Positions 1 through 64,000 of a DNA stretch of 64,000 nucleotides are shown here, in pieces; the first letter of the stretch is position 1, and every line of letters begins with the position of its first letter. Below the pieces are notes generated by a model. The model did no database searches and was not told the DNA's origin. It saw nothing but the letters and a program-made list of their open reading frames with translations. The DNA is from Candidatus Methanophagaceae archaeon (lineage in GTDB: Archaea > Halobacteriota > Syntropharchaeia > Alkanophagales > Methanospirareceae), in the NCBI GenBank assembly GCA_003194435.1, contig PQXC01000009.1, forward strand, positions 1-64,000. Reading direction: 5' to 3'. The translations under genes were made by a program, and so were the position numbers.

Positions 1-108
1 AAGGTCACAAAAATTGTTGAAAAGAGTGGAAGAGAGTACTTCGCTAAGATCCCGAAGAGAGCAAGACGGATGTGTTCATTGTTCCCTGAGGTTCTACCTA
101 TGGGTTAA
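1..108 (+). pseudogene. Possible 3' end of an unidentified gene cut by the window edge
   Basis: Frame 1 is open from the first base to a TAA at 106-108 and gives 35 residues with a basic segment (KIPKRARRM). No family is recognised. It could be the tail of a gene lying outside the window or a chance frame. The 84-aa ORF in the track that covers the same bases in another frame has no coherent protein character and was not preferred. Confidence 0.15.
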
Positions 109-117
109 CTTGCGGAG

Positions 118-297
118 TTACGGTTTCATAGAATACCCCAAGCCTCTTCTTTCTATCCAAATTCTTGCTGTTCTTCCAAGGCGCACCTTTCCATTGACCC
201 ATCTTCTAATATCGAAAAGTTCCCTTGCCTCAACATTTGAAAGAATGAATATCCACTCACAGGTGTAAAAATCAAATTCGTTACAGCCCCCTTTAAT
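118..297 (-). pseudogene. Possible gene remnant without a start codon
   Basis: The minus strand is open for about 59 codons from just after a TGA (298-300) to a TAA at 118-120. The residues are protein-like, with CEWIFILSNVEARELFDI followed by a basic stretch containing GRTARIWIERRG. No ATG, GTG or TTG lies near its beginning, so if it is real it is the 3' remnant of a decayed gene. The family is not recognised. With the preceding entry it fills the otherwise gene-free first 350 bases. Confidence 0.2.
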
Positions 298-352
298 TCA
301 ATATTGAAGCGGGGCTAAAATAAATTTAAATTAAAGATGAGATGGTGGTAAT

Positions 353-1201
353 ATGGTAACAATAACCTGGCTAAGGGATTTCATCTTCGACTATTATATC
401 AATCCGATAATCCATGACACGGGCTATAATCCTGTAAATACACTAACATGGGCTCTGGTACTTGCCCCGCTCTGTCTCATACTCGTCTTGAAGCTGCTAA
501 GGAGATTCGGTGTTGCGATAGATGAAGCTTTTATCGCCGCTGTATCACCTTACATACTCCTTGGCGCTGTTCTTCGCGTCATAGAGGATGCTGAGTTAAT
601 ATCACCCCCAATTAGTTATATGCTGATCTCACCGCTCATATATCTGCTACTCATCATGTATGTTATCTCATTGCTACTCATCACTTATAAACTGTGCCAC
701 AGGCGCTATAAACTTGTATTCGCCTCTATCGGCTTGATATCGCTCATCGCAACTCTGGCAATTATAATTGTATTCAATCACGTTCACGAGCATTTGTGGC
801 TACCATGGGTTATACCCGCGGTTATTGGCATCTCTGGCACGATTACATCTATAATCTATGCGATAGGAACAAAATTGCATCTGCACTTCCTCCATAGCAG
901 ACTGAGCCTCGCTGCACTTGGTGCACACATGCTCGATGCCGCTTCATCTTATATCGGCATTGACCTCCTCGGCTATCATGGGAAACACGTGTTAGAGAAT
1001 CTTATAGTCTCTCATACGGGCACAGCAGCAGGTATGTTCATCCTCAAGCTCGGGATACTCATCCCCGTGCTATATATACTCGATACCCAGCTCGGAGACG
1101 ATAGTGATACAGAGCTCAGGAATATCTTATTGCTTGCCATCATCATCGTCGGTCTTGGACCCGCCACCAGGAACACCCTCAGGATTGCTCTTGGTATTTG
1201 A
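353..1201 (+). CDS. DUF63 family integral membrane protein
   Basis: A 282-aa polytopic protein with about seven or eight hydrophobic segments spread over its whole length and short charged loops, among them LKLLRRFGVAIDEAFIAAVSP and the acidic loop DTQLGDDSDTEL. Composition, length and the opening WLRDFIFDYYINPI match the archaeal DUF63 membrane family, whose function is unknown. A GGTGG element sits just before the ATG. The gene ends 9 bases before the stop of the convergent rfcS, so the two share a terminator region. No enzymatic motif is visible. The family call is firm; the role is open. Confidence 0.85.
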   Translation: MVTITWLRDFIFDYYINPIIHDTGYNPVNTLTWALVLAPLCLILVLKLLRRFGVAIDEAFIAAVSPYILLGAVLRVIEDAELISPPISYMLISPLIYLLLIMYVISLLLITYKLCHRRYKLVFASIGLISLIATLAIIIVFNHVHEHLWLPWVIPAVIGISGTITSIIYAIGTKLHLHFLHSRLSLAALGAHMLDAASSYIGIDLLGYHGKHVLENLIVSHTGTAAGMFILKLGILIPVLYILDTQLGDDSDTELRNILLLAIIIVGLGPATRNTLRIALGI

Positions 1202-1210
1202 TTTGACCTT

Positions 1211-2191
1211 TTAGCCTCTACCTCGAGTCCCAGCGAGGAAGAAAGAAGCTATGAGTGCATCAAGCTGGATTCTCTCATTTGCACCCTCTGTTATCCTGAA
1301 GTCTGCTTCCCCTATTCTATCCATCAATTCCACCTTCTTACGTGCCGGAATATCCATACTTATCACCAGCCGGTGCATCTGTGCCAGTATCTCATCGCCT
1401 GAGACACCTCTATCGAGTAATTCCGCGAGCTTATCAAGAGCAGTCATAAAACTGCCGTTCATTGCCTCTTTTATCAACCCCTCTATCTCTTCCGGTCGCG
1501 CCATTGCCGTTAGCCCGTAGACCATCTCCGGTCTTATCTCTTTGCTCAGCACTGCTGCACTTTGAAGCGCGTTTATCGCACGCCGCATATCTCCCATTGC
1601 CACATAGGTTATGGCATCTATACTGGCATCAGAGAGCTTCAAACCCTCCTTATCTGCAATGTAGGCTATACGAGCGGCGATAGCATCATCGGGTAGCTGT
1701 TTGAACCTGTATACCGAGCATCGAGATTGTATAGGCTCTATAATCTTAGAAGAGTAGTTACAACTGAGAATAAACCTGCAGGTGCCTGAGTATCGCTCCA
1801 TTGTCCTCCTTAACGCCGATTGCGCCGCATCTGTCAGTGCATCCGCTTCATCAAGGAAGATTATCTTGAATGCCGAATCGCCGATTGGCATGGTTCTCGC
1901 GAAGTTCTTTATCCTGTTGCGAACAACCTCTATACCGCGCTCATCCGATGCGTTCAACTCCGTGAAGTTCTCTGACCATGTATCACCAAATAGCTCCCGT
2001 GCCAGTGCGACCGCGGCAGCAGTCTTGCCCACACCCGCGGGTCCTGAGAATATCAGGTGCGGTAGATTCCTCTTCTCCACATACGATTTGAGGTTGCGTA
2101 TTATATGCGGTTGCCCTACTACCTCATCCAGTCGCCATGGTCGGTATTTCTCGATCCATATCTCCTCTCGCTGCATCTGCTCTGCTTCCAC
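1211..2191 (-). CDS. rfcS: Replication factor C small subunit (clamp loader ATPase)
   Basis: RfcS forms the AAA+ core of the clamp loader that opens PCNA and places it on primer-template junctions. The 326-aa protein has the full family architecture: Walker A GPAGVGKT at residues 50-57, Walker B with DEAD at 114-117, the SRC arginine-finger motif at 156-158, and a C-terminal collar domain. The start at [19 protein letters not shown] fits the usual N-terminus, because the conserved W-EKYRP box follows within 20 residues. The partner PCNA gene is in this window at 27730-28479, but rfcL is not seen. It is transcribed divergently from the MarC gene, with 45 bases between the starts. Confidence 0.97.
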
Positions 2192-2236
2192 CCCTTTAAT
2201 AAATAATAAGAAGTGAACTAAGTAATAATATCGTTC

Positions 2237-2839
2237 ATGATATGGATAGACATGGATATGAGCCTGGAGCTGGTAAAGGCGTTCATCACTCTATTTGTGG
2301 TTATGGACCCGCCGGGAAATGTCCCCATCTTCATCGCGGTAACCCGGGTTATGGGAAAAGAAGCACGTAAGAGGGAGCTTAACCATGCGGTTGTGGTTGC
2401 GACATTGCTGCTACTTCTATTCGCATTCCTCGGCAAGTTCGTGCTCGATGTTCTGAATATAAGTCTGGATAGTTTCATGGTGGCAGGAGGAATTCTACTC
2501 CTCCTCGTATCCTTTGACCTTCTGCGTGAGCATAAATATCTGATAAAGGAGGCGGGCAGGGGGATAGGTGCAGTGCCAATAGGGACACCTCTACTCGCCG
2601 GTCCGGGCGCTATAACAACTGTTATGGTGATCATACAATCCCGAGGTCCTTTTGTTGCTTTATTTGCTATATTCTCCGCTATTATTGCCACTAAATTGAT
2701 ATTGGGGCAGTCAGAGCGAATATATAAGGTAATGGGCAGTGAAGGTTCAGAGGTGTTGAGTCGTGTGATGGGGATACTGGTAGCTGCTATTGCTATACAG
2801 TTCATCAGGGACGGGATTGTCGGTATGATTAAGGTTTAA
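2237..2839 (+). CDS. MarC family (UPF0056) membrane protein
   Basis: A 200-aa protein with about six transmembrane segments. The signature near the N-terminus, [18 protein letters not shown], and the [16 protein letters not shown] loop in the middle are characteristic of the MarC/NAAT family of predicted small-solute transporters. Despite the name, MarC is not an established multidrug exporter and the substrate is unknown. Three in-frame ATGs (2237, 2252, 2258) lie before the first conserved helix, so the start may be a few codons later. The minus-strand ORF over the same bases is a shadow. Confidence 0.88.
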
Positions 2840-3021
2840 GAAAAAGTTATGCTGGTGATTGTGATAAATGAAGAGAAAACGCGACGCACAAAAAGATACA
2901 ACATACTTTGTTATAACAAACTTTTTGGAGGTAGCATCAAAAATAAAAAATCGAATAGCTTTTATACGTACAGACCCTGTACTTAAGCATGGGGTATGTG
3001 ACTTAAAGGAGGTGAGAAGAT
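2840..3021 (+). promoter_or_regulatory. Leader of the 2TM gene with TATA-like box, palindrome and strong Shine-Dalgarno
   Basis: This 180-base gap holds a perfect 14-bp palindrome (TTTGTTATAACAAA, 2907-2920), a TATA-like AGCTTTTATACG near 2957-2968, and AAAGGAGGTGA at about 3005-3015, well spaced for the ATG at 3022. The palindrome upstream of the TATA box could be an operator. A 65-codon ORF (2868-3065) crosses the region and overlaps the next gene; I regard it as chance. Confidence 0.45.
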
Positions 3022-3330
3022 ATGGCAGAAGAAGTTTCATTAGAGGAATACAAAAAGGCATATAGGGAAGTAGTGTCGGAGGAGGAGAAAAGAGACTTTT
3101 TAGTTCATCTGGTAGTGTACGTGCTGGTTAACGCTATGTTGATAGCTATTAACTTCATATATTCTCCCGAGGCTATCTGGTTCTTTTATCCACTCATAGG
3201 TTGGGGAATAGGTATATCAATACACTATCTATCCGGTGTTCGCTGGATACAAAAAGAGCTTGAGGAGAAGGAAGCTAAAGCGGAATATAAGGCGAGGGAA
3301 GCTAAGGGCTTAAATCTCCAAAGCACGTAA
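3022..3330 (+). CDS. Small 2TM-domain membrane protein
   Basis: A 102-aa protein with an acidic N-terminal helix, two transmembrane segments (roughly residues 28-46 and 53-72) and a charged C-terminal helix rich in E and K. The pattern FLVHLVVYVLVNAMLI, then WFFYPLIGWGIGISIHYL, is that of the 2TM domain family, which often accompanies histidine kinases or stands alone. No function is assigned to solitary members. It has the clearest Shine-Dalgarno sequence in this part of the window. The last codons (LNLQST) and the bases after them recur at 4066-4096, upstream of the second STT3-like copy, showing that the downstream tandem duplication took in the end of this gene. Confidence 0.75.
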   Translation: MAEEVSLEEYKKAYREVVSEEEKRDFLVHLVVYVLVNAMLIAINFIYSPEAIWFFYPLIGWGIGISIHYLSGVRWIQKELEEKEAKAEYKAREAKGLNLQST

Positions 3331-3346
3331 ATTGAGAATAGAAAAA

Positions 3347-4000
3347 ATGAAGCGAAAAATCGCCATCGGTATTGCGGCTGTTGCTGTAGCGATAATGCCA
3401 ATGGCATTAACATGGATGTGGTTGGATTTCTGTGACATGCAGTCTTTGAAATGGGAAATCCAGGACGAAAAATTGTATGAGGGCTTTTCATGGCTGTCCA
3501 ATAACACGAAAGAAGGTGAAACGGTATTAGCATGGTGGGACTATGCGGATGGAATCGAGAAGATAGGGCGTAGGAAAGTGGTGATAAGAGAAGCTTCGAG
3601 GAACATCAAAGAAACAATCGCCGGCAGACAGAAATATCCCTGGAGCTGGATTGAATATGAATTGTGGTATCCCTATGAATCTGAAGATAAGGTCAGGGAC
3701 GTTGCCAACTTCTTTATTGCCGAAAATTCCAATGAGTCCATGAGCATAGCGAGAAAGTACGGAGCTAATTATGTGCTTGTGATCTATCCAGATGATATAT
3801 GGAAATTCCCTGCGATAGTATTGGCTTCTGGAAACGAGCCCGGAGATTACATCACCGGAAATTTAACCATCGAGAGTATAGAAAGAAGAGAAGTTGTGAA
3901 GAAAGAAACAGTTGGAATAAAAATGATTTACGGCGATAACGTTGAAGGATTTGAGAAAGTGTTCGATAACAGGAAAATGAGAATCTACAAGTTAAAATAA
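3347..4000 (+). CDS. Membrane-anchored STT3/AglB C-terminal-domain-like protein, copy 1
   Basis: About 217 residues: one N-terminal transmembrane segment (residues 4-25), then a globular, presumably extracytoplasmic domain. Residues 48-70 read FSWLSNNT...VLAWWDYADGI, very like the WWDYG acceptor-recognition motif and its lead-in in the C-terminal domain of oligosaccharyltransferase STT3/AglB. The later stretch ANYVLVIYPDDIWKFPAIV also recalls that family. The multi-spanning catalytic half is absent, so it cannot be a complete transferase; it may be an accessory or decoy domain. I chose ATG 3347 over the track's TTG 3332 because only the ATG context is conserved in copy 2. It sits 16 bases after the 2TM gene, probably in one operon. 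Confidence 0.7.
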   Translation: MKRKIAIGIAAVAVAIMPMALTWMWLDFCDMQSLKWEIQDEKLYEGFSWLSNNTKEGETVLAWWDYADGIEKIGRRKVVIREASRNIKETIAGRQKYPWSWIEYELWYPYESEDKVRDVANFFIAENSNESMSIARKYGANYVLVIYPDDIWKFPAIVLASGNEPGDYITGNLTIESIERREVVKKETVGIKMIYGDNVEGFEKVFDNRKMRIYKLK

Positions 4001-4102
4001 AAAAGGCGAAAAGGCAAGCACACAAAGGGATGCCCCGGAATTTCAAGTGTGGCATAAGTGGAGCTTAAATCTCCAAAGCACGTAAATTGAGAATAGGGAA
4101 AA

Positions 4103-4762
4103 ATGAAACGAAAAATCGTCATCGGTATTGCGGCTGTTGCTGTAGCGATAGTAGCAATGGCATTAATAGGGATGTGGTTGGATTTCTGCAATTTGGAGGC
4201 TGTAAAGTGGCATATTGGAGGACCAAAGGGCGAAGAAGGCTATGAATGGCTGACTAATAACACCGAAGGTAATGCAACCGTTCTGGCATGGTGGGACTAT
4301 GCAGACGGCATACAAGCGATCAGTCACAGGAAAGTAGTAATAAAAGAAGCTTCTGAGAATATTAAAGAGACTATTGCTCCTTATAATTCTCCTGGGCGAC
4401 CATGGAGGAAAATTGAATATGAGTTATGGTATCCTTTTGAGTCAGAGGATAAGGTCAGGGACGTTGCCAACTTCTTTATTGCCGAAAATTCCAATGAGTC
4501 CATAAGAATAGCGAGAAACTACGGAGCTAATTATGTGCTTGTGATCTATCCAGATGATATATGGAAATTCCCTGCGATAGTATTGGCTTCCGGGAACGAG
4601 CCCGACGATTACATCACCGGAAATTTCACCATCGAGAGTATAGAAAGAAGAGAAGTTGTGAAGAAAGAAACAGTTGGAATAAAAATGATTTACGGCGACA
4701 ATGTTGAAGGATTTGAGAAAGTGTTCGATAACAGGAAAATGAGAATCTACAAGTTAAAATAA
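4103..4762 (+). CDS. Membrane-anchored STT3/AglB C-terminal-domain-like protein, copy 2
   Basis: This 219-aa paralogue of the preceding gene has the same layout: N-terminal membrane anchor, NNTEGNATVLAWWDYADGI near residue 65, and an almost identical last 115 residues. The central part (about residues 28-110) has diverged in both protein and synonymous codons, while both flanks are nearly identical at DNA level. This mosaic is best explained by an old duplication followed by gene conversion of the ends. The sequence before its ATG carries a fossil of the 2TM gene's last codons. A hairpin-plus-T-tract terminator follows at 4831-4870. Its function is as uncertain as that of copy 1. Confidence 0.7.
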   Translation: MKRKIVIGIAAVAVAIVAMALIGMWLDFCNLEAVKWHIGGPKGEEGYEWLTNNTEGNATVLAWWDYADGIQAISHRKVVIKEASENIKETIAPYNSPGRPWRKIEYELWYPFESEDKVRDVANFFIAENSNESIRIARNYGANYVLVIYPDDIWKFPAIVLASGNEPDDYITGNFTIESIERREVVKKETVGIKMIYGDNVEGFEKVFDNRKMRIYKLK

Positions 4763-4830
4763 AAATAAAAGACTAAAGACCAAGGTGGAGAGGATGGAGA
4801 GGGGCATTTGCAGTCGGAATAGGAATAGGA

Positions 4831-4870
4831 AATGTCTTCTGACATTCTTTTATATTTTTATAATTTTTTC
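4831..4870 (+). terminator. Hairpin with T-rich tail after the duplicated genes
   Basis: The sequence AATGTC-TTCT-GACATT forms a six-pair stem with a four-base loop and is followed by CTTTTATATTTTTATAATTTTTT. Its position, between copy 2 and the opposing HEPN-like ORF, suits a terminator for the forward operon. Confidence 0.5.
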
Positions 4871-4907
4871 TGAATATTACACTATCCGTGAACGCAGACT
4901 ATTGATA

Positions 4908-5222
4908 TTATGAACCATTGTTTTCAACCACACCAAAAGAAGTAATTTCCTTTTGCTTGTTCATCAAATTTTTAAGGCTTCTTATTGTAGATATAACCTC
5001 AAGTTTTTCTCTTGTTCCAAACTCGCCTCTGGCATGCGCTACGGGGTCTCTTACATCTTTTAAGATATTCAATCTTGCCAATAACCACTCTTTGTCACTA
5101 AATATTTTTGAGAAAATATTTGTCCAATTCTCTTTATCAGTTAATATGAATTGATAATGCTGGAAACCTAAACAGTCTAAAGGTCTCACTATTCGTCCTT
5201 TCCTCTCTTCCTTCCTTGCCAA
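4908..5222 (-). CDS. HEPN-domain-like small protein overlapping the RNase HIII gene
   Basis: A 104-residue ORF ending at 4908. The C-terminal half, LKDVRDPVAHARGEF followed by two helices, resembles HEPN domains, in which an R-x4-6-H motif (here RDPVAH, Rx4H) forms the ribonuclease active site. The only available start is TTG 5222, which lies inside the last codons of the RNase HIII gene in another frame and lacks a Shine-Dalgarno. The frame stays open upstream for about 28 codons without a start. It may therefore be translationally coupled, produced by frameshifting from the RNase HIII gene, or the remnant of a larger HEPN protein. The HEPN assignment is by motif and helical pattern only. 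Confidence 0.5.
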   Translation of the reverse strand: MARKEERKGRIVRPLDCLGFQHYQFILTDKENWTNIFSKIFSDKEWLLARLNILKDVRDPVAHARGEFGTREKLEVISTIRSLKNLMNKQKEITSFGVVENNGS

Positions 5223-6145
5223 TTTTTCGCATTTACCTGTGGGACAAATCCACCTGTAATCTCTCGGGTTATCGAAAAATGAACCTTGGCAACATTTAAA
5301 AGAGCATCAACACCGTAATCTTTCACGAATTGTTTACCAAACTCTACTACATTCGAAGACCCCTTTGGGAATACCAAACCATAACTTTCACCCATCTCTC
5401 TTAATTTATAAATAAACTTATCTCGTGCTAATATCGAGGCTGTGGCAACAGCTAAATCCCGCTCAGCTCCTGGCACTTGAATTAACTCGATTTCTCTTCC
5501 TTTTCTCATTAAGGCATTTTCAATGTAACTTTGGTCTCCGAACTGATCAGCGATTGCCACTTTGCAGTCCCTTCCATTGCTCAATAAATTTTCTATCGCT
5601 CTTGCATGTCCCCATCCCAGAATCCTATTCTGATTACCCAATTTTTTGTATAAAAGATTGTATTTTATGGGTGAAATCCAGACGACTTCATATTTTTCTT
5701 TGTTTAGAATACTCCTGATTTTAAAAGCCATATTTGAAATACTCGTCTCACTAAGTGTTTTAGAATCTCTGACGCCAATTTTGGATAATTCCTTTTCCTC
5801 ATCTTCCGTGATTAAAACACCTGCAATTACTAAAGGTCCAAAGTAATCACCTTTCCCAGCTTCATCTGTGCCTATTCTGGTGCCTGAGGCATCTATGGGA
5901 GGATATTTCTTTTCTTTTTTCTTCACCTCCACAGCGCCTATTGATAACAGAAAAGCTTCTATTTCTCGAATCCGCTCTTTGTTGCTCCCGCCAAAAACGA
6001 CTTTGCCACTGTTATAGAGGTTAACGACAACATTATCCCCCCTTGCTAAAAATTCCTGATATGGTCGAGTTTCGAATGAGAAACATTTTTTCTCTAAATA
6101 CTCCCTCAGTTTATCCTTTTGCTCTTGTGTCAACTGGAGTGTCAT
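5189..6145 (-). CDS. rnhC: Ribonuclease HIII
   Basis: A 318-aa enzyme predicted to cleave the RNA strand of RNA-DNA hybrids. Residues 1-80 form the TBP-like substrate-binding domain that distinguishes RNase HIII from RNase HII. Then comes the catalytic core, opening with GTDEAGKGDYFGPLVIAG, which carries the first acidic residues, followed by VRDSKTLS and DQFGDQ. RNase HIII is mainly bacterial and most archaea rely on RNase HII, so horizontal acquisition is likely (inference). The gene overlaps the HEPN-like ORF at its 3' end by 34 bases. The T-rich sequence and phenylalanine/lysine-rich composition differ somewhat from flanking housekeeping genes. Confidence 0.9.
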   Translation of the reverse strand: MTLQLTQEQKDKLREYLEKKCFSFETRPYQEFLARGDNVVVNLYNSGKVVFGGSNKERIREIEAFLLSIGAVEVKKKEKKYPPIDASGTRIGTDEAGKGDYFGPLVIAGVLITEDEEKELSKIGVRDSKTLSETSISNMAFKIRSILNKEKYEVVWISPIKYNLLYKKLGNQNRILGWGHARAIENLLSNGRDCKVAIADQFGDQSYIENALMRKGREIELIQVPGAERDLAVATASILARDKFIYKLREMGESYGLVFPKGSSNVVEFGKQFVKDYGVDALLNVAKVHFSITREITGGFVPQVNAKNWQGRKRGKDE

Positions 6146-6272
6146 ACAGCTACCTTTCTACACAATTATATTCTTGCATTTGAATAATAGCTTTTATCTT
6201 CGTTCACTTTTCCAGTTTGCCAATAATCTTATAATCTTATGTGGCCACCAAATTAAATTGAGGCTGATGCTA

Positions 6273-6872
6273 ATGCCGAACAACATAGGGGAATGGATAT
6301 CTACTGGGGAAGGGGAATATGGTCTGCGGTGCATTACTGGCAAAGTCCGGATATCAGATGTTGACGAGTTCCTCGCTGTATTGAAGGCTATCGCCCATAG
6401 ATACTCCGTGACAATCCAGGCTATGGATGCAGAGCTGATAGCGGGAGAAGCGCATATAAAATCAGCAGTTCAGAAAGCATTGAGAGCAATACGTCAGGGT
6501 AACAGCATAACGAGCGATTTAAGTATGGAAGTGCTTTTATACGCAGCAGGCAGGAGACAGATAGAGAGGGCATTAGCAATGGGCGTCTCTACTGGTGATA
6601 ATAAGAAGATCGTCGTTGTTATTATTGATGTTGATAATAAGCATAAAGACTTGGATGCCATAGCCAGAGAGATAAAGCAACGGATCGGGCTGGAGGAGCA
6701 ACCAATAGAGGATCTGGAGTTGGAGAGTGAGACTGAGACTAACACAGAGGAGAAGCGGAATAAATTGATGCGGTTCTTTAATATCACTGATGCTGAGATA
6801 GAGGCAGTGGGTGAGCGTAAATTGAAGATGCTCGTTCTGGAACGAGTAGCATTATTAGAAGTGTATAAATGA
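6273..6872 (+). CDS. cgi121: KEOPS complex subunit Cgi121
   Basis: Cgi121 is the tRNA-binding, Bud32-interacting subunit of KEOPS, which makes the N6-threonylcarbamoyl modification at A37 of ANN-decoding tRNAs. The motifs AELIAGEAHIKSAVQKALRA and LSMEVLLYAAGRRQIERALAMGV match the family's helical core. A linker rich in Glu and Thr (about residues 145-165) precedes a C-terminal helical extension. I place the start at ATG 6273, preceded by GAGG at suitable spacing. The track's ATG 6174 would add 33 residues with no family match; ATG 6267 is also possible. Other KEOPS genes are not in the window. Confidence 0.85.
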   Translation: MPNNIGEWISTGEGEYGLRCITGKVRISDVDEFLAVLKAIAHRYSVTIQAMDAELIAGEAHIKSAVQKALRAIRQGNSITSDLSMEVLLYAAGRRQIERALAMGVSTGDNKKIVVVIIDVDNKHKDLDAIAREIKQRIGLEEQPIEDLELESETETNTEEKRNKLMRFFNITDAEIEAVGERKLKMLVLERVALLEVYK

Positions 6873-7019
6873 GAGATAAGTTACTTGAATTGAATTGAAA
6901 TTGAAATAAACAATATTTATACTGATTATTAAGGAGGTGTATTAATATTTTTTAAATTTGTTGTCAAAAAATGTATAGTTATAGCAACTTTTAAGTGACT
7001 CCTTCGGGATATATAATTC
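6873..7019 (+). promoter_or_regulatory. Intergenic region with nadA promoter
   Basis: AT-rich gap. A TATA-like CTTTTAAGT at 6988-6996 lies about 26 bases before 7020, which would make the nadA message nearly leaderless. An AAGGAGGTG at 6931-6939 looks like a perfect Shine-Dalgarno but no start codon follows it at usable spacing. Confidence 0.4.
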
Positions 7020-7949
7020 GTGGTTGAAATGGAGCCAAAAAAAATTGTAGATCGGATAGAGAGATTAAAGCGTGAGAAAAATGCGATTATACTCGCCCAT
7101 AACTATGAGAGACCGGAAGTGGTAGATATAGCAGATGTCGTTGGTGGCTCTGCAAGTCTAACAAGGGCAGCGCTGGATACGAGTGCAGATATGATAATTG
7201 TTTGTGGTGTTGATTTCATGGCAGAGACTGTGGCGGTACTGAATCCTGATAAGAAGGTGATCATGCCAGATAGGGGCGCGGTATGCCCGATGGCACAGCA
7301 ATTATTCGCAGAGGATCTGCTCGAAGCGAAGAAGAAGAATCCTGATGCTGAAGTACTCCTTTATATGAACACTTATGCAAAAGCCAAGACTCTTGCTGAT
7401 TGCGTTTGCACTTCGGGCAATGCATTGAGGATAGCGGAGAAAATGGATGGTGGATCACCAATAATATTCGGTCCTGACCGCGGTTTGTCGTATTATGTCA
7501 GCAAAAGAACGACAAAGGAGATCATTACGATCCCTGAATACGGATATTGCCCCGTACATCATCAAATAGCGCTTGAAGACCTGCTGAAGGCAAAAAAGGA
7601 GCATCCCGGAGTCAAAGTCGTTGGACACCCTGAGTGTACACCAGAGGTACAGGACCAGATGGATTATATAGGCTCGACGAGTGGGATAGTGGCATATTGC
7701 AGGGATGCAGATGAGGCAGAATTTCTTGTAGCTGCTGAAGTTGGATTGATGCACATGCTCAAGAAGGAAGCACCGGATAAGACCTTCTATCCTGTCTCTA
7801 ATACCACAGTCTGTACATTGATGAAGATGCCAACGTTGATGAAGGTAGAGGAGGCATTAGAGAAAGAGAAGCAGAGGATTGTTGTACCAAAAGAGATCGC
7901 AGCCGAGGCAAGGAGACCAATAGAGCGAATGCTGGAACTATCATTGTAA
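7020..7949 (+). CDS. nadA: Quinolinate synthase A
   Basis: NadA condenses iminoaspartate with dihydroxyacetone phosphate to give quinolinate, the precursor of NAD. The 309-aa protein has the three internally repeated Rossmann-like domains and conserved cysteines for the single [4Fe-4S] cluster: AVCPM (Cys89), GHPEC and TTVCTLMKM. The N-terminal ILAHNYERPEV motif binds the substrate. The start is GTG 7020 or ATG 7029; both precede the conserved region by a suitable length. No nadB-type aspartate oxidase or nadC is adjacent. It is convergent with the aspartate kinase gene. Confidence 0.96.
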   Translation: MVEMEPKKIVDRIERLKREKNAIILAHNYERPEVVDIADVVGGSASLTRAALDTSADMIIVCGVDFMAETVAVLNPDKKVIMPDRGAVCPMAQQLFAEDLLEAKKKNPDAEVLLYMNTYAKAKTLADCVCTSGNALRIAEKMDGGSPIIFGPDRGLSYYVSKRTTKEIITIPEYGYCPVHHQIALEDLLKAKKEHPGVKVVGHPECTPEVQDQMDYIGSTSGIVAYCRDADEAEFLVAAEVGLMHMLKKEAPDKTFYPVSNTTVCTLMKMPTLMKVEEALEKEKQRIVVPKEIAAEARRPIERMLELSL

Positions 7950-7980
7950 AGCTTACGCCTAGCCTACCCTTGCCCTACTG

Positions 7981-9384
7981 CTACTGCCCCATCCTGAACA
8001 TCTCGTGTATAGCCCGAGCTGCTCGATATGCATCTTCCCTCTTCACAACAAATGAGATGTTATACTCCGAACTGCCCTGAGAGATCATTATCACGCTTAT
8101 CCCCTCCTTACCAAGTGCAGAAAAGACCTTACCTGCTACTCCGGGCGTTCCTGCCATGCCAGTACCCACAACACCAACCGCAGAGACATTGCTATTGGAT
8201 GTGAAGTCACGGATTATAGAGCCTGTGGTATTTATCTTCTTTATCGCATCAATTGCTTTCTGGAGCTGCGCACTGTCTATAACAATAGATATAGTCCTTT
8301 CAGAGGAGCCCTGACTTACCATTATGGTATCAACCTTTTCCGCAGCCAGAGCGATGAATATTCGGGCTGCAACTTCTGATATACCCCTCATACCACTACC
8401 TGCGATATTAATGATGGAGGTATTCTCAATGAGAGTGATGGCTTTTGCCGCTTTCTCTGTATGTTCAGGCTCCTTTCCTATGAGTGTACCTTCATCCTCG
8501 GGCTTTAACAGATTCTTCACACGAATTGGTATATCCTTCTCCATCACTGGCTCAATTGCACGCGGATGCAGTATAGAAGCGCCGAAATATGAGAGCTCCA
8601 TCGCCTCTATGTATGATATATACGGTATCTTCCTGGCATCTTGTATTATCTTCGGGTCTGCGCTCATTATGCCCTCCGTCTCCTTCCAGAGCCATATCTC
8701 ATCTGCGTTTATCGCTGCACCAATCAGTGTAGCAGTATAATCCGAGCCACCCCTACCGAGTGTTGTTATTATCCCCTTCCTCGTCTCCCCGATATAGCCG
8801 CAGACCACAGGTACCCTGTTCTGAGTTAGCAGTGGCATGATTCGCGCTCTTATCTCATCCTCCACACCCTCTATCACCTGCGCGTTGCCATATCCCTCAT
8901 CTGTTATTATCCCCGCTTCACCGCCTGAGAGGTGAATTGCATCAATACCCAGTGAACGCAGAGTACCAGCCAGTATGGGCGCAGCCAATCGCTCACCGAA
9001 GGATACGATGTAATCACAAGAACGAGCAGTCAACTCACCAAGGAGGCATATACCAATCAGAGCTTTCTCCATATCCCCCGTTCTCTGCTTTATCTCCTCT
9101 TTCACCTTATCCAATATCTGCTCATCGGCTATCGCCTCAGAAGCAGCATCCTCATGTCTCTCCCTTATCTTAGCTACAAACCCTTTTGCACTCTCAATCT
9201 CCCCTTCCCTTACCATCTTCAACGCATTCTCGTGCAGCATATCGGTGACTTTGTAGAGAGCAGATGTGACAACGACCAGCTCTTTATTACCTGAGTCTCT
9301 TATCCTCTTCACCAGCTCTGCAACTGCCTTTATCCTCTTACCATCTGCAACTGCTGCACCTCCAAACTTCATCACCAGCCTCAT
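7981..9384 (-). CDS. lysC: Aspartate kinase
   Basis: Phosphorylates aspartate, the first step toward lysine, threonine, methionine and, in methanogen-type archaea, homocysteine. The 467-aa sequence starts with the KFGGAAVADGKRI substrate-binding motif, has the GRGGSDYTATLIGAA kinase segment in the middle, and carries two C-terminal ACT domains (about 310-385 and 390-465) with repeated VSQGSSERTISIVID and ISQGSSEYNISFVV elements. The ACT pair implies feedback inhibition by an end-product amino acid. Its product feeds the DUF39 sulfurtransferase pathway at 23684. It is divergent from the thermosome gene, with about 150 bases between the starts. Confidence 0.96.
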   Translation of the reverse strand: MRLVMKFGGAAVADGKRIKAVAELVKRIRDSGNKELVVVTSALYKVTDMLHENALKMVREGEIESAKGFVAKIRERHEDAASEAIADEQILDKVKEEIKQRTGDMEKALIGICLLGELTARSCDYIVSFGERLAAPILAGTLRSLGIDAIHLSGGEAGIITDEGYGNAQVIEGVEDEIRARIMPLLTQNRVPVVCGYIGETRKGIITTLGRGGSDYTATLIGAAINADEIWLWKETEGIMSADPKIIQDARKIPYISYIEAMELSYFGASILHPRAIEPVMEKDIPIRVKNLLKPEDEGTLIGKEPEHTEKAAKAITLIENTSIINIAGSGMRGISEVAARIFIALAAEKVDTIMVSQGSSERTISIVIDSAQLQKAIDAIKKINTTGSIIRDFTSNSNVSAVGVVGTGMAGTPGVAGKVFSALGKEGISVIMISQGSSEYNISFVVKREDAYRAARAIHEMFRMGQ

Positions 9385-9533
9385 GTATCTCTTCCTTCTC
9401 TTTTCTCCTCTTCTCTCTTTAGCAAAGACAGGACAAAGAGATTTATAGAAATACCATTATATGTATTAAAATTAAAAGAGAAGAGATTAATTAAGCATTA
9501 AGCGAAAAGGAAAGAGGAAGGAAAGAGGGAAAA
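9385..9533. promoter_or_regulatory. Divergent promoter region of lysC and the thermosome gene
   Basis: A-rich 149-base gap. TATA-like GATTTATAG near 9440 suits leftward transcription when read in reverse (CTATAAATC). For the thermosome gene, CCATTATATGTATT (about 9454-9467) and a long purine-rich leader (GAGGAAGGAAAGAGG) precede ATG 9534. No heat-shock operator was identified with confidence. Confidence 0.35.
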
Positions 9534-11192
9534 ATGGCAGCACTTGGTGGAATACCCGTATTGGTATTGAAAGAGGGTAGTGAGAGGACGAGAGGCAGGG
9601 ATGCTCAGAGTGCGAACATAAATGCAGCTAAAGCAGTCGCTTCTGCTGTTCGTACTACGCTGGGACCAAAGGGCATGGATAAGATGCTCGTTGATTCACT
9701 CGGTGACGTGGTGATAACGAACGATGGTGTAACAATACTGAAGGAGATGGAGATAGAGAGCCCGGCAGCGAAGATGGTGGTGGAGATTGCCAAGACGGTG
9801 GATGAGGTTGCCGGCGATGGTACGACGACATCGGTTGTATTGGGCGGTGAACTGCTGAAGAAGGCGGAAGAGCTGCTCGAACAGGAGTTACACCCTTCGG
9901 TCATCACGCTTGGTTATAGACTCGCAGCAGAGAAGTCGAAGGAAATTCTGGACGAGTTTGCCGTGGACCTCGATATTGAAAATGATGAGGATTTGAAGAA
10001 GATAGCAAAGACGGCGATAACAGGCAAATTCGCCGAGGCTTCTCGTGATTTCCTCGCTGATATAGCGATAAAAGCGGTCAAGTTAATAACAGAGACCAGC
10101 CACGGTGGTAAGCGTGTCGTTGACATTGATAATATAAGTGTGGAGAAGAAGACAGGAGGAAAAGTAGGGGAGACGATGCTGGTTCAGGGTATGGCACTGG
10201 ATAAAGAGGTGGTACATGCAGGGATGCCAAAGCGGGTGGAGGATGCGAAGATAGCACTGATTAATGCTTCTTTAGAAGTGAAGAAGACAGAGACGAGTGC
10301 AGAATTGAAGATAACCAAATCAGAGCAGCTTAAAGCATTCCTAGACGAAGAAGAGCGGGAGATGCGCGAGATGGCAATGCGAATAAAGGCAAGTGGTGCA
10401 AATGTGGTTATATGCCAGAAGGGCATAGATGACCTCGTGCAGCATTACCTTGCAAAAGAGGGTATTATGGCAGTGAGGCGAGCGAAGAAGAGTGATATGG
10501 AGAAGCTGGCAAAGGCAACGGGTGGCAAAGTGATAACCAACCTGGAAGAGCTGAATGAGAAAGATCTTGGTCATGCGGAGTTCGTAGAAGAGCGGAAGGT
10601 AGGAGGAGATAAGATGGTCTTCATAGAGGGCTGTAAGAATCCACACGCGGTCTCCATTGTTATACGTGGCGGAACAGAGCACGTAGTTGACGAAGTCGAA
10701 CGGGCGTTGCATGATATGCTTATGGTAGTGGGGAGCATAATAGAAGATGGAAAAGCAGTTGCAGGCGGTGGCGCAGTGGAGACTGAACTGGCATTGCGAG
10801 TGAAAGCATACAGTGCCTCTTTAAAGGGTCGAGAACAACTGGCGGTTGAGAAGTTCGCAGAGGCGATGGAGATAATCCCGAGGACGCTGGCAGAAAATTC
10901 CGGGCTTGACCCGATAGACACACTGGTGGAGTTGAAAGCCGCGCACGAGCGTGGTGAAAAGACTGCAGGTCTGGATGTTTATAGTGGTAAGGTCGTGGAT
11001 ATGTGGCAGAAAGGAGTGATAGAGCCTTTGAGGACGAAGAGGCAGGTGGTGGAATCCGCAACTGAGGCTGCAGTGATGATACTGAGAATAGACGATGTGA
11101 TAATGTCAAAACGTGAGAGCCCACCGAGTCCACCGCCAGAAGGAGGTGGTGGCGGTATGCCCGGTGGCTATGGTGGTATGCCTCCATATTAA
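9534..11192 (+). CDS. thsA: Thermosome subunit (group II chaperonin)
   Basis: A 552-aa ATP-driven folding chamber subunit. Hallmarks are [18 protein letters not shown], the ATP-binding [14 protein letters not shown], the [10 protein letters not shown] block, and the Gly/Met-rich tail [13 protein letters not shown], typical of archaeal thermosomes. The apical-domain lid helices are present, as expected for a chaperonin that needs no GroES. A second subunit gene is not in this window. A purine-rich Shine-Dalgarno-like run precedes the ATG. The downstream permease begins 32 bases after the stop but is functionally unrelated. Confidence 0.98.
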
Positions 11193-11224
11193 TCACCTCC
11201 CTTTTATTTTATTCCTGATGCCTG

Positions 11225-12013
11225 ATGGCGTTGAAGCGAATAAAGCAAATAGATGTTGGAGCGATTTATGTACTGTGGTTGCGGGAGATGAAAGGGCTGT
11301 GGCGGGCAAAGAGTCGTGTCGTTGGCTCGTTGGGAATGCCACTCTTCTTCCTCGCATTCCTCGGCTTGGGTTTCAGTCACGCAGCCATACCCGAAATGCC
11401 GGAAGGGATGACCAATACCGGGTTCTTCACGACCGGGATAATAGGAATGACGATGGTCTTCAGCTCAGTATTTGCGGGAATTTCCGTGCTCTGGGACAAG
11501 GAATTTGGCTTTCTGAAAGAGGTAATGGTGGCACCGGTGTCGAGACTCTCCATCGTACTGGGTAGAACTGCGGGTGGCTCAACTACCGCATTGATGCAGG
11601 GTGTTATGATCCTGCTGTTAAGTACTCTACTGGGATTTGAAATAAAGGATGTTCTCGGTCTGATAGCATCATTAGCATTCATGTGCTTGATTTCCTTCAC
11701 CTTTGTTGGTATGGGTCTGGTCTTCGCTTCCTTCATGCGGGACATGCATGGATTCCCGCTGGTGATGAACTTCATTGTGTTCCCCATAATTATCTTCTCT
11801 GGTGCGTTATTCCCTATTGAGACTCTACCATCATGGCTTCTACCCGCATGGTATATAGACCCGCTAACTTATGGCGTGGATGGCTTAAGAGCCACTTTGC
11901 TGGGAGTATCAGAAATTCCCATGCTGCTTGATCTGTTTATTAGCTTCGCAGTCTCTGCGGGAATGATAACCGCAGGGGCTTATCTATTCGAGCGTACAGA
12001 TGTGGGAAAATAG
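11225..12013 (+). CDS. ABC-2 type transporter permease
   Basis: A 262-aa membrane protein with six hydrophobic segments. The pattern LREMKGLWRAKSRVVGSL, GISVLWDKEFGFLKEVMVAPVSR and the terminal IFSGALFPIETLPSWLLP is that of the NodJ/DrrB-like ABC-2 export permeases that move lipids, polysaccharides or drugs. No ATP-binding subunit is encoded on either side, so it must pair with an ATPase made elsewhere, or the operon partner has been lost. The sequence after the stop (12014-12088) shows no feature. The substrate cannot be told. Confidence 0.88.
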   Translation: MALKRIKQIDVGAIYVLWLREMKGLWRAKSRVVGSLGMPLFFLAFLGLGFSHAAIPEMPEGMTNTGFFTTGIIGMTMVFSSVFAGISVLWDKEFGFLKEVMVAPVSRLSIVLGRTAGGSTTALMQGVMILLLSTLLGFEIKDVLGLIASLAFMCLISFTFVGMGLVFASFMRDMHGFPLVMNFIVFPIIIFSGALFPIETLPSWLLPAWYIDPLTYGVDGLRATLLGVSEIPMLLDLFISFAVSAGMITAGAYLFERTDVGK

Positions 12014-12088
12014 GTTTCTTGTCTCTGTTCGTTTTCCCAAGATGCTCGTACAGCCCTGCATCTTTCTCAATTTACCTCACAACATCGC

Positions 12089-12772
12089 CTAAAAATTGCT
12101 CTTTAATGAACGCTGATTTTCCAGCCAGATATAGACCGGGTATAACTCATTTACAAATTTATAAGTCCCTCTACCTCCTTCTATATCAGGCACAATGATA
12201 CCTAACTCTCTCATCTTTCTTAAAAAGTTGTTAAATACTTTTCTTTCACCCGCATTTAGTTTGCTTTCTATCTCTTTCTTTTTAAAATAACTGAAAGGCA
12301 TAAGTTCTTCCCCTAACTTCCTCAAAATTGACCTATATCGCGGGCTACGGATTGCCCTGTAAACCTTCGGGTCGAGGTATTTCTTTCCAATTCTATCAGC
12401 GGCATCAAAAATCCCGGCGAGGGCGTCATCCTCACTTATTTTCCCATCTTCGTCATTCCAAAAAACCGCATCGCCTATTTCATGCATTAAAATAGGTAAG
12501 CCACTCGAAAATTTAACCATATCTTCCAGTGCTTCCGGCTCAACTTCCATATTGACTTTTTTGAATGCCTTCTCAAAAAACTCCTTCACCTCCGCGTCAG
12601 ATAGTTTCTCAACACTCACCACTCTGAAGATTCTCATGAGAGAAGGTTGGAGCCTACTCAAGGAGTCCCTTATCTCTGGAAGTCCTATTGACATAATAAA
12701 AGCCGGGAAATTTGATGGATAACGAATGGCTACGCTATCTACGAAGCTTTTATACCAATTTGCAAAATTCTC
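12089..12772 (-). pseudogene. C-terminal fragment of an AAA-type ATPase
   Basis: The open frame runs from a TGA at 12773-12775 down to 12089; the track starts it at ATG 12694. The first residues (NFANWYKSFVD, then FPAFIMSIGLPEIRDSL) match the sensor-1 strand and arginine region of archaeal AAA/Orc1-like ATPases, followed by a lid with LPILMHEIGDAVF and a C-terminal winged helix. Walker A and B are missing, so the 5' half of the gene is gone and the product cannot hydrolyse ATP. Its upstream end abuts and overlaps by 23 bases the truncated methyltransferase fragment, marking a recombination junction. ATPases of this kind sit in both replication and defence contexts. Confidence 0.6.
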
Positions 12773-12995
12773 TCAAGTATTTTCCATAATCTGTTAGCAA
12801 AAATTGATTTGAGCATATATAGCCGAGTTTACCATGATTTAACAAAACTTTGAGACCTTTTTCTATAAATACACAGTAAAGATCATATAATCCCTTGGCT
12901 GTGTCGTATATCTCCCCGTAGTATTTCTTTTGCTCTTTGGCTATCATTCGAATATTCACATACGACGGATTCCCGACCACGAAATTATACTTCAC
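12750..12995 (-). pseudogene. N6-adenine DNA methyltransferase, second fragment
   Basis: An 81-codon ORF starting at GTG 12995 that holds the catalytic motif IV, FVVGNPSYV (NPxY), and the following GKLGYICSNQFLLTDYGKYLREF segment typical of Eco57I/PglX-like adenine methyltransferases. It is the direct continuation of the 13039-13962 ORF: removing one copy of the 25-bp repeat at 13022-13071 joins both frames without a stop. The reading then ends abruptly at TAA 12750, where the sequence changes to the ATPase fragment, so the target-recognition part is missing. Almost certainly not functional as it stands. Confidence 0.75.
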
Positions 12996-13021
12996 ATAAT
13001 TCTTCAGAATCGCAGCAAGTA

Positions 13022-13071
13022 TTATGTCCTCAACGGATTTAATCAGTTATGTCCTCAACGGATTTAATCAG
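13022..13071. repeat. 25-bp perfect tandem duplication that breaks the methyltransferase frame
   Basis: The 25 bases at 13022-13046 are repeated exactly at 13047-13071. Twenty-five is not a multiple of three, so the second copy shifts the frame and introduces the stop at 13039 of the upstream ORF. With a single copy the reading continues ...KSVEDIILAAILKNYVKYNF... into the NPSY-containing ORF. Confidence 0.95.
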
Positions 13072-13962
13072 TTTGCCATCGCCGAAAGTCGCTTTGAGTT
13101 CCTTGAACTTCTGTAAGAAGTGCTTTGCGTAGGGTGTGAAAAATGAAACCAATCTGTTCCACTCCTTATCTTTGAGATACCGCTTGAAATTCCTTTCCAG
13201 TTCTCCTTTATCAACCTCATATTTCTCATCCCGTGCGGATTCTTTCACCGTATCAAAAACCGCCTGAAGAGCGGCAAAGTATTCCTGAACGTTTAATAAA
13301 TCCGTTTTTCCGAATACGTCTTTATCGTAAGGCATCTTTATCTTCAGGTTTCCACCGTCAACTGGCAAGCCCGTGTCAATTAAAATATGGCGAATACCTC
13401 GCACAGATTCCTCAATGGTTACTTTCCTCGATTCTCCTTTCGTTTCATCTACCAGCGAATCTGTTCTGAAAATGGGCAGACGGTTCAGAACAAAATGTGG
13501 GTCCTCTTCCATCGCTTTCTTATATGCGGGAATCAGGACGAGCATGAACTGCATCTGCGCCATAAACGTAGCAAATGGATGAATGTCAAAGCCTGCGATG
13601 CAGTATTCGTTACATAGCCTTTTTAAAATACTCGACCAGCCTTCTTCATCTGCGATTCGCTCCGAAGCTTTCAGATATCTCCGCAGCGCTTCTACCAGAA
13701 AAGTCCCGGAGCCACATGCAGGGTCTAACAATCTCTTGTGGATAATGCCCTGTCCTTCATAGCCGACCGCATCAAGTATATACTTCACAACCTCGATTGG
13801 CGTATAAAATTCTCCAAGCGCCTTTCTCGTCTCCTTATCAAAATAGCGCTGGTAAAGCGTTCCTAAAGGGTCACCAACAATCTCAGAAAAGTCGAACTTG
13901 TAGAGCGTTAAGATAATATCAGCAAGAGCCTCGCCAAAGCGACCTTTTTGCTTTTCAGCCAT
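13039..13962 (-). pseudogene. N6-adenine DNA methyltransferase, first fragment (S-adenosylmethionine-binding half)
   Basis: A 307-codon ORF with the RFGEALADIILTLYKFDFS lead-in, GEFYTPIEVVKYILD, and the AdoMet-binding motif I LLDPACGSGTFLVEALRR, as in Eco57I-type and PglX-type adenine methyltransferases of restriction or BREX-like systems. Its end, SVEDITD, is an artefact of the 25-bp duplication; the true continuation is 12995-12750. The N-terminal helical region usual for these enzymes is also missing. Just upstream, in another frame, ATG 14004 opens a short peptide (MDTATKIRASFKKLYG), which may be the original N-terminus separated by a further frameshift. No restriction nuclease is recognisable nearby. 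Confidence 0.8.
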
Positions 13963-14012
13963 AAAGCTTTTTGAAGCTTGCCCGGATTTTCGTTGCAGTG
14001 TCCATTTTAGTT

Positions 14013-14624
14013 TTAAGATTTTACTTCTCTAACTCTAATATCCTTAACGAGGAAATTTCCACCTTTTAGCTTTACTCCCTCTATCTCAAAATTCTTACCA
14101 AACAATGCTTCTCGTATTCTTTCAAGCGTTGCCACTTCACCCAGCTTTTTCGCTTCTTCCAGTGTAATATTCACAATTTTCTCTGTTACATCACGTTTGA
14201 AGATCAATGTGCATTGCTCCTTGCCGTCGTCAAATCTGGCTTTGATTCTCAAATCCCAGACCCCCTTAACATCGCTGTGAACGATGCAAAAGTTGTCTAT
14301 TATCCATCTGTTGCACTTCGGACAACGCTGAATAAGACCACTACCGTCGTAAATCTGCGTTATTCTCCCGTTAAGCTTAGATCCGAACTCTCCGAACTCC
14401 TTCGGTTCTTCAGCTTTTTTAACTGCCTTTTCTTCAAGAATCTTTTCAACATGTCCAACCTCGATAACAATCACTTCTGGAAACTTCTCTGGAAAGGAAC
14501 TCAAAACCTCCAGGGCTTTTTCTTCCTCCAGTGACTCGATAATTTTTAAAGCCCCTGGATGTATCTGGTACCCATATCCAAGAACCTTTTCCAATATGCC
14601 CGAAGATTTATTGCCTGGTGCCAT
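14013..14624 (-). CDS. RPA-like single-stranded-DNA-binding protein with zinc finger
   Basis: About 203 residues. The N-terminal 60 (GYGYQIHPGALKIIESL...) resemble the small helical domain found at the start of archaeal DNA polymerase D small subunits. After a charged linker comes an OB-fold-like part with NGRITQIYDGSGLIQRCP and the zinc finger C-x2-C-x8-C-x2-H (CPKC...CIVH), then DLRIKARFDDG, as in archaeal RPA proteins. I infer a ssDNA-binding role in replication or repair. ATG 14624 is preferred to TTG 14630. The start overlaps a 40-codon ORF by 17 bases, suggesting coupled translation. It precedes the broken methyltransferase on the same strand. Confidence 0.65.
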   Translation of the reverse strand: MAPGNKSSGILEKVLGYGYQIHPGALKIIESLEEEKALEVLSSFPEKFPEVIVIEVGHVEKILEEKAVKKAEEPKEFGEFGSKLNGRITQIYDGSGLIQRCPKCNRWIIDNFCIVHSDVKGVWDLRIKARFDDGKEQCTLIFKRDVTEKIVNITLEEAKKLGEVATLERIREALFGKNFEIEGVKLKGGNFLVKDIRVREVKS

Positions 14625-14730
14625 CTTCAACTATACGCCATCTCTTAGTCCGTTCGCCTTTATCCCCCCTGCCTTTAACCGCCTGCGTAGCTATAAATGT
14701 TTCCACTAATCTTATTAAACTTTTGCTCAT
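14608..14730 (-). CDS. Small basic 40-aa protein overlapping the RPA-like gene
   Basis: The ORF MSKSLIRLVETFIATQAV... is too short for the track. It starts at ATG 14730 behind a GGGAGATGAG sequence that could serve as a Shine-Dalgarno and ends at TAA 14608, overlapping the RPA-like start by 17 bases. The peptide has one amphipathic helix followed by a strongly basic segment (GRGDKGERTKRWR), which suits nucleic-acid binding. No family is recognised. The coupling to the RPA-like gene is the main reason to list it. Confidence 0.3.
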   Translation of the reverse strand: MSKSLIRLVETFIATQAVKGRGDKGERTKRWRIVEDGTRQ

Positions 14731-14867
14731 CTTCTCATCTCCCGGCTTCACGGACGGATAGAAAAACAAAAAGGAAAAAGCCATTTATCATTATCAACTT
14801 GAGACGGGTATTAATTGAGATGATGTTACCGTTCCAGCACTCGCGGGGAAGAAGAGGAACCAGAATC

Positions 14868-15629
14868 ATGGTCAAGAGCAACCTGTATGCTATATGTGCA
14901 GTTTATCTTATTCTAATCACTTCGGCGGAGTTATTAACAAATTACAATCAAAAACTGGGCATTGTCTTTCATGTCGGCATCATGTTCCTCCTGTTTATAT
15001 GTGCATCCCTGGAATACAGCAGAGTCGTCTCTCAATTCCTGATATCCCTCACTCTTGCACCCCTTATCCGGATACTCAGCTTATCTATGCCGATTGTACA
15101 ATTCAGCCGTATGTTCTGGTTTATCCTTATCTCCATACCCGTGTTCATCGCGGTATTCACATGTATATGGTTACAGGGTGTCCATCCTGCGAGTCTGGGG
15201 CTTCACATATCCACTTCCCATCTATCGCTTGAAGCTGGCGTTATACTCCTTGGTCTACCATTTGGATTAATAGAATATCAGATTTTGAAGCCCAGTCCAC
15301 TTGCACTGAACTTGCGAATCTCTGATATCATTGTGGCATCATTGATATTCATCATCTGCACGGGTTTCTTAGAGGAGATAGTATTCAGGGGATTGATTCA
15401 GTTCAATACAATGCGGGTGATGGGCAGATGGCAGGGTATTCTCTTCATCTCGGCCATCTTTGGCGTCCTGCACGCGGGGAATCTCACCCCGTTTGACTGC
15501 TTGCTCGCATTCTCTGCTGGCTTTGTATTCTCATTCGTACGGGAGAAGACAGGTTCTTTATATGGTATAAGCCTCTCACACGGGCTCATCAATATCATAT
15601 TATTCATGGTGGCACCTTCCTATTTCTGA
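14868..15629 (+). CDS. CPBP family intramembrane glutamic protease
   Basis: A polytopic membrane protein of about 254 residues with seven or eight transmembrane segments. It carries the CPBP/Abi (CAAX-processing) motifs: EEIVFRG with the catalytic EE-x3-R, a histidine in FGVLHAG, and the final LSHGLINIILF. Members cleave membrane peptides or act in prenyl-protein processing and bacteriocin immunity. ATG 14868 begins directly at the first membrane helix and has GAGG upstream. ATG 14820 and the track's 14697 would add a basic, unconserved lead. It is convergent with the EpsI-like gene, overlapping by 26 bases, and may have no link to the sorting operon. Confidence 0.85.
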   Translation: MVKSNLYAICAVYLILITSAELLTNYNQKLGIVFHVGIMFLLFICASLEYSRVVSQFLISLTLAPLIRILSLSMPIVQFSRMFWFILISIPVFIAVFTCIWLQGVHPASLGLHISTSHLSLEAGVILLGLPFGLIEYQILKPSPLALNLRISDIIVASLIFIICTGFLEEIVFRGLIQFNTMRVMGRWQGILFISAIFGVLHAGNLTPFDCLLAFSAGFVFSFVREKTGSLYGISLSHGLINIILFMVAPSYF

Positions 15630-16497
15630 GCTTCGATTTCAATAGACCGTTATGTATGCTGGGATAGAAAATGACCAGGATAGGCAGTAGCAGAATGAGT
15701 ACAATAGCCACTTTACCGGAGCAAGAAGAGAAGAGAGTGAAAAAGATAGGCGATTCCTCCTTCTGGAGCTCAAACATGCAGGGTATAGTCTCGCCCATAA
15801 ACTCCCTGGTCATGTTCAGAGTGCCATTGTATGAGCCTTGAATCGGTGCCAACGCTGATACCCGCACCATTGTGATCTTATTTGATAACGGCTTCTCCTT
15901 CACATAGAAATATAGCACTACCCTTCGTTCCGTTACGTCACCGCGTGGCGATTCCTTCGTGACGATGAGTTTCTTTGCTGTTATCATCCTGCTGGATGCT
16001 ATACGAGTTTTATTCACGGGTTTTGTAAAGAGCGGCTCTTCCACCCAGCTCCTGTTACGTACCGGTATCTGCACCCTGCCCGTTTCCTCTATCTTATAAC
16101 CCAGTGCAGGATAGCATACAATCGGAGGATGGAAACTTGAGCGATTATTTGACTGCACAATGAGGAAGAATACAGGCTGATAATATCTTGGATTCGAATA
16201 CGCGCGCATGAGCAACACATCGGCATGCAGTACCTTAGCAAGTCTCGCTGCCGCACTGTACTCTTTGTCCCGCCAGTTGCCTATCTTACGCGGGAATGCA
16301 CGCATATGCTCGTTGCTGCCGAAATCCAGCTTCGCTCTCACAAACGTCTCACCTGATGCACCATGCGAGAGCTCTGCACCTATCGTGGTGACCGATTTAG
16401 CAAGAATCATGGATGGCGTTGAGAAGAGTATTATAATTACAAAAGTGAGCAGTAGTACACCTATAACCCTGCAGTATTCTTCGCTGAATCTCCTCAT
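15604..16497 (-). CDS. EpsI-like exosortase-associated protein
   Basis: A 297-aa protein with an N-terminal membrane anchor (residues 12-33), an extracytoplasmic domain and a second transmembrane segment near 262-282. The domain contains FPRKIGNWR, ADVLLMRAYSNPRYYQPVFF and FHPPIVCYPALGYKIEE, corresponding to the EpsI/DUF3485 signature in which an H-P...C-Y-P-x-x-G core is conserved. EpsI proteins accompany exosortases in exopolysaccharide and PEP-CTERM loci; their biochemical role is unsettled. The gene starts 9 bases after the archaeosortase stop, so it is the last gene of the operon 19214-15604. Confidence 0.8.
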   Translation of the reverse strand: MRRFSEEYCRVIGVLLLTFVIIILFSTPSMILAKSVTTIGAELSHGASGETFVRAKLDFGSNEHMRAFPRKIGNWRDKEYSAAARLAKVLHADVLLMRAYSNPRYYQPVFFLIVQSNNRSSFHPPIVCYPALGYKIEETGRVQIPVRNRSWVEEPLFTKPVNKTRIASSRMITAKKLIVTKESPRGDVTERRVVLYFYVKEKPLSNKITMVRVSALAPIQGSYNGTLNMTREFMGETIPCMFELQKEESPIFFTLFSSCSGKVAIVLILLLPILVIFYPSIHNGLLKSKLRNRKVPP

Positions 16498-16506
16498 CCT
16501 ATCCCC

Positions 16507-17331
16507 TTAACCCCTTATTCTACATCCAATTACTATACTGAAGAGGATTAAGAATAAAAAAGCGATGATGAAGAGAAGAGGGCTGAAGAGCGTGTGGAAG
16601 AAACCGGTTGCGGTTGCTTCATCATAACTGTTCGCGATCAAGATTAGAAATACGATTCTGAGGATGTTTGCAAAGATGGCAAAGAGGATAGCAGCGAAGA
16701 CGAGCGCGACCTTTTTATACCAGTTGCATTTGAGTAGATAGACAAAGAGTACAGATAATGCCAGCAGAGCAATCACCGAATTCATACCACTGCAAGGCAG
16801 ACCCACAACCAGGGTGCTATTTCTCAGGTGTATCTCTGCTCCAATTCGCTCAACCGGGACGCCAAGCTGCGTGATTATCAACGTCGAATACGTGACTGCG
16901 ATGGTCTGCATCTGCAAAGCGATCTTATCAAGCAATACGCCAGGAGGAGGGATAGCGAAGATGAGAAACACGACAGGGAAGATAAGAGAACGCATAACTG
17001 CTCTGCCGTACAGATACAGGATTAGCCCGCTTATAGTGAATAAGAACGATAGAGCGCCTAAAGAGGGTATATCTTTGAAGTATCCGAGAACGAGAAGAGC
17101 GAGCCCAAGTGAGAGTATGCCGAATCCGGGTTTATAAGGCTGCTCCTCTATCACCCCTGAGCTGCTGAGATTCTTCCACGCGATGAGCGCAGCAATAACA
17201 GGGATTAAGAACCCATGAGAGTAAAAAGGGTTGTTCATCCAGTTATTTACCAGCCATGTCATGATATTGAGATATAAAATACCAATACCGATACCGATGG
17301 CTAAGAGAAGAAGTAGAAGCCTGTAGTTCAT
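16507..17331 (-). CDS. Archaeosortase/exosortase family transpeptidase
   Basis: A 274-aa protein with eight or more transmembrane segments. The catalytic triad positions of the family are visible: Cys180 in VVGLPCSGMNSV, Arg225 in ANILRIVFL and His246 in GFFHTLFSP. Such enzymes cleave short C-terminal tripartite signals on exported proteins and are thought to attach them to a lipid. The gene lies 14 bases after the papain-like protease whose C-terminus ends in such a signal, and before the EpsI-like gene. The adjacency identifies the protease as its likely dedicated substrate. The subtype is not assigned; it is probably distinct from the ArtA enzyme expected for the PGF-CTERM protein at 42686. 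Confidence 0.92.
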   Translation of the reverse strand: MNYRLLLLLLAIGIGIGILYLNIMTWLVNNWMNNPFYSHGFLIPVIAALIAWKNLSSSGVIEEQPYKPGFGILSLGLALLVLGYFKDIPSLGALSFLFTISGLILYLYGRAVMRSLIFPVVFLIFAIPPPGVLLDKIALQMQTIAVTYSTLIITQLGVPVERIGAEIHLRNSTLVVGLPCSGMNSVIALLALSVLFVYLLKCNWYKKVALVFAAILFAIFANILRIVFLILIANSYDEATATGFFHTLFSPLLFIIAFLFLILFSIVIGCRIRG

Positions 17332-17345
17332 TACTGATCATCTCT

Positions 17346-19214
17346 TCAGTATTGATGTTGATGTTGATATAGATAGCCCATAAACATAAGCAGCAGCAAA
17401 CCAATGGAGAGCAGCAAAAACGAGGGGAGTTCAGGGATGCATGGCACCGCGGTATCCTCTGTCTCGGTGTAATCGTAACAGCATGTACAGCCTTCATCAG
17501 CCGGGTAATCAATATGGCTGTCACCATCGTTATCGGTACCATCACAGCATGCCGGGCAATCATTGAAGCACCAATCATGCCCCTGTGAAGAGCTATGCCA
17601 TGATTTACCGCCTGTAGCACCACCATTACCATTTATACACTCGTAACAGGATACATTTGTTGCTATTATGCTACCTGTGCAGTTCGTTGAGCTGTAGCAG
17701 TTACCGAGGCACTCTTCTGGACTCACCCTTGCCCTTATCCCGATATCGGTGAGTGAGCCACCAATGCTGAGCTTCGTGAATGTTTTTCCATTACCACTCA
17801 CATAGCTCTCCCCTGAACCCTCTGCATGCCAGTCACTGTAATATTCATCGCCGGACGATAGGTAATCCATCGGTATCGGATAGTTATATCCAGAGGCGGT
17901 GAATTTGATCTGGACCACAAAATCGTCACCCTTAACCACAGTTATTGGTGTGTTCAAGCTGACCGAATAGTAGCCCACCTCTTCTGTTGTCCCATTCTGG
18001 TATCCAAGTTGATTGGAGAATGTGTACGGTGAACTATCACTTATATTATCGAATATCCTGATTTCATACTGCATATTATCATCAACAGCCCAGAAATCAA
18101 CCGATCGCAATTGACCACTCTGAGCAGGTATGAAACGCACTGCACCCCACGCCGTGTTCGTCCCCATACCACAACAGTAGCCCATCCATCCATATTCATC
18201 ATGGTAATACAACTGAATACCGCCATCGTTACAGGATGTGATAGCACTGGTGTAGTCCCCGATATTCGCAGCGCCATAGGCGACCCACGCACAGCCGGGA
18301 TAAGGTCCGTGAGCACCCCAGTCCGTCCCCCAGCTGTTCTTTATCAACCACGCACCGCTACCTCTTGAATAGGGCAAGGAATCATTCCACCCTATTATCT
18401 GTATCGCATGGTTTGGCTCATCAGCACCCCAGTACTCATAGACCCCGCTGTCATAAGCATAAAATCCCGGATCGCCCGCATACATGGTTGAGTACACCGG
18501 TCCATAATTCAATATTGCTGCTTTGATCTTTTCTATTTCCGTCTCTCCTCTGCTACCAGTGATGACCCTCCAGTTATCTACATTCTTGATGATGGAACAG
18601 TTGTAGCAGGCTGTTCCGTGTGCCACATAGGGGTGACAGGATTCATTACCCACACCCTTCTTTGTGAGATAGTTTGTACTTATGCGTGAATTCCCACCAT
18701 TACAAAACCGATTCCAGATGTTGCAGTCTCCAGCTTCCTGTTCTGAGAAGTCACTCTGAGTGGAGTCCGCGATTGCTACGTCCGATTCAATATCGGCAAT
18801 AGCGGCGAAAAGCCAGCAGCTACCACATGTGTACTGGTTCTTTACCGGTGTGACATATCCAAGTGCCATAGCGTCATAGGCGGATGGCATTCCGGTGGTC
18901 AGTCGCATTGTACTTCTTTGAACTGCACCTGCATCTATGGTACGGAAGGAACGGAAACTGACATTTGGTGGTAAAGTGCCTACAGGTGGCTTCGGCGGTC
19001 GGTATCCCATGAGTTGCGATATCTCTTCTGGTGTTAGTCCAGTTATCCAGTTCTTTGCGACTTTGTAGTGAAAACCCGAACTATTAATTCTCTGCTGTAA
19101 CTTTTGTAATTGTGACTCTTCGATTGGTGTTTTCTCTGAAGTTGAAGTTACCGTTGTAATCACCGCTGAGAATAAAAACAGCAGCAGTAATACAGTTGTT
19201 AATATTTTCTTCAT
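17346..19214 (-). CDS. Exported papain-family (C1) cysteine protease with C-terminal sorting signal
   Basis: A 622-aa protein. Residues 1-26 form a signal peptide, and 45-75 resemble an inhibitory propeptide (NWITGLTPEEISQLMGY). The C1 peptidase domain has Gln127 and catalytic Cys133 (NQYTCGSCW), PNHAIQIIGW for the histidine and WLIKNSWGTDWG for the asparagine. A beta-rich module (about 350-500) follows, then a Cys-rich part with CDGTDNDGDSHIDYPADEGC, a MopE-like Asp-rich calcium motif. The end, CIPELPSFLLLSIGLLLLMF plus a short polar tail, is a PEP/PEF-CTERM-like tripartite signal. First gene of the operon with the archaeosortase and EpsI-like genes. Likely a surface-anchored protease. Confidence 0.92.
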   Translation of the reverse strand: MKKILTTVLLLLFLFSAVITTVTSTSEKTPIEESQLQKLQQRINSSGFHYKVAKNWITGLTPEEISQLMGYRPPKPPVGTLPPNVSFRSFRTIDAGAVQRSTMRLTTGMPSAYDAMALGYVTPVKNQYTCGSCWLFAAIADIESDVAIADSTQSDFSEQEAGDCNIWNRFCNGGNSRISTNYLTKKGVGNESCHPYVAHGTACYNCSIIKNVDNWRVITGSRGETEIEKIKAAILNYGPVYSTMYAGDPGFYAYDSGVYEYWGADEPNHAIQIIGWNDSLPYSRGSGAWLIKNSWGTDWGAHGPYPGCAWVAYGAANIGDYTSAITSCNDGGIQLYYHDEYGWMGYCCGMGTNTAWGAVRFIPAQSGQLRSVDFWAVDDNMQYEIRIFDNISDSSPYTFSNQLGYQNGTTEEVGYYSVSLNTPITVVKGDDFVVQIKFTASGYNYPIPMDYLSSGDEYYSDWHAEGSGESYVSGNGKTFTKLSIGGSLTDIGIRARVSPEECLGNCYSSTNCTGSIIATNVSCYECINGNGGATGGKSWHSSSQGHDWCFNDCPACCDGTDNDGDSHIDYPADEGCTCCYDYTETEDTAVPCIPELPSFLLLSIGLLLLMFMGYLYQHQHQY

Positions 19215-19632
19215 TTCTGTTCACAATTTTAAATCAGTGCAAAATAAAAGTTCCTATTATGTCCATTTTTTTATCGAATATAAATAAGCTAAATGTTAAT
19301 TATCATTAAATTATGAAAAGCAAATTAATTAAAATGCCCCAAATGTGGCTACGAATTTGAGTATAACATAAGTGGATTCCTTTTGCTTCTTTTACAAGCA
19401 TAAGATGGGGGAACTCTGCGGAAACCTTCGGTTTCCTTGCCTCGTCTATCGGCTCGATCATCCCGAATTGCCTTCGGCAACCTCTGCCGTCCTCACTTGC
19501 TCTCTATATAGCCTTACGTTGCCACGAGAGGCATTTCCGGGTCATTAAAGTATTAAAGTATTTATTATGAGAGAATAAGCGTTTATATAGTGAAGAGAAT
19601 AAATAGAATATGGGATAAGGAGGTAGAGAGCA
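19215..19632. other. AT-rich intergenic region with zinc-ribbon fragment and two CCTTCGG hairpins
   Basis: This 418-base gap separates two divergent genes. Plus-strand bases from about 19331 encode LIKCPKCGYEFEYNISGF then run to a stop, the opening of a common archaeal zinc-ribbon protein without the rest. From 19418 to 19490 two small perfect hairpins occur, GGAAACC-TTC-GGTTTCC and TTGCC-TTC-GGCAA. The minus strand is open across the hairpins for some 60 codons, but no family is recognised. Either a decayed gene or a small RNA is possible. The htpX promoter presumably lies near 19560-19600 (GCGTTTATATAGTG). Confidence 0.35.
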
Positions 19633-20547
19633 ATGAAAATGAAGAGGAAGGAATGGTACGGGAAGGATATGGGATTGGCAGTGAGGATGGTGCTGACCAC
19701 GGGCTTATTGATACTCGTCTATCTCGCATTCCTTACAATTTTAGCGCAGTTTGTGGAGTTCTTTCCATTGCTGGTAATCGCTGCGATATTCCTCTTCGCT
19801 CAGTATTACTTCGCTGATAAGCTCGTTCTCTGGAGCACAGGTGCAAAGATAGTATCAAGGGAGGAGAGACCGGAATTACATACGATAATAGAGCGGTTAT
19901 GTAACTTAGCAAATTTACCGAAGCCACGTGTCGCGGTCATAGATACGCCGATACCCAATGCCTTTGCTACCGGCAGGAGTCAGAAGAAGGCGGTTGTCGC
20001 AGTCACAACAGGGCTGTTGAGTAGATTGAACAATGAGGAGCTGGAGGGCGTGCTGGGGCACGAACTCACGCACATAAAGAACCGCGATGTGCTCGTGATA
20101 ACAGTTGCAAGCTTCTTATCCACTGTGGCATGGTTTGTAATGCGATTCTCCTTTTACTCCTCTCTCTTCCGCGCGGGTAGCAGGGACAGGAGCGCTGGTG
20201 CTGCCGTTCTCATATTCATCGTCTCTCTACTCGTATGGCTCGTCAGTTTCCTCTTGATCAGAGCGCTCTCGCGGTATCGCGAGTTCGCAGCGGACAGAGG
20301 CTCGGCAATCATCACGGGTAACCCCTCTGCTCTTATTTCCGCATTATTAAAGATAAGCGGGCAGATGAAACGTGTTCCATCAGAAGACCTGCGCGAGGTG
20401 GAGGGCATGAACGCATTCTTCATCATACCAGCTATATCAGGTGATACACTCATGAGCCTGTTCTCAACGCATCCGCCACTTGAGAAGAGGATTGAGCGAT
20501 TGAGCGCGCTGGAGCGTGCGATGGAAGGCTTCCATGAGATTTATTGA
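19633..20547 (+). CDS. htpX: HtpX-like zinc metalloprotease (M48)
   Basis: A membrane-embedded protease for quality control of misfolded membrane proteins. The 304-aa protein has two N-terminal transmembrane segments, the zinc site HELTHIKNRD, a second hydrophobic pair, the third-ligand region RYREFAADRGSA, and the C-terminal FSTHPPLEKRIERL typical of HtpX. AAGGAGGTAG stands before ATG 19633. The 3' end overlaps the PspAB gene by 14 bases, and the pair is a known archaeal/actinobacterial stress-linked gene couple. Confidence 0.95.
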   Translation: MKMKRKEWYGKDMGLAVRMVLTTGLLILVYLAFLTILAQFVEFFPLLVIAAIFLFAQYYFADKLVLWSTGAKIVSREERPELHTIIERLCNLANLPKPRVAVIDTPIPNAFATGRSQKKAVVAVTTGLLSRLNNEELEGVLGHELTHIKNRDVLVITVASFLSTVAWFVMRFSFYSSLFRAGSRDRSAGAAVLIFIVSLLVWLVSFLLIRALSRYREFAADRGSAIITGNPSALISALLKISGQMKRVPSEDLREVEGMNAFFIIPAISGDTLMSLFSTHPPLEKRIERLSALERAMEGFHEIY

Positions 20548-21103
20548 TGCCTTACTGGGGCGAGTAAGACCAGCGGCGTCGAAGACCGAAGCACTGTTCA
20601 GTATCACTACCGCATACACCACACTGGAGACGAAGCTGGATATCTTTCATGCCGATGTAGCAGGTATATGCTTCAAGATAATACCATCCACAACTTTTGA
20701 ACGGTTGAGAGCGGACCTGGGCGAGCTATTGACACTAACGAAGCGTGAAACGGCGACGGAATATAAGATGGTGAAGGATTCTTTTGGCTATCTATGGATA
20801 GTGCTCAGGGACAAGGATTTTGAGGACATAGTCACCACCATGCATCTAATCTCCAATACACTGATTGAGAATGGATTTGGAGAATCGCTATTGAGCTCGG
20901 TATTCAAATTTAAGAAACGGGATAAAGTCATATACATGATATACAATTATAAGAGTGGTAATTTTTATCCCTTTATACCTATGGGGGATGGCAGGCAGAG
21001 GGACGAGCAGTATGAGTTAAAGCTGGGCACATTGCTGCGTAACGAGCTGCCTGTGGAGCGCGATATAGAGAAGTGGTATCCGATGTGGGATATTCCGTTG
21101 TAG
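20534..21103 (+). CDS. PspAB-like protein (PspA-associated)
   Basis: A 189-aa soluble alpha/beta protein beginning MRFIDALLGR, overlapping the htpX stop. The sequence (ITTAYTTLETKLDIFHADVAGICFK, then GFGESLLSSVFKF and a final EKWYPMWDIPL) corresponds to the PspA-associated PspAB family, usually encoded beside htpX. A role in envelope-stress response with HtpX is inferred from context; no enzymatic motif is evident. GGAAGG inside the htpX 3' end favours ATG 20534 over the track's 20516. PspA itself is not in the window. Confidence 0.8.
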   Translation: MRFIDALLGRVRPAASKTEALFSITTAYTTLETKLDIFHADVAGICFKIIPSTTFERLRADLGELLTLTKRETATEYKMVKDSFGYLWIVLRDKDFEDIVTTMHLISNTLIENGFGESLLSSVFKFKKRDKVIYMIYNYKSGNFYPFIPMGDGRQRDEQYELKLGTLLRNELPVERDIEKWYPMWDIPL

Positions 21104-21123
21104 CGCAGTAGCGCAGCATAGAT

Positions 21124-22251
21124 ATGAGGGTGATACTGCATGTGGATATGGACAGTTTCTTCTCTGCCATTGAAGTGAGAGAACATCCGGAGTTGAAAGG
21201 GCTGCCGGTGGTTGTTGGTGGTAATGTGGGTGATGCGGGCATCGAGAGTGGTAAGATAAGGGGCGTTGTGAGCACATGCTCGTATGAAGCCCGTAAATAT
21301 GGTATCCATTCTGCAATGGCGTTATCAAGAGCATATAAACTCTGCCCTGATGCGAAGTTCCTGCCCGTGAACATGCAATTATACAGGCGTGTCTCCGCAG
21401 CGATAATGGCTATCCTCCGTGCTCAAGCCGATAAGATGGAGCAGGTGAGTATAGATGAGGCGTTCCTTGATATCAGTTCAAGGGTGCGAGACTGGACAGA
21501 GGCTCGAGCTTATGCGGAGCGAATAAAGGCTGAGATATGGGCTAAAGAGAGATTGACATGCTCAATCGGTGTGGCACCGAACAAGACGATAGCCAAAATA
21601 GCCTCGGATTTCGAGAAGCCGGATGGTCTGACGGTGGTAGAAGATTGTAATGCGAAGGAATTCTTAGCTCCTTTACCCGTGAAGTGCATCCCGGGCGTGG
21701 GACCGAAGACGGAGAATATACTCAAGCAAATGGGCATCCTCAAGATAGGGCAACTTGCCAGTGCCGATGTCCAGTCACTCGTAGCCCGGCTGGGTAAATA
21801 TGGCGAACGACTCCATCTAATTGCAAATGGGATAGACGATAGCGATGTGGAACCAGCGTATGAGCGCAAATCGGTGAGCAGGGAGAGGACATTCACAGAG
21901 GACACAGATGATATGACGATGTTGGAGGAGCGTGTGGAGGAATTGGCGTATGAACTTCATAAGGCGCTGAAAACAGAAGGTCTTGTATTCAGGACGGTTG
22001 GTATAAAGGTGAAATACGAGGATTTCACAGTGATAACGAGAGCGAAGACGTTGGGTGCATTTCATTCCGACCTGGAGACACTCAAGCGGATAGCAAAAGA
22101 ACTGATGATGGGTGTGAATGCGAAAAGAGAGGGAAAGGAGAAGAGAAAGAAAATAAGATTGGTTGGTGTTCGTGTCTCGAACTTGTCGTTGCTGGACTAT
22201 CGGCAGCGGCGATTGGTCGGGCTCACTCTCACTCCACCTTCGGCGTATTAG
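21124..22251 (+). CDS. dinB: Y-family DNA polymerase IV
   Basis: A 375-aa translesion polymerase. Catalytic acids are Asp8 in HVDMDSFF and Asp111-Glu112 in [11 protein letters not shown]. The finger motif [17 protein letters not shown] and the helix-hairpin-helix [17 protein letters not shown] follow, then the little-finger domain. The C-terminus lacks an obvious PIP box; the last residues are basic and then [12 protein letters not shown]. It follows pspAB by 20 bases in the same direction. Its end overlaps the convergent trpB2 by 23 bases. Confidence 0.96.
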
Positions 22252-23587
22252 CCAGCGCCTGTTTCACCAGTTCCGCGGGATATTCGTAATCCACAAGCTT
22301 GCCATTCAGGTAGGCATCGTATGCACCCAGGTCGAAATGACCATGACCACTGTTATTGAAGTATATCACCTCTTCTTTTCCTTCTTCCTTGCATCTCAGC
22401 GCTTCATCTATAACCGCCTTCACCTCATGTGCGGTCTCTGGCGCTATGATAAAGCCTTCAGTTTCCGCGAATATCTTAGCCGCCTTGAATACTTCTGTCT
22501 GATGGTATGCCACCGCATCTATCCAGCCCTCATTCACCAGTTTGCAGAGCAGAGGTGCATCGCCGTGATATCTCAACCCACCTGCATGAATCGGCGGTGG
22601 TACGAATGTGTGACCAAGGGTGAACATCTTAAGTAAAGGAGTCATCCCTGCGCAATCGCCGAAATCGTATAGATACAGCCCTTTTGTCAGTGTCGGACAT
22701 GCCATCGGCTCACATGCTACTATCCGCAGGTCCGGTTTATCGCCCCTCAGCTTATCAGCAACGAACGGGAAGCAGGAGCCACAGAAGTTGCTGCCGCCGC
22801 CTACGCACCCGAATATGACATCAGGGTATTCATCTATCTGCTCAAATGCGCTTTTTGCCTCCAATCCTATCACCGTCTGGTGCAGCAGGACGTGATTGAG
22901 GACAGAGCCGAGCGCATAATGCGCATTATCATGTCCGGCAGCATCTTCCACCGCTTCTGAGATCGCAATCCCCAGGCTGCCGGAGGTATCAGGGTCATTC
23001 TGCAGATACTGCTGCCCAAATTTGGTATTCGTGCTTGGGCTTCGATACACCTCGGCATTCCAGGTCTCCATCATTACGCGCCTGTATGGCTTCTGGTCAT
23101 AACTCGCGGCAACCATATAGACTGTACAGCGCAGTCCGAAGAGCATACAGCCAAATGCAAGTGCAGAGCCCCACTGTCCCGCCCCTGTCTCTGTTGTTAT
23201 GCGTTCCGTTCCCTCCTTCATATTGTAGTATGCCTGTGCGACTGCAGTATTGGGCTTGTGACTCCCGGGTGGACTAACGCCCTCCCACTTGTAATAGATA
23301 CGAGCAGGTGTCTTCAACTTCTTTTCTAACCGGATAGCCCTGTAAAGCGGTGTGGGTCGCCATAACCGATAAACCTCCCTCACTTCCTCCGGTATTGGAA
23401 TCCACCGCTCTGTACTCGCCTCCTGCCTTATCAATTCCATAGGGAATATCGGTGCTAACTCCTCGGGCTTTACTGGCTCTTTCGTCACCGGATTTATCGG
23501 TGGGTCCAGCGGTGAAGGCAGGTCCGCCTGTATATTGTACCACGCTCGTGGTATATCCTCCTCACTCAGTAATATCTTCTCGTTCAT
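22229..23587 (-). CDS. trpB2: Tryptophan synthase beta chain, TrpB2 type
   Basis: A PLP enzyme that joins indole and serine. The 452-aa length, the N-terminal extension ([17 protein letters not shown]) and the motif [19 protein letters not shown], with the PLP lysine, mark the TrpB2 subgroup rather than TrpB1. The glycine-rich [11 protein letters not shown] cradles the cofactor phosphate. TrpB2 proteins usually lack a TrpA partner and may salvage indole or act on related substrates, and no trp operon genes are adjacent here. TrpB2 is common in archaea. Confidence 0.93.
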
Positions 23588-23683
23588 TTCTCACTTACCT
23601 CGCTTCTCACTTCACTTTTCTTCTTTTATTTTAATAAGTTAATGTAATGTAACCTCCTTTAACTTAAAAATAAAAATAAAACC

Positions 23684-25207
23684 CTAAAGCCTCAGTTTCC
23701 ACTCCCATTTCCTTCGTTTTCCTATCAATTTGCTTATCTCATCACTCGTTACCATCCCTATGACCCTCCTCTCGCGATTTATAACCGGCAATGCAGATAT
23801 GTTATACCGCTCCAGCTTCCTTATCACCAGTTCCAGCGGCTCATTCTCATCTGTTGTTATCACTCTCCGTGTCATTATCTCCGCCAGACCCTCATGTCGC
23901 TGTGCAACTGCGGTTGATATATCCCATGCTGTTACTATCCCACTCAATCGCCCATCATCTGTCACCACCGGTATATGAGTGAATTGTGTATCCATTATCA
24001 GCTTTGCTGCATCTGCTATGGTCGCTTTCTCACTTATCGTCTTCACTTCCTTTATCATCACATCCTTGACAAGCGGTAGCTCCTTGGTCTGTTTCATCGG
24101 TCTAAAGATGGTGTCCCGTGGCAGTCGTTCGGAAGGCAGAGCGAGCAGGAACTCACCCGTTTCTATCCGCCTCTTCAACTCCTTCGCCACTCTATCCGCC
24201 ATGTAGAAACTGGATAGCGGCGAGGTTGGCACTTCTTTACCCTCTATCTCTATCATGCCCGATTTTAACTCCTCATAAGTCACCTCCCTCAGCACTGGTC
24301 GGTCTCGTCTGCAAATGCCATAATCCAGCACTTCCGTCTTGATCTCCGCATCTATTATTCCCGTATTCTTCGCTATTCGCTCATTCAATATCGGTATAGG
24401 AATCCCGATGCCTACATAGAGTGTCACACCGTACCCGAAGAAGGTAGCTCCACGCAGAAATTCCGGCTCCATATCCTTCAGGTTACCAGTGACCATAAGT
24501 GTAGCGAAGCGGCTAACAGGGTTATGTTGTGTTCCCGCACCCACCACATAGCCCCTCGCACCTGATAGAAATATCCGCGTACCCGGACCTATGGTCTCAA
24601 ACTCAGGGTCGTTTATGAGCGGTGAGAGCGCACCGGAACCAGAATAATTTACATTTCGATAATTTGGGAGCAATGTGCCCATATAAGTATATAAAGTGCG
24701 GTCTGTTGAGTTAGTTGCTGCGATATAACGCTGTGATGCGTTTCTTGGATTCACCATTATCGCCTGATTCAGGTCTTCCATCGTGAGTGTGGTCTCTATC
24801 TCCTTGCGCGGATAGCAATCGGTGCCATAGGCAGTAGCCCGCATCTCTATCTGCTTACCTGATACTAAATCCTCTATTACATGCCCGCCGCCGTATTCCT
24901 CTCCTTTATCTTCTGATAACTGCGCAGCACCCAGATAAGCGTCAACCGCCGCGATACCGGTATACGCTTCCACTTCATTTAGCCATACCCGCTGCATCTT
25001 TATCGGCGGGTCCGCATGTCCGAAATTGATAAAGACACCAGAGGAGCACATAGGACCGAAAGTGCCAGTGGTGACAACATCTACCTCCCTGGCTGCCTTC
25101 TCCGCACCCAGCTCCTCCACTATCTCACTCATCCTATCCGCGGTGACCACGCAAACGCTGCCATCTCTGATTCTCTCGTTTATCTCCTCTATGCTCTTCT
25201 CTACCAT
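23684..25207 (-). CDS. DUF39 L-aspartate semialdehyde sulfurtransferase with two CBS domains
   Basis: A 507-aa protein. Residues 1-360 form the DUF39 domain (homocysteine biosynthesis family, MA1821-like), which with a ferredoxin partner converts aspartate semialdehyde to homocysteine. The persulfide-forming cysteine is probably in TGTFGPMCSSG near residue 54. Residues about 385-500 form two CBS domains (MIKEVKTISEKATIADAAKL; TDENEPLELVIRKLERY), expected to bind adenine nucleotides and regulate activity. The NIL/ferredoxin partner (MA1822-like) is not adjacent. It belongs to the same pathway as the aspartate kinase at 7981. The family is firm; the exact reaction is by homology. Confidence 0.9.
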   Translation of the reverse strand: MVEKSIEEINERIRDGSVCVVTADRMSEIVEELGAEKAAREVDVVTTGTFGPMCSSGVFINFGHADPPIKMQRVWLNEVEAYTGIAAVDAYLGAAQLSEDKGEEYGGGHVIEDLVSGKQIEMRATAYGTDCYPRKEIETTLTMEDLNQAIMVNPRNASQRYIAATNSTDRTLYTYMGTLLPNYRNVNYSGSGALSPLINDPEFETIGPGTRIFLSGARGYVVGAGTQHNPVSRFATLMVTGNLKDMEPEFLRGATFFGYGVTLYVGIGIPIPILNERIAKNTGIIDAEIKTEVLDYGICRRDRPVLREVTYEELKSGMIEIEGKEVPTSPLSSFYMADRVAKELKRRIETGEFLLALPSERLPRDTIFRPMKQTKELPLVKDVMIKEVKTISEKATIADAAKLIMDTQFTHIPVVTDDGRLSGIVTAWDISTAVAQRHEGLAEIMTRRVITTDENEPLELVIRKLERYNISALPVINRERRVIGMVTSDEISKLIGKRRKWEWKLRL

Positions 25208-25257
25208 GCATAAGAGGATAGCAAAGCAATGCCTTATAACTTATGGTTTTTTCCCAC

Positions 25258-26265
25258 TCATAAAAATATATCCATGAGCAGATATGCAATACCGCCGATT
25301 ATTGCAGCCAGCGGGATGGTAATCACCCAGGCAATGACCATCTTCTCCACCTCCGTCCATCTGATCCTGCGTAGACTCTGGAAGAAAGTGCCACCGATGA
25401 CCGAAGAAGCAATCACATGGGTCGTGCTCGCAGGCATACCTCGCAAACTCATCAGTACCACAGCAACTGCCGCACCAGTCTCCGCAGAGAAGCCATGCTT
25501 CGGCTCCAGCCTCGTCAATTTCCAGCCCAGGGTCTTCATTACCCGCCATCCGAAGAAGAAAGTCCCCAGCCCCATCACGAGACCACAACCCAGTTTTACC
25601 CATAAAGGTACTGCGAATCGTGGTATCAAACCGCCGGTGAGAAGTGCCATTGTGATTACACCCATTGCGTTCTGTGCATCGTTCATACCATGACTGAACG
25701 CCATAAAAGAAGCGGATATGATCTGCAGTTTCTTGAACACCCTCTCAGTGCTGGTATCCGGTATGTTGCGGAAGAGAAGGAAGAGCACCCAGCTGACGAT
25801 GGAGAAGAGGACCGCACCCGCGATAAAACCACCAAGCGGTCCTAACACGATTGCGAGAAATACACGGTCATTAAGGATATGCCAATTTATTATCCCTGAA
25901 CCACCTGCGAGGATGCCCGCACCAAGGAGACCACCTACAAGCGAATGACTCACGCTAATAGGTATGCCAAAAGCGGTACAGATAAATGTCCATATCACCG
26001 CTCCAGTGATACCCGCAGCGATAATAACCAGTGTCATGCCCTCTGGCGAGACTATCCCCTTACCTATGGTCTCAGCTACCCTTGTAGAGATGCATGCACC
26101 CACGAGGTTGAATATACTGGCGAGAATTAATGCGTTCATTGGTGTAAGTGCCTTCGTAGCTGTGACTGTGGCGATAGCATTCGCTCTGTCGTTTGCACCG
26201 TTCAGGAAGTCATAACACAACGCTAACACTATTATGATAATAACAAGAATGAGAGAAGCGGACAT
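25258..26265 (-). CDS. pit: PiT-family inorganic phosphate permease
   Basis: A 335-aa transporter with ten or so transmembrane segments in two homologous halves. The N-terminal signature DFLNGANDRANAIATV and its second-half counterpart FSHGMNDAQNAMGVI (GxND motifs) define PiT cation-phosphate symporters, and SVSHSLVGGLLGAG is likewise typical. A DUF47 regulator gene precedes it on the same strand across a 42-base gap with a GATCGGA/TCCGATC hairpin. This pairing is standard for PiT transporters. Confidence 0.95.
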   Translation of the reverse strand: MSASLILVIIIIVLALCYDFLNGANDRANAIATVTATKALTPMNALILASIFNLVGACISTRVAETIGKGIVSPEGMTLVIIAAGITGAVIWTFICTAFGIPISVSHSLVGGLLGAGILAGGSGIINWHILNDRVFLAIVLGPLGGFIAGAVLFSIVSWVLFLLFRNIPDTSTERVFKKLQIISASFMAFSHGMNDAQNAMGVITMALLTGGLIPRFAVPLWVKLGCGLVMGLGTFFFGWRVMKTLGWKLTRLEPKHGFSAETGAAVAVVLMSLRGMPASTTHVIASSVIGGTFFQSLRRIRWTEVEKMVIAWVITIPLAAIIGGIAYLLMDIFL

Positions 26266-26285
26266 CTGGCTCAGGTCAGGGCTCA

Positions 26286-26304
26286 GATCGGATCAGGTCC
26301 GATC
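26286..26304 (-). promoter_or_regulatory. Inverted repeat between the DUF47 and pit genes
   Basis: GATCGGA-TCAGG-TCCGATC forms a perfect seven-pair stem in the 42-base spacer, surrounded by further GATCA/CTCAG repeats. It could be an RNA hairpin influencing the downstream pit gene or a protein-binding site. No T-tract follows on the transcribed strand, so it is not a classical terminator. Confidence 0.4.
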
Positions 26305-26307
26305 AGA

Positions 26308-27012
26308 TCAGATTCCACCTTTCAATCTAAATGTCTCCAGGATATTAGCCACATCCTCACACTGGTCCATTGTATCCTCAAGAATCTCCACTATCTCCTT
26401 CAGCAGTAATCGCTCAAGGACCTCGTCCGAACTCTTCGTTGGCGTGGTCATCAACTTCCTGAGCCATCTCCTGTTTATCTCATCCGCTTCGTTCTCCAGT
26501 TCGTTTATCCTTATGCAATGGGCTTCTAAACTCCCCTCCTCACATCTCATGTCACGCAAGCAATGCACTGCGGTACATATCTCCTCCGATGCCTCCTGTA
26601 TAATGGGTGCGAATTCGACCACAGGCTCAGGCAGTGTTTGCGTAAATGTCAATCTTCTCACTGCTTTCTCTATCCCGTCTATCACATTGTCGAGGTTATG
26701 AGCGAAGTAACGGATATCCCCTTTCTCCTCTGTGACCCGGGTATGGTCAAAGAAGAGCTCGCGTACGATCTCATGAACAATTGAATCCGCTTCGTCTTCA
26801 AGAATTCCAAGCTGCCTGTTGATCTCAGAGAGCAGAGAATAATCATTGCTCAGCTCGACCAGAAGTCCCGCGGCATCCACTGTCTTATCTGCAAGGGCTT
26901 CAAAGAGCTCGAAGAACTTCTTATCGTGGGGTAGGAAGACTGACATCCTGGGTATGATCATATTTATATTATTGAAGAGGGGCAAGAGATGCCGCACTTT
27001 CTCTCGCTTCAT
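26308..27012 (-). CDS. DUF47 family PhoU-like phosphate transport regulator
   Basis: A 234-aa all-helical protein. The pattern FFELFEALADKTVDAAGLL, ILEDEADSIVHEIV (E-D-E-AD), DPxDI-like LAHNLDNVIDGIE and a second INELENEADEINRRW match the PhoU-like DUF47 family (TIGR00153 type), which binds metal through E-x3-D motifs and modulates PiT transporters. The first 20 residues include a basic, unconserved lead, so the start could be slightly downstream. It is the upstream gene of the pit unit. Confidence 0.92.
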   Translation of the reverse strand: MKREKVRHLLPLFNNINMIIPRMSVFLPHDKKFFELFEALADKTVDAAGLLVELSNDYSLLSEINRQLGILEDEADSIVHEIVRELFFDHTRVTEEKGDIRYFAHNLDNVIDGIEKAVRRLTFTQTLPEPVVEFAPIIQEASEEICTAVHCLRDMRCEEGSLEAHCIRINELENEADEINRRWLRKLMTTPTKSSDEVLERLLLKEIVEILEDTMDQCEDVANILETFRLKGGI

Positions 27013-27115
27013 ATCTGCATCAATAAATATATAGAGATTGAGGGTATATTTAAATTTTTCTAATTTTTCGTAATTGTTACCTATGTTATGTAATATGCAA
27101 ATATTTTTCCCTGCA

Positions 27116-27700
27116 CTAAGAGAGGTGATTTAGTAATTCCCTGAATGCTCTGCCCCTGTGTGATATTTTATTCTTCTCCTCTGTACTCATTTCTGCAAAT
27201 GTCGTTCCTCTGTATTCAAATATGGGGTCGAACCCAAATCCTCCCTCACCGCGCGCACTATCTGCGATTCTCCCCTCTACAACACCGCGGAAGATGCGCG
27301 GCTCCGCCGAGGCTGACTGGCAGAACGCGATGACCGTTTTAAAAACGGCTCTCCGCTCTTCACCATTCTTTCCTGCCATCAAACTCAATATCCCTTCATT
27401 ACCTATCTTCTTGAATACAAACGCGGAGAAAGGACCAGGGAAACCATTTAAAGCGTGAATGAATAGTCCAGAATCTTCAATGAAGAAAGGAGCCTTTATC
27501 TCTAATCCCCTCTCACGTCTTATGTGATTTGCACTCGCTATCGCCACTTCTTCTATCTCTTCCAGTTGTAACTCCGGGTACTCATAATTGAGATGCTGGA
27601 TAGAGACACCCTTACCCTTACCAATATCAACAGCCAGCTCTCTTATCTCCTTTACCTTATGCGGGTTCCTCGTGATGAAGTATATCGTTCTCAATCCCAA
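27116..27700 (-). CDS. XTP/dITP pyrophosphatase (Ham1/RdgB)
   Basis: Removes deaminated purine nucleoside triphosphates (dITP, XTP) from the pool by hydrolysis to the monophosphate and pyrophosphate. The 194-aa sequence has FITRNPHKVKEIREL for phosphate binding, FIEDSGLFIHALNGFPGPFSAF in the core, FGFDPIF, and the C-terminal KNKISHRGRAF. The start is a TTG (27700), as no ATG is available at the right distance. It follows the PCNA gene by 29 bases on the same strand, a sensible genome-maintenance pairing. Confidence 0.95.
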   Translation of the reverse strand: MGLRTIYFITRNPHKVKEIRELAVDIGKGKGVSIQHLNYEYPELQLEEIEEVAIASANHIRRERGLEIKAPFFIEDSGLFIHALNGFPGPFSAFVFKKIGNEGILSLMAGKNGEERRAVFKTVIAFCQSASAEPRIFRGVVEGRIADSARGEGGFGFDPIFEYRGTTFAEMSTEEKNKISHRGRAFRELLNHLS

Positions 27701-27729
27701 TCTTCAACTTCACCCTTGCACTATCTAAA

Positions 27730-28479
27730 CTATTCGACTCGCGGTGCCAGCAGATAACTGACTTTTCCCTTGCCTCCCGCCACTTCAAACTCTATCTGGA
27801 GCGGATAATCCTTACCCAGGTTCAGTGTTACAGTCTCGGCATGGCTCATACCCTTGCTCATTGCGGCGATATAGTCCAGAGTGAATAGAGAATGAAGCGT
27901 TCCAGGCGTCAGATGGATCAATTGCTCCTTCTTCAAGCCCAGACGTAACTTATCCATCTCTCCTTCCACCTCCATGTAAAATTCATCCCCTTCCACACCG
28001 AGCAATATGTGCTCACCAACCTTCTCAGCAGCTCGTATTGTCCTTCTGAAATCCTCTATATCCATGACCACCTGCACAGGGAACTCAAGCTCGGGTACCT
28101 TCGGCTCTTTTCGCAACGATGAGGGCTCCAGCAGGTTCACTGTATAAGCAAGACTGCCCATTCGCGTATATAACTTCTGTGCTTGTTCATCAATCGAAAG
28201 CCGAACCTGCTCTCTACCTCCAATGCCTAAGATACCAAGCAGCTTCTGGAAATCCATTCCTATCTCAAGTCCCTCTCCTTCTCCGTCTTCGTTCGAGAAC
28301 CGATAATCATCGAAAGCATCATTCTGCAACTGAAAAGTCACCATAGCTACATTAGATGGATCTACCGCTCTCAGATTTAAACCTTCTGCTGATATTCTCA
28401 ACTTACCTTCATCCACCACCGCAGTGATCGCCTCTATGCATTCTTTTAATACACCCGCATCTATCTCAGCTTCGAACAT
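27730..28479 (-). CDS. pcn: DNA polymerase sliding clamp PCNA
   Basis: A 249-aa clamp subunit with two repeated domains joined by an interdomain loop (GSLAYTVNLLEPSSLRKEPKVPELEFP). Residues such as LNLRAVDPSNVAMVTFQL and the C-terminal KVSYLLAPRVE are canonical. It encircles DNA as a trimer, is loaded by RFC (rfcS at 1211) and tethers polymerases, ligase and FEN1. The promoter region upstream (28480-28532) is AT-rich. It is followed by the Ham1 gene. Confidence 0.97.
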   Translation of the reverse strand: MFEAEIDAGVLKECIEAITAVVDEGKLRISAEGLNLRAVDPSNVAMVTFQLQNDAFDDYRFSNEDGEGEGLEIGMDFQKLLGILGIGGREQVRLSIDEQAQKLYTRMGSLAYTVNLLEPSSLRKEPKVPELEFPVQVVMDIEDFRRTIRAAEKVGEHILLGVEGDEFYMEVEGEMDKLRLGLKKEQLIHLTPGTLHSLFTLDYIAAMSKGMSHAETVTLNLGKDYPLQIEFEVAGGKGKVSYLLAPRVE

Positions 28480-28532
28480 CCTTCATTCCTCCTTAGCCTT
28501 AACTTAATATTCATATTTAACATAACATCCTT

Positions 28533-29180
28533 TTATTTAACTCTATATAGTTTACTATTTAATTTACTTACCTTACTACTATCAATCCTATTCTGTGTCT
28601 GTGCCATATCAACCAGATATTTGACCTTGCATGCGTGTTCAACCGAACTGAGGATGACGAAAGCTTCGTCCACTGTGGCACCTCTGGCAAACGTGCCGTG
28701 TCCATGTGCAATTACAGCCTTATGGTCCCGAAGTGCCGATGCAGCATTGCTTGCCAGCTCGTCTGAGCCGATACCACCACTGACAACCGGTATCTCATGC
28801 AGGAGATATATACTCTCGGAATCTTCAGGTACTATCTGCTCATGGGGTCCATAAAGCATAGAGAGCGCCACTGCGTATTTTGAATGCCCATGTAAAATTG
28901 CGAGTGCAGAAGTATGTTTATAAATTGCACGGTGGACATTGACCTCTGAGGATGCTATCACATCCAGTTCATCAGGCGTTGCCGGGTCTATTGGAACAGA
29001 GATAATCTGCCCTTCGAGCTCGTCAAGCATGCTCCCCGTTGTGCTGATTAGCATGTGGTCCCCAACACGCTTACTGATATTGCCAAAATGGGAATGCACA
29101 AGCCCGGCATCCACCATCTTCTTGCCATATTTTATCAACTCCTGCATCTCTTTTCTCTTTTCTATATCTCTATATATCAT
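28533..29180 (-). CDS. Class II aldolase/adducin family protein
   Basis: About 215 residues from ATG 29180 (MIYRDIEKRKEMQELIKYG). The track's start at 29381 adds 67 residues that are the antisense of the OTC gene and is rejected. The zinc-aldolase features are HSHFGNISKRVGDHMLISTTGS, the acid in SSEVNVHRAIY, and zinc histidines in ILHGHSKYAVAL and IAHGHGTFARG. It belongs with archaeal L-fuculose-1-phosphate aldolase-like enzymes (MJ1418 type), some of which act in other pathways, so the substrate is uncertain. It is divergent from argF with about 19 bases between the starts. Confidence 0.88.
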   Translation of the reverse strand: MIYRDIEKRKEMQELIKYGKKMVDAGLVHSHFGNISKRVGDHMLISTTGSMLDELEGQIISVPIDPATPDELDVIASSEVNVHRAIYKHTSALAILHGHSKYAVALSMLYGPHEQIVPEDSESIYLLHEIPVVSGGIGSDELASNAASALRDHKAVIAHGHGTFARGATVDEAFVILSSVEHACKVKYLVDMAQTQNRIDSSKVSKLNSKLYRVK

Positions 29181-29199
29181 TAACAACTGTTTAATTAAT

Positions 29200-30123
29200 A
29201 TGAATGTGAATGGCATGCGGTTCATTTCGATATTTGACCTCGCACGAGGGGATATTGACGAGATATTGAAGAGTGCGGCAGTATTGAAAGAAGAGCGAAG
29301 ACGTGGGTCAAGGAGGAGAGGGGATTTAGAAGGGAGAATACTGGCATTGATCTTCGAGAAGCCGTCCACCCGTACTCGCATCTCTTTTGAGGTGGCGATG
29401 CTTGAACTCGGTGGTGATGTGATAAGCTTGAACTGGAACGAGCTGCAGCTGGGCAGGGGGGAGAGGATAAAAGAGACAGCGGAGGTCTTATCAGCTTATC
29501 TTGACGCCGTTATGATAAGGGCATATGCACACACTACAATAGATGAATTTGCGAGATACGCTTCTATTCCTGTGATTAATGGGTTAAGCGACCTGGAGCA
29601 TCCATGTCAGACATTGGCGGACCTGATGACGATAAAGGAGTATAAGAAGAATCTGAGCGGTATTAAAGTCGCGTGGGTGGGGGATGGCAACAATGTGTGT
29701 AACTCGTTGATAGGGGGATGTGCATTGATGGGTATGGAGGTCAGCATAGCATGTCCAGAGGGCTACGAGCCAGCGGAGCAGGTGATAAGGAGGGCAGAGG
29801 CGATGGGCGCTGTGATACATATAAGCGAAGATGTGAAAGAGGCTGTAACTGATGCTGATGTGATATATACCGATGTATGGGTCTCAATGGGTGATGAGGC
29901 GGATAGAGCGCGCAGGGAGGAAGCACTCAGGGATTATCAGGTGAATGAGAGTGTGGTGGATATGGCAAAAGAGGATGCAATTGTGATGCACTGTATGCCG
30001 GTGCACGTAGGTGAAGAGCTGACAGAGGAGGTACTGAACAGTGAGAAAGCGGTGATATTGGAGCAGGCAGAGAACCGGCTTCACGCACAGAAGGCACTGT
30101 TGCTGAAGTTGTTAAAATTATAG
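29200..30123 (+). CDS. argF: Ornithine carbamoyltransferase
   Basis: Forms citrulline from ornithine and carbamoyl phosphate in arginine synthesis. The 307-aa sequence has the carbamoyl-phosphate motif FEKPSTRTRISFE, MIRAYAHTTIDEFA, HPCQTLADLMTI and the ornithine-binding HCMPVHVGEELTEEV. ATG 29200 or 29215 is the true start; the track's 28939 start runs through the antisense of the aldolase gene. The tiny gap to the aldolase means that each promoter lies within the opposite gene's 5' region. Confidence 0.96.
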   Translation: MNVNGMRFISIFDLARGDIDEILKSAAVLKEERRRGSRRRGDLEGRILALIFEKPSTRTRISFEVAMLELGGDVISLNWNELQLGRGERIKETAEVLSAYLDAVMIRAYAHTTIDEFARYASIPVINGLSDLEHPCQTLADLMTIKEYKKNLSGIKVAWVGDGNNVCNSLIGGCALMGMEVSIACPEGYEPAEQVIRRAEAMGAVIHISEDVKEAVTDADVIYTDVWVSMGDEADRARREEALRDYQVNESVVDMAKEDAIVMHCMPVHVGEELTEEVLNSEKAVILEQAENRLHAQKALLLKLLKL

Positions 30124-30222
30124 TGCTAAAATATTGACAAATGTTGTTTTTGCAATCACCCATTCAAACTTTTTGCAAAACCTTTTAAATGTGCCCTTCA
30201 AAGATAGAGGATAGCGAGAAAA
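30124..30222 (+). promoter_or_regulatory. cdhC promoter
   Basis: BRE/TATA-like GCAAAACCTTTTAAATG (TATA CTTTTAAAT at 30182-30190) lies about 25 bases before a probable start site near 30215, giving a very short leader. GAGG at 30207-30210 is the only Shine-Dalgarno candidate. Confidence 0.4.
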
Positions 30223-31707
30223 ATGGCAGAAGGAGACGCAGAGGAGAGTTTCCCTTTTGACCTGAACCCGATGTACGAGGGTGAGAGGGTGAGAAAAGCG
30301 GGCATGTACGTGGAGTTAGGGGGGCTGAGCAAACCAGGCTTTGAACTTGTTCTATTTGAACCCGATCCAGAGAAGGTGCGGGACAACGAGGTGACACTGA
30401 TAGGACCTGACATAGAGGAGATGGAGGAGGGGGGTGCCTATGCGTATGGCATGATATACAAAGTCTATGGCGAGCAGATAGAGAAGGACCTCGAAGCCGT
30501 GATAGAGCGCAGGAATCACGAATTTCAGTCTTATATACAGGGATACATGCATCTCAACCAGCGTGCGGAGATATGGGTTAGAATAAGTAAGGATGCGGTG
30601 AAGCGGGGCTTGAAATCGTTGAAGCAGATAGCAAAAGCAACGATAAAGCTATTCAAGTCTGAATTGCCATTTATAGAGAAGATGGAAGCCACGTATATAA
30701 CCGATGAGGCGGAGGTGGAGAAGCGACTGGAGGAGGCGAAGAAGATATACGAAGCGCGGGATTTGAAGGCAAGAGGCTTGCATGATGAGGATGTGGATGA
30801 ATTTTATCAATGTACATTATGCCAGTCATTTGCACCAACGAATGTCTGTGTGGTCTCACCAGATAGAGTAGCACTTTGCGGCGCAATGAGCTGGTTCGAC
30901 TCGAGGGCTGCGGCGAGGGTGGACCCTGAGGGACCGAATGCACCGATACCAAAAGGTGAGTGTATAGACCCGATAGGAGGGGAGTATACAGGAGTAAACG
31001 AGGCAGCAGTGAGGCTTTCTGGTGGTGCATATGACTCCATAAAGCTACACGCGTTCCTGGAGAAGCCGCATACAAGTTGTGGCTGTTTCGAGGTTGCTGG
31101 TTTCTATATACCCGAAGTTGACGGAATAGGCTGGATACATCGCGGCTCCAAGGTCTCCGAGACTCCCGTAGGGCTCCCATTCTCAACCATCGCCGCCTCT
31201 GTAGGGGGCGGTAAACAGGTGAGGGGTTTTCTCGGGATTGGAATTCAGTACTTCTACAGCTCGAAGTTCATACAGTATGACGGGGGATGGCGGCGTGTGG
31301 TATGGATGGCATCGGATTTAAAAGAGCGGGTAAAAGATGCTATACCGGATGAGATGAAGGAAAAGATAGCGACGGAGAAGGAAGCGGCAGATTTAGAGAG
31401 TCTGCGTGAGTTCTTATTGCGAGTTGACCATCCAGTGGTGAAGGGTGTTATCAGGGAAGTTGACGGAGCGAAGATAACGGATGGCTGGACGAAGGAGGAA
31501 GAGGAGGCGGGAATTGCAGCACCTGAAGAAGTAACTGCTCCCACTCCGATGGTGAAGAGTGAAGCACAACAGCCAGAGGGAATTGCACCTGAGTCTGTGC
31601 CCGGATCTACATCTATCATGCCGGGTAGTGCACCAATAACTGTAACGCTGAAGAACGCGGATATAAGCATAGGGAAGATAGTATTGAGGAGGAAGAGGGG
31701 AGAATGA
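30223..31707 (+). CDS. cdhC: Acetyl-CoA decarbonylase/synthase beta subunit
   Basis: CdhC carries the nickel-iron-sulfur A-cluster at which CO, a methyl group and CoA are joined to, or split from, acetyl-CoA. The 494-aa sequence has the cluster cysteines in QCTLCQSFAP, VALCGAMSW and GECIDP, and PHTSCGCFE. A Pro/Ala/Thr-rich segment (about 430-470) links the core to the C-terminal LKNADISIGKIVLRRKRGE. The other ACDS subunits (cdhA, B, D, E) are not adjacent, unlike in typical Methanosarcina operons. It shows that the organism runs the archaeal Wood-Ljungdahl carbonyl branch in one direction or the other. Confidence 0.96.
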   Translation: MAEGDAEESFPFDLNPMYEGERVRKAGMYVELGGLSKPGFELVLFEPDPEKVRDNEVTLIGPDIEEMEEGGAYAYGMIYKVYGEQIEKDLEAVIERRNHEFQSYIQGYMHLNQRAEIWVRISKDAVKRGLKSLKQIAKATIKLFKSELPFIEKMEATYITDEAEVEKRLEEAKKIYEARDLKARGLHDEDVDEFYQCTLCQSFAPTNVCVVSPDRVALCGAMSWFDSRAAARVDPEGPNAPIPKGECIDPIGGEYTGVNEAAVRLSGGAYDSIKLHAFLEKPHTSCGCFEVAGFYIPEVDGIGWIHRGSKVSETPVGLPFSTIAASVGGGKQVRGFLGIGIQYFYSSKFIQYDGGWRRVVWMASDLKERVKDAIPDEMKEKIATEKEAADLESLREFLLRVDHPVVKGVIREVDGAKITDGWTKEEEEAGIAAPEEVTAPTPMVKSEAQQPEGIAPESVPGSTSIMPGSAPITVTLKNADISIGKIVLRRKRGE

Positions 31708-31716
31708 CTGAGGAAA

Positions 31717-31917
31717 CTACTCTTTCCTCTTCACCGTTATCGGTATAACACCCTTCTCAAATTCCTCTATTGCTATCTCTATGGGGTCTATTTTATCGGT
31801 TTGAATGAGCACTGGCGCTCCAGCGGCTATCTGTAATGCTCTCGCGCCTATAATGCGCGCTTTCTCATATTTCGTGTACTTCTCTTTCTCTTTCCCTTTC
31901 CCCTTCTCCTTCGTCAA
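31717..31917 (-). CDS. rpoK: DNA-directed RNA polymerase subunit K (Rpb6 homologue)
   Basis: A 66-aa subunit that helps assemble and stabilise RNA polymerase. A Lys/Glu-rich N-terminus precedes the conserved core [24 protein letters not shown] and the end [17 protein letters not shown]. It is the last gene of the leftward unit rpl18e-rplM-rpsI-rpoN-tRNA-rpoK, separated from rpoN by the tRNA gene. Confidence 0.95.
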
Positions 31918-31960
31918 ATTGATCTACCTCGCTTGGTGATACGGTATGTATGGAATGGAA

Positions 31961-32035
31961 TGGGGTTGCTGAGATTTGAACTCAGGTCTCGGCGTCCCGA
32001 ACGCCGAAGGATAGTCCAAGCTACCCTACAACCCC
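31961..32035 (-). tRNA. tRNA-Pro (anticodon CGG)
   Basis: The minus strand folds as a full cloverleaf of 75 bases: acceptor GGGGTTG/CAACCCC with discriminator A, a D-stem GGGT/ATCC, anticodon stem CGGCG/CGCCG with loop TTCGGGA (anticodon CGG, reading CCG), and T-stem CTGAG/CTCAG with loop TTCAAAT. No CCA is encoded and no intron is seen. It lies inside the ribosomal/RNA polymerase operon, 10 bases from rpoN, so it is probably processed from the polycistronic transcript. Confidence 0.93.
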
Positions 32036-32045
32036 CGTCTCAGGT

Positions 32046-32231
32046 TCACCCATAAGGTGCTACCTCATCTATCAGCTCTTCGTGTGTCAGAAGCATTCGC
32101 CGGCAACAATATCGCGTTATACCGAGGTCATCCAGCACCTTACGAGGGTCCTCATGCTTTATTCGCTCCTTATACTCATCCCATACCTCTGATATCACTT
32201 TACCACAGGTGAAACATCTTACCGGTATCAT
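32046..32231 (-). CDS. rpoN: DNA-directed RNA polymerase subunit N (Rpb10 homologue)
   Basis: A 61-aa zinc-binding polymerase subunit. The first pair of cysteines is in [11 protein letters not shown] and the second is the adjacent CC of [11 protein letters not shown], the atypical zinc site of Rpb10. [14 protein letters not shown] is diagnostic. It acts in the assembly of the Rpo3/Rpo11 platform. It is downstream of rpsI in the archaeal conserved operon. Confidence 0.97.
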
Positions 32232-32267
32232 CTCCTCTTTCCCTTCTTTTTACTTTATTGATATTGG

Positions 32268-32705
32268 TCAGCGATATGATTTTTGCCTATGCGCTCTTGC
32301 GCCCTTCGCACCTGCCTTCTTTGACTCCTTCTGCCGTACATCACTGACCAGCAGAGTTCGGTCATAATTGAGATACATCTCCTTCAGCTTCTCACTGCAC
32401 GTCCAATCTACCAATCCACGAGCGATGGCAGTTCTGGCTGCTTCTGCCTGACCCATGAATCCCCCTCCCCTCACATTCACTTCCACATTGATCTTCTCTA
32501 TCTCAGGTGCAACCTCAGGGAGCTGGGAAGCGATGAAAAGAGGCTCAGAAACTTTCGCTCGTACCACCTCCGGCTCTATTATCTCCAGCGGTTTCTTATT
32601 TATCCTGATATCCCCTTTACCTTCTTTTATCGTCACCCGGGCAATAGCCTTCTTCCTCTTACCCGTCTGGTTCACTATTCGCTTTACCTTTGCTTTGGTA
32701 ACCAT
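32268..32705 (-). CDS. rpsI: Small ribosomal subunit protein S9 (uS9)
   Basis: A 145-aa protein with RKKAIARVTIKEGKGDIRINKKPLE at the N-terminus and the basic tail QKESKKAGAKGARAHRQKSYR, whose last residues reach the ribosomal P-site tRNA. Its start overlaps the end of rplM by 22 bases, showing tight coupling in the operon. Confidence 0.96.
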   Translation of the reverse strand: MVTKAKVKRIVNQTGKRKKAIARVTIKEGKGDIRINKKPLEIIEPEVVRAKVSEPLFIASQLPEVAPEIEKINVEVNVRGGGFMGQAEAARTAIARGLVDWTCSEKLKEMYLNYDRTLLVSDVRQKESKKAGAKGARAHRQKSYR

Positions 32706-33127
32706 CCTAATTGCTTACACACCTCCCCTAAGGTTAGATATTTAGCCATTGATAGCCTCTCGGCTTTTGCGCTCTCTATCCTCTTCTTATCCTCATCTTT
32801 ATATTCCTGGGGTATTCCAAGATAAACCTGCAATCTTGAGAGTGCATCTCTACCACTTTGCCTCTTATAAGGCAACATCCCCCTTATCGCTCGCCTCACC
32901 ACTCTATCCGGCATCTTGGGGAAATAAGGTCCTTTCTCTCTTGAACCTCGCTCCCTTCTCCTCCTGTAATCCTCTATCAGACTCTGCTTCGAGCCACTCA
33001 CTATCACATGTTCTGCATTTACAATCACTATCTGCTTATCTTTATCCCGCAACAGCTGTTTCGCTACTTCGCTTGCCAACCGTCCCAGGATTTGTCCCTC
33101 ACCATTTATTATCTCCATCTCGCTCAT
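32684..33127 (-). CDS. rplM: Large ribosomal subunit protein L13 (uL13)
   Basis: About 147 residues beginning MSEMEIINGEGQILGRLASEVAKQL. The track's start at 33151 adds eight residues (MYCVTCDV) from a repetitive GTGACGTG stretch that are not part of the family, so ATG 33127 or 33118 is preferred. YFPKMPDRVVRRAIRGMLPYK is the typical core. It lies 30 bases after the rpl18e stop and overlaps rpsI. Confidence 0.95.
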   Translation of the reverse strand: MSEMEIINGEGQILGRLASEVAKQLLRDKDKQIVIVNAEHVIVSGSKQSLIEDYRRRRERGSREKGPYFPKMPDRVVRRAIRGMLPYKRQSGRDALSRLQVYLGIPQEYKDEDKKRIESAKAERLSMAKYLTLGEVCKQLGWLPKQR

Positions 33128-33157
33128 CACGTCACACGTCACACAATACAATTATAA

Positions 33158-33517
33158 TTATACAATTATCTTCACACCCGAGCCTTTCGGGTTATCCCTT
33201 ATCAGTTCCTCTATACTTATCCCCTTCCCCACGGTACTGATCTTATCATACGCTTTCTTACTGAAGCCCAGTGCTGCAATAGTGACCGATTTCTGGAGCG
33301 TACCGGCGCTCAGCACCTTACCTGGCACCACTATCGTATCGTTCTCACTGGAATATCTATCTATCTTGCTCAGATTTACCACGGCATAATTCCTTCGCGG
33401 CTTCTCCAATCGCCTCGCTATATCACGCCATATAGCCGCATCGTGCTCTCGAGCAATCCTCTTCAACTCCCCTATCAGGGATACCAGTCGCGGATTCGTC
33501 TTACTCCCCTTTCTCAT
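33158..33517 (-). CDS. rpl18e: Large ribosomal subunit protein L18e (eL18)
   Basis: A 119-aa archaeal/eukaryotic-type protein. LSKIDRYSSENDTIVVPGKVLSAG and the C-terminal lid GISIEELIRDNPKGSGVKIIV identify it. It is the first gene of the rpl18e-rplM-rpsI-rpoN-tRNA-Pro-rpoK unit, with a TATA-like element near 33550-33562 shared with the divergent ATPase gene. Confidence 0.96.
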   Translation of the reverse strand: MRKGSKTNPRLVSLIGELKRIAREHDAAIWRDIARRLEKPRRNYAVVNLSKIDRYSSENDTIVVPGKVLSAGTLQKSVTIAALGFSKKAYDKISTVGKGISIEELIRDNPKGSGVKIIV

Positions 33518-33545
33518 CTCCTCTCTGCCTCTTCAATTTTAAATC

Positions 33546-33566
33546 TTGTTTTATAAAAGTTTATTC
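33546..33566. promoter_or_regulatory. Shared TATA element between the rpl18e operon and the GvpD-like gene
   Basis: The segment GTTTTATAAAAGTTTATTC reads as a TATA box on both strands. On the minus strand it stands about 35-40 bases before ATG 33517, and on the plus strand about 30 bases before ATG 33591, so it can serve two divergent transcripts. Confidence 0.4.
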
Positions 33567-33590
33567 ATAAGATAAAAGAGTGTAAGCGAA

Positions 33591-34865
33591 ATGGTGGAGT
33601 TCAGGATTCCGGAAGAGATAAGCGCCTTCTTCGATGATGAATATGGGAAGATACTGCTGGTGAAGGGTGCACCGGGTTCCGGTAAAACGGTCTTTGCACT
33701 CACGTTATTGAGCATGTTAAAGGGAAATGGCGCTTATCTCGCAACGAGGGTTGATCCCGAGACGATGTACAAACAGCATCCATGGATAAAAGGTGAGATA
33801 TCCGCAGCAAATATTGTTGATGCCGCACAATCGGTCAGGGTGCAGAAGGCGAAGGAGTTTACCATAAAGCCACTGAGATATACCGATGTGCCAGATTTCC
33901 TGAAAGCCATTTACGCACGTACGGAGAGCATGGAGAAGCCGGTGATTATAATAGATTCATGGGATGCTGTCGTTTCCTATACTGGCTATCATGCACAGAA
34001 GGAGCGAGAGGAGCTTGAACACAGTCTATGCGATTTCTGCAGACGAACGAAGACGAAGATTCTGCTGCTCGCGGAGAATACCGAACAAACACCCCTTGAC
34101 TATCTCGCTGATGGCGTTGTGGTGCTGGAGAGTGTCATGTATGATGAGCGCCGATTGAGGAGGATGTTACTTCAGAAACTGAGGGGATGCCAGATAAAAA
34201 ATCCCGTGCGTCTATTCTCCCTCGATAATGGCATCTTCAAGTCATTCATCGAGCTTAAAGAAGAGGAGGAGAAAGAGATAGCAGAGCCTCATCCCCGTGC
34301 ACCTATCCCTGACATCAGTGATAGGAGGATCTCAACGGGGATAGAAGACCTTGACCGTGTAATAGGAGGATACGGCACTTTCAATCTCTTTGAAGGCGAA
34401 TATATCACCTATGATATCATAGCCCGTGCACTTTCCCTGAATGCGCTCAATCTTGGCAGGAGCCTCCTTTTCATGCCCTGGCAGGAGCAGATAGATAGAC
34501 TCATGCCGTTCGTAGAGCCGAAATATCGTGATAATATAGAGGCAGTGGGGGATATAAAGGATCTAAAAGACAGGATAGCGGGCGAGCGAAGGGTCATATT
34601 CATCAATATGGAAGAGATAGAGGATGAAGAAGTAGTAAAAGCGGTGATAGCGAAGATAAGGGACCGTGGAGATGTGGTAATCGGCTTTACGGGAGCAGAT
34701 AGGGGGAGAGGGAGATTTGACTTCTTCGCATCCACACATATCAGAACCATGTTCATCTCTGGTGTACCCTGCGTCTGTGGTGAAGTACCAAGAACCGAGA
34801 TACACGCCCTTGAGTTAGATATCAGCACGGGTAATCCAGAGATAAGACTTACACCCATCGTATGA
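33591..34865 (+). CDS. GvpD/KaiC-like P-loop ATPase
   Basis: A 424-aa RecA-superfamily protein. Walker A is VKGAPGSGKTVFA near residue 25 and Walker B is PVIIIDSWDAVV. The organisation, with KILLLAENTE after Walker B and a second, P-loop-less RecA-like half (about 245-420, STGIEDLDRVIGGYGTFNLFEGEY), recalls the GvpD P-loop family, first named as a regulator of gas vesicle genes but widespread in archaea without gas vesicles. No gvp genes are here. Five bases separate it from the prepilin peptidase gene, so the two are co-transcribed. Its role is unknown. Confidence 0.8.
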   Translation: MVEFRIPEEISAFFDDEYGKILLVKGAPGSGKTVFALTLLSMLKGNGAYLATRVDPETMYKQHPWIKGEISAANIVDAAQSVRVQKAKEFTIKPLRYTDVPDFLKAIYARTESMEKPVIIIDSWDAVVSYTGYHAQKEREELEHSLCDFCRRTKTKILLLAENTEQTPLDYLADGVVVLESVMYDERRLRRMLLQKLRGCQIKNPVRLFSLDNGIFKSFIELKEEEEKEIAEPHPRAPIPDISDRRISTGIEDLDRVIGGYGTFNLFEGEYITYDIIARALSLNALNLGRSLLFMPWQEQIDRLMPFVEPKYRDNIEAVGDIKDLKDRIAGERRVIFINMEEIEDEEVVKAVIAKIRDRGDVVIGFTGADRGRGRFDFFASTHIRTMFISGVPCVCGEVPRTEIHALELDISTGNPEIRLTPIV

Positions 34866-34869
34866 TAGT

Positions 34870-35580
34870 ATGATAGAGATCAACCTCTTATCATTCTGCT
34901 TCTGCGCTGCTATTCTAATCTACGCATGCTATTCAGACATAAAGCGAAGGAGGGTATCAAATTGGGTCTGGATACTTATGATAGGTGTAGGAGCTCCTCT
35001 CTCTATTTACAGACTCCTGGTTCGTGGTTTGCCTTTCCTCCTCACATTATCATCGTCCATTCTCTTCACATTTATCCTGAGCTATCTATTCTTCCGGCTG
35101 CGACTGTTCGGCGGCGCGGATGCGAAATGCCTGATTTGCCTCTCGATACTCATACCTGAACAGCCACTTGCGCAATATCCATTTCCGTTCGCCCTCACCA
35201 CGCTCCTGAATGCTGCTCTTTTCTCACTCGTCACCCCTGTCTCATTATTCGTTTATAACCTCCTGAAGTTAAGTCCTGAGGAACTGAGAGCTAATATAAG
35301 GCTCGCATTCATTGGCTATAAGTTAGCTCCGGAGAGACTGGGCGAGGTGAAGCATATAAGGCTGCTGCATTTGTATGAGGAAGACGGAGGAGAATTGAAC
35401 CGTGATTTTGTATTCGGTGGTGCGGAGATAGGAGAGGATGTGGTGAAGAAACTGAGAGCTCACGGGGTGCGGGAAGTGTGGGTTACACCAGAGTTGCCAT
35501 TCATGCTGTTCATCACGGCTGGATTCTTCACCTCTCTACTGTATGGTAATTTAATCTTCCTGTTCATGTCACACCTCTGA
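34870..35580 (+). CDS. Archaeal prepilin/preflagellin peptidase (A24, FlaK/PibD type)
   Basis: A 236-aa membrane aspartic protease that trims class III signal peptides of archaellins and type IV pilins. The two catalytic aspartates are in YSDIKRRRVSNWVW and FGGADAKCLICL (GxGD-like). Six or so hydrophobic segments are interrupted by a cytoplasmic loop (about residues 130-205). It is co-transcribed with the GvpD-like ATPase. No pilin gene lies close by. Confidence 0.9.
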   Translation: MIEINLLSFCFCAAILIYACYSDIKRRRVSNWVWILMIGVGAPLSIYRLLVRGLPFLLTLSSSILFTFILSYLFFRLRLFGGADAKCLICLSILIPEQPLAQYPFPFALTTLLNAALFSLVTPVSLFVYNLLKLSPEELRANIRLAFIGYKLAPERLGEVKHIRLLHLYEEDGGELNRDFVFGGAEIGEDVVKKLRAHGVREVWVTPELPFMLFITAGFFTSLLYGNLIFLFMSHL

Positions 35581-35618
35581 AAGTTAAAAGTTAAAGGTTA
35601 AATGTTAAAGGTTAAACG
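35581..35618. repeat. Short GTTAAA-type tandem repeats between convergent genes
   Basis: About five imperfect copies of GTTAAA(A/G) lie in the 31-base gap and first codons downstream (AAGTTAAAAGTTAAAGGTTA...). A related GTTAGG/GTTATA run occupies 40676-40710 after ppsA. Both lie directly downstream of stop codons. Confidence 0.5.
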
Positions 35619-36037
35619 AGGGAGAGAATAGCATCGAGGAGCCCTTTCGCTTCTCCTCTGAGTAGAACGATGAATGCGGATTTGAGGATGTAACTCTTTG
35701 CACCACTCTCATATGCCCTGATCAAATCCTCATCCCGTTTCGAGGATGTAAGCACCACGACCGGTATATCCCTGAGACTATCGTCATTTCTTATTCGCTC
35801 CAGCACTTCCAGCCCATCAAGTTTTGGCAGACGAAGGTCGAGCAAGATTATATCCGGCTTTGGATACTCCTCTGTGGATACGAAATTGCCACGATTATAG
35901 AGGAAATCCAGAGCCTCTTCTCCATCTCGTGCCACAAAAATACGCGTATTCAGTTTACTATTCTCTAAAACTCGCTTTATAATCTCCACATGCTCCTCTA
36001 AATCCTCCACAATAAGTATCTTTATCTCTTTATCCAT
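35612..36037 (-). CDS. Response regulator receiver protein (Rcp-like)
   Basis: A 141-aa stand-alone receiver domain. The acidic pair is in LIVEDLEEHVEII, the phosphorylated aspartate in PDIILLDLRLPKLDGL, with VVVLTSSKRDED and the lysine in AKSYILK. The insertion around LYNRGNFVSTEEYPKPD is typical of Rcp-type receivers. After the lysine the sequence departs from the usual KPVDFEEF ending (KSAFIVLLRGEAKGLLDAIL), so the terminal helix may be altered. It follows the other regulator by 13 bases. No cognate histidine kinase is in the window. Confidence 0.88.
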   Translation of the reverse strand: MDKEIKILIVEDLEEHVEIIKRVLENSKLNTRIFVARDGEEALDFLYNRGNFVSTEEYPKPDIILLDLRLPKLDGLEVLERIRNDDSLRDIPVVVLTSSKRDEDLIRAYESGAKSYILKSAFIVLLRGEAKGLLDAILSLV

Positions 36038-36050
36038 TCACATCATCTCC

Positions 36051-36455
36051 TCATCTCCTCTTCATTGCGCTCTCTATACGAGCTTTTATCTCTCCTTCGG
36101 TTATCGGTTTCCTCATATACCCTCTTGCTCCTGCTCTCACCGCCTCCACTATTATATCAGGGTCGGCTTCCGAGCCAGTAAGAAGCATGATTACGACGGT
36201 AGAGGGGGACTCCTCTGTTATCTCCCGGGTTACCTCAATGCCATCCTTATCAGGCAGTGCAGGATCCACCAATACGATGTCAGGCTTCAAAGCTTTGAAT
36301 TTTTCTATCGCCTCGTTACCGCTCTTCGAAGTTCCAACAACCTCAAAATCGAGCTTCTCCAATGTGGTTGCCAGCATGATGCACATGAACGTGGAGCCAT
36401 CAGCGATCAAGACCTTCTTCCGCCCTGCCTTCATCGCCTCGCTACCCGCACCCAT
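36051..36455 (-). CDS. Response regulator receiver protein (CheY-like)
   Basis: A 134-aa single receiver domain: LIADGSTFMCIML at the acidic site (only one Asp visible where two are usual), the phosphoacceptor in PDIVLVDPALPDKDGIEV, the threonine in VIMLLTGSEAD, and the lysine in RGYMRKPITEGEI. It lacks an output domain and so acts by protein-protein contact. It is the upstream gene of a two-regulator unit with the Rcp-like protein. Confidence 0.9.
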   Translation of the reverse strand: MGAGSEAMKAGRKKVLIADGSTFMCIMLATTLEKLDFEVVGTSKSGNEAIEKFKALKPDIVLVDPALPDKDGIEVTREITEESPSTVVIMLLTGSEADPDIIVEAVRAGARGYMRKPITEGEIKARIESAMKRR

Positions 36456-36658
36456 AATATGAATACCATAATGTAAAGCATTTAAAAGGTCATGCCAGCC
36501 TTAATATTATTAAAAGATAGCATAAATAGAACACGAAGATAATAGAGAAGAGTTTTAGCTTATCGAGCAGGTGAGGGAACATAGGGATAGGGATTTGATG
36601 ACTATATAATTATCGTATGCAAAAATTTTTGGTTATTAATAATTAATAGGTTGATGAT

Positions 36659-36856
36659 ATGATCGGGGAGATAGGAGAGACAGCGGGGGAGATATGGAAT
36701 CTGCTATACAAGAATGGTGAGATGAGCATTTCAGGGGTGATCTCAAGGGTGAATGCAAGACAGAGTATTGCATATATGGGGCTGGGCTGGCTTGCGAGGG
36801 AAGACAAGCTGGAATTCATAAAGAAGAGCAGAGGTGTCTTCGTCAGGTTGAAGTGA
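36659..36856 (+). CDS. Small winged helix-turn-helix protein
   Basis: A 65-aa protein, MIGEIGETAGEIWNLLYKNGEMSI..., matching the short winged-helix family (DUF2582-like), with a basic C-terminal wing (LEFIKKSRGVFVRLK). It is probably DNA-binding. It ends one base before the GTG of the glycosyltransferase gene, so the two are co-transcribed; an autoregulatory or operon-specific role is plausible but not shown. The 200 bases upstream (36456-36658) are AT-rich with no other gene. Confidence 0.75.
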   Translation: MIGEIGETAGEIWNLLYKNGEMSISGVISRVNARQSIAYMGLGWLAREDKLEFIKKSRGVFVRLK

Positions 36857-36857
36857 A

Positions 36858-38132
36858 GTGCAAATTCGGATATTGATGCTTTCATGGGAATACCCCCCGC
36901 ATAAGATAGGTGGGATTGCTGAACACGTCTCTGCACTCTCGAGGGCACTGGCGAGAAGGGGGCAGGAAGTGCATGTGGTCACTCCGGTCACCCCTGGCAG
37001 CATGGGAGATTACGAACAGCAGGAGGAGGGTGTATATCTGCATCGAATAGCCGTTGATTCATCTATGCCGGATTTCATAAGTAGAATGAACGAAGGGATG
37101 AAAAAGGCTGGTGCTTATCTCATTCCGGACCGCAACATTGATATTATACACGCACACGACTGGATGGTGAGCGATGCTGCGATAGAACTTGCTCATGAAT
37201 ATAGAAGACCGCTTATAGCCACCATACACAGTACAGAATTCGGGAGGTCGCAGGGTATAAAGGAAGAATATCAGATGCGAATACATGAGAAGGAAGCCCG
37301 ACTCGTAGGATTGGCAAACCATGTCATTGTATGCAGTGAGAGCATGAAGAGGGAGTTGAGGGGCTTGTTTGGGATTGATGATAATGATAACGTCTCGGTG
37401 ATCCCGAATGGTGTGGACATTGCAAAGTTTGATTTCAAGGTGGATGAAGGCACTATAAAGGAGCGATTCTGCGGCTCTCGCAGTGCAAAGATGATTCTAT
37501 TCCTTGGCAGGTTAGTATATCAGAAAGGAGTAAATGTACTGATAGGCGCACTGTCGCGTGTTTTAGACGCCTGCCCTGATGCGAAACTGGTAATTGTAGG
37601 TGAGGGACCAATGAGGAGGCAACTGGAAAGAGATGTATCCTTCATGGGTATCGAGAAAGATGTTGTTTTCACCGGCTATCTCGATGATTGGACAGTCCGA
37701 TGCTTATTGAAAGCTGCGGATGTCCTCGTTGTACCATCCATATACGAACCTTTTGGAATCGTTGCGCTGGAAGCGATGGCGGCAATGGCGCCTGTTGTTG
37801 CTTCTGATGTCGGTGGCATCTCGGAGATAATAAATAATGATGAGGGTGTGAAAGTACCACCAGACAACTCAGAGGCACTTGCTAATGCTATTATAAAAGT
37901 TCTCCAAACAGATGAGACAGATGTGAAGGAGATGGTGGAGAGGGGGTACAGGAAGGCGAGCTCAATGAACTGGAACGATATCGCAGAGACCACATTTGAT
38001 ATTTATACGAGAGTTTTGGATGGTGAAGATGTGGATGTGGATGTGGGTTCAGGTTCAGGTTTGGGTGATAATTGCAAAGAGGTGGAGGTAGAGGTGGAGG
38101 CGGGGGAATTATGGAGATATCAATACTCATGA
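36858..38132 (+). CDS. GT4-family glycosyltransferase (glycogen-synthase-like)
   Basis: A 424-aa GT-B enzyme. WEYPPHKIGGIAEHVSALSRAL is the acceptor/donor loop of the archaeal glycogen synthase-like group, LFLGRLVYQKGVNVLIGAL begins the C-terminal domain, and EPFGIVALEAMA is the E-x7-E donor motif. It presumably builds storage or surface glycans; the donor is not determined. The start is GTG 36858. The last 35 residues (EDVDVDVGSGSG...VEVEVEAGE) are an acidic low-complexity tail that reads like a repeat-derived extension. Confidence 0.9.
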   Translation: MQIRILMLSWEYPPHKIGGIAEHVSALSRALARRGQEVHVVTPVTPGSMGDYEQQEEGVYLHRIAVDSSMPDFISRMNEGMKKAGAYLIPDRNIDIIHAHDWMVSDAAIELAHEYRRPLIATIHSTEFGRSQGIKEEYQMRIHEKEARLVGLANHVIVCSESMKRELRGLFGIDDNDNVSVIPNGVDIAKFDFKVDEGTIKERFCGSRSAKMILFLGRLVYQKGVNVLIGALSRVLDACPDAKLVIVGEGPMRRQLERDVSFMGIEKDVVFTGYLDDWTVRCLLKAADVLVVPSIYEPFGIVALEAMAAMAPVVASDVGGISEIINNDEGVKVPPDNSEALANAIIKVLQTDETDVKEMVERGYRKASSMNWNDIAETTFDIYTRVLDGEDVDVDVGSGSGLGDNCKEVEVEVEAGELWRYQYS

Positions 38133-38189
38133 GCAGGAGGAGCTCACTCATCAAGACTGGTTTATTATCCGGAGAGAAGAGAGTGGAAG

Positions 38190-38252
38190 AGTGGTTTTTT
38201 ATATAAAGAAATAGATGTTTATTTATGAACTTTTCATGAGGGGGAGTAATTG
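38190..38252 (+). promoter_or_regulatory. ppsA promoter
   Basis: TATA-like TTTTTTATATAAAG (38195-38208) is about 45 bases before ATG 38253, and GAGGGGGAG (38238-38246) serves as Shine-Dalgarno. The track's TTG 38250 directly precedes the ATG and is not needed. Confidence 0.5.
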
Positions 38253-40685
38253 ATGAGATTCATAAAGTGGTTCGAAGAGGTTGGACGTAATGATGTCGCA
38301 CTGGTTGGTGGTAAAAACGCATCGCTCGGCGAGATGATAAGGAATCTCAGTAGTGAAGGAGTGAATGTGCCTTCAGGATTCGCCATTACTGCTGAGGCAT
38401 ATAAATACCTGATAAAGGAAGCAGGCATAGAAGATGAGCTCAGGGATATACTCGAGGGTCTGGATACGCATGATATGGAGGACCTGTCCAGGCGTGGTAG
38501 CAAGATAAGGAGTATGATAAGAGATGCCAGATGCCCACCAGACCTGGAGGATGAGATAAGAGCGGCATACCGTGAGATGGAGTCCAGGTATGGTAAGAAC
38601 GTGGACGTGGCAGTGAGGAGCAGTGCAACTGCGGAGGACCTGCCGACAGCGAGTTTTGCGGGGCAGCAGGAGACGTATCTGAATGTAAGAGGCGAGAGAG
38701 AATTGATCGAGAAGGTCATGGAGTGCTTTGCCTCTCTATTCACTGACAGAGCGATTTCATATCGTGTAGATAAAGGATTTGACCATTTTAGTGTTTATCT
38801 ATCTGTGGGTGTGCAGAAGATGGTTCGTTCTGATCTGGCATGTGCAGGTGTCATGTTCTCAATAGATACCGAATCGGGGTTCAGAGATGCGGTTTACATC
38901 ACAGGTGCTTATGGACTGGGCGAGAATGTGGTGCAGGGCATAGTGAATCCCGACCAGTTCTATGTATTTAAGCCGACATTGAAGAAAGGCTACAGACCGC
39001 TGGTGGAGAAGAAACTGGGAACGAAGCGTAAGAAGCTGATCTATCGTAAGAATAGAGCAGGAACGAAGCAGAAGCTGGTGAGTCCAGAGGAGCAGAAGAA
39101 GTTCGTATTGAGTGATGATGAGGTTCTCACACTTGCGAGATGGGCTTGTATAATAGAGGAGCATTACGGTATGCCTATGGATATCGAATGGGCAAAAGAC
39201 GGACTGACAAAAGAGCTCTTTGTAGTACAGGCGAGACCAGAGACCGTGCATTCGCAGCGTAATGTCGCGCAGCTTGAGACTTATGTACTGGAAGAGGACA
39301 GGAACGCATTGAAGGAGAAGTTGCTGGTGGAGGGCGAAGCAGTGGGGACAAAGATCGGACAGGGAGAGGTGAATGTGATAGAGAATGCGCGAGATATCCA
39401 CAAATTTGAGCCGGGGCAGATTCTCGTCACCGAGATGACCGATCCTGACTGGGAGCCGATAATGAAGATCGCAGGTGCGATCGTTACAGATAGAGGTGGC
39501 AGGACGTGTCATGCAGCTATTATATCAAGAGAGCTGGGAATACCGTGTGTGATAGGCACAGTTCAGGGTACGAAGGTTTTGAGGAATGTGAAGGAAGTCA
39601 CGGTGGATTGCTCAGATGGTGTAGGGCGTGTGTACGAGGGAAGGCTGAAGTATCGGCGGGACAGGGTACCGCTGGACCAGCTACCACGAACACGAACCAA
39701 GATAATGATGAATATTGGTGTTCCAAGCAATGCATTTGTTCAGGGACAAATTCCAAATGATGGCGTTGGGTTAGCACGTGAGGAGTTCATTATCAATTCT
39801 TACATCGGGATTCACCCGCTGGCATTGATAGATTATGAGGAATTGAAGGAGAAGGCGAAGGAGGATAGGAAGATAGCGCGGGTGATAAGAGCGATAGATG
39901 CACGAAGTGCCTCATACGATGACAAGGCGCAGTTCTTCATTGACAATCTGGCGATGGGGATAGGGAAGATAGCAGCGGGATTTTATCCGAACGATGTGAT
40001 TGTGCGATTATCGGATTTTAAGACGAACGAATATGCGAATCTAATAGGGGGTTATTTATACGAGCCTGTGGAGAGCAACCCGATGCTGGGCTGGCGAGGA
40101 GCCTCGAGGTATTATGATGAGCGATTCAAACCCGCATTCGGGCTGGAATGTAAAGCGATAAAGAAGGTGCGGGATGAGATGGGGCTGACGAATGTGAAAG
40201 TGATGGTGCCCTTCTGCCGAACACCGGAAGAGGGGAGGAAGGTGATAGAAGTGATGGAGGAGTTTGGATTGAAGCAGGGTGAGAACGGACTGGAAGTATA
40301 CGTGATGTGCGAGATACCCTCAAATGTGATACTGGCAGAGGAATTTGCAGATGTATTCGATGGCTTCAGCATAGGCTCAAATGACCTTACACAACTGACT
40401 CTGGGGTTGGATCGCGATTCTGACCTCGTAGCGCATATATTCGATGAGCGAAATGAAGCAGTGAAGAGGCTGGTGAAGTATGTCATAGATGTAGCACACA
40501 GGCATGAGCCAAGGAGGAAGATAGGGATATGTGGACAGGCACCAAGTGACTTCCCGGAATTCGCTGAATTCCTCGTTGAATGCGGGATAGACTCAATGTC
40601 CCTGAATCCTGATGTGGTGATATCCACACGATTGAATGTAGCGAAGACGGAGAAGCGATTAGAGGAGCAGGGTAAGTTAGGTTAG
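38253..40685 (+). CDS. ppsA: Phosphoenolpyruvate synthase
   Basis: Makes PEP from pyruvate and ATP, releasing AMP and phosphate; the gateway from acetyl-CoA/pyruvate to gluconeogenesis. About 810 residues: N-terminal ATP-grasp domain (VGGKNASLGEMI; RSSATAEDLPTASFAGQQETYLNV), central swivelling domain with the phosphohistidine in GGRTCHAAIISRELGIPCVIG, and C-terminal PEP/pyruvate barrel (GLAREEF; SIGSNDLTQLTLGLDRDS; GICGQAPSDFPEFAEFLV). Full length with no lesions. It follows the glycosyltransferase gene but has its own promoter. Confidence 0.97.
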   Translation: MRFIKWFEEVGRNDVALVGGKNASLGEMIRNLSSEGVNVPSGFAITAEAYKYLIKEAGIEDELRDILEGLDTHDMEDLSRRGSKIRSMIRDARCPPDLEDEIRAAYREMESRYGKNVDVAVRSSATAEDLPTASFAGQQETYLNVRGERELIEKVMECFASLFTDRAISYRVDKGFDHFSVYLSVGVQKMVRSDLACAGVMFSIDTESGFRDAVYITGAYGLGENVVQGIVNPDQFYVFKPTLKKGYRPLVEKKLGTKRKKLIYRKNRAGTKQKLVSPEEQKKFVLSDDEVLTLARWACIIEEHYGMPMDIEWAKDGLTKELFVVQARPETVHSQRNVAQLETYVLEEDRNALKEKLLVEGEAVGTKIGQGEVNVIENARDIHKFEPGQILVTEMTDPDWEPIMKIAGAIVTDRGGRTCHAAIISRELGIPCVIGTVQGTKVLRNVKEVTVDCSDGVGRVYEGRLKYRRDRVPLDQLPRTRTKIMMNIGVPSNAFVQGQIPNDGVGLAREEFIINSYIGIHPLALIDYEELKEKAKEDRKIARVIRAIDARSASYDDKAQFFIDNLAMGIGKIAAGFYPNDVIVRLSDFKTNEYANLIGGYLYEPVESNPMLGWRGASRYYDERFKPAFGLECKAIKKVRDEMGLTNVKVMVPFCRTPEEGRKVIEVMEEFGLKQGENGLEVYVMCEIPSNVILAEEFADVFDGFSIGSNDLTQLTLGLDRDSDLVAHIFDERNEAVKRLVKYVIDVAHRHEPRRKIGICGQAPSDFPEFAEFLVECGIDSMSLNPDVVISTRLNVAKTEKRLEEQGKLG

Positions 40686-40719
40686 GGTTATAGTTATAGG
40701 TTAGGTAGTTAGATGTGAG

Positions 40720-41286
40720 ATGTATATAAGAATACGGGCTATTGATGTTGTCAGGGTACCACCAGAGCGGTTGGGCGAGGATTTAGTGAGTACAGTGAAG
40801 GAGTTACTGAAGGATAAGCTGGAGGGGCGGATGGATAAGAAGATCGGAATGTTCATTGCCATACTGGATGTTGTGGAGATGAAAGAAGGGCGGATAATGA
40901 TAGGAGATGGAGGTGTGTATTATGAGACGGTCTTTGATGCCATCGTATTCAGACCAGAGCTGCAGGAGATAGTAGAAGGGGAGGTAGTGGAGATAGTGGA
41001 TTTCGGCGCTTTCGTTGAGATTGGTCCACTGGATGGGTTATTGCATATCAGTCAGATAACAGATGAATTCATATCCTATGACGAGAAGGGTGCAAAACTC
41101 ATCACAAGGGAGACAAACAGGACGCTTGGTGAGGGAGATAAAGTACGTGCGCGAATAGTAGCGGTCTCTCTCAACGAACGTGACCCTGGTGACAGTAAGA
41201 TAGGGCTGACGATGAGACAGCCGGGTCTGGGTAAGATAGAATGGATAGAGGAGGAGCGAGAGAAGGAGGCGAAGAGGTTAGAGTAA
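40720..41286 (+). CDS. rpoE1: DNA-directed RNA polymerase subunit E' (Rpb7 homologue)
   Basis: A 188-aa subunit of the RNA polymerase stalk. The N-terminal tip domain begins MYIRIRAIDVVRVPPERLG, and an S1-type RNA-binding domain follows (EGEVVEIVDFGAFVEIGPLDGLLHISQI). The C-terminus is a charged helix. It is followed after 5 bases by spt4 (rpoE2), the conserved archaeal pair. Confidence 0.96.
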   Translation: MYIRIRAIDVVRVPPERLGEDLVSTVKELLKDKLEGRMDKKIGMFIAILDVVEMKEGRIMIGDGGVYYETVFDAIVFRPELQEIVEGEVVEIVDFGAFVEIGPLDGLLHISQITDEFISYDEKGAKLITRETNRTLGEGDKVRARIVAVSLNERDPGDSKIGLTMRQPGLGKIEWIEEEREKEAKRLE

Positions 41287-41291
41287 AATAA

Positions 41292-41477
41292 ATGGAACGA
41301 GCATGCAGGGATTGTCACAGGATAATAGAGGAAGGCAAATCGGTCTGTAAATGCGGCTCCAATTCCATCAGTAAAGACTGGAGCGGATATGTGGTGATTG
41401 TGGATGCAGAAAGTTCAGAGATAGCGAAGAAACTGGGTATAAAAAGAGAAGGGCGTTACGCATTGAAGGTAAGATAA
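41292..41477 (+). CDS. spt4: Transcription elongation factor Spt4 (RpoE'')
   Basis: A 61-aa zinc protein that pairs with Spt5 and binds the polymerase clamp to keep it processive. Zinc ligands are in ACRDCHRII and SVCKCGS, and SKDWSGYVVIVDAESSEIAKKLGI is diagnostic. Co-transcribed with rpoE1. Confidence 0.95.
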   Translation: MERACRDCHRIIEEGKSVCKCGSNSISKDWSGYVVIVDAESSEIAKKLGIKREGRYALKVR

Positions 41478-41478
41478 T

Positions 41479-41512
41479 AAAAAACCCTTCTTTCAAAAAA
41501 GCTAAACCATTC
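41479..41512. terminator. Terminator-like element between spt4 and the acylphosphatase gene
   Basis: The run AATAAAAAACCCTTCTTTCA followed by AAAAAGCTAAACC is an imperfect hairpin with T- and A-tracts that could end both convergent transcripts. A close relative lies at 56128-56164. Confidence 0.4.
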
Positions 41513-42251
41513 CGATTTTAGCCTTTATCGCTTCTATCTCATGTTCTATCTTCGCAAACCTATCTTCCATATATGACCTCAAGTCCTCTCGTAACGACCT
41601 TATCTCCGTAACAATTTCATCTTTACTCTGCTCTATCACTTCAATTGTAGCATCCTGTTTCTCCAGCATCCTTTTCCCTATACTCACCGACTCTTCGCCA
41701 AGCGCTACTGATTTCTCACCTAACTCAACAGACTTCTCGCCCAATGCTACCGACTTCTCACCCAACTCCACTGACCTTTCACCTAACGCTACCGATTTTT
41801 CACCCAGCTCCACTGACCTTTTACTTAGCGCTACCAATTTCTCGCCTAACGCTACAGACCTCTCACCTAACTCCACTGATCTCTCACCAAGCGCCACTGA
41901 CTTCTCACCAAGTTCCACTGATTTGTATAGCAAAGCTCCAGCGGTATCCAGGCGTTCAAATAGTTCTTCACGCCAGTCACCACGTTTTATCTCAAAATAT
42001 TCAAATTCGTGCTTATACGGTTCAAAACTAACCTCAACGCTTTCTACATCTATCGGGAATCTCTTTATTTTTAGTTGCTCAATAAACTGAGCTATGTTCT
42101 CATCGCTGCCTTCTGCAACGATTTTAACGTCATAGGGCTTTAAATTCTCAACAAAACCACTTATGCTCAACTTCCGCGCTATCTTCGCCACGACATCTCT
42201 ATACCCTACACGCTGAACTTCGCCTTTTACAATCAATATTGCCCTTTTCAT
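41502..42251 (-). CDS. Acylphosphatase-domain protein with heptad-repeat coiled coil
   Basis: A 249-aa protein. Residues 1-92 form an acylphosphatase fold with the catalytic arginine in GEVQRVGYRDVV and the asparagine in GFVENLKP. From about residue 105 come 12 uninterrupted seven-residue units of the form S-V-E/A-L-G-E-K/R, with VE and VA units largely alternating, then a heterogeneous coiled coil (SIREDLRS-like, KIEHEIEAIKAKIGMV). The repeats predict a long parallel coiled coil with V and L at core positions. Free acylphosphatases are about 90 residues, so this is an unusual fusion; it may be oligomeric. A decayed copy of the 3' end lies at 42380-42440. Confidence 0.8.
   Translation of the reverse strand: MKRAILIVKGEVQRVGYRDVVAKIARKLSISGFVENLKPYDVKIVAEGSDENIAQFIEQLKIKRFPIDVESVEVSFEPYKHEFEYFEIKRGDWREELFERLDTAGALLYKSVELGEKSVALGERSVELGERSVALGEKLVALSKRSVELGEKSVALGERSVELGEKSVALGEKSVELGEKSVALGEESVSIGKRMLEKQDATIEVIEQSKDEIVTEIRSLREDLRSYMEDRFAKIEHEIEAIKAKIGMV
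41683..41936 (-). repeat. In-frame 21-bp repeat array (12 units)
   Basis: Twelve copies of a 21-bp unit encode SVxLGEK/R heptads. A 42-bp higher-order period reflects alternation of SVELGEK and SVALGER units. Units differ at synonymous positions, so the array is not freshly expanded. Confidence 0.9.
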
Positions 42252-42685
42252 TGCACTTCTCTCCTCACCCGCTGCCCCGGCATTTTATTCTTTCGCTGGC
42301 ATCTCTAAGAGAAAGAGTAAGAATAGTACATATAAATTAAATTGCGGCTCATCCATCTGAGTCACATTTTTCTTCACATCATCCCGATTTTCGCTTTTAT
42401 CGCTTATATCTCATCTATCTCATCTCATGCTCGATTTTACCAGACTTAACTTCTTAAAGCTCAGCATCAAAGCAGCCATCTCACGCTCTTACCCCGGAAC
42501 ATCCACTCCCTGCCTCTCAAAAACTATTGCATCCTCTTCGCCTTCCCCTCTTTGGGTAAGTTGTCAGTAATTCCAAATTGGTACTGGTAACTTCCAAAAC
42601 AAACACCTCTTCATATAAAAATAAAAGGGGAAAAAAACAAACCCCGCAAACTTTTATTTATTCTCCTCCCTGGTCTTATCTTACT
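42252..42685. other. Intergenic region with decayed copy of the acylphosphatase-gene 3' end, an inverted repeat and a terminator
   Basis: Bases 42382-42440 resemble the last 50 bases of the 41502 gene (CATCCCGATTTTCGCTTTTATCG against CATTCCGATTTTAGCCTTTATCG) but contain stops. AAGTTGTCAGTA (42558-42569) and TACTGGTAACTT (42582-42593) form an imperfect 12-base inverted repeat. GGGG...CCCC (42627-42645), followed on the minus strand by a T-rich run, is the probable terminator of the S-layer gene. No intact gene is seen. Confidence 0.5.
42612..42646 (-). terminator. Probable terminator of the S-layer gene
   Basis: On the minus strand GGGGTTTGTTTTTTTCCCC is followed by TTTTATTTTTATAT, about 40 bases after the stop at 42686. 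Confidence 0.5.
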
Positions 42686-45124
42686 TTACTTCCTTCTCCT
42701 CAGTACGAGGTATGCAATTGCGAGCAAGCCTGCAATGGTGAATACCGAAGCACCGAAACCAGGTGTTGGCTTTGGTGTGGGCGTAGGTGTTGCTGGTGCT
42801 GGTGTAGGTGTAGCCGGTGCTGGTGTAGGCGTTTCTGGTGCTGCAGTTGGCGCTGGTGTAGGTGTTACTCCAGTTGGTAGCGGTGTGGGCGCAGGTGTTG
42901 CACCTGTTGCTAATATCTCCACTGTTACTGTATCTGTATTGCCATCGCCATCATCTGCTTCAAGCGTATATGTTCCTGGCACAGCATCCGTAGTGTCAAT
43001 CGTAGCTTCGAACACTCCTTCTTCTGGTGTAGGCCATTCTACTTCCGCTATTCCTACAGGTAAGTCCATAGGTCCAGCGAAAGTGGAAATCGTTATTAGC
43101 GTATCAGGTTCGCGGTTCGTTGTTCCACTTACGTTCAATGGTTCGCCAATTGTCACTGCTTCTACCGGATTAAACTGAACATATGCAGACTCTACTTTAA
43201 AGGACAAAGGTATGAGCAGATCGTCACTTCCCGCCCTGTCAATAGTACGGTCCTGGATTATTGATAATATCTGTGCTTGATCTTTACCTCTAAGGTCGCC
43301 AAACATTTCGGCTTCGATTTCTCCTGCTCCAACACTTTCCCCCGAAGTTTTTCTTAAATCGCCGTACTCACCATCACGTCCGGGCGAAAGAACCAGTGCT
43401 AACCACATACCGGTATCCAGACCCTCAGTCATTGTTATATCCTCGTCGAATTCATCGTTTTTGTCCACTGACGATGCTATTATCTTAAGTCCGTTTTCTA
43501 TACTTGGTTCAGCCGCACCTCTAGCATATCCTTTGGGTCCTATAAGGATTATATCCACATTGTCCACACCGGTTGCTGTACCCTCTATCGTATAGTCGTC
43601 ACCTTCAGCAATTACTTTCCTCGGCTGTGTCGCATTGAGTGCACCACTGACTAACCTTATACTCGTCTTACCGTCTTCATCTTTACCCTCATAGGTCTTT
43701 ACTTTATCCCAGTTATCCTTCGTCACAAATGGTGGATCAATGAAAACATCAATTGTGTATGAGCCTGTGGTCAACCCTTCTGTCTTCCATTTCACCTCGA
43801 ATTCGTTGTTCTCGTCTACTGCCTTCTTAAATACTATATTCGCATCTTCTATAACTATGTAAACTTTATCACCTGCGCTTATAGCTCCTTTTATCTCTAC
43901 TTCTTCGCCGATCACCGCAGTTGATGGTATATCAAAAGTTACCTTTGCCTCTGTTACTTCTACGTCTATATCATCATCGTCCTTACTATCCACTATCTCA
44001 CCGTCTTTTACAAAATCTATTTCTTCGGTAAGTTCCTTGTCTTTCGTCCTAGGCGTATCATACACATGTATTGTATATGTCCTCTCATCTGCATGTTCTG
44101 TACTGATCTTGACGTCCGCGATACCATCACTACCTGTCTTTATCCATGCTGCCAGATTCGGGGCGTCTTTTGAAATCACTTCCTCTCCTGACAGTTTCTT
44201 AACATCGCCCGCCATTTTTATCTCCGGCGGTTCGTCTGGATCCACGCCCGTAACTGTCAGGTAATACCAGGTTGTTGGGTTACCACTGACCTTTAGAACG
44301 ATGTCCTCACCTTTACCCACTTCTTCTTCCACTGCCTCTATCGAAAGTTCCTCACTGCGTATCCTGAATTCATACTCCGGTGACGAGACATCCAGCAGAT
44401 TACAACTTTCTTTATCTGTCTTTATTATAACCCTGTACTCGCCGGTGTCCATGTCCTCTAAGTCTATTGCATCAGAATATGGTGGAGCTTCGGTAGTCCA
44501 GTTAGGAGTCAAGTCAGTAACAAAGAATGTTGTGGAAATTGCAGGAATATCGCTGAGACTTACACCGTCTATGGATAGAACTTCTGTATCGTCCGGGTCA
44601 TAAACTTTGATATCAACTTTCGCGTCTGGAATCTTCTCCCCGCCAAAGTTCGGCTCTATTTTGAATACTATCTCGGAGCTGACTGGAACACTTTTTCCCA
44701 CCACCGAATCCTGCTTTTTATTATTTAATATTACATCACCCGTTATCTCTGGTTCGGCAATGTATATGAATTTACCATCATATTTGGCACCGCCACCAAC
44801 GCACTTATATTTACCTTCTGTAACTGACGGAACAGTCCATCCTTTAGGATTTACTGTTATTGGAGACACACCTTCGGTAGCTGTATCTGGGACACCTTCA
44901 AGCTTGAGGTCAATAAGGGCATCATTTGCATCACCATACACGCCGTTATTATTTGTATCGAACGTCAGATTCTGTTCACCAATGTATACAGTATCATTGG
45001 CTTTTATCTCGTTAGCTGCTTGTCTTCCCACCGCCACAGGGATTATTGCTGCAAATACTAACGTCAGTGTAATCGCCACTATTGCAAGCCCTGTTATCGC
45101 TTTTACTCTATTCTTAGTATCCAT
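42686..45124 (-). CDS. S-layer-type surface protein with PGF-CTERM signal
   Basis: An 812-aa exported protein. The signal peptide spans residues 8-33, followed by NDTVYIGEQNLTFDTNNNGVYGDANDA, similar to the opening domain of methanogen surface proteins (DUF3821-like). Several beta-rich Ig-like modules with DxNxE repeats follow (KNDEFDED; ENNEFEVKW). Residues about 735-785 are a Pro/Thr linker (TPAPATPTP repeats), then PGFGASVFTIAGLLAIAYLVLRRRK, a canonical PGF-CTERM signal cut by archaeosortase A and lipid-anchored. AGGAGGTGAG before the ATG and TATA-like elements predict strong expression. Very acidic, as usual for S-layers. Confidence 0.9.
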   Translation of the reverse strand: MDTKNRVKAITGLAIVAITLTLVFAAIIPVAVGRQAANEIKANDTVYIGEQNLTFDTNNNGVYGDANDALIDLKLEGVPDTATEGVSPITVNPKGWTVPSVTEGKYKCVGGGAKYDGKFIYIAEPEITGDVILNNKKQDSVVGKSVPVSSEIVFKIEPNFGGEKIPDAKVDIKVYDPDDTEVLSIDGVSLSDIPAISTTFFVTDLTPNWTTEAPPYSDAIDLEDMDTGEYRVIIKTDKESCNLLDVSSPEYEFRIRSEELSIEAVEEEVGKGEDIVLKVSGNPTTWYYLTVTGVDPDEPPEIKMAGDVKKLSGEEVISKDAPNLAAWIKTGSDGIADVKISTEHADERTYTIHVYDTPRTKDKELTEEIDFVKDGEIVDSKDDDDIDVEVTEAKVTFDIPSTAVIGEEVEIKGAISAGDKVYIVIEDANIVFKKAVDENNEFEVKWKTEGLTTGSYTIDVFIDPPFVTKDNWDKVKTYEGKDEDGKTSIRLVSGALNATQPRKVIAEGDDYTIEGTATGVDNVDIILIGPKGYARGAAEPSIENGLKIIASSVDKNDEFDEDITMTEGLDTGMWLALVLSPGRDGEYGDLRKTSGESVGAGEIEAEMFGDLRGKDQAQILSIIQDRTIDRAGSDDLLIPLSFKVESAYVQFNPVEAVTIGEPLNVSGTTNREPDTLITISTFAGPMDLPVGIAEVEWPTPEEGVFEATIDTTDAVPGTYTLEADDGDGNTDTVTVEILATGATPAPTPLPTGVTPTPAPTAAPETPTPAPATPTPAPATPTPTPKPTPGFGASVFTIAGLLAIAYLVLRRRK

Positions 45125-45541
45125 TTTTGCGTTCTCACCTCCTAAGTTTTTTTATCGAAAAGGGGATATATAAAACTTTGGGTAAACACTCCGCACCCCG
45201 CTCCGCTGCTCTGACCTTCGCTTTACTTTACTCTTATCTCTTATCTTTTCTCGCTGCATTTCTCTTTTCCCCTTCTTCTTTTATTCTACTCCCCTCTTCT
45301 ATCCTATTCTTCACTTGGTATATATAACTTTATGTTTTTCGGTTTTTTTCTTTCTCTTCTGGTACGCATTTCTTTTAGCGCCCGCACCATAGCGCCCCCA
45401 TCTTCTGATATAGATGAGCGTTATTAGTATGACATGCTACATGATATATATTAGATATGGAATAGAACAAATGGGTATATAAAACTTTCGATAAAACAAA
45501 CGCGGGGCTTCTAAAAACTACTATGGATAATATATCCATAT
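45125..45541 (-). promoter_or_regulatory. S-layer gene upstream region with strong Shine-Dalgarno and three TATA-like repeats
   Basis: On the minus strand AGGAGGTGAGAAC (45143-45131) precedes ATG 45124. AAAGTTTTATATA occurs at about 45178-45166, a variant AAAGTTATATATA at 45330-45318, and AAAGTTTTATATA again at 45487-45474. The nearest is correctly placed for a start site about 20 bases before the ATG. The other two could be extra promoters giving long leaders. The remainder is C/T-rich with no gene. The adenylate kinase gene begins at 45542 on the plus strand. Confidence 0.55.
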
Positions 45542-46150
45542 ATGCCTGTAAGTCTCATCGCCATCACCGGTACGCCGGGAACAGGCAAGACTTCGGTATG
45601 CCGCGCACTTGAGCCTATAAGCGAATATAACATCATCAATTTGGATGCGGTCATCAAGAGCAAAGGGTTCTACACCGGTATAGACGATGATAGGGGATGC
45701 CTTATAGCCGACCTCACCAGATTAAGGGATTACATAAAGAGTGAGGTAGAGAATAGCGAGAAGCAGGTGGTGATTGAAAGTCATCTTGCGCATCTACTTC
45801 AACCTGATGTAGCCATCGTGCTCCGTACCAATCCTGCGGTACTCGCCTCGCGATTGATGCAAAAAGGCTTCACGATGCGGAAGATAGAGGAGAATGTGGA
45901 AGCGGAGATGCTGGATGTTATTCTTATAGAAGCAGTGGATTTATGCAAGGTTGTATACGAAGTGGACACCACTACCAGTGCTATATCGGAGACCGCATCC
46001 ACAATACGCGAGATTATAGATGCAGAGAGAGGCATAGACGCGAGTCGAAAGAAATCACTACGCCTCAAATTCCGCCCGGGCTCTATAAGCAGGAACTGGC
46101 TAACATTAACGTACCCGGAGCCTGTCCGCAATCGCTCTTATATCATTTGA
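45542..46150 (+). CDS. AK6/Fap7-type adenylate kinase
   Basis: A 202-aa P-loop kinase. ITGTPGTGKTSVCRAL is the Walker A, VVIESHLAHLL the acceptor region, and RTNPAVLASRLMQKGFTMRKIEENVEAE the lid typical of AK6/Fap7, an adenylate kinase/ATPase that assists maturation of the small ribosomal subunit (with uS11) in archaea and eukaryotes. The C-terminal extension (from residue 165) is not conserved. It overlaps the convergent 46106 gene by 45 bases. Confidence 0.92.
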   Translation: MPVSLIAITGTPGTGKTSVCRALEPISEYNIINLDAVIKSKGFYTGIDDDRGCLIADLTRLRDYIKSEVENSEKQVVIESHLAHLLQPDVAIVLRTNPAVLASRLMQKGFTMRKIEENVEAEMLDVILIEAVDLCKVVYEVDTTTSAISETASTIREIIDAERGIDASRKKSLRLKFRPGSISRNWLTLTYPEPVRNRSYII

Positions 46151-47200
46151 TATCTCTGTCAGTGCTGCTCTTATCTTCAATAACTCACGCGCCGCTCCTC
46201 GCTTATCTTCATCTTCACTGCGCGCAAATCGCCCTGCAATTCTACTTATCGAGCTCGAATTTGCGTCTATCTGCCCTGAAACATCTTCCAGATCCGATGT
46301 CGCCGCTTCTATATCCACCCCCCTGCCGCCACCGCGCGTGGCATATACATACACAGATGCAGCACCGAGTATCAATCCCAGTACCACTGCCAGAATGAGA
46401 TAGAGAGCTAATGGTGGCGGCGCCATCTCGGCTGACAACTCCCTGTAATGCCGCGACAGTAGCATTGCCCAGCCCGGGTGCCCCTCTTCGTATAACCGCC
46501 TTATATCCTCTTCCAGACCTGTTTTTCCTATATCAGACTCTGCAATTGTCAAATTAGCCTCTATTGAGCGATTCGCAGCCAGTATCTTCTTATTCGTTGC
46601 ATAGAACCGCATCACAGGCGACAATTTCTGGATATATGTTATGTTACCACCCTCCATCCTTCCTACGCTTAATCGGACTTCTACCTCCTTCTTACTTAGC
46701 CCATCGAGGTCATAAGCTTCGAATCCGGGCTCTTTTACCTTCTTCAATGGCTTGGGAACTTCTGCTGAGAGGATAATCGGTGACGGAAATATCCCTTCAT
46801 GCGCCTCCTTGCCTTCCCATACAATCCAGTTCCCGGAATGTGATATGTTATCACCGAACTTCCATTCGGGGTCAGACATATCTGTGTAGAGTTCCAATAC
46901 GTAATTCTCAAGAATCGGACTCCCGGTCTTACTCACATATATATGGAATTCAAGCCTCTCACCTTCCAGCTGGTTGCTACCTATCACCTCTGTATAATTA
47001 TGCTCTACGCCCGTGTCCAGATTGCGTACGTATGAACGGTCCACATTCAACTTCAGGACCTCCAGAGCCGCAGCACCCGGTACTAAATATAGAACTAAAA
47101 GTGTCAACAGTATCAGGAATGCACCAGCGGAGATACAGATACGGGGTTTGAGTTTATGTCTTCTCTCCATCTTCTGCTTCATCCTTATCTCCTTCATCAT
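46106..47200 (-). CDS. Exported membrane protein of the tubulin-like cluster, C-terminal coiled coil
   Basis: A 364-aa protein, family not recognised. A basic N-terminus and signal/anchor (about residues 22-45) lead into an extracellular beta-rich domain (50-260) with KLNVDRSYVRN, GNWIVWEGKEAHEG and PSPIILSAEVPKPLKK. A transmembrane segment (265-290, LALYLILAVVLGLILGAASVYVYA) follows, then a cytoplasmic helix-rich tail (DLEDVSGQIDANSSSISRIAGR). The tail could contact the tubulin-like protein, whose stop lies 5 bases upstream. Last gene of the leftward unit 52635-46106. Confidence 0.75.
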   Translation of the reverse strand: MMKEIRMKQKMERRHKLKPRICISAGAFLILLTLLVLYLVPGAAALEVLKLNVDRSYVRNLDTGVEHNYTEVIGSNQLEGERLEFHIYVSKTGSPILENYVLELYTDMSDPEWKFGDNISHSGNWIVWEGKEAHEGIFPSPIILSAEVPKPLKKVKEPGFEAYDLDGLSKKEVEVRLSVGRMEGGNITYIQKLSPVMRFYATNKKILAANRSIEANLTIAESDIGKTGLEEDIRRLYEEGHPGWAMLLSRHYRELSAEMAPPPLALYLILAVVLGLILGAASVYVYATRGGGRGVDIEAATSDLEDVSGQIDANSSSISRIAGRFARSEDEDKRGAARELLKIRAALTEISNDIRAIADRLRVR

Positions 47201-47205
47201 CTATT

Positions 47206-49932
47206 TTATCCCCCCTCTCCCTTTCCCTCTTCCTTTATATCAAGCGACAATTCTGGTAGTTCCATCTGTTCCTGCTCTTGCTCCTGCTCCTTACCTTCGC
47301 CTTGACCCTGACCCTGTTCTAATTCTAACTCAGATTCGCCAGCTTCTATCATGCTCTTCAACTCACGCAATGAGGATGACATCTCCGCCAGCGGTTCCCC
47401 GATAGCTCTTATCCCTCTCGCTGCTTTCATACTATCCTCCCTTATTCTTGAGAGCTCACTTTCCGCCTTTGTTATATGCCTTATCACCGCGGAGGTAGTC
47501 TCCTTAGAGGGTATCGCGCCGAGGAATTCCGTCGCCTTCTCCACCACTACCTTTATATCGCTACTGAAACTGTTTGATATCTCCTCTATCCTGTCAAGCA
47601 ATATCTCAATATCCCGTATCGCATCATCTACCATTCGCAGCATCTTCACTGCCTTGTCGCCTGCAGGCGGTTTGATACCTTTCAATCGCGCAGTAAGGTC
47701 ATCAACCTGGCTCTTTAACTGCCCGAATCCCCTGCTCGCTTCTCTTGTCCACCGTTTCAGCTTCTCCATGCTCTTGCCCGCTTTCTCCAGTCCATGCACC
47801 AGCATCGTCAGGCTCGCTATTGAGTAGTTGTCCGGGATTCCCAGATTCTTTATCCCCTCTGCAACGTCCAGCCCGGTAAGTAAATCATCAAACATCTTCA
47901 AACACTGTGCAAGCACCACAGGCGTATTATTCCAGATCGCTTCCGGCTCGATTAGCTCATAATTCCTCCAGAAATTCGTCACTGCATCCCTGTTCTTCTC
48001 TTCCGCGCCCGGAGTATATCCTATATTGGTAATAATGGCGAACGGCTTGCTTGTGCCATAGAATAAAGAGTGATGCCTCTGTAATCTCGCGAAGTCACTC
48101 TCCTTATACGCCTGCTCCAGCCATTCCAGCTCTCGCATCCGCGGTGGCAAACCCGGTCCCGGCGCCCATGGCTGTAACCCAATCATCAGAGTGTATATAG
48201 CGAAACTATGTGCTCGCGCGGGCGTATCCAGCTTCAGTACATCTGCATCCTTCGCAAATCGCTCGGTCACCATACTCTTGAATGCACCGCCTCCCAGCCG
48301 CGCATCATCAAAATTGTCCGCACGCGTACTCAGTACCGCGATGAAATGCCCGAGCTTCTCCTCCTCTTTCATTATGTTACCCTGTGCATCCACCTCCAGG
48401 AATCCATAATCATGCAGTAGCTCGATATACCGCGATGCCAGCGTGCTTTCAATCGAATGCCGGTAGTTCAACATCGGATTGAATATGATATCCCCCTCGT
48501 TTATCGGCGCATGAGTCCAGCGGAAATACTCGTCCTCACGACCCAGGAGTTCCATAATCTCCTTGAATGACATCTTCTTCATGTCTTCCCTGCGCTTCTT
48601 CAGGCTCTTCACCTCTTCCTCCGAGAGCTCTATCTGATGATAACTCCTTGTATTCTGCGGTGTCGTTATCTCCCGCAATAGCCTGTTCTTCAATGCATCC
48701 AGCCGTTCTAATCTCCGTTCCATCTGCCTCTTCTCCTCCTCCGCATCGCTCACCCGGACCTCGAGGTCAAAGACCGCTTCCTTCAACTCACTCAATTTCT
48801 TACGTGCTCGCTCCAGTTTCGTCTTACCTTCCTCCACCGCCGCGAGATTCACATGCGTGAACAGTCCTACCCCCTCCTTTGATTCGTACTCCTCAATTAC
48901 ACGCTGAGCTTCCCTTATACGTGCTTCATATCGCTCCAGTTCACCCCGCTGCGATTCTATCTTGCCCTGTATCTCCGAGATTCGCGCTTCTATCTCCACC
49001 AGCTTCTCTCTCACCACCGGTATCTCGTCCTCCACCTCATAATACAGGAACAGTTTCTCTGTTGGGAATACGCACTCGTAATAGCCCAGGGTATCAAATC
49101 GGTTCTCATAGCCCCTCGCTCTGTTCTGCAGGTCGTTGAGGTCCAGCCACTTCCCCCGCATCTCCACCTTGCCCCCTGGTAAGAACCCGAGATCGAGCAG
49201 GAACCTGGGTATCGCCCTCTCCAGTTCCTCATCCCTGTTCTGACCCTGAAGGTCTCTACCCAGGAGGAAGAAGAGTTTAAATGGATTTGAGTAATTCTTA
49301 TCCTCGATTATTATCTCCTCGCTGTGCGACATGAGGAAATGGAGCTCTTTCAGTGTTCCAAGCGCATTTGCAGTTGGTAACGCTGATTCCTTACTCGAGG
49401 GCAGTATCCCTATCCCGAAGATCACGGGCTCCGAGCCGAACTGCTTCGATATCCAATCCCGTACATCTATTGCAACATCCAGGACCATGCTCGAGCCAGT
49501 GCCACCTCCAAAAGCACAGACCATGATGATGAAGAAGTCCTTACCACCCGTCCTGTTCCTTAGTTCCGATGCTGCCGCACCTATCGCACTGAATATCCTC
49601 TCACGGTGCACATTATACATCGCCCTGCCATATATACGATGTTGCCCGCAGCCCGCACCGGCTGCCGATAGATACGGGTCTGGTAACCACTGGTTTACAT
49701 TCTTCATCAATATCGTGTCCGGTCTACTGAGAATTATCTTCCGCCGCTCCTCTATCTCAGTACATGCGTTCGCTGATGCCTGGTCGGTATCAATAATCAG
49801 AAACTCCTCGTTCTTCGGCACTTTACCCGTACTACGCTTCAGCATTCGCAATATGTTATTCACAATGAAACTCCCCTGCCCTCCTATCCCTATTACAATC
49901 CGGTTTACTGTATCCTCACGCAACTCCACCAT
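47206..49932 (-). CDS. Large tubulin/FtsZ-superfamily GTPase (Tubulin_2-like)
   Basis: A 908-aa protein. The N-terminal 250 residues carry the GTP-binding elements of the superfamily: T1 IVIGIGGQGSFIVNNIL (12-28), a FLIIDTD strand (44-50), T3-like SAAGAGCGQHRIYGRAMY (89-106), and the signature T4 loop FGGGTGSSMV (141-150). A long coiled coil (about 310-435) interrupts the fold, then a domain with FRWTHAPINEGDIIFNPMLNYR, further helices (690-860), and a Gln/Glu-rich tail (QGQGQGEGKEQEQEQEQ). It resembles the Tubulin_2 and FtsZ-like families known from scattered bacteria and archaea and predicted to remodel membranes. It is flanked by membrane and coiled-coil partners in one operon. Confidence 0.85.
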   Translation of the reverse strand: MVELREDTVNRIVIGIGGQGSFIVNNILRMLKRSTGKVPKNEEFLIIDTDQASANACTEIEERRKIILSRPDTILMKNVNQWLPDPYLSAAGAGCGQHRIYGRAMYNVHRERIFSAIGAAASELRNRTGGKDFFIIMVCAFGGGTGSSMVLDVAIDVRDWISKQFGSEPVIFGIGILPSSKESALPTANALGTLKELHFLMSHSEEIIIEDKNYSNPFKLFFLLGRDLQGQNRDEELERAIPRFLLDLGFLPGGKVEMRGKWLDLNDLQNRARGYENRFDTLGYYECVFPTEKLFLYYEVEDEIPVVREKLVEIEARISEIQGKIESQRGELERYEARIREAQRVIEEYESKEGVGLFTHVNLAAVEEGKTKLERARKKLSELKEAVFDLEVRVSDAEEEKRQMERRLERLDALKNRLLREITTPQNTRSYHQIELSEEEVKSLKKRREDMKKMSFKEIMELLGREDEYFRWTHAPINEGDIIFNPMLNYRHSIESTLASRYIELLHDYGFLEVDAQGNIMKEEEKLGHFIAVLSTRADNFDDARLGGGAFKSMVTERFAKDADVLKLDTPARAHSFAIYTLMIGLQPWAPGPGLPPRMRELEWLEQAYKESDFARLQRHHSLFYGTSKPFAIITNIGYTPGAEEKNRDAVTNFWRNYELIEPEAIWNNTPVVLAQCLKMFDDLLTGLDVAEGIKNLGIPDNYSIASLTMLVHGLEKAGKSMEKLKRWTREASRGFGQLKSQVDDLTARLKGIKPPAGDKAVKMLRMVDDAIRDIEILLDRIEEISNSFSSDIKVVVEKATEFLGAIPSKETTSAVIRHITKAESELSRIREDSMKAARGIRAIGEPLAEMSSSLRELKSMIEAGESELELEQGQGQGEGKEQEQEQEQMELPELSLDIKEEGKGEGG

Positions 49933-49940
49933 CCTATCCT

Positions 49941-50393
49941 CTATACCTCCTTCTCCCTCGCTTCATAATCTGATATCCTTCTCTTTATGTCGCTCATCTC
50001 CTCATCGAAGTGTTCTATCTCCACCCCACTGCCTCTTATCTCACTCTCCATCCTCGTAACTGCACTATCTATGCTCCTTGCGGTAGCTACCAGCTTCTTC
50101 GCTTCCTTCTCACCCCTTAACCATATCACAATGCCCATCAATCCCAATATAATGCCCATCGCCACTATCGCATATATAACAACAGAGCGGGCAGATTCTG
50201 ATAGAGAAGACAGAAGCTTCTCCCGGTATTCATTCAATGCGAAAGCTAAAGCGGCTAATATAACGCCCGTGATGGGCATGAGAAGCAGCATCTTGTCCAC
50301 TTTCATTCGCGTCAACATCAACACTACTTCCACAGCCAGCACAGACGCAACGACGAGAAAAGCTATGCTCTGGAGTTCCATTTCCATATACAT
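49941..50393 (-). CDS. Small membrane protein with coiled coil, tubulin-like cluster
   Basis: A 150-aa protein, family not recognised. Three hydrophobic segments (about residues 8-25, 33-53 and 72-92) and a cytoplasmic helical tail (LRGEKEAKKLVATARSIDSAVTRMESEIRG...) that should form a coiled coil. Several ATGs at the N-terminus leave the exact start open. It lies 8 bases upstream of the tubulin-like gene and could tether it to the membrane. Confidence 0.7.
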   Translation of the reverse strand: MYMEMELQSIAFLVVASVLAVEVVLMLTRMKVDKMLLLMPITGVILAALAFALNEYREKLLSSLSESARSVVIYAIVAMGIILGLMGIVIWLRGEKEAKKLVATARSIDSAVTRMESEIRGSGVEIEHFDEEMSDIKRRISDYEAREKEV

Positions 50394-50456
50394 TATTTAA
50401 TTTTTATCTCAATAAAAAATGTTTCCCTCTTTCTCTTTCTGTAACATAATCAATCT

Positions 50457-51746
50457 TCAATTTTGGCTTCGAGCTGAATCTGATCTTATATACTTTAGCC
50501 GTTCAGAATCATAGCTCAACCTCGAAAGAGCATCAGAAGCGAGAAGTCTGTATCTGCGTACGAAAACGTCAGTGCTCTCTTCTTTCGCTATCGCTCTCAA
50601 CTCCTCTATCTCGCTTAGCTTATCCCTCGACCAGTATTCCACAGGGTATGCATCTGTTCCCGGGTTCTCAGCCTGTATCTCTGTCTCCAGCTCGAATATC
50701 TGCTTATAAAGCTTCTCCAGCAACGCTACTGTTAGTTCCATCAGTGACTTACCATAGCCCAATAACTTTGGCATCTGTGACGGCAACATGCATCCCTCTA
50801 TCCTATCCTTCAGCTCCTTCACCTCAGCATCATCCGATATCTCTGCCGCTACTCCTGCCAGTACGAGTACGTCCGCTTTGTAACGTTCAAATTCATCACT
50901 CAACATCGCACTCAACTGTACAACCACATTCTTCAATAATTCCACCGTGTTATCGTAATTACCGTGCTCTATGCTATGCTCTGCGAGCTTTATATCTGTC
51001 CTGACCCTGGCAGTATCTGCATTCACTCGCTCACGCGCTATCGCTTCTAACTCCATCGCACTCTTCACGCATATCCACAGTGATTCTTCTATGAGGGAGA
51101 CCACTTCATTCATGAACATAGCGAGCTCAAGCAGTTCCATCTCTATATCCATACCCATATCCTCCAGTTTCTTCTCCATCTGCTCTATTTGTGGACTTAT
51201 ATCCAGACCCACTTTCCTGAGCTCTCTCAGTGCTATTAAATACTCACTGCATCTATCCTTCAATCGCGAGCAGAGCACCATTTCGTGCCGCTCGGTTATC
51301 TCATGGAGCATCTTATCCACCCACTCAACATCAGCAAAGACCACTCTTCTCAGTTGCGCACTGTTCATCCTCAACTGCCCGGTTATCTTACATCCGAGTT
51401 CTGATAAGCCGTCTTTCACCTTCTCCAGATCTGTTCTGAACTCCTTTGTACTTATCCGATACTTCTCTTCGAAATCACGCAATATTCGCATCTCCTCCAT
51501 ATATCGGTTTGCAATTGCCCGGATGTCCCGCTCCATTACCTGTTCCCTCACACTCCTCTTCCTTACTGCGACAAGGTATCGCACAAGGAACGAGACACCG
51601 ATCATAGCAGGGATGAATATCAGGATGATGGTGATTGCGAGATCAGAGCCGGTATTGAATAATATGAAGATAGCAATAGCAATCAAAGCTAAGAATGCCA
51701 GTGGTACCAGTATACTTACAGTTATACTATATCGCTTCATGTGCAA
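50457..51746 (-). CDS. Membrane-anchored coiled-coil protein, tubulin-like cluster
   Basis: A 429-aa protein, family not recognised. Two transmembrane segments (residues 9-28 and 33-55) form an N-terminal hairpin; the rest is almost all helix with predicted coiled coils (RAIANRYMEEMRILRDFEEKYR; LELAMFMNEVVSLIEES; ELETEIQAENPG). The architecture resembles membrane-bound spectrin-like or EzrA-like regulators of FtsZ in outline only. The start overlaps the end of the pseudo-tubulin gene by 20 bases, indicating coupled expression. Confidence 0.72.
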   Translation of the reverse strand: MHMKRYSITVSILVPLAFLALIAIAIFILFNTGSDLAITIILIFIPAMIGVSFLVRYLVAVRKRSVREQVMERDIRAIANRYMEEMRILRDFEEKYRISTKEFRTDLEKVKDGLSELGCKITGQLRMNSAQLRRVVFADVEWVDKMLHEITERHEMVLCSRLKDRCSEYLIALRELRKVGLDISPQIEQMEKKLEDMGMDIEMELLELAMFMNEVVSLIEESLWICVKSAMELEAIARERVNADTARVRTDIKLAEHSIEHGNYDNTVELLKNVVVQLSAMLSDEFERYKADVLVLAGVAAEISDDAEVKELKDRIEGCMLPSQMPKLLGYGKSLMELTVALLEKLYKQIFELETEIQAENPGTDAYPVEYWSRDKLSEIEELRAIAKEESTDVFVRRYRLLASDALSRLSYDSERLKYIRSDSARSQN

Positions 51747-52635
51747 GCCCCCTTAGCTCTCGCAGTCGCTTCAACTGCTCGAACCTGTAAACGAAGAGAT
51801 TTGTTATCGCTGCTATATTCCGCTTTGTGGTACAGACTGCCAGATAGCATTCCTTTGTATACATAAGCATGAACTCCTCCACCAGTTCCTTATCCACTCG
51901 CTCGCCCCTGACATAATACTCAGGAACACGCAGGAATGTAATACCCCGTTCGCTGCTTAGCGGGGCTTCTGCGATGCTTAACTTCTCCATGGATACCCGA
52001 ATGAGGGTTCGGAGGTCGAGCGGTTTATGCCTCAGAAATGGCAGGATATAGCCAGCCAGTCCCTTCGTGAGCTCAGAAGCCCTTGATAGTGCTGCATAGC
52101 CCGGCTCGTCACTGAACGAGATAATGCTTAATAGTCTGTCTATATTCATTGCCGCTGTTTTATCTCTCACTCCCGCCAGGATGTCCACGATACACGATGC
52201 TATATATCGGTTATAACGTGGATAATACCGTTCGAAGTTTGGAAGATGCGCTATCCTCTGGTTATCAACAATTATGAAGCTATTGATATATTCTTTCAGC
52301 TTCTCCAGTGTATAGAACGCATTTATTAAGTTCTCGCTCTTCTGGCGCCGCATCGCAGGCAGAACACCAACAAACAGCGTTTTTATACCACACTCTGATA
52401 GCATTGCCGCTGCCCGGGATACCTCATCACCGTCATCGAGTTCTGAGATCACAAAAGCGAAATCAGCTCCCTTTTCTCGACTTATTCTCGACTTATTCCA
52501 CTCTTTATCACTCCTTAACCTGATTACAATCGGTTTATCCCGCCTTATCTCTTTGTACTCCAGCACTGAGTTGAGTATTGCAGTTCCTGAAGACCCTATT
52601 CCTATGAAGAGGTATGCCATACCGTTTAATACCAT
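51727..52635 (-). CDS. Divergent, shortened tubulin/FtsZ-like protein with degenerate T4 loop
   Basis: A 302-aa protein. T1-like FIGIGSSGTAILNSVL (10-25) opens the fold. GADFAFVISELDDGDEVSRAAAMLSE (56-81) aligns with the FtsZ segment that normally reads ADMVFITAGMGGGTGTGA, but the Gly-rich phosphate loop is replaced by ELDDGDEV. Then KTLFVGVLPAMRRQKSENLINAFYTLEKL and INSFIIVDNQRI match the following FtsZ strands and helix. About 40 residues between T1 and T4 are missing compared with FtsZ. I infer an inactive or differently acting partner of the 908-aa tubulin-like protein. The start could be 52635 or 52620 (MAYLF). First gene of the leftward operon. Confidence 0.65.
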   Translation of the reverse strand: MVLNGMAYLFIGIGSSGTAILNSVLEYKEIRRDKPIVIRLRSDKEWNKSRISREKGADFAFVISELDDGDEVSRAAAMLSECGIKTLFVGVLPAMRRQKSENLINAFYTLEKLKEYINSFIIVDNQRIAHLPNFERYYPRYNRYIASCIVDILAGVRDKTAAMNIDRLLSIISFSDEPGYAALSRASELTKGLAGYILPFLRHKPLDLRTLIRVSMEKLSIAEAPLSSERGITFLRVPEYYVRGERVDKELVEEFMLMYTKECYLAVCTTKRNIAAITNLFVYRFEQLKRLRELRGLAHEAI

Positions 52636-52669
52636 TTAAAATCTTATCGCATATACCATAAATATTGAG
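52636..52669. promoter_or_regulatory. Divergent promoter gap of the tubulin-like cluster
   Basis: Only 34 bases separate the two divergent starts. TTAAAATCTTATCGCATATACCATAAATATT is AT-rich in both directions. Transcripts must start within or very near the coding regions, implying joint control of both arms. Confidence 0.35.
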
Positions 52670-53647
52670 ATGAAAAGTGACAGCATAGCTATAATGATGT
52701 CCAGGCTTATGCTCATGCTTATGCTTATATCTATACTGCTGCTGGGTTATACGCTACCGGTAGCAGGCTCGGACGAGCTAAAGAGGAGTTTGCTACGCGA
52801 TATAATATCAATGGATAAAACAGAGCTATTTAATAATTACGGCGAGCTGGCACTTGCAAAGGCGAAGACACAGGCAGTGATTCAGGGCATGCCTGGCTAT
52901 GAAGTGACCGCGGAGACCAGAAACTGGGTGAACATCCTCATTGAGATTATCAATGACTTTGAAGCGATGACTGCCCTGAGCGAGAATAAAGAGCCATCAT
53001 ATCATATAGGAGCAATCAGGAAAGCAGAAGCAATCAACAATTCTATATATGAGTTGAAGAGATACGAGACACCAGAAAGAGAGGGGATACCCATGCTTTT
53101 AGAACTCGCACTTAAGCGCTTTTACCGAAAAGAGGGGTTCTTCTTTCAGAATATCGCGGCTAACACAGGGGAGACAAGGTTGAAGATCGAATACGAATAT
53201 ATAAGTTCAAACGCATATGCATTGGGAGGGATGCCCAGTGACGCCACGCGAATGGAGTTCGAGGCGAGGCGCGATGAGCGCATATATAACAGGGATATGA
53301 ATCGAGCTAAGGAGTATATAAACGCCTCAGAACTACACCTGCACAAAGCCAAGAACTCCCGTTCTGCATTCTTCGGCGCTGCATTCATGCAGATAATAAA
53401 AGCACGCGATTCGTTCGAGCAAGCGAAGGAGTTATATGAGAAGCATAAAGATAAAGAGCTGGAGAACGTGAAGGTAAGGGAAACAGAGATAGAAGCTGTT
53501 TACCGCAGATTGATGCTCGATACACTTGAGGTCGTTGCATTATATCTCATTGCCCTATCTTTAATTACTGGTATCCTATGGATGAAGTTCATGAGATGGC
53601 ATGGCGAGCTGGATGACACGATGCTGGGCGAGGAGCTCATTGAGTAA
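52670..53647 (+). CDS. Exported helical protein with C-terminal membrane anchor, tubulin-like cluster
   Basis: A 325-aa protein, family not recognised. A Met-rich signal peptide (about residues 8-33), a helical extracytoplasmic domain (KAKTQAVIQGMPGYEV; AEAINNSIYELKRYE; FRKEGFFFQNIAANTGE-like) and a C-terminal transmembrane helix (about 290-310) with a short acidic tail (ELDDTMLGEELIE). The acidic tail faces the cytoplasm if the signal is cleaved. It is the first gene of the rightward arm and overlaps or abuts the 841-aa gene. Confidence 0.72.
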   Translation: MKSDSIAIMMSRLMLMLMLISILLLGYTLPVAGSDELKRSLLRDIISMDKTELFNNYGELALAKAKTQAVIQGMPGYEVTAETRNWVNILIEIINDFEAMTALSENKEPSYHIGAIRKAEAINNSIYELKRYETPEREGIPMLLELALKRFYRKEGFFFQNIAANTGETRLKIEYEYISSNAYALGGMPSDATRMEFEARRDERIYNRDMNRAKEYINASELHLHKAKNSRSAFFGAAFMQIIKARDSFEQAKELYEKHKDKELENVKVRETEIEAVYRRLMLDTLEVVALYLIALSLITGILWMKFMRWHGELDDTMLGEELIE

Positions 53648-53675
53648 CAGGATAAGGGGAAGGGATAAGGATAGG

Positions 53676-56126
53676 ATGGTGGATAAAACAATGAAAGGAA
53701 AAAACCGGATGATTGCTATTGCACTTCTGATATGCGCAGGTATGATAATGATAATTACTACATCCACAATAGAATGCGCCGGTGCATCATCTGCTATTTC
53801 AGTAACTCCTTCTACTGTGAACATATTCTTCGATTCTCCCACAAAGGATACATTCACAGCAGACAGGACTGTGACAATAACCAATAACGGTGAAAACGCA
53901 ACCAATGTGAGTATCATACCAAGTTATGATTACATTATTATTACACCGCGTGAATTTACGCTTAACCGTGGTGAATCACATCAAATCACAATTGAAGCAG
54001 ATAAAAGCGCAAAGGAAGGTTCATACCCTGTCCATATAAAAACCAATACTGATACCGAGACCAGTATCACCGTCAATATAATCTACTGTGCGAAGATTAC
54101 AGTGTCTACATCGCATATTGATTTTGGTGAGGTTGCCAGCGCCAGCACTGTATCAAAAGAGATTACTTTAAGCGAAGAGTACGGGTACAAAACCCTGAAT
54201 GATGTGACAATAACACGAATTTCGGGCGAGAATGACTGGGTTAAACCATCCCCGAGCAGTGGTATCACCGTCTCATCATCCCAAAATAAACATATTACAT
54301 TCACACTCACGCCTGGACCACCAGATTACAGTAGACGCGATAACAGATATACGTGGAAGTTTAGCATTAAAAGTGGTAGCCGGTACGTAGAACCCGCTAC
54401 AATAACAATCGAAGCCCGGATAATGAGACCGGCGAAGCTCGGTGAAGTAGCACACGCGAAAAAGTTGAATCTCAAATTCGATAAGCCACGGGGAACCGTC
54501 ATGGAGTATCACAGGTATACCTATCTGGCAATAAAGAACGAAGGCGATGAACCCATGACTGTAAGGATTACCCGCCCACCACCCTTAGGGGGCTATATTC
54601 ATGTGGATGCACCCGGTAAGGTTACTGTCGCCGGGAGGGATACCAAAGAACTCAAACTCCATATTACTGCACCATACGATGCACCTGAAGGCACTTATAA
54701 AGGTATATTACGTTTAGACGCTGGCAAGGCGGGTAAGGCTGATGTGGTCATAAGTGTAGTGGTGATATGGCCGGTGGATTTCAACATCTCGTCCTCTTCG
54801 CCCTATTTCTCATATCCGCCATTCTCTATAGACTTCGGCTCCTTACAACTGAAGGAACGGGGATATGAGCAGCGGAGGCTGAATCTCACACTTACTGAGT
54901 ACTATCGCTATAAGCCAGTCAGGAACTTGCGGCTCTCAACAGAGGGGGAATACAGCAACTGGTTAAAGGAGAGGCATGATTTCGCACTGATTCCACCCGG
55001 AGAATCGAGGAATATCACTATTGTGATACAGCCGGGACTGGAAGCGGTACCTAAGCACTATTCCTGGACGTATTATCTCAGTGCGCGTGAGATAAGTGCC
55101 AAGCGAGTGCAGATAAGAGCGAAGATCGTGCCCCTGAATATCCCTGAGATGATTAAATACCTGGATGCATTCAGAGAAAGCCAGTTGCATCGGAGCTATC
55201 CCTCATCGGAATATATAATATCAAATGGGACAGAACTGCTGCAGGATATAGAGCGTAGCGAGATAGGAGTGGAGGACTGGCGTAAAATACCTGTGTTGGT
55301 AAGAGCAACACTATCCTTATTAGATGCTTTGAACGACAGTATTATACATAGTGCTAACAGAGATTATGACCATGCAGTTGAGAACTTATTGGCTGCTTCG
55401 GTCTCCACATCCACCATCAGCTCGAATTCATTACTGAATAATGACCGCATCTTTGGGTATGCAACCGAGATCGCAGCCAGCGCGGACAGGACAACCCGGG
55501 ATGTAGTGAGAGAAGAAGCGAAGATGCTTGAGTTACGTGCATGGAGTATAAAGAAAGCAGTAGAGCATGCCCGGAATGATATGAGCAAGTTAAAAGAGGA
55601 TGAGAATGTGCTTGAATCCGCGTTGTGCTATCAACATGCTGCTACACTCTATGGACTGCTCAATGAGCGACAGAAGAGGCAGGAATGCATCTATGAGAAG
55701 TCCAAGATGATGGACTGGCATGATGAACTGGTTAGTGATGCAACAGACCTACGCATAAGGGCAGAGGGTATCATCTCAGATAGCAGAGAGAGAGACCTCG
55801 TCAGAGTCTGGAACAGATATCTGCTCCTGAACCCTTATAATTATGACACCTTCTCCACCAGTTATGAAACCGCAGAGGGATACTTTGAGAGGGCATCGCA
55901 TAAATACAGGCTGGCAGGTGAGTCACTTCTATACCGGGATACCATATCCGAGTTGAAAGAATTGGAGGCAGAAATGAGCAGTATAATCTCTTTATTCTTC
56001 TTTTCATGCATACTCTATGCCATCATCTTCTTATATGCGCTGAACCGGATAGTCTGTGGCACGATGGCGTATTTAAAAGATACTTACGAGCGAGAGATAG
56101 GGGACATCATGGTTAACGCAGGATAG
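53676..56126 (+). CDS. Large exported protein with tandem Ig-like domains, tubulin-like cluster
   Basis: About 816 residues from ATG 53676 (ATG 53691 is an alternative; the track's 53601 overlaps the previous gene). After the signal peptide come four or so beta-sandwich repeats: TADRTVTITNNGENATNVSI, SKEITLSEEYGYKTLNDV, YHRYTYLAIKNEGDEPMTVRI and RRLNLTLTEYYRYKPVRNL, each ending in a SHQITIEADK-like or RNITIVIQPG edge, resembling ASH/NEW3-type domains. A helical region (about 500-770) with SLLDALNDSIIHSANRDYDHAVENLLAAS follows, and a final transmembrane helix (SIISLFFFSCILYAIIFLYAL). Probably the envelope-facing part of the machine. Rightward arm with the 52670 gene. Confidence 0.75.
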   Translation: MVDKTMKGKNRMIAIALLICAGMIMIITTSTIECAGASSAISVTPSTVNIFFDSPTKDTFTADRTVTITNNGENATNVSIIPSYDYIIITPREFTLNRGESHQITIEADKSAKEGSYPVHIKTNTDTETSITVNIIYCAKITVSTSHIDFGEVASASTVSKEITLSEEYGYKTLNDVTITRISGENDWVKPSPSSGITVSSSQNKHITFTLTPGPPDYSRRDNRYTWKFSIKSGSRYVEPATITIEARIMRPAKLGEVAHAKKLNLKFDKPRGTVMEYHRYTYLAIKNEGDEPMTVRITRPPPLGGYIHVDAPGKVTVAGRDTKELKLHITAPYDAPEGTYKGILRLDAGKAGKADVVISVVVIWPVDFNISSSSPYFSYPPFSIDFGSLQLKERGYEQRRLNLTLTEYYRYKPVRNLRLSTEGEYSNWLKERHDFALIPPGESRNITIVIQPGLEAVPKHYSWTYYLSAREISAKRVQIRAKIVPLNIPEMIKYLDAFRESQLHRSYPSSEYIISNGTELLQDIERSEIGVEDWRKIPVLVRATLSLLDALNDSIIHSANRDYDHAVENLLAASVSTSTISSNSLLNNDRIFGYATEIAASADRTTRDVVREEAKMLELRAWSIKKAVEHARNDMSKLKEDENVLESALCYQHAATLYGLLNERQKRQECIYEKSKMMDWHDELVSDATDLRIRAEGIISDSRERDLVRVWNRYLLLNPYNYDTFSTSYETAEGYFERASHKYRLAGESLLYRDTISELKELEAEMSSIISLFFFSCILYAIIFLYALNRIVCGTMAYLKDTYEREIGDIMVNAG

Positions 56127-56127
56127 G

Positions 56128-56164
56128 AATAAAAAAACCTTTCTTTCAAAAAGAAAGCTTTACC
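56128..56164 (+). terminator. Hairpin after the tubulin-like cluster
   Basis: CTTTCT-TTCAAAA-AGAAAG (56139-56157) forms a six-pair stem directly after the stop of the large exported protein. The element shares AATAAAAAACC(C/T)TTCTTTCA and GCT(TT)ACC with 41479-41512. Confidence 0.45.
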
Positions 56165-56215
56165 AAAGAAACATTATACTTCAGGTACTATAACGGGTAA
56201 AGCAAAAACAAAAAT

Positions 56216-56263
56216 CGAAAAGTTTTTAATAGTCAAGAGAGAATACGGATAACGTGGTGTAAA
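56216..56263 (+). promoter_or_regulatory. Promoter of the cytochrome gene
   Basis: CGAAAAGTTTTTAATAG (56217-56233) looks like a BRE/TATA element and resembles the AAAGTTTTATATA motifs before the S-layer gene. It lies about 35-45 bases before ATG 56264, and GGTG stands just before the start. Confidence 0.4.
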
Positions 56264-56824
56264 ATGAAGAAGAAGTTGGTAGTGGCTATTATTGCTGTGG
56301 CTTTAATAGGAGTAATGGCAGGCTGTGTGGAGAAACCAGAAGTGACGCCGCCGCCAGAGGCAACACCTACGGTGACACCAAAAGTAACACCAAAGGTGAC
56401 ACCTGCACCAACACCAGTGGAAGTGAAACCACAACTTCCGGTGAAGACGAGTTGTGATATGTGTCATAAGAGGGAATCAACAGCGAATTTAGAAGCGCAC
56501 GTGAAAGGTGGACTGCTGGTAAATGGTAAACCTGGCTGTTTTGACTATGCGGGCAAGCCGAATCTTGCGAGTGGCTGTCATGGTCGTAAGAATGCCACTG
56601 TGCATACCGTTCACCCCTCAACAGTTGGATGTATAGTATGCCATGGCAAGATACCAAAGATACCGAAGAAAGGACCGGGAGGTACTACGTGTGAGGAATG
56701 TCACGGCTATCCTGAGCCATTAAAGCCGAGCAAAGGGAATCTCGTGAATATACATCTTTCAAGGGGTAAGGACTGCACAGTTTGCCATGTCGGGGAGATA
56801 TCTCAGATACACGGTCTGAAGTGA
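56264..56824 (+). CDS. Multihaem c-type cytochrome lipoprotein
   Basis: A 186-aa exported electron carrier. The signal peptide ends in the lipobox VMAGC, so Cys21 is probably lipidated. A Pro/Thr linker (TPTVTPKVTPKVTPAPTP) follows. Four canonical haem sites, CDMCH (64-68), CIVCH (123-127), CEECH (143-147) and CTVCH (171-175), plus a fifth possible site with wide spacing, Cys92-x12-Cys105-His106. Distal histidines are plentiful. In ANME and related archaea such proteins take part in extracellular electron transfer; here no other cytochrome gene adjoins, so the partner is unknown. Confidence 0.88.
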   Translation: MKKKLVVAIIAVALIGVMAGCVEKPEVTPPPEATPTVTPKVTPKVTPAPTPVEVKPQLPVKTSCDMCHKRESTANLEAHVKGGLLVNGKPGCFDYAGKPNLASGCHGRKNATVHTVHPSTVGCIVCHGKIPKIPKKGPGGTTCEECHGYPEPLKPSKGNLVNIHLSRGKDCTVCHVGEISQIHGLK

Positions 56825-56863
56825 ATTAGACCGTTCTCTCTCCCCTCTCCTTTTTTATTCAAT

Positions 56864-58021
56864 TCAAGAGATAAAAGAAGAGAGTATCTTGATCAGACTT
56901 ATCTGGTGAGTGGCTATATCAAAGACGGAAGATATGAGTACTTTTTTGTTGTATAATCTTTCTTCATCTCCTGTGGATGTGAAGATGCCCCACAGCCCCC
57001 ACAACCATTTATTCACACCGCCAAGAAGACTTAGACTTATCTTCCCAGCAGAAGAATTCTGCATCGTCATCGACGGCTGGACTTCGCTGCTCTCTTCAAC
57101 ATACAGGAACCTGATGATACTTGTCCCGGGGATAGTAATCTTATAGGTACCAGGAACCTTTTTGGTCACGTAGAAATGAATCGTCTTCGATTCCATGTGG
57201 TCTAAGGTGACAGAAGTTTCTGCTTCTTTCTCTCCATTTATCACCAGTGCAATTTTTCCCGTTCCTCTCTCTCCTGCATTCCTCACAGTAACCGATACCT
57301 TCACGGACTCGTTCGGCTTCACTGCGAATTTGTCTACCCACATGTCTATCACCTGGAACTTTGTACCACTGAGTACAGCTAACGGAGTGGCAATCGGAGC
57401 GGTAATCGTTTTTTTCCTCTCTTCTTTACTCACATGCGGGCGTACGGAAAACCTGATGCTCGTCATCTCCTCTAAAGAATCGGATAGGGGCTTCAAGACT
57501 CCTAAATCGTCTGCACCACTACCGGTCTCAAAGAAGTCGCGTAGATCGTCAAATTCACCTTTATTGAATATGCTCTTCAGCGTACCTGTCACCTCCACCA
57601 TCCGCTCCAGTTCATCTATCCTCGCCTTGTCCAGACGATTATACGCGTATATCGTCAATTTATAATTGCCATACAGCCACCATGAAGGTATTTTCTTTGT
57701 ATACACAACGTAGGCACCGCGATCATAGTCCCTTCGGGTCACTTCCATATCATCCATAGAGACCACATGATTCCGTGGATCCTCAATGACGAAGAAGAAC
57801 TTGACAGCCACAAATCCATCATAATTCACGTCCTTCATCTCCGTATACACTTTAAGCGTGCTCCCCCGGGTAAGAGTGCTACTTGCAGGCACATAATCAT
57901 TAAAACCACGAACATCAGAGACAATCACTGCTTTCACAGCCGCTACAACAGAGACGGAAGAAGCAAGAAGCAATAACGAGATCAGCATTACTAATATTAC
58001 TGATATACTTCTCCCTTTCAT
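56864..58021 (-). CDS. Exported protein with CARDB-like domain
   Basis: A 385-aa protein with signal peptide (residues 5-28). The N-terminal part (35-140) has a beta-sandwich look (STLTRGSTLKVYTEMKDVNYDGFVAVKFFF), the middle is helical and acidic, and residues about 225-330 (VDKFAVKPNESVKVSVTVRNAGERGTGKIALVINGE) form a CARDB/Ig-like adhesion domain. The C-terminus is amphipathic (FDIATHQISLIKILSSFIS) rather than a clear membrane anchor. It is not a recognised family. It converges with the cytochrome gene, leaving a 39-base gap. Confidence 0.7.
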   Translation of the reverse strand: MKGRSISVILVMLISLLLLASSVSVVAAVKAVIVSDVRGFNDYVPASSTLTRGSTLKVYTEMKDVNYDGFVAVKFFFVIEDPRNHVVSMDDMEVTRRDYDRGAYVVYTKKIPSWWLYGNYKLTIYAYNRLDKARIDELERMVEVTGTLKSIFNKGEFDDLRDFFETGSGADDLGVLKPLSDSLEEMTSIRFSVRPHVSKEERKKTITAPIATPLAVLSGTKFQVIDMWVDKFAVKPNESVKVSVTVRNAGERGTGKIALVINGEKEAETSVTLDHMESKTIHFYVTKKVPGTYKITIPGTSIIRFLYVEESSEVQPSMTMQNSSAGKISLSLLGGVNKWLWGLWGIFTSTGDEERLYNKKVLISSVFDIATHQISLIKILSSFIS

Positions 58022-58096
58022 TTCTATATTTCCTTTATAGCCTAAACATATTTAAAATTTAAAAGCATAATAAGAATAGATAGTTATTTTGCACGA

Positions 58097-58897
58097 TTAG
58101 TGTGGGAGTTGCCCAAGGTCGAATTTCATACCATCGCGCGCCGCTATTACTTCCACACCCGTCTCCTCGCTTATCCGCTTCGCTATCTCCCAGGGCTTAT
58201 TTCTCAGCATCGTCATGCCGAAATGTGTGAGAATCGCTACCTTTGGTCTCCTTATCTCTATTATCCGCCTCGCATCTTCCACACAGAGATGCTGTACACC
58301 CTCTCTCCTCCTGTACATCGCTACGTTCATCACGAGCACCTGACCATCATAATAATCCTCCAGGCTCGGGAAATAGAGTGTATCGGAGATAAAAGAGACC
58401 TTTGTCCTTGTCTCTCCCTTCTCTTTTATGTTCAGTCCATAGGTCTCAACGCCATGAACATGCCTCTTCGGGGTGTTTATCTCCAGCTTACCGATGGAAT
58501 AAATCCCACCCTCACTCATCACTTCGATTCTTTGCAGAAGCCTTTTGTAATAATCCAGGACAACAGCATCACCACCATTTGTGATTGCATCCCTGGGACA
58601 GAGCAGTACCCCCCTGGGCTTGAATCCTCCCTCTGTCATCGCTTCTATCATCACATTCACATCATTTGAATGGTCTAAGTGCTTATGAGTCAGGATGATG
58701 CCACGGAGCTTAGCAGGATTGATCTTCGGCTTCGCTGTTGCAAATCGCACCAATGTGCCGGGACCAGGGTCTATAAGGATATTCGTGCCCTTTAAAGAGA
58801 GAACAGTACCAGCCGAAGACCGTAACTGGGTTATCATGACGAACCTCGCACCCGCGGTACCAAGAAATCTTATCTCATCCCTATCCTTCGCTGTCAT
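58097..58897 (-). CDS. MBL-fold metal-dependent hydrolase
   Basis: A 266-aa beta-lactamase-fold protein. The zinc motif is ILTHKHLDHSNDV (H-x-H-x-D-H), with further ligands in TPKRHVHGVETYG, FISDTLYF and ILTHFGMTML. The sequence resembles archaeal ribonuclease Z-like or phosphodiesterase-like MBL proteins but lacks a clear RNase Z flexible arm, so I leave the substrate open. It is followed on the same strand by no gene, and the ferredoxin gene lies just upstream (10 bases). Confidence 0.85.
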   Translation of the reverse strand: MTAKDRDEIRFLGTAGARFVMITQLRSSAGTVLSLKGTNILIDPGPGTLVRFATAKPKINPAKLRGIILTHKHLDHSNDVNVMIEAMTEGGFKPRGVLLCPRDAITNGGDAVVLDYYKRLLQRIEVMSEGGIYSIGKLEINTPKRHVHGVETYGLNIKEKGETRTKVSFISDTLYFPSLEDYYDGQVLVMNVAMYRRREGVQHLCVEDARRIIEIRRPKVAILTHFGMTMLRNKPWEIAKRISEETGVEVIAARDGMKFDLGQLPH

Positions 58898-58906
58898 CTG
58901 AGCTAA

Positions 58907-59320
58907 CTAATTAGTATCAGCCTCAACCAGGCTGATAGCGTTATGCACACAATAATCGGCGCATTCGCCACAATATCGGCAGACAATGGGCTTATTCTTA
59001 TCGTTATCCCAGAATATGGCGCCCAGAATGCATGATTGCGCACAAAGTCCGCAGCCTATGCATTTATACTCGTGGAATACCACCCCGCCCCCTTCTTTCC
59101 TCGCACTTAATGCGCCCGTGGGGCATACTTTTGCACACGGTGGGTTCTCACATGCACGACAGACGACGATAACAAAACCCCGCTCTATACCGCCTGCTGA
59201 CCTCACTCTTATTGCCGAATCCATAAATCCGCCCTTGCCCACGCGCCGCGAACATGCAAACATGCATTCCATACAACCAATACATTTGTTAACATCAACA
59301 GTTGCCAGCTTCTTCGCCAT
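58907..59320 (-). CDS. Polyferredoxin-like 4Fe-4S protein
   Basis: A 137-aa protein starting MAKKLATVDVNKC (ATG 59320; the track's start at 59365 runs into the TruD end). Cysteine groups CIGCMECMFAC, CRACENPPCAKVC, CIGCGLCAQSC and CRYCGECADYC give up to four [4Fe-4S] clusters, in the arrangement of HycB/DMSO-reductase-type electron-transfer subunits. It presumably passes electrons to an oxidoreductase encoded elsewhere, as no catalytic partner adjoins. Confidence 0.9.
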   Translation of the reverse strand: MAKKLATVDVNKCIGCMECMFACSRRVGKGGFMDSAIRVRSAGGIERGFVIVVCRACENPPCAKVCPTGALSARKEGGGVVFHEYKCIGCGLCAQSCILGAIFWDNDKNKPIVCRYCGECADYCVHNAISLVEADTN

Positions 59321-59361
59321 TTTTGGTTTACGATAAAGATAAGCAGAAAGATATATAAAAA

Positions 59362-60714
59362 TCATATCTTCACCTTCATATATTCACGCAATACAACAGT
59401 GGCATAAGAGCCCTTTGGCAGGAAGAAATTCAATTTCACTCGCTTGCAGCCGGGATTCATCTCGTCATCGCTGAGCTCTCGGCAGTTAACCTTCACAGGT
59501 ACTATAATTGGTCTCCTTGTTCCCTTGGAGCTCAATGCTGGCAGTACACTGAGCTTGAAATCAGAGAGTTCAATACCCTCAGCAGCCAGAACTTCACGCT
59601 CTATTTCGCCCTCCAAACCCGCTCCCAACTCGGTTGCGAACCCAAATACCGGCGCGGTTACAAAAGCTCTACCTCGTTTTATCAGCCGATTAATCGCATC
59701 CACCTTCTCCTCTGTCACGCGCTCCAGCTTAGCCGGATCAGCGAATCCATGTTCATTGCGATAGCAGACAATATCACCGACGAGAGCCGCATTGAATGGC
59801 TGCTGCCGATCCATGCTCAAGCTCATCATGCGCTTACTCAAGACGAGATTGAATAGATAAGCCTGATAGGCGTGTATGAAAAGCTTCTGCAGGTTCACGG
59901 GTAGTGCATTAAAGGCAGCGATATAATCGGATTCATTCAACTGTTCCGTGCTCTTCTTCACTTTCACCAGCTCGTTCAATATAGCTCGCTCGTAACGAAG
60001 TGGCATTCGCTTCAAGCACTCTTTAAAATTGCCCTCGTGGCATAGCTGCCTCGCTTCTCTCACCTCTTCTCTTTCAGTCTCCTCTGGCGTGATATATGCG
60101 AGATATGTCATAACCGCACCCTTTACATCGCCCCTTATCAGCCTTTCACCGACAATATGCGTTATTGGACGGTTGATGCCGAATCGCTGAACGCCGAAGA
60201 AGTTTGGTATCCCACCCATAGCGTCTATCTCAGCCGAGATGGAATTTATCCTCTGTAGTATCTCGTCCTCACTGCCCTTTAGACCACGAATGGTAATCTC
60301 AAACTCATTACCATAGAGGTCACCGAGTGATACGGGCTTATTTGAGCGCCCTATTATCCGCAATGACACATCTTTCAGTCTTATATGTGCGAGATCATCA
60401 TCCTTAATACCGCTGATACTGATCTTCTGTGTGGTAACGGCGAATTTATCTTTGGTGCCTGCGAATCCAATTCGTTTTCTGCTAATACCCAATCGCCTTG
60501 AGAGCTCTCTTATCACACTGTGGGTGTCCCAGTTATCCTTTTTGAGCTCAAGAATCAGGAATCTACCGGTATCGCCCTCCTCGCGATTGGTGACCTCACG
60601 AACAATGAAGTCAGAGGGCTTTTGCTTTATGATACCACCGATTCCGGCAGTTCGAGTGGCGTAAAACCAGATACCCAGACGTCTCTCCAGCTCGCTGACT
60701 GTGTGCATTCTCAT
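59362..60714 (-). CDS. truD: tRNA pseudouridine synthase TruD
   Basis: Makes pseudouridine 13 in tRNA. The 450-aa archaeal-size protein contains the catalytic aspartate in FAGTKDKFAVTTQKISI, NFFGVQRFGINRPITHIVG, the inserted TRUD domain (about 190-330), and a C-terminal LPKGSYATVVLREYMKV. The start MRMHTVSELERRLGIWFYAT fits the family. It lies between gatB and the ferredoxin gene on the same strand. Confidence 0.95.
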   Translation of the reverse strand: MRMHTVSELERRLGIWFYATRTAGIGGIIKQKPSDFIVREVTNREEGDTGRFLILELKKDNWDTHSVIRELSRRLGISRKRIGFAGTKDKFAVTTQKISISGIKDDDLAHIRLKDVSLRIIGRSNKPVSLGDLYGNEFEITIRGLKGSEDEILQRINSISAEIDAMGGIPNFFGVQRFGINRPITHIVGERLIRGDVKGAVMTYLAYITPEETEREEVREARQLCHEGNFKECLKRMPLRYERAILNELVKVKKSTEQLNESDYIAAFNALPVNLQKLFIHAYQAYLFNLVLSKRMMSLSMDRQQPFNAALVGDIVCYRNEHGFADPAKLERVTEEKVDAINRLIKRGRAFVTAPVFGFATELGAGLEGEIEREVLAAEGIELSDFKLSVLPALSSKGTRRPIIVPVKVNCRELSDDEMNPGCKRVKLNFFLPKGSYATVVLREYMKVKI

Positions 60715-60779
60715 TCTATCACATTTGCAAAGTCAAAGTAAAAGTAGTAGTAGCACGCACAATTTAATCTCAACCGCGA

Positions 60780-62222
60780 CTACTGCGCATCGCTTCGTAA
60801 GTCGTAAGCTTGAATTTTATCCACGAGTTTTATACGAACCTCCTTCGGCTCCGCACGCCCGCGTGTATACTTCATCACCTGTCCGACGAGGAAGTTCAAT
60901 GCCTCGTTCTTACCCGCAAGATAATCAGCAACAGCATTTTTGTTAGCCTTTATCACTGCATCTATCGCCACATCTATCTCAGTCGGGCTGATGGTTGCCA
61001 GCTTCTTACGCTTTATTATCTCATCCGGCTTGCCACCTCTGTCCAGCATCTCCCTTATCAACACTGTTGCACCCCGTTCTGTGATTATCCCCTGCTTTAA
61101 ATATCGTAAGATGGCGACGAAATCGTCAGGAGAGAGCCTCTTTATAGCTTCACGCATTGTTATAGACCGATAATTCAATTCTCCCTTCAGAACATCCGCA
61201 ATCCATGTGGCACTCAATTTAGGGTCTATCCTCGATGCCACAGCCTCATAAAAATCCGCTACATGTTTATCGGATGTGAGTGCAGTTGCATGCTCTGGTG
61301 TTATTGAATATTGTGTTATGAACCTCTTCCGCTTCTCATCAGGCAACTCAGGTATCTCCGCCTTCAGGTCTAACACGGACTCGGCGATACGAATGGGTAC
61401 GAGATCGGGCTCAGGGAAGTAGCGATAATCCTCTTCAAATTCTTTCGTGCGCATCGAAATTGTTATACCACGCACTTCATCGTAGTGGCGTGTCTCCTGC
61501 TTGACTTTTAAACCCCGTCGTAATAAATTCTTCTGTCTCGTTATCTCGAATGACAATGCACGTTCTACACCTTTATATGATGATATGTTCTTGACCTCCG
61601 CTCGCTCACCACCTGCCACTGATATATTGGCATCAACGCGCATTGCACCCTCCAGGTCCCCATTAAATACACCCAGGTACTCCAGAATACTCCTCAACTT
61701 ATTGAGAAATATCCGCGCTTCTTTCGGTGACCGGAGGTCAGGCTCGGTTACTATCTCCACCAGTGGTATTCCGGAGCGGTTGTAATCAACGAGCGCATAC
61801 TTCGCGGTATCTATCGTACCCTTATATACCAGCCTGCCCGGGTCCTCTTCGATATGCACCCTCCTTATCCTTATCTCTCGCTCCTCGCCATCACTCTCTA
61901 TTCGCACCAAGCCATTGAATGCGATAGGGAAATCATATTGCGTTATCTGGAATCCACGCGGGAGGTCAGGATAGTAATAATTCTTGCGATAGAAGATTAT
62001 CTCCGGCTGCACTTCACAGCCCAGTGCGAGTGCTACTTTTATACCATACCTTATTGCTTGCTCATTCACAGTGGGTAAAGCACCTGGCAAACCCAGACAG
62101 ACCGCACACACATGCGTATTTGGTTCTGCATTATGATAATCAGTAGAGCAGGGGCAGAATAGTTTCGATCTGGTGAGAAGCTGTGCATGACATTCCAATC
62201 CAATCTTCACCTCGCTCTCCAT
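60780..62222 (-). CDS. gatB: Aspartyl/glutamyl-tRNA amidotransferase subunit B
   Basis: The kinase/transamidase subunit that turns Glu-tRNA(Gln) or Asp-tRNA(Asn) into the amidated form, using ammonia from GatA. The 480-aa sequence has VKIGLECHAQLLTRSKLFCPC, zinc cysteines in CPCSTDYHNAEPNTHVCAVCLG, YYYPDLPRGFQITQYDFPI, and the C-terminal YqeY-like domain (NFLVGQVMKYTRGRAEPKEV). gatA and gatC are not in the window. It is divergent from gltX, whose product supplies the misacylated tRNA substrate, leaving a 165-base intergenic region. Confidence 0.96.
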   Translation of the reverse strand: MESEVKIGLECHAQLLTRSKLFCPCSTDYHNAEPNTHVCAVCLGLPGALPTVNEQAIRYGIKVALALGCEVQPEIIFYRKNYYYPDLPRGFQITQYDFPIAFNGLVRIESDGEEREIRIRRVHIEEDPGRLVYKGTIDTAKYALVDYNRSGIPLVEIVTEPDLRSPKEARIFLNKLRSILEYLGVFNGDLEGAMRVDANISVAGGERAEVKNISSYKGVERALSFEITRQKNLLRRGLKVKQETRHYDEVRGITISMRTKEFEEDYRYFPEPDLVPIRIAESVLDLKAEIPELPDEKRKRFITQYSITPEHATALTSDKHVADFYEAVASRIDPKLSATWIADVLKGELNYRSITMREAIKRLSPDDFVAILRYLKQGIITERGATVLIREMLDRGGKPDEIIKRKKLATISPTEIDVAIDAVIKANKNAVADYLAGKNEALNFLVGQVMKYTRGRAEPKEVRIKLVDKIQAYDLRSDAQ

Positions 62223-62387
62223 AGTCTACTTACCTCACTTTCTCATTCACTCTCACTATATTACTGTTGCTATTACTTACAACTGTGCCCAATACAATTC
62301 ATAATTATCTTGCCTTGTATAGTATAAAACACAACAAGCACAACACCAGACACGACATCAACCAGGATATAGATATAGAGGTAGAGG

Positions 62388-64000
62388 ATGAAGAAAGAGA
62401 TAAGGAGATATGCGCTGGAGAATGCCGTGAGATATGGCAAACCGCCGCGGGTGGATGCGGTATTGAAGCGCGTTCTTGGTGAGCATCCGGAATTGAGGAA
62501 GGATGCGCGAAGAGTTGCCAGATTGGTAGCAGATGAGATAAAGGATATAGAATCGAAGGGATTAGATGAGTGGAATGCGGAATTGAGGCTTATAGCGCCA
62601 GAAATGGCAGGCACGAGCACGAAGCGAGAGAGCAGAGAGGAGACAAAACTGCCGGAACTGCCACTGAGCGGTCATGATAAGAAGGTCGTTATGCGATTCG
62701 CACCCAATCCGAATGGCGCAGCCACGCTTGGCAGTGCCCGCGGCATAGTTATCAATTCCGAATATGCGAAGATGTACAAAGGCAAGTTTATCCTCAGATT
62801 TGACGATACCGACCCACTGTTGAAGCGTCCGATGCTGGAGGCTTATGAGTGGTATATTGAAGACTGTGAATGGCTTGATGCCACGCCAGACGAAGTGATT
62901 GTGGCATCGGAACGTATGGATTTGTATTACCGGTATGGTAAAGAGCTGATAGAGCGAGGTATGGCATACGTGTGCCTCTGCACGCAGGAGGAGTTCAAAG
63001 TTTATAAAGAGCGGATGCGAGCATGCCCACATCGCACTGCGGACGTTGAGACGAACATGGAGAACTGGGATAGGATGCTGAGTGGCTTTTACGAGGAGAA
63101 GGAAGCGGTGCTGAGGATAAAGACAGATATGGCTAATGAAGACCCGGCTTTAAGAGATTGGGTTGCATTCAGGATATTGAAGAGGGAGCACCCACGCGTT
63201 GGCATGCGATACATTGTGTGGCCCACACTGGATTTTGAATCCGGGATAGAAGACCATCTACTTGGTATAACGCACATATTGAGGGGCAAAGACCTGATGA
63301 AATCAGAGAAGCGGCAGCGATTCCTCTATGACTATCTCGGCTGGCAATATCCAGTAACGACACTCTGGGGCAAGATAAAGGTATATGAGTTTGGCAAATT
63401 CAGCACCTCAGAGCTGAGGAAGGGCATAGAGCGTGGTGAATATGATGGCTGGGACGACCCGAGGTTGCCAACATTGAGGGCACTGCGCAGACGTGGATTT
63501 CAACCTGAGGCGATTCGGAACTTCTTTATTGCTATGGGCGTTTCTCAGAACGATATCTCAGTGAGCATGAAGAACCTGTATGCAGAGAACAGGAAGATTG
63601 TGGACGCTCGTGCCATGCGGTACTTCTTTGTACACAGACCTGTGGAGATGATATTGAAGTTGAAGAATGGGAATGGCAAATCAAAAACATTTGTTGCAAG
63701 GGCATTGAAGCACCCCTCAAGGAGTGATTATCGTGAGATAAGAACTGGCAACAGGGTATATGTGAGTGGAGCCGACTTTGAGAAGCTGCGTAAAGGGCAG
63801 CGAATAAGGCTGAAATACCTGTGCACAGTAGAGATAGAGGATACCATGCCCCTGATTGCGCGAATCATAGAAGATAAAGGAGAAGGAGGAGAGGAAAGAG
63901 GAGGAGAAGACATGATTATCCACTGGGCACCTGACAATGGTATAAGGGTGAGGGTGAGGAAGCCGGAGTGCATAGAAGAGGGTATAGGCGAGCCCTTAAT
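62388..64000 (+). CDS. gltX: Glutamyl-tRNA synthetase, archaeal type (truncated by window end)
   Basis: The frame is open from ATG 62388 to the last base (537 codons) and is absent from the track because it has no stop. An archaeal N-terminal helical domain (KKEIRRYALENAVRYGK) precedes the class I catalytic core: FAPNPNGAATLGSARG in place of HIGH, FILRFDDTDP, CLCTQEEF, LRGKDLMKSEKRQRF, and FSTSELRKGI in place of KMSKS, all usual for archaeal GluRS. An anticodon-binding beta-barrel follows. In organisms that lack GlnRS it also charges tRNA(Gln), feeding the divergent gatB product. GAGG stands directly before the start. Confidence 0.95.
   Translation, partial: MKKEIRRYALENAVRYGKPPRVDAVLKRVLGEHPELRKDARRVARLVADEIKDIESKGLDEWNAELRLIAPEMAGTSTKRESREETKLPELPLSGHDKKVVMRFAPNPNGAATLGSARGIVINSEYAKMYKGKFILRFDDTDPLLKRPMLEAYEWYIEDCEWLDATPDEVIVASERMDLYYRYGKELIERGMAYVCLCTQEEFKVYKERMRACPHRTADVETNMENWDRMLSGFYEEKEAVLRIKTDMANEDPALRDWVAFRILKREHPRVGMRYIVWPTLDFESGIEDHLLGITHILRGKDLMKSEKRQRFLYDYLGWQYPVTTLWGKIKVYEFGKFSTSELRKGIERGEYDGWDDPRLPTLRALRRRGFQPEAIRNFFIAMGVSQNDISVSMKNLYAENRKIVDARAMRYFFVHRPVEMILKLKNGNGKSKTFVARALKHPSRSDYREIRTGNRVYVSGADFEKLRKGQRIRLKYLCTVEIEDTMPLIARIIEDKGEGGEERGGEDMIIHWAPDNGIRVRVRKPECIEEGIGEPL

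Follow-up and report, generated by a model that had tools for sequence, protein, structure and literature searches.

Tandem membrane-anchored CC domains of the oligosaccharyltransferase type, without a catalytic half, in an ANME-1 archaeon

Two tandem genes and their surroundings

The window analysed here, a stretch of 64,000 nucleotides of contig PQXC01000009.1 (assembly GCA_003194435.1) from a Candidatus Methanophagaceae archaeon, a methane oxidiser of the ANME-1 lineage, carries two tandem genes, P0001 and P0002 (Table 1), whose products are 81% identical, and no further copies were found in the 1.8-Mb genome. Both proteins start with MKRK, continue with a single hydrophobic segment and then have a domain with NNT...VLAWWDYADGI; both open reading frames lie where a first-pass annotation of the window had reported two such proteins (3347-4762). 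Since MKRK precedes its anchor, P0001 is predicted to be N-in/C-out by the positive-inside rule. The anchor of P0002 stands just ahead of the CC domain, a position which, judging from the model and the alignment, would be that of the last membrane helix of oligosaccharyltransferases (OSTs). The domain had been called soluble, but it is tethered by this helix. The neighbours of the two genes encode MarC-type, 2TM and RNase H proteins and the wider surroundings consist of housekeeping genes, while the order of a 2TM gene followed by a CC gene is also found in the related genome G004 and in contig C222 of G006.

Table 1. Positions of the two genes, their leaders and their motifs in the window
Feature	Position	Strand	Remarks
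2TM-domain protein (PF13239)	3022-3330	+	16 nt upstream of P0001
Leader of P0001	3308-3346	+	includes 3' end of the 2TM gene
P0001, one membrane helix and STT3/AglB central-core (CC) domain	3347-4000	+	217 aa
P0001 membrane anchor, residues about 5-25	3359-3421	+	hydropathy
P0001 WWDYADG, residues 63-69	3533-3553	+	ungapped alignment to WWDYG motif
P0001 ASRNI, residues 83-87	3593-3607	+	family hallmark (S84)
P0001 DK motif DIWKFPAI, residues 150-157	3794-3817	+	fits DXXKXXX(M/I)
Leader of P0002	4063-4102	+	near-copy of 3308-3346 with remnant of 2TM gene 3' end
P0002, membrane helix and CC domain	4103-4762	+	219 aa; tandem paralog of P0001
P0002 membrane anchor, residues about 5-25	4115-4177	+	hydropathy
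P0002 WWDYADG, residues 63-69	4289-4309	+	ungapped alignment to WWDYG motif
P0002 ASENI, residues 83-87	4349-4363	+	family hallmark (S84)
P0002 DK motif DIWKFPAI, residues 152-159	4556-4579	+	fits DXXKXXX(M/I)

The leader of P0002 repeats that of P0001, the 3' end of the upstream 2TM gene included, which places the start of the duplicated unit within that gene. The two copies are 66% identical in nucleotides over codons 21-110 (window 3407-3676 against 4163-4432), as against 92-96% on both flanks, and the two types of middle segment recur in relatives, the P0001 type in G004 and the P0002 type in G006. In their 3' parts, the window copies are as similar to each other as to the gene of G004. 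The pattern resembles that of gene conversion on either side of a pocket segment of which two types are maintained. Judged from codon comparisons, the CC genes are under purifying selection: among 15 pairs drawn from the window and its relatives, NG86 dN/dS was 0.12-0.27 for 14, and the closest pair, in which changes are few, gave 0.46. A clear copy was found in 12 of 58 genomes of the class, some of them cut by contig ends or truncated, and interrupted, truncated or remnant copies occur in G006, G012, G015 and G047; so patchy and decaying a family is evidently dispensable.

The CC unit and its acceptor pocket

Searches with a single window protein matched TIGR04154 (archaeo_STT3) at 4e-7 and the C-terminal domain of Archaeoglobus AglB (PDB 3vgp) at 5e-5, and human STT3A was matched by the family profile at 9e-10; Pfam PF22627 was reached only below threshold (15 bits, cut-off 27). 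Comparison of profiles by hhalign against seven AglB proteins gave a probability of 99 and an E-value of 5e-18 over 102 columns with 29% identity. An AlphaFold2 model, built from an alignment of 13 rows (mean pLDDT 84, pTM 0.76), matched only STT3, AglB, PglB and DPY19, a related enzyme of the GT-C type, in Foldseek at E <0.001, the best E-value against STT3/AglB/PglB being 4e-9, and AfAglB-S2 (3vu0) had a TM-score of 0.74 by target length. On these profile and model matches, the STT3/AglB CC identity of the window proteins can be called firm. The first-pass reading of them as free-standing STT3/AglB C-terminal-like domains on one anchor, lacking the multi-span half, is thus borne out by hydropathy as well as by the profile and fold matches, and the predicted fold is not an unrelated one.

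The C-terminal part of OSTs has been named the CC unit, and the C-terminal domains of AfAglB-S1 and AfAglB-S2 consist of this unit alone (PMC3703281); the window proteins therefore amount to a CC unit plus, by position, the preceding OST membrane helix. They share with AfAglB-S2 (3VU0) and AfAglB-S1 (3VGP) the fold, the WWD core, the DK motif, the size of the CC unit and a membrane helix directly before it. However, these and other OSTs have a multi-span, DXD-bearing GT-C half, whereas the window proteins have one hydrophobic segment each. A catalytic OST subunit is marked by a multi-span GT-C half that carries two DXD motifs and a TIXE/SVSE loop, and both DXD and TIXE belong to the half that is missing; moreover, an LLO-binding motif (DGGK or DNXTZNX[T/S]) was not recognisable in the window proteins. 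Lacking the catalytic half and the LLO motif, they are not an OST.

The segment WWDYADGI aligns with WWDYGNWI, with W-W-D-Y kept, G replaced by A, and DG following. The near-WWDYG motif noted in the first pass is indeed present, but the proposed insertion of 'AD' can be ruled out, since every alignment is ungapped there and the change is a substitution of G by A. The +2 Ser/Thr pocket of the sequon is formed by WWD and the lysine of the DK motif (PMC3703281; PMC8342417), the latter being defined as DXXKXXX(M/I) (PMC3703281). In the window proteins, DIWKFPAI aligns with DDINKFLWM of STT3A, which is its DK motif, and lies on a helix (151-162) of the AlphaFold2 model; the motif is a contiguous DXXKXXX(I) here, whereas Archaeoglobus AglBs have a variant with an insertion. 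Among 26 free-standing relatives, W63, W64 and D65 belong to the most conserved positions (26, 26 and 25 of 26), D152 is kept in 22 and K155 in 20, T54 is invariant where present, and S84 is invariant in all 25 relatives having that region. Within the window's clade, most of the intact proteins retain WWD/WWDF together with a DK-type motif, while a relative in G010 has WWSH instead of WWDY and the proteins of G267 and G389 are without the DK motif. In GT-C proteins generally, the WWD/WWDF and DK-type residues vary. The residues of the Ser/Thr pocket are thus kept, and catalysis is absent along with the half that would bear it.

Around S84, the segment ASxxIxxT is present in every free-standing relative with this region and in no AglB compared. 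It would sit in the region of DNNTWNNT of eukaryotic STT3, a counterpart of the LLO motif (PMC8342417), where hhalign against AglB places about 40 extra, family-specific residues after the pocket. The ASxxIxxT insertion and the change of G to A in WWDYG set the window proteins apart from AfAglB-S2 and AfAglB-S1. The domain is thus a known one, and the architecture is one for which the literature searched, from which subscription papers were excluded, offered no description, whether of a free-standing CC domain or of the HTH-GWCP pair considered below. To our knowledge, OST domains have been known only as parts of a transferase. A conserved family that retains the sequon pocket but has dropped catalysis might provide a compact, naturally occurring module for acceptor binding, open to study in isolation.

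Relatives behind HTH genes and other free-standing forms

Similar anchored domains, which the first pass had proposed to look for in related genomes, are found within the class, and they also occur in Methanothrix. The nearest relatives beyond ANME-1 are these Methanothrix proteins and multi-span fusions in G026, G267 and G389; for instance, P0002 and the Methanothrix protein of locus L055 share 51% identity over residues 3-218, membrane anchor included. The clade that unites ANME-1, Methanothrix and the GWCP fusions is supported at 94/91. Outside ANME-1, the gene of this clade lies directly 3' of an HTH gene (148 aa) and has a GWCP leader at all nine loci, the two genes either overlapping slightly or lying no more than a few bases apart. 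In the phylum sample, 71 of 394 genomes have the HTH. Where sequence downstream of it was available, a GWCP protein follows in 33 of 35 distinct cases; nine of these 33 proteins have an STT3-CC head and the rest have other membrane parts. In Methanothrix and G026/G267/G389, the relatives belong to the GWCP proteins, bear an STT3-CC head and are encoded after an HTH gene, whereas the membrane domains of most GWCP proteins are of other kinds.

The HTH protein resembles the Tfx family (TIGR00721) in its DNA-binding part, although the match is sub-threshold (24 bits, cut-off 60), and it differs from that family in an invariant HxGxCxxCxxYxxC motif. Its structural model has a GerE/LuxR-like DNA-binding part (probability up to 0.99 for that part, with weak E-values), and a Pfam search of the HTH gave no functional call. 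The membrane part of one STT3-CC fusion (L098) matches DUF1673 below cut-off, and DUF1673/arCOG06827, with its 'MGWCP motif', has been listed as uncharacterised (PMC4158269). As a modular pair, a Tfx-like HTH followed by a GWCP membrane protein, whose C-terminal part varies greatly from case to case, occurs at L055:5429-6660, L062:260-2001, L097:345-1959 and L124-L148, and it resembles a system of trans-membrane regulation not characterised so far. In methanogens, the HTH gene, cytoplasmic leader, anchor and outer head are laid out as in a membrane sensor that works with a DNA-binding protein, a putative signal flow that is read from gene order, and these relatives suggest that a part of OST was reused as a membrane sensor. 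The HTH was found in none of 51 genomes of the ANME-1 family and in one of 58 in the class (G026), and the window copies have neither a GWCP leader nor an HTH gene upstream; a signalling role is therefore not supported inside the window. Of the regulator role raised in the first pass, then, a regulator origin is favoured by the nine loci outside ANME-1, but signalling by the window copies themselves is not. For the chaperone and antagonist roles raised with it, the comparisons yielded evidence in neither direction.

Other free-standing forms were also seen. Lipoprotein-anchored CC domains, some with canonical WWDYG, occur in ANME-1 and other archaea (L048:1489-2214, L049:1480-2205, L094:1300-2028, L095 and L096); those of L048, L094, L095 and L096 have no HTH alongside, and such lipoprotein forms cannot signal across the membrane alone. 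A protein of a Euryarchaeota MAG (L066:4972-6474) combines a HAAS domain, just below cut-off, with membrane helices and an STT3-CC-like domain. A single clade of all free-standing proteins was neither supported nor rejected (AU p 0.129), the lipoprotein and HAAS forms being placed uncertainly on long branches. WcaJ/EPS_sugtrans matches in three members are probably due to the membrane segment.

The gene for HaoB is encoded with hydroxylamine oxidoreductase in nitrifiers. The HaoB profile (TIGR04392) matches the WWD region of P0002 (residues 51-155) at 22.6 bits and E 7e-5, against a cut-off of 200, and it also matches L055, L059, L113 and L067, with a range across members of 18-25 bits, far below the curated cut-off. 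The Chlor_Arch_YYY profile matches the same region, likewise below cut-off. HaoB may hold a CC-like domain.

A possible receptor role and its alternatives

Computational support extends to the domain identity, the architecture, the conservation of motifs, the absence of the catalytic half, the selection on the genes and the operon link in relatives. The reading we prefer, while giving it somewhat less than an even chance, is that the window proteins are non-catalytic, membrane-tethered receptors for Ser/Thr-containing peptides, derived from a lineage of HTH-coupled membrane sensors. In this scheme, a CC unit on a single membrane helix would face the exterior of the cell. Since W63-W64-D65 and the DK motif (D-xx-K-xxx-I), the two halves of the +2 Ser/Thr pocket, are retained and ASxxIxxT lies in the region of the LLO motif, it would most likely bind peptide stretches that contain Ser/Thr, be they sequons or something analogous, but not glycosylate them. 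The proteins would descend from, or share a common ancestor with, membrane sensors that stand behind a Tfx-like HTH regulator and carry a cytoplasmic GWCP leader. Since leader and HTH are missing in the ANME-1 lineage, the tethered receptor would act there via another partner, for which the upstream 2TM protein is a candidate, or would modulate AglB. Ligand binding, signalling and the partner are what we infer here. A bolder extension, which must be rated rather doubtful, is that the acceptor-recognition core of OST serves as one of the swappable sensory heads of an archaeal Tfx-like HTH and GWCP system and reads free or unglycosylated sequons outside; in ANME-1, the head would have been retained with its anchor as a receptor that is no longer coupled. 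Through a pair such as that of the HTH-linked relatives, an archaeon might then be able to monitor its own N-glycosylation.

The pocket residues could also be kept for folding alone. If so, the fold may have been reused, either in a receptor for small molecules or surface ligands or as a structural module; the sub-threshold matches of HaoB and Chlor_Arch_YYY, which hint at CC-like domains in proteins without a known OST role, the loss of the DK motif in part of the family and the family-specific residues after the pocket would fit this, but WWD/WWDF and the DK-type motif are kept together in most intact clade members, and such reuse is rather unlikely. A complete AglB is encoded elsewhere in the same genome, and a tethered CC domain on the right side of the membrane, with its Ser/Thr pocket kept, might hold acceptor segments near AglB or steer its choice of sites, like a non-catalytic OST subunit or chaperone. 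This accessory role is unlikely, however: no link to aglB or glycan genes was noticed at the loci examined, AglB is widespread while the CC gene is in few genomes, and the methanogen forms are tied to the HTH gene instead.

Two tandem copies of a binder unable to transfer would, if abundant, sequester acceptor sequons or block AglB, but the window copies lie in housekeeping surroundings where no mobile-element, virus or defence genes were recognised, and an antagonist or decoy is very unlikely. A CC domain with its preceding membrane helix is also the C-terminal piece of an OST, which might complement a separately encoded GT-C half in trans; such a split enzyme is highly improbable given the complete AglB and the lack of a recognisable LLO motif, and its version with a neighbouring gene is ruled out, as no GT-C gene was found among the neighbours. 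Decayed copies in relatives might suggest a functionless relic of a truncated aglB. This is scarcely credible against the low dN/dS values, the conserved Methanothrix orthologs and a hallmark shared by the family and absent from AglB; that hallmark and an identity of only 28% over 100 residues between a window protein and its own AglB rule out recent truncation of the latter.

Other genes of the window were noted as well. A cluster on the minus strand (46106-52635) includes a 908-aa protein (47206-49932) whose N-terminus, on visual inspection, resembles tubulin/FtsZ and precedes a coiled coil; its neighbours are membrane and coiled-coil proteins, and NCBIfam gave no names in the cluster beyond coiled-coil matches. 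An exosortase (16507-17331, minus strand; 8TM_EpsH 2e-41, best XrtW 2e-51) is nearer to bacterial exosortases than to the NCBIfam archaeosortase models and is followed by an EpsI-like gene (15604-16497, minus strand); the large secreted protein adjoining it (17346-19214) looks like a papain-type protease. As well, an S-layer-glycoprotein-like protein with a PGF-CTERM-like tail is encoded at 42686-45124 on the minus strand.
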